Shown: one piece after another, positions 1 through 12,462 of the stretch
Layout: every line of letters begins with the position of its first letter
How positions within the stretch are numbered: the stretch's first letter is position 1
Assembly (NCBI GenBank): GCA_023130215.1
Contig: JAGMAN010000009.1
Span: 1-12,462 of the forward strand
Origin: a bacterium
GTDB taxonomy: Bacteria; NPL-UPA2; JAGMAN01
DNA length: 12,462 nucleotides
Direction: 5' to 3'
Made by a program: the position numbers and the translations under genes
Notes under the pieces: model-generated
What the model was told of the DNA's origin: nothing
Databases searched by the model: none
Seen by the model: only the letters and a program-made list of their open reading frames with translations

Positions 1-34
1 CTAACGGAGCAGTTCAAAGATAGGGTTGAATATA

Positions 35-1690
35 ATGAGGAGTGATACTATTAAAAGGGGGGTGGAGAGAGCGCCCCATAGAGCTCTCCTTTATGCAACA
101 GGTATAACCAGGAAGGATCTGGATAAGCCATTTATTGGAGTGGCAACAAGTTTCACTGATATTGTCCCCGGCCATGTCCATATGAGGGGTTTGGAGCGCT
201 TTATCGAGAGAGGAATATCTGCTGGTGGCGGGGTTCCTTTCCTCTTCGGTGTCCCGGCTATCTGTGATGGTATTGCCATGGGGCATAAGGGAATGCATTA
301 TTCTCTCGCCTCAAGAGAGCTCATTGCTGATACGATTGAGTGTATGGCTGAGGCCCATTGTTTCGATGGACTTGTTCTTCTCACCAACTGCGACAAGATT
401 ACTCCTGGAATGTTGATGGGGGCAGCGAGGTTAGATATTCCTGCTATCGTTATAACGGCCGGTCCTATGTCCTCAGGAAGGTATAAGGGGGAGAGGCTTA
501 ATTATGGAGATTGCTACATAGCAGCCGCCAAACATAAAATGGGCGAAATCTCAGCAGGTGAACTTGAGGCCTGGGAGGCAAATGCCTGCCCCGGGCCCGG
601 CTCATGTCAGGGACTTTACACCGCTAACACTATGGCTTGTCTAACCGAAGCTATGGGGATGTCCCTTCCCGGATGTGGAACAGCTCTGGCCATCTCAGCC
701 GAGAAACAAGGGATTGCCTTCAATTCCGGTAGGCGCATCACAGCACTTATTGAGGAGGAACTCACTACTCGCAAGATTTTGAGTGCTGAGGCCATAAGAA
801 ATGCTATAAGAGTTGATAATGCCCTTGGTGGTTCAACCAATACGGTCTTACATATATTAGCCATAGCCAGGGAAGCTAAGGTTGAGCTTTCAATGGACGT
901 CTTTGATGAGATAAGTAAGAGGACACCTCACATAACCAATCTTTTGCCGTTTGGGCCTGGTTATATGGAGGATCTGGACCAGGCTGGAGGAATTCCCGGA
1001 GTATTAAATGTTATCTCAAAGAGCCTTGAATCCAACCCAACTGTGAGCGGGAAAGATATTAAGGTAGTAGCCAGGGAGGGAAAGGTCCTTGACCGGGAGG
1101 TAATCAGGTCGGTTGAAAATCCATACCATCCTGAGGGAGGAATTGCCATTTTGAAAGGAAACTTAGCCCCTGAAGGAGCGGTGGTGAAGCAATCGGCTGT
1201 TTATCCTGAGATGATGATTTTTAAGGGAAAAGTTAGGGTCTTTGAATCCGAAGAAAAAGCTACCGAGGCAATCGTAGAGGGTAAGATAACTTCAGGTGCG
1301 GTAGTTGTAATTCGCTGTGAGGGACCAAGAGGAGGGCCAGGGATGAGGGAGATGCTCTATCCCACCTCCTTCATCTTTGGAATGGGTTTAGCTACCAAAG
1401 TTGCCTTAATTACCGATGGCCGATTCTCTGGCGCAACCCAGGGACTGTCCATTGGACACATTTCCCCCGAGGCAATGGAGGGAGGACCCATAGCTATCGT
1501 TCAGGATGGGGATGAAATCTCCATAGATATTCCAAATAGAAAGCTGGAGTTAAATATAAGTGGTGAAGAGATTAAGAATCGGCTTCGGAAGTGGAAGGCG
1601 CCCGAGCCAAAGATAAAAGAGGGCTACTTAGCCCGTTATGCGAAGATGGTAACTTCTGCCAGCACGGGAGCAGTCTTTAAGGAGGAGTAG
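35..1690 (+). CDS. ilvD: Dihydroxy-acid dehydratase
   Basis: Catalyses dehydration of 2,3-dihydroxy-isovalerate and 2,3-dihydroxy-3-methylvalerate to the keto acids that precede valine and isoleucine, in the cytoplasm, using an Fe-S cluster. The 551-residue product has the family length. It opens with [16 protein letters not shown], shows [16 protein letters not shown], the cluster cysteine in [10 protein letters not shown] (Cys119) and CPGPGSCQG (Cys185, Cys191), and ends with the conserved [19 protein letters not shown] region. I chose ATG at 35 rather than the in-frame TTG at 26: family members start at MRSD, and AGGG at 22-25 is well spaced for 35. It is the first gene of the ilvD-ilvB-ilvN-ilvC-leuA operon. 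Only 34 bases precede it, so the operon promoter or any attenuator lies outside the window. The family call is certain; the cluster type ([2Fe-2S] or [4Fe-4S]) is not decided here. Confidence 0.96.
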
Positions 1691-1694
1691 CAAA

Positions 1695-3365
1695 GTGAAG
1701 AAGACAGGAGCGCAGATTGTCATTGATGCTATGTTAAAGGAGGGAGTGGATACTGCCTTTGGCATCTTAGGAGGAGCCATGCTTCCGGTGTTCGATGTGC
1801 TATATGATGCACCGCTGAGGTTTATCCTCACTCGTCACGAGCAGGGGGCCGCTCATATGGCCGATGGCTATGCCCGGGCTACCGGAAAGGTGGGAGTCTG
1901 CATGGCCACTTCCGGTCCAGGAGCCACCAACTTAGTCACTGGAATTGCTACCGCCAATATGGATTCAGTGCCCATAGTGGCCATTACAGGACAGGTCTTT
2001 ACCACCATGATTGGGAATGATGCTTTCCAGGAGGCTGATGTTACCGGGATAACCCGCCCCATAACCAAACATAATTATTTAGTCAAGGATGTTAAGGAGC
2101 TTCCCCGCATTATGAAGGAAGCTTTCCATATTGCCCGCACCGGACGGCCAGGACCGGTGCTCATTGATATTCCCAAAGATGTCCAGATTGCTGAGACTGA
2201 ATATAAATATCCGAAAAATGTAGAGATGAGAACCTATAAGCCAACCTATTCTGGCCATCCCCAGCAGATAAAGAGAGCGGCTGAGGCCATTCATCAGGCT
2301 AAAAAGCCAATAATTTACGCCGGTGGTGGAGTTATCATCTCAGGGGCAGCTAAGGAATTAGCGGAGTTGGCTAAGAAAGCCAATATCCCGACTGCCACTA
2401 CGCTACTTGGCCTGGGAGGATTCCCGGAGACAGACCGTCTCTCCCTGGGAATGTTAGGCATGCACGGGACGCGCTACGCTAATTATGCCATTATGGAATC
2501 AGATTTAATTATTGCCATTGGAGCCCGGTTCGATGACCGGGTTACTGGAAAATTAGATGAGTTCGCTCCACATGCTAAAATCATTCACATTGACATAGAC
2601 CCTTCCTCCATCAGCAAGAATGTTCGGGTGGACATTCCCATTGTCGGGGATGTCCAGAATGTGCTCAGGGAACTGAATAAATTAGTGAGGAAGGGCCAGT
2701 ATGCTCCCTGGCATAAGAAGATAAGGGAATGGAAGCGCAAATTCCCTCTTACCTACGAAGATAATGGGGAACTTAAACCTCAATTCGTGGTAGAGGAGAT
2801 TTATAAAGCTACCAGGGGCGAGGCCATCATCTGCACCGAGGTGGGGCAGAATCAGATGTGGGCCGCCCAGTTTTATCAGTATACTAAGCCGCGCACCCTA
2901 CTCTCTTCCGGTGGCTTAGGAACGATGGGCTATGGATTCCCGGCGGCTATTGGAGCTCAGATTGGCTGTCCGGACAGAATAGTCTTCGATATAGCCGGGG
3001 ACGGTAGTTTCCAGATGAACATTCAGGAGCTGGCTACTGCCGCTATAAATAAGGTTCCAGTCAAGGTGGCTATTCTCAATAATGGCTACTTAGGAATGGT
3101 TCGCCAGTGGCAGGAACTCTTCTATAAGAAACGATATTCTCATACCAGCTTGGCCGGGGGGCCGGATTTTGTTAAAGTAGCTGAAGCCTACGGAGCAGTT
3201 GGCATTCGGGTGGAGAAGAAGGGGGGGGTTAGGCCAGCCATAAAAAAGGCCCTCTCCATTAAGAAGCCGGTAGTTATAGACTTTCACGTTGAACTCGAGG
3301 AGAATGTCTTCCCCATGGTTCCAGCCGGGAAAGCTGTCAATCAGATGATAGGAGGGATGGCTTAA
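1695..3365 (+). CDS. ilvB: Acetolactate synthase, large catalytic subunit
   Basis: ThDP-dependent condensation of two pyruvates to acetolactate, or pyruvate plus 2-oxobutyrate to acetohydroxybutyrate: the first common step of valine, leucine and isoleucine synthesis. The 556 residues hold the three expected domains: pyrimidine-binding N-domain with catalytic Glu49 in [16 protein letters not shown], central domain with [16 protein letters not shown], and C-terminal ThDP domain with G435-D436-G437 through N462-N463. GMVRQWQ (Trp472) is the conserved site equivalent to the plant herbicide-site tryptophan. These features separate it from catabolic ALS and other pyruvate decarboxylase relatives. 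GTG start at 1695 is 4 bases after ilvD, with GGAGG at 1681-1685 overlapping the ilvD stop. The small subunit ilvN begins one base after the stop, so the two are surely cotranslated. A run of eight G at 3221-3228 lies in frame in the C-terminal part. Confidence 0.97.
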
Positions 3366-3366
3366 C

Positions 3367-3846
3367 ATGAAGCACACCATTTCCGCTTTGGTCGAAAATC
3401 GGTCCGGAGTTTTAGCTCATATCTCAACCCTTTTCAGTGCCCGGGGCTTTAACATTGATAGCCTGGCAGTGGGAGAAACGGATGACCCCGCTGTTTCTAA
3501 AATGACCATTGTCCTGGATGCTGATGAGAGGATTTTAGAGCAGGTGGTTAAGCAGCTTCGCAAACTGATTGATGTGATTAAAGTCCAGGACCTTACCGGC
3601 CAGAACTTCATTGATAGAGAATTAGTCTTAGTCAAGATAAACGCTACCCCCGCTACCCGTTCTGAGATAATGCAGACGGTGGACATCTTTCGGGCCAAGA
3701 TAGTTGATGCCAAGCCAAGGTCTCTTACGGTTGAGTTGACTGGAGATGCAGATAAGATAAATGGTTTTCTGGAACTGGTTGGGGAGTTTGGCATCAAGGA
3801 CATCGTCCGCACGGGCAAAATTGCCATGGCCCGGGGAAATAAATAG
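3367..3846 (+). CDS. ilvN: Acetolactate synthase, small regulatory subunit
   Basis: Regulatory partner of the preceding large subunit; activates it and confers feedback inhibition. The 159 residues match the usual IlvH/IlvN length: an N-terminal ACT domain (about 1-78, [18 protein letters not shown], then [17 protein letters not shown]) and a C-terminal domain (about 80-159, [16 protein letters not shown] onwards). Asn11, Gly14 and Asn29 align with E. coli IlvH positions where substitutions are known to relieve valine inhibition, so this subunit is predicted to be valine-sensitive (inference from family knowledge). ATG at 3367 has GGAGGG just upstream inside the end of ilvB, and the one-base gap suggests translational coupling and balanced subunit supply. 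The symbol could equally be ilvH. Confidence 0.95.
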
Positions 3847-3857
3847 GAGAAAAACTT

Positions 3858-4847
3858 ATGGCTAAGATGTATTATGACAAGGACGCAGATTTAAAGTTAC
3901 TAAAGGGAAAGAGAATTGCCATCATTGGCTACGGGATCCAGGGGCACGGTCAGGCCCAGAATCTTCGGGACAGTGGCATGGATGTGGTTGTCAGCGACAT
4001 AAAAGGTAGCCTTAACTGGAAGAAAGCTGTGAAGGACGGTTTCCAGCCCTTGGAAGCGGCGGAAGCCGTAAAGAAATCCGATATCATTCAGATTTTAACC
4101 CAGGACGATGTTCAGGCTAAAGTTTACCGGGAAGGAGTTCGCCCGGGCTTGAAGAAAGGAAATGCCCTTGTCTTCTCTCATGGATTCAACATCCATTATG
4201 GGCAGATTGTGCCTCCGGCGGACATAGATGTCTTCATGGTTGCTCCCAAGGGACCGGGGAGCCTGGTCAGGGATATGTTCCTTAAGGGAGGAGGAGTCCC
4301 CTGCCTCTTAGCTATCCACCAGGACTACACCGGTAAGGCAAAAAAACTTGGTCTTGCTTACGCTAAGGCTATTGGAGGAACCAGGGCAGGAGTTATCTTG
4401 ACTACCTTTCAGGAGGAGACGGAGACAGATTTGTTTGGAGAACAGACTGTTCTCTGCGGTGGTGTCTCCGAGCTAATCAGGGCTGGTTTTGACACTCTGA
4501 TTGAGGCGGGCTATCAACCGGAAATCGCTTACTTTGAATGTCTACACGAGCTGAAGCTCATCGTGGATATGATTCACCTCAATGGAATCACTGGAATGAG
4601 GGAACGGGTGAGCGATACGGCTGAATACGGGGACCTGACCCGCGGAAGGAGAATTATCACTAAAGAGACCCGAGCAGAAATGAAGAAGATCCTGAAAGAA
4701 GTTCAATCGGGGGAATTTGCCCGGGAATGGATCATGGAAAACAGGGTCAGCCGTCCCGTCCTCAATGCTCTCAGCAAGAAAGATGCCCAGCACCTGATTG
4801 AGAAGGTAGGAAAGAAACTACGAGGTATGATGAGCTGGTTGAAATGA
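3858..4847 (+). CDS. ilvC: Ketol-acid reductoisomerase, class I, atypical cofactor loop
   Basis: Mg-dependent isomerisation and NAD(P)H-dependent reduction of acetolactate or acetohydroxybutyrate to dihydroxy acids. The 329 residues fit class I. A Rossmann domain carries [17 protein letters not shown] (24-40); the catalytic set is visible: His108 in FSHGFNIHY, Lys131 in APKGPG, Asp191 and Glu195 in ETDLFGEQ, Glu227 and Glu231 in [14 protein letters not shown]. The cofactor loop is unusual: it reads S46-D-I-K-G-S-L-N-W54 where NADPH-type enzymes usually read G-L-R-x-G-S-x-S-W, so beta-2 ends in an acidic residue and the phosphate-binding Arg is missing. The common ILLPDE segment is ILTQDD (79-84). 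NADH preference is an inference. GGAG at 3846-3849 serves the ATG, 11 bases after ilvN. The stop overlaps the leuA start (ATGA). Family call is certain. Confidence 0.97.
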
Positions 4848-6358
4848 AAAAAGAGAGAGTCTTTATTTTTGATACTACATTGCGAGATGGGGAGCAGTCT
4901 CCCGGAGCCAGCCTCAACACCAAGCAGAAATTGGAGGTGGCTAAACAGCTCCAAAAACTTGGCGTGGATGTTATTGAAGCTGGATTCCCCATTTCCTCAC
5001 CGGGAGATTTTGAGGCAGTGAAGAAAATTGCCGAGACGGTGAAGGGTCCGGTAATTGCCGGGCTGACTCGCGTCCTGAAGAAAGACATAGACTGCTGCTG
5101 GCAGGCAGTGCGTCCGGCAAAGAGACCGCGTATCCATACTTTTGTAGGGACTTCACCCGTTCATCGGGACTATATTCTGCGAAAGTCAGAGGAGGAAGTT
5201 TTGAAGATGGCCGTGGACGCGGTGAAACTGGCTAAGAGCTACACTGAGGATGTAGAGTTCTCAGCCATGGATGCCACCAGGACGGAATTTGATTTCCTGT
5301 GTGAAATCTTGGAGAGGACGATTGAGGCTGGCGCCGCCACTGTCAATATTCCTGATACCGTGGGTTACGCTATGCCAGATGAGTTCGGCGCCCTCATAAA
5401 GAATATTTTAGAGAAAGTGTCAAACATCAAAAAAGTAGTGGTGAGCGTGCATTGCCATGATGACCTTGGCCTGGCCACAGCTAATTCAATTTCAGCCGTC
5501 CTCAATGGTGCCAGACAGGTGGAGTGCACCATAAACGGCATAGGAGAGCGAGCGGGCAATGTCTCCCTGGAAGAGATCGTTATGGCCATTAAGGCCAGGC
5601 AGGATTTCTTTAAATACACAACGGGGATAAAGGCAAAAAATATCTATAAGACCAGCAGGCTGGTCAGCCATCTTACCGGGATAGCCGTCCAGCCGAACAA
5701 GGCAATTGTGGGGGCAAATGCATTCGCTCACAGCTCCGGAATCCATCAGGATGGAATTCTGAAGAAGCGGAGCACCTTCGAGATAATGTCTCCGGCCTCC
5801 ATTGGCCTTAAGGAAAGCAAGCTGATCCTCACCAGCCGCTCGGGAAGACACGCTCTTCGGCACAGCCTGGAGGAGTTAGGGTATAAACTGAAGGCGAAGG
5901 AACTGGAACGAGTCTACCAGAGCTTCAAGAAAGTGGCCGATAGGAAGAAGGAGATATTTAATGGAGACTTAGAAGCTATGGTTGAGGATGAGATCTCAGC
6001 CATCCCTGAAACATTCCGCCTTGAATACATTCATACCACCAGTGGAAGCCAGACCGTCCCTACCGCTACCATCAGGCTGAAGAGGGGAGCTAAAATAATT
6101 GAAGATGCGGCCTGCGGCGATGGCCCGGTGGATGCCGCTTATAGAACCATTGACAGAATTACCGGGGTAAAGGGAAAGCTCCTTGATTATTCCTTAAGGG
6201 CGGTCACCAGCGGAAAGGATGCTCTTGGTGAGGTCACTGTCCAGATAGCTGGAGGGAAACAGACAGTAATTGGTAGGGGAACAAGCACCGACATCATCGA
6301 GGCAAGCGCCAAGGCATACCTGAATGCGGTGAACAAGCTTATATACAGAAGAACTTAG
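4844..6358 (+). CDS. leuA: 2-isopropylmalate synthase
   Basis: Condenses acetyl-CoA with 2-ketoisovalerate, the product made by the genes before it, and so commits carbon to leucine. The 504-residue protein has an HMGL-like TIM barrel with [15 protein letters not shown] (Arg14, Asp15), metal ligands His203 and His205 in [13 protein letters not shown], Asn239 in GERAGN, the [11 protein letters not shown] motif, and a C-terminal LeuA allosteric domain (about 390-504, with [15 protein letters not shown]) that normally binds leucine for feedback inhibition. Length and the [13 protein letters not shown] segment fit leucine-type IPMS better than citramalate or homocitrate synthase, although citramalate synthase cannot be excluded by eye. 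It starts inside the ilvC stop (ATGA overlap) without a strong ribosome site of its own, so coupling to ilvC is likely. leuB and leuCD do not follow. Confidence 0.93.
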
Positions 6359-6385
6359 TAGGGATTTGATTTATGTCGCCCCTAC
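6358..6385. repeat. Short inverted repeat after leuA
   Basis: GTAGGG at 6358-6363 pairs with CCCTAC at 6380-6385 around a 16-base loop, beginning on the last base of the leuA stop. No T-run follows, so it is a poor intrinsic terminator. On the minus strand it reads GTAGGGGCGACATAAATC, sharing GGGGCGAC with the gatC-rsmA gap. It may be a decayed copy of a dispersed palindromic repeat; this is inference. Confidence 0.35.
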
Positions 6386-6397
6386 CCTCCCTTGATC

Positions 6398-7276
6398 ATG
6401 ATTGATTATCTAACGTTTCCTAAAAGAAGAGGCCCTTCCAGAAGGGCATTTCTCACCAGCTTAATAGTCGTCCTCATTTTTAGCTTTCTTAGCCTCAGCA
6501 TTCTTCACAGATGGAAGGCAGGGAAGGACAAAGAGAGGCAAGAGGAACCAATTCAGCCGAGAGAAGAGCAAGTAATCCAGCCTGCGGAAGAGCAGCCAAT
6601 TCCGCCCCAGGTAGCCATTATCATTGATGACCTCGGACACAGTTTGAGCTTGGTGGAATCTCTCCTTAATATAGATTATCCTCTGACTCTATCCATACTG
6701 CCTGGCCTTCGCCATTCAGTTAGATTAGCTAAAGAGATGAAAGAGGCTGGCTTCGAGACTATTCTGCACCTTCCTCTGGAACCGGAGGAAATCAGTGAGG
6801 AGTACTTAGAACTGGGAACGATCATGACAGGGATGAGCCAACAAGAAGTTAGAGAATTGATTGAGAAGCACCTATCTCTTCTCCTTCCCTGGATTGCGGG
6901 AGTCAACACCCATATGGGCTCGAAGGCAACGGCTGACGAAGACTTAATGAAAATTATCCTGGAGGAAATCAAAAAAAGGGACCTTTATTTTATTGATAGC
7001 CGGACAGCAAAGAATACAGTGGCTTTTCAGGTAGCTAAAAGTCTGGGGTTGAGAGCCGCTTTCCGCCAGGTGTTCCTGGACTTAGGGGAGAGAAGAGATG
7101 ACCCTGATTACATCCGGGGACAGCTCAGGGAGCTGGCTTCTTTAGCCCGGGATAAGGGTAAGGCAATTGGCACGGGCCACCTCAAGGGGACCACTCTAAA
7201 AGTGCTTAAGAAAATGATGCCTCAGCTGGAAGAAGAGGGAATTCAATTCGTCACTGCCTCAGAGATAGTAGAGTAA
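6398..7276 (+). CDS. Divergent polysaccharide deacetylase family protein, membrane-anchored or exported
   Basis: Member of the divergent polysaccharide deacetylase (YibQ, PF04748-like) family, a NodB-fold group thought to act on envelope glycans; the substrate is unknown. The 292 residues show a basic N-terminus with S14-R-R-A-F-L, a hydrophobic segment at about 20-36, a Pro/Glu/Gln-rich linker (about 48-71), then the domain: VAIIIDDLGHS (Asp77, Asp78), SILPG, ILHLPLEP (His124), GVNTHMGSKAT (His172), FIDSRT (Asp200) and AIGTGHLKGTT. The conserved Asp and His residues are present, so activity is plausible. The S-R-R-x-F-L motif resembles a Tat signal, but the segment is very hydrophobic and lacks an obvious AxA cleavage site, so an N-terminal anchor is equally likely. 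I prefer ATG at 6398 to TTG at 6392; neither has a clear ribosome site. It follows leuA by 39 bases and opens the envelope block. Confidence 0.88.
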   Translation: MIDYLTFPKRRGPSRRAFLTSLIVVLIFSFLSLSILHRWKAGKDKERQEEPIQPREEQVIQPAEEQPIPPQVAIIIDDLGHSLSLVESLLNIDYPLTLSILPGLRHSVRLAKEMKEAGFETILHLPLEPEEISEEYLELGTIMTGMSQQEVRELIEKHLSLLLPWIAGVNTHMGSKATADEDLMKIILEEIKKRDLYFIDSRTAKNTVAFQVAKSLGLRAAFRQVFLDLGERRDDPDYIRGQLRELASLARDKGKAIGTGHLKGTTLKVLKKMMPQLEEEGIQFVTASEIVE

Positions 7277-7288
7277 TAATAAAGGGAC

Positions 7289-7424
7289 AAAGGCACAAAG
7301 TGGCAAAGGCACAAAGAGTAACAAACCAGGCACAAAGTAAAAACAATGAAATCCGGTTTCTTAAAAAACTATGTGCCTTAGTGCCTCTGTGCCTATTCGT
7401 ATATGCCTTAGTGCCTATGTGCCT
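7289..7424. repeat. Imperfect inverted repeat built from GGCACAAAG / CTTTGTGCC units
   Basis: The left arm holds AAAGGCACAAAG twice exactly (7289-7300 and 7305-7316) and GGCACAAAG again at 7329-7337. The right arm (7370-7424) holds the complementary type, with CTATGTGCC at 7369-7377 and 7415-7423 and several TGTGCCT/AGTGCCT units. Similar runs of such units are familiar to me from intergenic DNA in metagenome-assembled genomes, although I cannot check copy number here. The element overlaps the start of the 3D-domain gene and encodes its N-terminal 40 or so residues. Confidence 0.75.
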
Positions 7425-7848
7425 GCTTTTATCTTCTTCCTGTGCTACTATTAGCCTGCGAGGAAAGAAGGTAGAGAAGATAAAGATGGTAGTAACTGCC
7501 TATGATGCCGGTCCAGAATCTACTGGCTGGCGGAGGAAATTCTTCACCTGGCCACCACTGCGCCCCGTCTATACCGGTGGAAAATTGAAGGGACAACGTA
7601 AGAGAGTTGGTATTACTGCTGACGGAACTAAGGCACGGCAAGTAAGGTGGATAAGGAAAGGAACGATAGCCGCCGATACAACCAAATATCCCTTCGGCAC
7701 TAAGATGTATGTGCCTGGCTATGGATGGGGAGAAGTTCATGATATCGGCAGTGCCATCAAAGGGAACCACATAGATATCTTCTTCCGCTCTCACAAAGCC
7801 GCGATGAAGTGGGGCAGAAAAGTGCTTGTAGTAACTGTTATCAGATAG
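7300..7848 (+). CDS. 3D-domain protein (MltA/YabE-like), probable lipoprotein
   Basis: Contains a 3D domain, named for three conserved aspartates and related to the MltA lytic transglycosylase catalytic fold; the likely role is peptidoglycan cleavage or binding in the envelope. The domain covers about residues 62-182: MVVTAYDAG, the Asp126 site in IAADTTKYPFGTKMYVPGYG, Asp148 in VHDIG, and Asp159 in HIDIFF. All three aspartates are kept. The N-terminus has Lys22-Lys23, a Leu/Val/Cys-rich hydrophobic stretch and LSSSC (Cys48), a likely though not canonical lipobox since Ser rather than Leu is at -3. That whole N-terminus is encoded by the repeat at 7289-7424. The GTG start at 7300 is uncertain: GTG 7381 and ATG 7417 are in frame, but both give signal peptides without positive charge. 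It lies 33 bases before tatA on the same strand and is likely cotranscribed. Confidence 0.85.
   Translation: MAKAQRVTNQAQSKNNEIRFLKKLCALVPLCLFVYALVPMCLLLSSSCATISLRGKKVEKIKMVVTAYDAGPESTGWRRKFFTWPPLRPVYTGGKLKGQRKRVGITADGTKARQVRWIRKGTIAADTTKYPFGTKMYVPGYGWGEVHDIGSAIKGNHIDIFFRSHKAAMKWGRKVLVVTVIR
7370..7424 (+). repeat. Two tandem copies of a 25-base unit, 30-base period
   Basis: Copy one is 7370-7394 and copy two 7400-7424; they match at 23 of 25 positions. The 30-base period equals ten codons, so the translated product repeats too: CALVPLCLFV followed by YALVPMCLLL. This forms the hydrophobic core of the signal peptide of the overlapping gene. The two copies form the right arm of the larger inverted repeat. 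Confidence 0.85.
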
Positions 7849-7881
7849 GAAGTCAGGTTCTCATTGAAAGGGGGTGGTCGG

Positions 7882-8076
7882 ATGCTCAGCCACTGGGAGA
7901 TTGGACTTGTCATTATTGTGGCTATCCTCCTTTTTGGGGCAAAAAGGCTTCCCGAGATAGGAAGAGCATTGGGAAGAGCCATCAAGGAGTTTAAGAAAGC
8001 AGGCAAGGATATTAAGAGCGATATCGAGGAGGTTGCCAAAGAAGAAGACGAGGAGAAGAAAGTGGATGAAGGATAG
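7882..8076 (+). CDS. tatA: Sec-independent protein translocase subunit TatA
   Basis: Small membrane protein that polymerises to form the twin-arginine translocation channel for folded proteins. The 64 residues show a short periplasmic N-terminus with polar Glu6, one transmembrane helix (about 7-19), the FGAKRLPEIGRALG hinge (18-31), an amphipathic helix (about 24-42), and an acidic, lysine-rich tail. This is the TatA/E layout; no separate TatB is seen, so a minimal TatAC system is likely, with TatA doing both jobs. ATG at 7882 is chosen over TTG at 7864: it follows AAAGGGGG at 7867-7873 at good spacing and starts the protein at MLSHWEIG. The last 11 bases overlap tatC in another frame. Confidence 0.93.
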   Translation: MLSHWEIGLVIIVAILLFGAKRLPEIGRALGRAIKEFKKAGKDIKSDIEEVAKEEDEEKKVDEG

Positions 8077-8797
8077 AAAGTTATCCCTCATTGAACATTT
8101 GGAGGAACTGAGAAGAAGAATTATAATCTCGCTTACCTCGATCGCCCTCTTTTCCCTGTTATCATACCTCTATGTTAAGAAAGTCCTTGCCTTCCTTGTC
8201 CAGCCGGTCATCCAGCTAACTGGCAGGCTCATTTTCATTAAGCCCCTGGAAGCATTCTTAGCTCATTTGAAACTGGCTCTCCTCTGCGGCGCCTTTTTAG
8301 CCCTTCCGGTAATCCTTCACCAGATCTGGCAATTTGTATCAGTAGGCTTGAAGGAGAGTGAGAGGAAGTATCTTAGAGTTTTCGGCCCCCTGTCCCTCTT
8401 CCTTTTCCTCTCAGGAGCAGGAATCGCCTATTTCTTGATACTTCCTCTGGGAATAAGGTTTCTGGTAAGCCGCTATGCTACCGAGTTTCTGGAACCGAAG
8501 ATTTCTGTGAGCTATTATATCTCCTTCGTCGGTCTCCTCTTACTGTCTTTTGGTTGTGTATTCGAGCTACCTTTAGTGGTCCTCTTCCTCACCAAGATAG
8601 GTCTGGTTACTCCTCAGGGTCTTCGCAGAAAGAGGAGAGAGGTAGTCCTCGCCACTTTCGTCTTCGCGGCTATTATGACCCCGCCCGATGTCTTCACCCA
8701 GATCCTCCTGGCCGTTCCCATCCTTCTACTCTATGAAGCCAGTCTCTGGACATCTGTATTTGCGCACAAAAGGAGGATAAGCAAAGAGATGGGATGA
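8066..8797 (+). CDS. tatC: Sec-independent protein translocase subunit TatC
   Basis: Polytopic inner-membrane receptor that recognises twin-arginine signal peptides. The 243 residues begin MKDRKLSLIEHLEELRRRI, the conserved cytoplasmic N-tail with Glu15, and contain six hydrophobic segments. Glu99 in GLKESERKY corresponds to the signal-binding glutamate of E. coli TatC (Glu103), and VFELP and MTPPDVFTQ (Asp208) are the other family signatures. ATG at 8066 is preferred to TTG at 8033: the protein then starts at the conserved region, and AGGAGAAG at 8051-8058 is a suitable ribosome site. It overlaps tatA by 11 bases, so the subunits are translationally coupled. The next gene encodes a protein with a twin-arginine signal. 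Confidence 0.96.
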   Translation: MKDRKLSLIEHLEELRRRIIISLTSIALFSLLSYLYVKKVLAFLVQPVIQLTGRLIFIKPLEAFLAHLKLALLCGAFLALPVILHQIWQFVSVGLKESERKYLRVFGPLSLFLFLSGAGIAYFLILPLGIRFLVSRYATEFLEPKISVSYYISFVGLLLLSFGCVFELPLVVLFLTKIGLVTPQGLRRKRREVVLATFVFAAIMTPPDVFTQILLAVPILLLYEASLWTSVFAHKRRISKEMG

Positions 8798-8814
8798 AAG
8801 AAAAGATGAAAACC

Positions 8815-8843
8815 TTGACATGTGTTGAGATTCTGCAGATAAT
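8815..8843 (+). promoter_or_regulatory. Sigma70-type promoter before the radical SAM gene
   Basis: TTGACA at 8815-8820 and GATAAT at 8838-8843 are separated by exactly 17 bases: a 6/6 and a 5/6 match to consensus. The predicted start of transcription is near 8850, where the ribosome site GGAGGG (8850-8855) begins, so the untranslated leader would be only about 11 bases. This would allow the radical SAM and Trm112-like genes to be expressed apart from tatAC. The very short leader is the main reason for doubt. Confidence 0.55.
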
Positions 8844-8860
8844 AGTGGCGGAGGGCTTTG

Positions 8861-10000
8861 GTGAAAATAAAAAACATTAACTTCACCAGAAGAGGCTTTC
8901 TGAAGCAAAGTTGCCTGGTGGGGTTAGGGCTTGGGATTTCTCCTTATCTATTAAGATCTTTAGCTTGGGCCGGGACAACTGAAGGGAGGGGTCTCCATGA
9001 GGCCAGATTCTATCAGATAGTTGATGATAAAACAGCCCGGTGCCTGCTCTGCCCTCGCAAATGTATTCTCCGGGAGGGCGAGAGAAGTTTCTGCCGGGTG
9101 AGGGAGGTGCGCAGTGGAAAACTTTGGACCTTAGCCTACGGGAACCCTTGTTCCGCTAACGTTGACCCCGTTGAGAAGAAACCCATATTTCATATGCTTC
9201 CGGCAAGCAAGTCCTACTCCATAGCCACGGCTGGTTGCAACCTGAGATGTAAGTTCTGCCAGAACTGGCAGATCTCTCAGTTTGCCCCTGAACAAACCAG
9301 GAATTATAGCTTATCGCCGGAGGAAGTGGTCGAGAAAGCATTGGAGACTAAATCAAAATCAATTGCCTATACTTATTCCGAACCGACCATCTTTTACGAA
9401 TATATGATTGATACAGCCAGGCTGGCTAAAAAAAAGGGCATAAAGGGCATCCTGGTTACCGCCGGATACATTAATGAGGAACCCCTGAAGGAACTTTGCA
9501 AATACATTGATGCCGCCAACGTAGATTTAAAGGGATTTACCGATAAGTATTATATTCCGGTGTGCCAAGGAGAAGTTAAATATGTCTTAGAGACGCTCCG
9601 GATAACGCAGAGGGAAGGAATCTGGTTAGAAATCACTAACCTGATTGTTCCCACCTTAAACGATGATATGAAGACGATAAAGAAGATGTGCCAGTGGCTG
9701 AAGGAGACCCTGGGGCCTGAAGTTCCCCTCCATTTCTCCAGGTTCTCGCCAATGTATAAGCTAAGGAACCTTCATCGCACTCCGGTATCTACGCTGGAGA
9801 GGGCAAGGAATATAGCACTGGAGGTCGGCCTACACTATGTCTATATTGGCAATGTGCCCGGGCACGAAGGCGAGAATACTTATTGTCCTGAATGCAAAAA
9901 ACTTCTCATCCAGAGACGTGGCTATAGTATTCTTCAGAATAACCTCAAGGACGGCCACTGCCAATACTGCGGACATAAAATTCCTGGAGTGTGGAGCTAA
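8861..10000 (+). CDS. AmmeMemoRadiSam-type radical SAM enzyme with a twin-arginine signal peptide
   Basis: Radical SAM protein related to pyruvate formate-lyase activating enzymes and to the group found beside AMMECR1- and Memo-like proteins; its reaction is unknown. Residues 8-37 are a model Tat signal: FTRRGFLKQ (Arg10-Arg11), a moderately hydrophobic glycine-rich core, and a predicted AWA cleavage site after Ala37. Next comes a cysteine cluster C61-x2-C64-x3-C68 with Cys78, then the [4Fe-4S] motif C126-x3-C130-x2-C133 (CNLRCKFC) in an SPASM-free TIM-type core, ending with a Cys4 zinc ribbon (Cys342, Cys345, Cys367, Cys370) and HKIPGVW. I chose GTG at 8861 because GGAGGG at 8850-8855 is only 2 bases from TTG 8858. 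The 379 residues look intact. It lies 63 bases after tatC, behind its own apparent promoter. AMMECR1 and Memo partners are not in this window. The family is well supported by eye; the exact subgroup is less certain. Confidence 0.88.
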   Translation: MKIKNINFTRRGFLKQSCLVGLGLGISPYLLRSLAWAGTTEGRGLHEARFYQIVDDKTARCLLCPRKCILREGERSFCRVREVRSGKLWTLAYGNPCSANVDPVEKKPIFHMLPASKSYSIATAGCNLRCKFCQNWQISQFAPEQTRNYSLSPEEVVEKALETKSKSIAYTYSEPTIFYEYMIDTARLAKKKGIKGILVTAGYINEEPLKELCKYIDAANVDLKGFTDKYYIPVCQGEVKYVLETLRITQREGIWLEITNLIVPTLNDDMKTIKKMCQWLKETLGPEVPLHFSRFSPMYKLRNLHRTPVSTLERARNIALEVGLHYVYIGNVPGHEGENTYCPECKKLLIQRRGYSILQNNLKDGHCQYCGHKIPGVWS

Positions 10001-10065
10001 TGAGAAGGAAAGAGAAGAAGGGAAGATGGAAGCTGAGGGACTAACCTGGCGAAAGGAGGAAGATG

Positions 10066-10227
10066 ATGGTAGACAAGGAGCTGCTGGAAATTTTAGCTTG
10101 CCCGGCCTGCAAGAGTGAGGTGGAGCTTCGAGAAGACAGAATAGCCTGCACCAAGTGCGGAAGGCGCTATCCGATAAGGGATGGCATCCCGGTCATGCTC
10201 ATTGACGAGGCTGAGAAGCCAGAGTAA
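10066..10227 (+). CDS. Trm112-family (YcaR-like) zinc-ribbon small protein
   Basis: A 53-residue gene below common length cut-offs. It reads MVDKELLEILACPACKSEVE, then a second pair of cysteines in ACTKCGRRYPIRDGIPVML. Cys12, Cys15, Cys28 and Cys31 make a zinc ribbon, and YPIRDGIPVML is the hallmark ending of bacterial Trm112/UPF0434 proteins. In eukaryotes and archaea Trm112 activates methyltransferases; the bacterial role is poorly defined. ATG at 10066 sits six bases after AGGAGG (10054-10059), better than the adjacent ATG at 10063. It follows the radical SAM gene by 65 bases and is convergent with gatC, whose stop is 19 bases away. I see no clear terminator between them. Confidence 0.9.
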   Translation: MVDKELLEILACPACKSEVELREDRIACTKCGRRYPIRDGIPVMLIDEAEKPE

Positions 10228-10246
10228 AATTGCCACCGTTTCACCT

Positions 10247-10534
10247 CTACTGAATTATCTTTGGAACCTTGAAATATTTGCCTTCTCTAACTGGAGCATT
10301 ACGAAGGACATCCTCCACCGGGAGGGAAGGTCGGACCTCATCCTCCCGCATAACATTCTTCAGCGGAACTACATGTGAGGTAGGCTCAACCTTCTCCGTA
10401 TCCAGCTCATTCAACTTCTTCACATATTCTAAGATCTCACTTAACTGCTTTCCGAACTTCTCCTTCTCCTCCTCCGCCAACCTGAGGCGAGCCAGTTTAG
10501 CTACATGCTCCACATCTTTCTTGCTGATTTTCAT
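10247..10534 (-). CDS. gatC: Asp-tRNA(Asn)/Glu-tRNA(Gln) amidotransferase subunit C
   Basis: Small subunit that stabilises the GatCAB complex, which converts misacylated Glu-tRNA(Gln) or Asp-tRNA(Asn) to the correct amide form. The 95 residues are the family length and show ISKKDVEHVAKLARLRLAEE, the helical ILEYVKKLNELDTEKVEPTSH, the PLKNVMREDEVRPSLP motif, and NAPVREGKYFKVPKII at the end. ATG at 10534 has GGGAG a few bases upstream on the minus strand. It is the last gene of the minus-strand set and is not followed by gatA or gatB, which normally come next; the neighbour is the convergent Trm112-like gene. gatA and gatB must lie elsewhere if the complex is made. Confidence 0.95.
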   Translation of the reverse strand: MKISKKDVEHVAKLARLRLAEEEKEKFGKQLSEILEYVKKLNELDTEKVEPTSHVVPLKNVMREDEVRPSLPVEDVLRNAPVREGKYFKVPKIIQ

Positions 10535-10565
10535 TTATTCTCCCAAATCTCATGCGTGATCTAAC

Positions 10566-10587
10566 GCAGACCATAAAGGTCGCCCCG
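10566..10587. repeat. Degenerate palindrome between rsmA and gatC
   Basis: GACC at 10569-10572 pairs with GGTC at 10578-10581 around ATAAA, with interrupted pairing outside. On the minus strand it reads CGGGGCGACCTTTATGGTC. This shares GGGGCGAC with the inverted repeat after leuA and could be a second decayed copy of one dispersed element. Pairing is too weak to call a terminator. Confidence 0.25.
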
Positions 10588-10604
10588 AAGCAGACAGCAA
10601 CCTA

Positions 10605-11456
10605 TTATCGAGACAATGTATTGCTCAGCCGGGCAAACTCCACTATGCTCAGTGTCTCTGCCCGGCGGCGTCTATCTATCCCTGCCTCCTTGAGCCAACT
10701 TCGTAGCCTATCTCTTTCAAAACCAAGATTGGCATTGTTTAAAAGGGCATTCTCCAACATCTTCCTCCTCTGCCCGAAAGAGGCCCTCACCAAGGAGAAG
10801 AAGAAGTCTTCGTCCTCTACCGCCGCTCTTGCCCCATCCAATACCATCATTCTCAGAAGAGCAGAATCTACCCCTGGTTCAGGGAAAAAGGCACATTTGC
10901 CCACCCAGCCAATTAGCTCCACCTCACAGTGGAACTGACAGGCAATGGACAGCGCCCCATACTGCTTACTTCCTGGCTTAGCCACTATTCTCTCAGCCAC
11001 CTCCTTCTGAACCATAATTATGAGTAATCCTATAATGGATTTCTGTTTAAGGAGATGCATGATAGTGGGAGTAGTGATGTAGTAAGGTAGATTGGCTACT
11101 ATTTTAATAGAGACTGTTGGAGATTGAAGGAGACGCTCCATATCGACCTTCAGAATATCTGCCTGGACAACCTCCACATTATTGAGGGAAGCCAAACGAT
11201 CCCTTAATATAGCACATAGCCTTTCGTCCAGCTCAATGGCTACTACCTTCTGAGCCAAACGGGCCAGCCTCCGGGTCAAAATCCCTATCCCCGCTCCAAT
11301 CTCTACCACTAAGTCATCCTTACTTAGCCGGGACGCCCTCACTATCTTGCTTAAGACCTCCTCATTAAGCAAGAAGTTCTGACCTAACCTCTTCTTCAGC
11401 CTAACGTCATATTCTCTTAGAATGCCCCTGACCTGCTTATTTTCAATCCTACTCAT
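10605..11456 (-). CDS. rsmA: 16S rRNA (adenine1518-N6/adenine1519-N6)-dimethyltransferase
   Basis: Dimethylates two adjacent adenines in the loop near the 3' end of 16S rRNA, a late step in small-subunit maturation (also called KsgA). The 283 residues show KKRLGQNFL (21-29), the SAM-binding VVEIGAGIGILTRRLA (50-65), the acidic loop end in VVAIELDERL, QADILKVD, the catalytic ANLPYYITTP (Asn122-Leu-Pro-Tyr125), MVQKEVAERI, and FGQRRKMLENAL in the C-terminal helical domain. FFPEPGVDSA replaces the more usual FPPPKVDSA but keeps its core. The gene starts within the stop of the surA-like gene (ATGA overlap). The surA-rsmA adjacency recalls the surA-pdxA-ksgA order of enterobacteria, without pdxA. 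It is not an Erm resistance methyltransferase judging by the housekeeping context and NLPY. Confidence 0.95.
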   Translation of the reverse strand: MSRIENKQVRGILREYDVRLKKRLGQNFLLNEEVLSKIVRASRLSKDDLVVEIGAGIGILTRRLARLAQKVVAIELDERLCAILRDRLASLNNVEVVQADILKVDMERLLQSPTVSIKIVANLPYYITTPTIMHLLKQKSIIGLLIIMVQKEVAERIVAKPGSKQYGALSIACQFHCEVELIGWVGKCAFFPEPGVDSALLRMMVLDGARAAVEDEDFFFSLVRASFGQRRKMLENALLNNANLGFERDRLRSWLKEAGIDRRRRAETLSIVEFARLSNTLSR

Positions 11457-12397
11457 TTAATATCAATATATGCTTTCTGTCGCAACTTCTCCACCCACTC
11501 CCGATACCTCTTATCCGCTTTCTCTGCAAAAAGGAGCCTTTCAATCTTATCCCTCACCTCGGACAACTCCTTCTGCCGGGCGGCTTTTCGCCCTTCCAAC
11601 TTGATAATATGAAAGCCGGCCTCCGTCTTAATTAAGCCACTCGTCTCCCCCACATCCATTTTAGACACAGCTTCTTCAAACTTAGGGAGTATCTCCCCCT
11701 GAGCAAGAAAACCCAATTTCCCTCCCCTCTCTCTATTGGGCCCATCCGAACACTCCTTAGCCAGGAGAGAAAAGTCAGCTCCTTCTTTCAACTTAGCCAA
11801 TATGTCATTCCCCCGGCGCTCTGCCTCTGCCCGGACAGTCTCTTCCTCTACTCTTATGAGAATATGACTCAGCTCTGCCTCTCCCGGCTCCTTAAATCTC
11901 CCCTTGTTCTCCCGATAAAACTCCCTGCTCTCCTCCCCTCCCACTCGAATTTTAGACCTTACCTCCCAATCAACCAGCCTCTGCACCATAAGCTCTTCCT
12001 CAATCCTTTTCTTCAATCTCTGCAGGCTGAGGTTCTCTGAATTCAAGGCCTCCCCGAACTCCTCCTCAGAGCTAAATCTTCCCCTGACCTCTTCCAACCT
12101 TCTCTCTATTCTATCCTCTCTCACCTCAATATCCCTGTTCTTAGCTTCCTGTAAGAGGATCCTTTCCTCAATCAGCCGTTCCAGGGCCTGCTGCTGTGCT
12201 TCTTGCCTGCGCTCATTCAACTCCTCTCCCATATAGGCTCTATCTATTTGAGCCTGTAACGGACCGAGGAACTCCTCCAGCTCGCTCAGGGTGATAACCT
12301 CTCCGTCAACCACGGCAACAATCCTCTCCACGACTTCTGCCTGAGATAATCCTGCAAAGGATAGAAGACAAACTAAAATTAGAAGACCCTTTCTCAT
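11453..12397 (-). CDS. surA: SurA-like periplasmic peptidyl-prolyl isomerase (single parvulin domain)
   Basis: Exported chaperone and prolyl isomerase of the SurA/PpiC type, expected to help fold outer-membrane proteins in the periplasm. ATG at 12397 gives a clean Sec signal, MRKGLLILVCLLSFAGLSQA, cut after residue 20; the upstream TTG at 12433 would add a non-signal extension. The mature protein begins EVVERIVAVVDGEVIT, the SurA N-terminal domain, helical and highly charged to about residue 168. One parvulin domain follows (about 174-268: ELSHILIRV, ADFSLLAKECSDGP, GGKLGFLAQGEILPKFEEAV, GFHIIKLEGR), then a C-terminal helix. E. coli SurA has two parvulin domains, so this 314-residue form is shorter. 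Key His178, Cys216 and His263 are kept. Its stop overlaps rsmA. The symbol is by similarity and context; PrsA or PpiC-like are alternatives. Confidence 0.87.
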   Translation of the reverse strand: MRKGLLILVCLLSFAGLSQAEVVERIVAVVDGEVITLSELEEFLGPLQAQIDRAYMGEELNERRQEAQQQALERLIEERILLQEAKNRDIEVREDRIERRLEEVRGRFSSEEEFGEALNSENLSLQRLKKRIEEELMVQRLVDWEVRSKIRVGGEESREFYRENKGRFKEPGEAELSHILIRVEEETVRAEAERRGNDILAKLKEGADFSLLAKECSDGPNRERGGKLGFLAQGEILPKFEEAVSKMDVGETSGLIKTEAGFHIIKLEGRKAARQKELSEVRDKIERLLFAEKADKRYREWVEKLRQKAYIDIK

Positions 12398-12462
12398 TGG
12401 CTGCTGCTTCTCCCGGAGATTACAATACCACAATTTGCCTGAAGGTGCAACTACTTAAATCA

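Follow-up and report, generated by a model that had tools for sequence, protein, structure and literature searches.

In the AmmeMemoRadiSam system, as annotated by NCBI, the radical SAM enzyme AmrS (TIGR04337) works with Memo (protein B, TIGR04336) and AMMECR1 (protein A, TIGR04335). Contexts that join Memo, AMMECR1 and radical SAM proteins are credited to Burroughs et al. 2019 where PMC7159879 cites that work. AmrS shares the common radical SAM fold with the PFL activating enzyme (3cb8) and other radical SAM activases. For the partners, the closest described structures are those of human MEMO1, which binds Cu/Fe (3bcz and 7kq8), and of archaeal AMMECR1-family proteins (1vaj and 1zq7). Carriers of the NosR/NapH/RnfG type are described for periplasmic enzymes.

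SAM and low-potential reductant are normally cytoplasmic, and it is because both are found there that radical SAM enzymes are, to our knowledge, treated as strictly cytoplasmic; SAM is not known to occur outside the cytoplasm. Human relatives of both Memo and AMMECR1 are linked to disease. No report of an exported AmrS, or of exported radical SAM enzymes, was found in the open full-text literature searched.

The window (the whole 12,462-nucleotide stretch of DNA that was analysed) contains an amrS gene whose product, judged from its sequence and those of its relatives, is probably the radical SAM member of an AmmeMemoRadiSam module that works outside the cytoplasm. As in the described system, all three components score above the curated family cut-offs and carry the same cysteines. 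In contrast to it, AmrS here has a Tat signal, Memo and AMMECR1 are fused behind a signal of their own, and signal-less paralogues of AmrS and Memo are encoded in the same genome. AmrS differs from the PFL activating enzyme in its export signal, its extra N-terminal Cys set and its C-terminal Cys4, and no glycyl-radical partner was seen. The two halves of the fusion resemble the MEMO1 and archaeal AMMECR1 structures by sequence and fold, but here form a single polypeptide that carries an export signal. In several relatives NosR/NapH-like and FMN-binding domains are encoded beside amrS; unlike in the known carrier systems, the acceptor would be a radical SAM enzyme, for which no report was found in the literature searched.

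Table 1. Features of the tatA-tatC-amrS region (window coordinates)
Feature	Position	Strand	Remarks
tatA	7864..8076	+	TIGR01411 66.6 bits (cut-off 53.9); PF02416
tatC	8033..8797	+	TIGR00945 197 bits (cut-off 132.7); PF00902 225 bits
Promoter-like TTGACA-17-GATAAT	8815..8843	+	in the tatC-amrS gap; an 11/12 pattern match only
Shine-Dalgarno-like GGAGGG	8850..8855	+	precedes the GTG start of amrS; read from sequence
Alternative amrS start, TTG	8858	+	
amrS	8861..10000	+	Tat-signal-bearing radical SAM enzyme of the AmmeMemoRadiSam system; 379 aa from a GTG start
Tat signal peptide, AmrS residues 1-37	8861..8971	+	TRRGFLK 9-15, hydrophobic core, AWA 35-37
N-terminal Cys set, C61-x2-C64-x3-C68-x9-C78 (C61xxCPxxC68...C78)	9041..9094	+	invariant in 38/38 aligned relatives
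Radical SAM CxxxCxxC (C126, C130, C133)	9236..9259	+	invariant in 38/38 aligned relatives, Sec-signal members included
C-terminal Cys4 knuckle (C342, C345, C367, C370)	9884..9970	+	C342, C367, C370 invariant; C345 in at least 90% of aligned relatives

The amrS reading frame is real and complete. AmrS scores 401.4 bits against TIGR04337 (curated cut-off 220) and 81 bits against the radical SAM domain PF04055, and the CxxxCxxC motif within that domain, together with the fold, places it in the radical SAM superfamily. Against TIGR02493, the comparison for the PFL activating enzyme, the score is 58.8 bits, far under the cut-off of 231.75. The first-pass annotation had described an intact CxxxCxxC core and a Cys4 zinc ribbon, and both hold up, the former at residues 126-133 and the latter as a Cys4 knuckle at 342/345/367/370. 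It had not mentioned another invariant Cys set (C61, C64, C68, C78), which lies ahead of the radical SAM core. In motif scans, CxxxCxxC[QE]N is found in 122/123 AmrS sequences and the CxxCxxxC of the N-terminal set in 123/123. The AlphaFold model of AmrS (pLDDT 90.8) has 3cb8 as its top PDB match (target-normalised TM 0.83). It comprises a signal helix (residues 10-34), a low-confidence linker (32-41, pLDDT < 50) and a well-predicted enzyme part, a modelled layout that is as expected for a cleavable signal.

The TRRGFLK motif at residues 9-15 and the AWA site at 35-37 were both found as previously read, and residues 9-37 match the Tat signal model TIGR01409 (23.7 bits, cut-off 16.7). Genes for Tat machinery are present in the same genome, tatA and tatC passing TIGR01411 and TIGR00945, respectively. 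To see how widespread the signal is, we gathered 80 relatives, searched 47 of their genomes for AmrS, AMMECR1 and Memo, and extracted the N-termini for scoring. Motif and hydrophobicity rules, supplemented by hand review, were used to call signals in place of SignalP; for AmrS, hand review moved L005, L019, L025, L034 and L078 from Tat to Sec, and L053 and L008 to Tat. In a tree of 123 AmrS sequences, the window AmrS lies inside an 84-member clade. The first-pass annotation had proposed tabulating Tat signals among homologues; within this clade 58 members are Tat-type and 20 Sec-type, with 1 ambiguous and 5 lacking a signal (L053 counted as Tat). A Tat or Sec signal is thus carried by 78/84 clade members (79 with the ambiguous one) versus 0/39 of the AmrS outside the clade, which were processed identically and are mostly second copies from the same genomes. 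The genome of the window itself has a second AmrS on contig C132 and a Memo on C23, both signal-less, which presumably serve a cytoplasmic version of the system; having copies with and without a signal side by side offers a direct route to comparing both. In one relative (L022:937-3257) there is a tandem pair of amrS genes, both signal-bearing.

The relation of signal type to the Tat machinery was addressed by a tatC search of 50 genomes. tatC is present in 24/24 genomes with Tat-type AmrS and absent from 18/19 with Sec-type AmrS, the exception being L025. Candidatus Velamenicoccus archaeovorus (L051), which has a complete chromosome, lacks tatC and has a Sec-type AmrS signal, and the L020 chromosome carries tatC and a Tat-type AmrS signal; L143, a third AmrS paralogue from the L016 genome, has a Sec-type signal despite tatC. 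The raw Fisher p of 3e-11 overstates the case, as there are only 3 phylogenetically independent contrasts, all or nearly all of which agree (sign test p 0.25). The simplest reading of these sequences is that AmrS export is kept under selection where Tat is absent. However, a Sec-exported AmrS would need an Fe-S cluster acquired outside, which is hard to explain. The possibility that a chance extension or a wrong start codon accounts for the Tat-like N-terminus can be dismissed with near certainty, being ruled out by its conservation in dozens of relatives, its absence from paralogues and its Sec-type replacement where tatC is missing.

Homologues that lack the N-terminal 40 residues and conserve an internal start had been named in advance as counter-evidence to the signal. 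Seven such relatives do exist, five in the tree (L056, L071, L077, L079, L081) plus L064 and L080, none with a contiguous signal, to be set against the 78 with one. L071, L077 and L079 have an AmrS without any signal. In the other four (L056:2872-4088, L064:4821-6047, L080:4914-6140, L081:2080-3309), AmrS is split into a short TM-anchor ORF, which ends in the first strand of the enzyme, and a separate signal-less core with its own start, located behind NosR/NapH-like redox genes; here the core may be cytoplasmic or anchor-held. These split genes, as well as the missing signals of L077 and L079, lend some credit to another topology, in which the N-terminal segment of AmrS is a membrane anchor and the catalytic domain is cytoplasmic, acting on the membrane from inside. 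We consider this improbable, given that Tat signals are N-in, often with an AxA-type cleavage site, and that the partner fusion proteins bear export or lipoprotein signals. Sec-type AmrS signals also argue against it: their N-side charge is +1 to +4 and the N side is at least as positive as the C side in 17/19, so the enzyme domain is predicted to be outside (C-out).

Co-export of Memo and AMMECR1, the other two components, had escaped the first-pass annotation. Contig C43 of the same genome encodes a Memo-AMMECR1 fusion (TIGR04336 283.7 against a cut-off of 26, TIGR04335 181.3 against 99), in addition to the standalone Memo on C23. At its N-terminus is a hydrophobic segment with a lipobox-like FALSC, and the fusion is probably a lipoprotein. 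An N-terminal signal is found in 61/64 evaluable fusions, C43 included, and in none of L095, L097 and L124; in this count hand review put L068, L069 and L111 under signal, and L104, L112 and L123 were masked or cut. Among standalone proteins, 2/32 Memo (one a frame-broken fusion, one beside a separate AMMECR1) and 0/19 AMMECR1 have a signal. In the structure model of the C43 fusion (pLDDT 88.3), one domain matches MEMO1 and the other archaeal AMMECR1 structures. A sequence search aligns the Memo half to MEMO1, and the invariant His and Cys residues of this half suggest that its metal site is intact. Signal conservation, co-export of the partners and the match of Tat and Sec types with tatC presence together strongly support the earlier view of AmrS as an exported protein. 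On these sequence patterns the AmrS of the window is very probably exported via Tat, and in this clade its AmmeMemoRadiSam module very probably resides outside the cytoplasm. If this is true, Memo and AMMECR1 would have extracytoplasmic substrates in the lineages concerned.

The distance of 63 bases from tatC to amrS was confirmed, with the tatC stop at 8797; it had been taken as a hint of a dedicated Tat cargo. The true start of tatC may be internal to the called ORF, near MKDRKLSL, and further upstream (26-6358) an apparent ilvD-ilvB-ilvN-ilvC-leuA operon was read from the sequence. A dedicated cargo is possible. AmrS is the only match above cut-off in a TIGR01409 scan of the genome, the sole means by which Tat cargo was assessed there, with a model that misses atypical signals and a genome ~90% complete. 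Moreover, 9/80 relatives have tatC in the amrS locus (within up to ~11 kb), far more than expected if ~10 kb were placed at random in a genome of 1-2 Mb, against 0/20 loci around signal-less AmrS paralogues. On the other hand, in most relatives with a Tat signal amrS is not beside tatC. A promoter-like sequence, an 11/12 match, also intervenes and makes co-transcription of amrS with tatC uncertain, in a region where the pattern scan gives 10 sites versus 2.4 expected. The chances thus appear evenly balanced that the adjacency is incidental, with amrS having its own promoter and AmrS using a general Tat system, an arrangement that is compatible with an extracytoplasmic module.

For the extracytoplasmic activity, its electron and SAM source and its substrate, we infer the following scheme. 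AmrS would fold and acquire its [4Fe-4S] cluster in the cytoplasm, would be exported in folded form through TatAC, encoded just upstream, and would then be released or retained at the outer face of the inner membrane. It would meet Memo and AMMECR1 as one signal-bearing polypeptide, probably a lipoprotein (C43), and the module would modify a substrate in the membrane, in the periplasm or on the cell surface. Carriers of the NapH/NosR/RnfG-like or DsbD-like kind would bring reductant across the membrane, and a membrane-embedded SpdSyn-like protein, often encoded beside amrS, would perhaps handle SAM or a nucleoside related to it.

This last protein is large and polytopic and contains a spermidine-synthase domain (PF01564; NF037959, fused MFS/spermidine synthase). 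It is encoded in 35/80 signal-clade amrS loci and the Memo-AMMECR1 fusion in 27/80, with both in seven, versus 1/20 each in loci of signal-less AmrS paralogues. Examples are L009:6201-8477 and L006:1204-3513, and the genome of the window also has a membrane-size SpdSyn-like protein (C113:1730-2218, in a 771-codon frame). A link of this protein to SAM/dcSAM is possible. NosR/NapH/RnfG-like redox proteins are encoded directly upstream of amrS in L004, L056, L064, L077, L080 and L081, and in 13 further loci a DsbD-like membrane protein is encoded downstream of the fusion gene, mostly directly. Both kinds of neighbour are candidate electron routes; the SAM route is less sure.

A tentative proposal, to which we give somewhat less than an even chance, is that in many bacterial lineages the complete module performs extracytoplasmic radical SAM chemistry, and that low-potential electrons, together with SAM or a nucleoside like it, are supplied across the membrane by neighbouring membrane SpdSyn-like and NosR/NapH/DsbD-like proteins. 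If a conserved, co-exported radical SAM system is real, electrons and SAM, or a substitute for it, would have to be available on the outside of the membrane. Exported AmrS might instead perform no radical SAM chemistry outside, acting in the cytoplasm before export (for example in product loading or partner modification) or having an external role as a metal or thiol protein. This would fit the normally cytoplasmic location of SAM and low-potential electrons, as well as the Sec-type variants, which would leave unfolded and cluster-free. It nevertheless seems unlikely, as all cluster Cys and the other invariant family residues are retained in Tat- and Sec-type members alike, Memo and AMMECR1 are directed to the same side, and relatives encode trans-membrane redox proteins next door.

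In L004, the closest relative, a gene for a membrane polyferredoxin (NapH-like, 3308-4564) lies between tatC and amrS. A NapH-like polyferredoxin was rejected as a fixed part of the module, with only weak ferredoxin-like matches in the genome of the window. DUF362-like and DsbD-like neighbours were likewise rejected as a general part, being found in 7 and 13 loci, respectively, in sub-lineages only. The DsbD/TauE-like membrane protein of L018 (5680-6354) and 12 other loci is encoded after the fusion gene, directly so in most of these Sec-type loci. DUF362-like proteins are encoded beside amrS in L045, L054, L060, L067, L070, L073 and L009, and those of L054 and L009 match PF04015 and begin with an RR-type motif.
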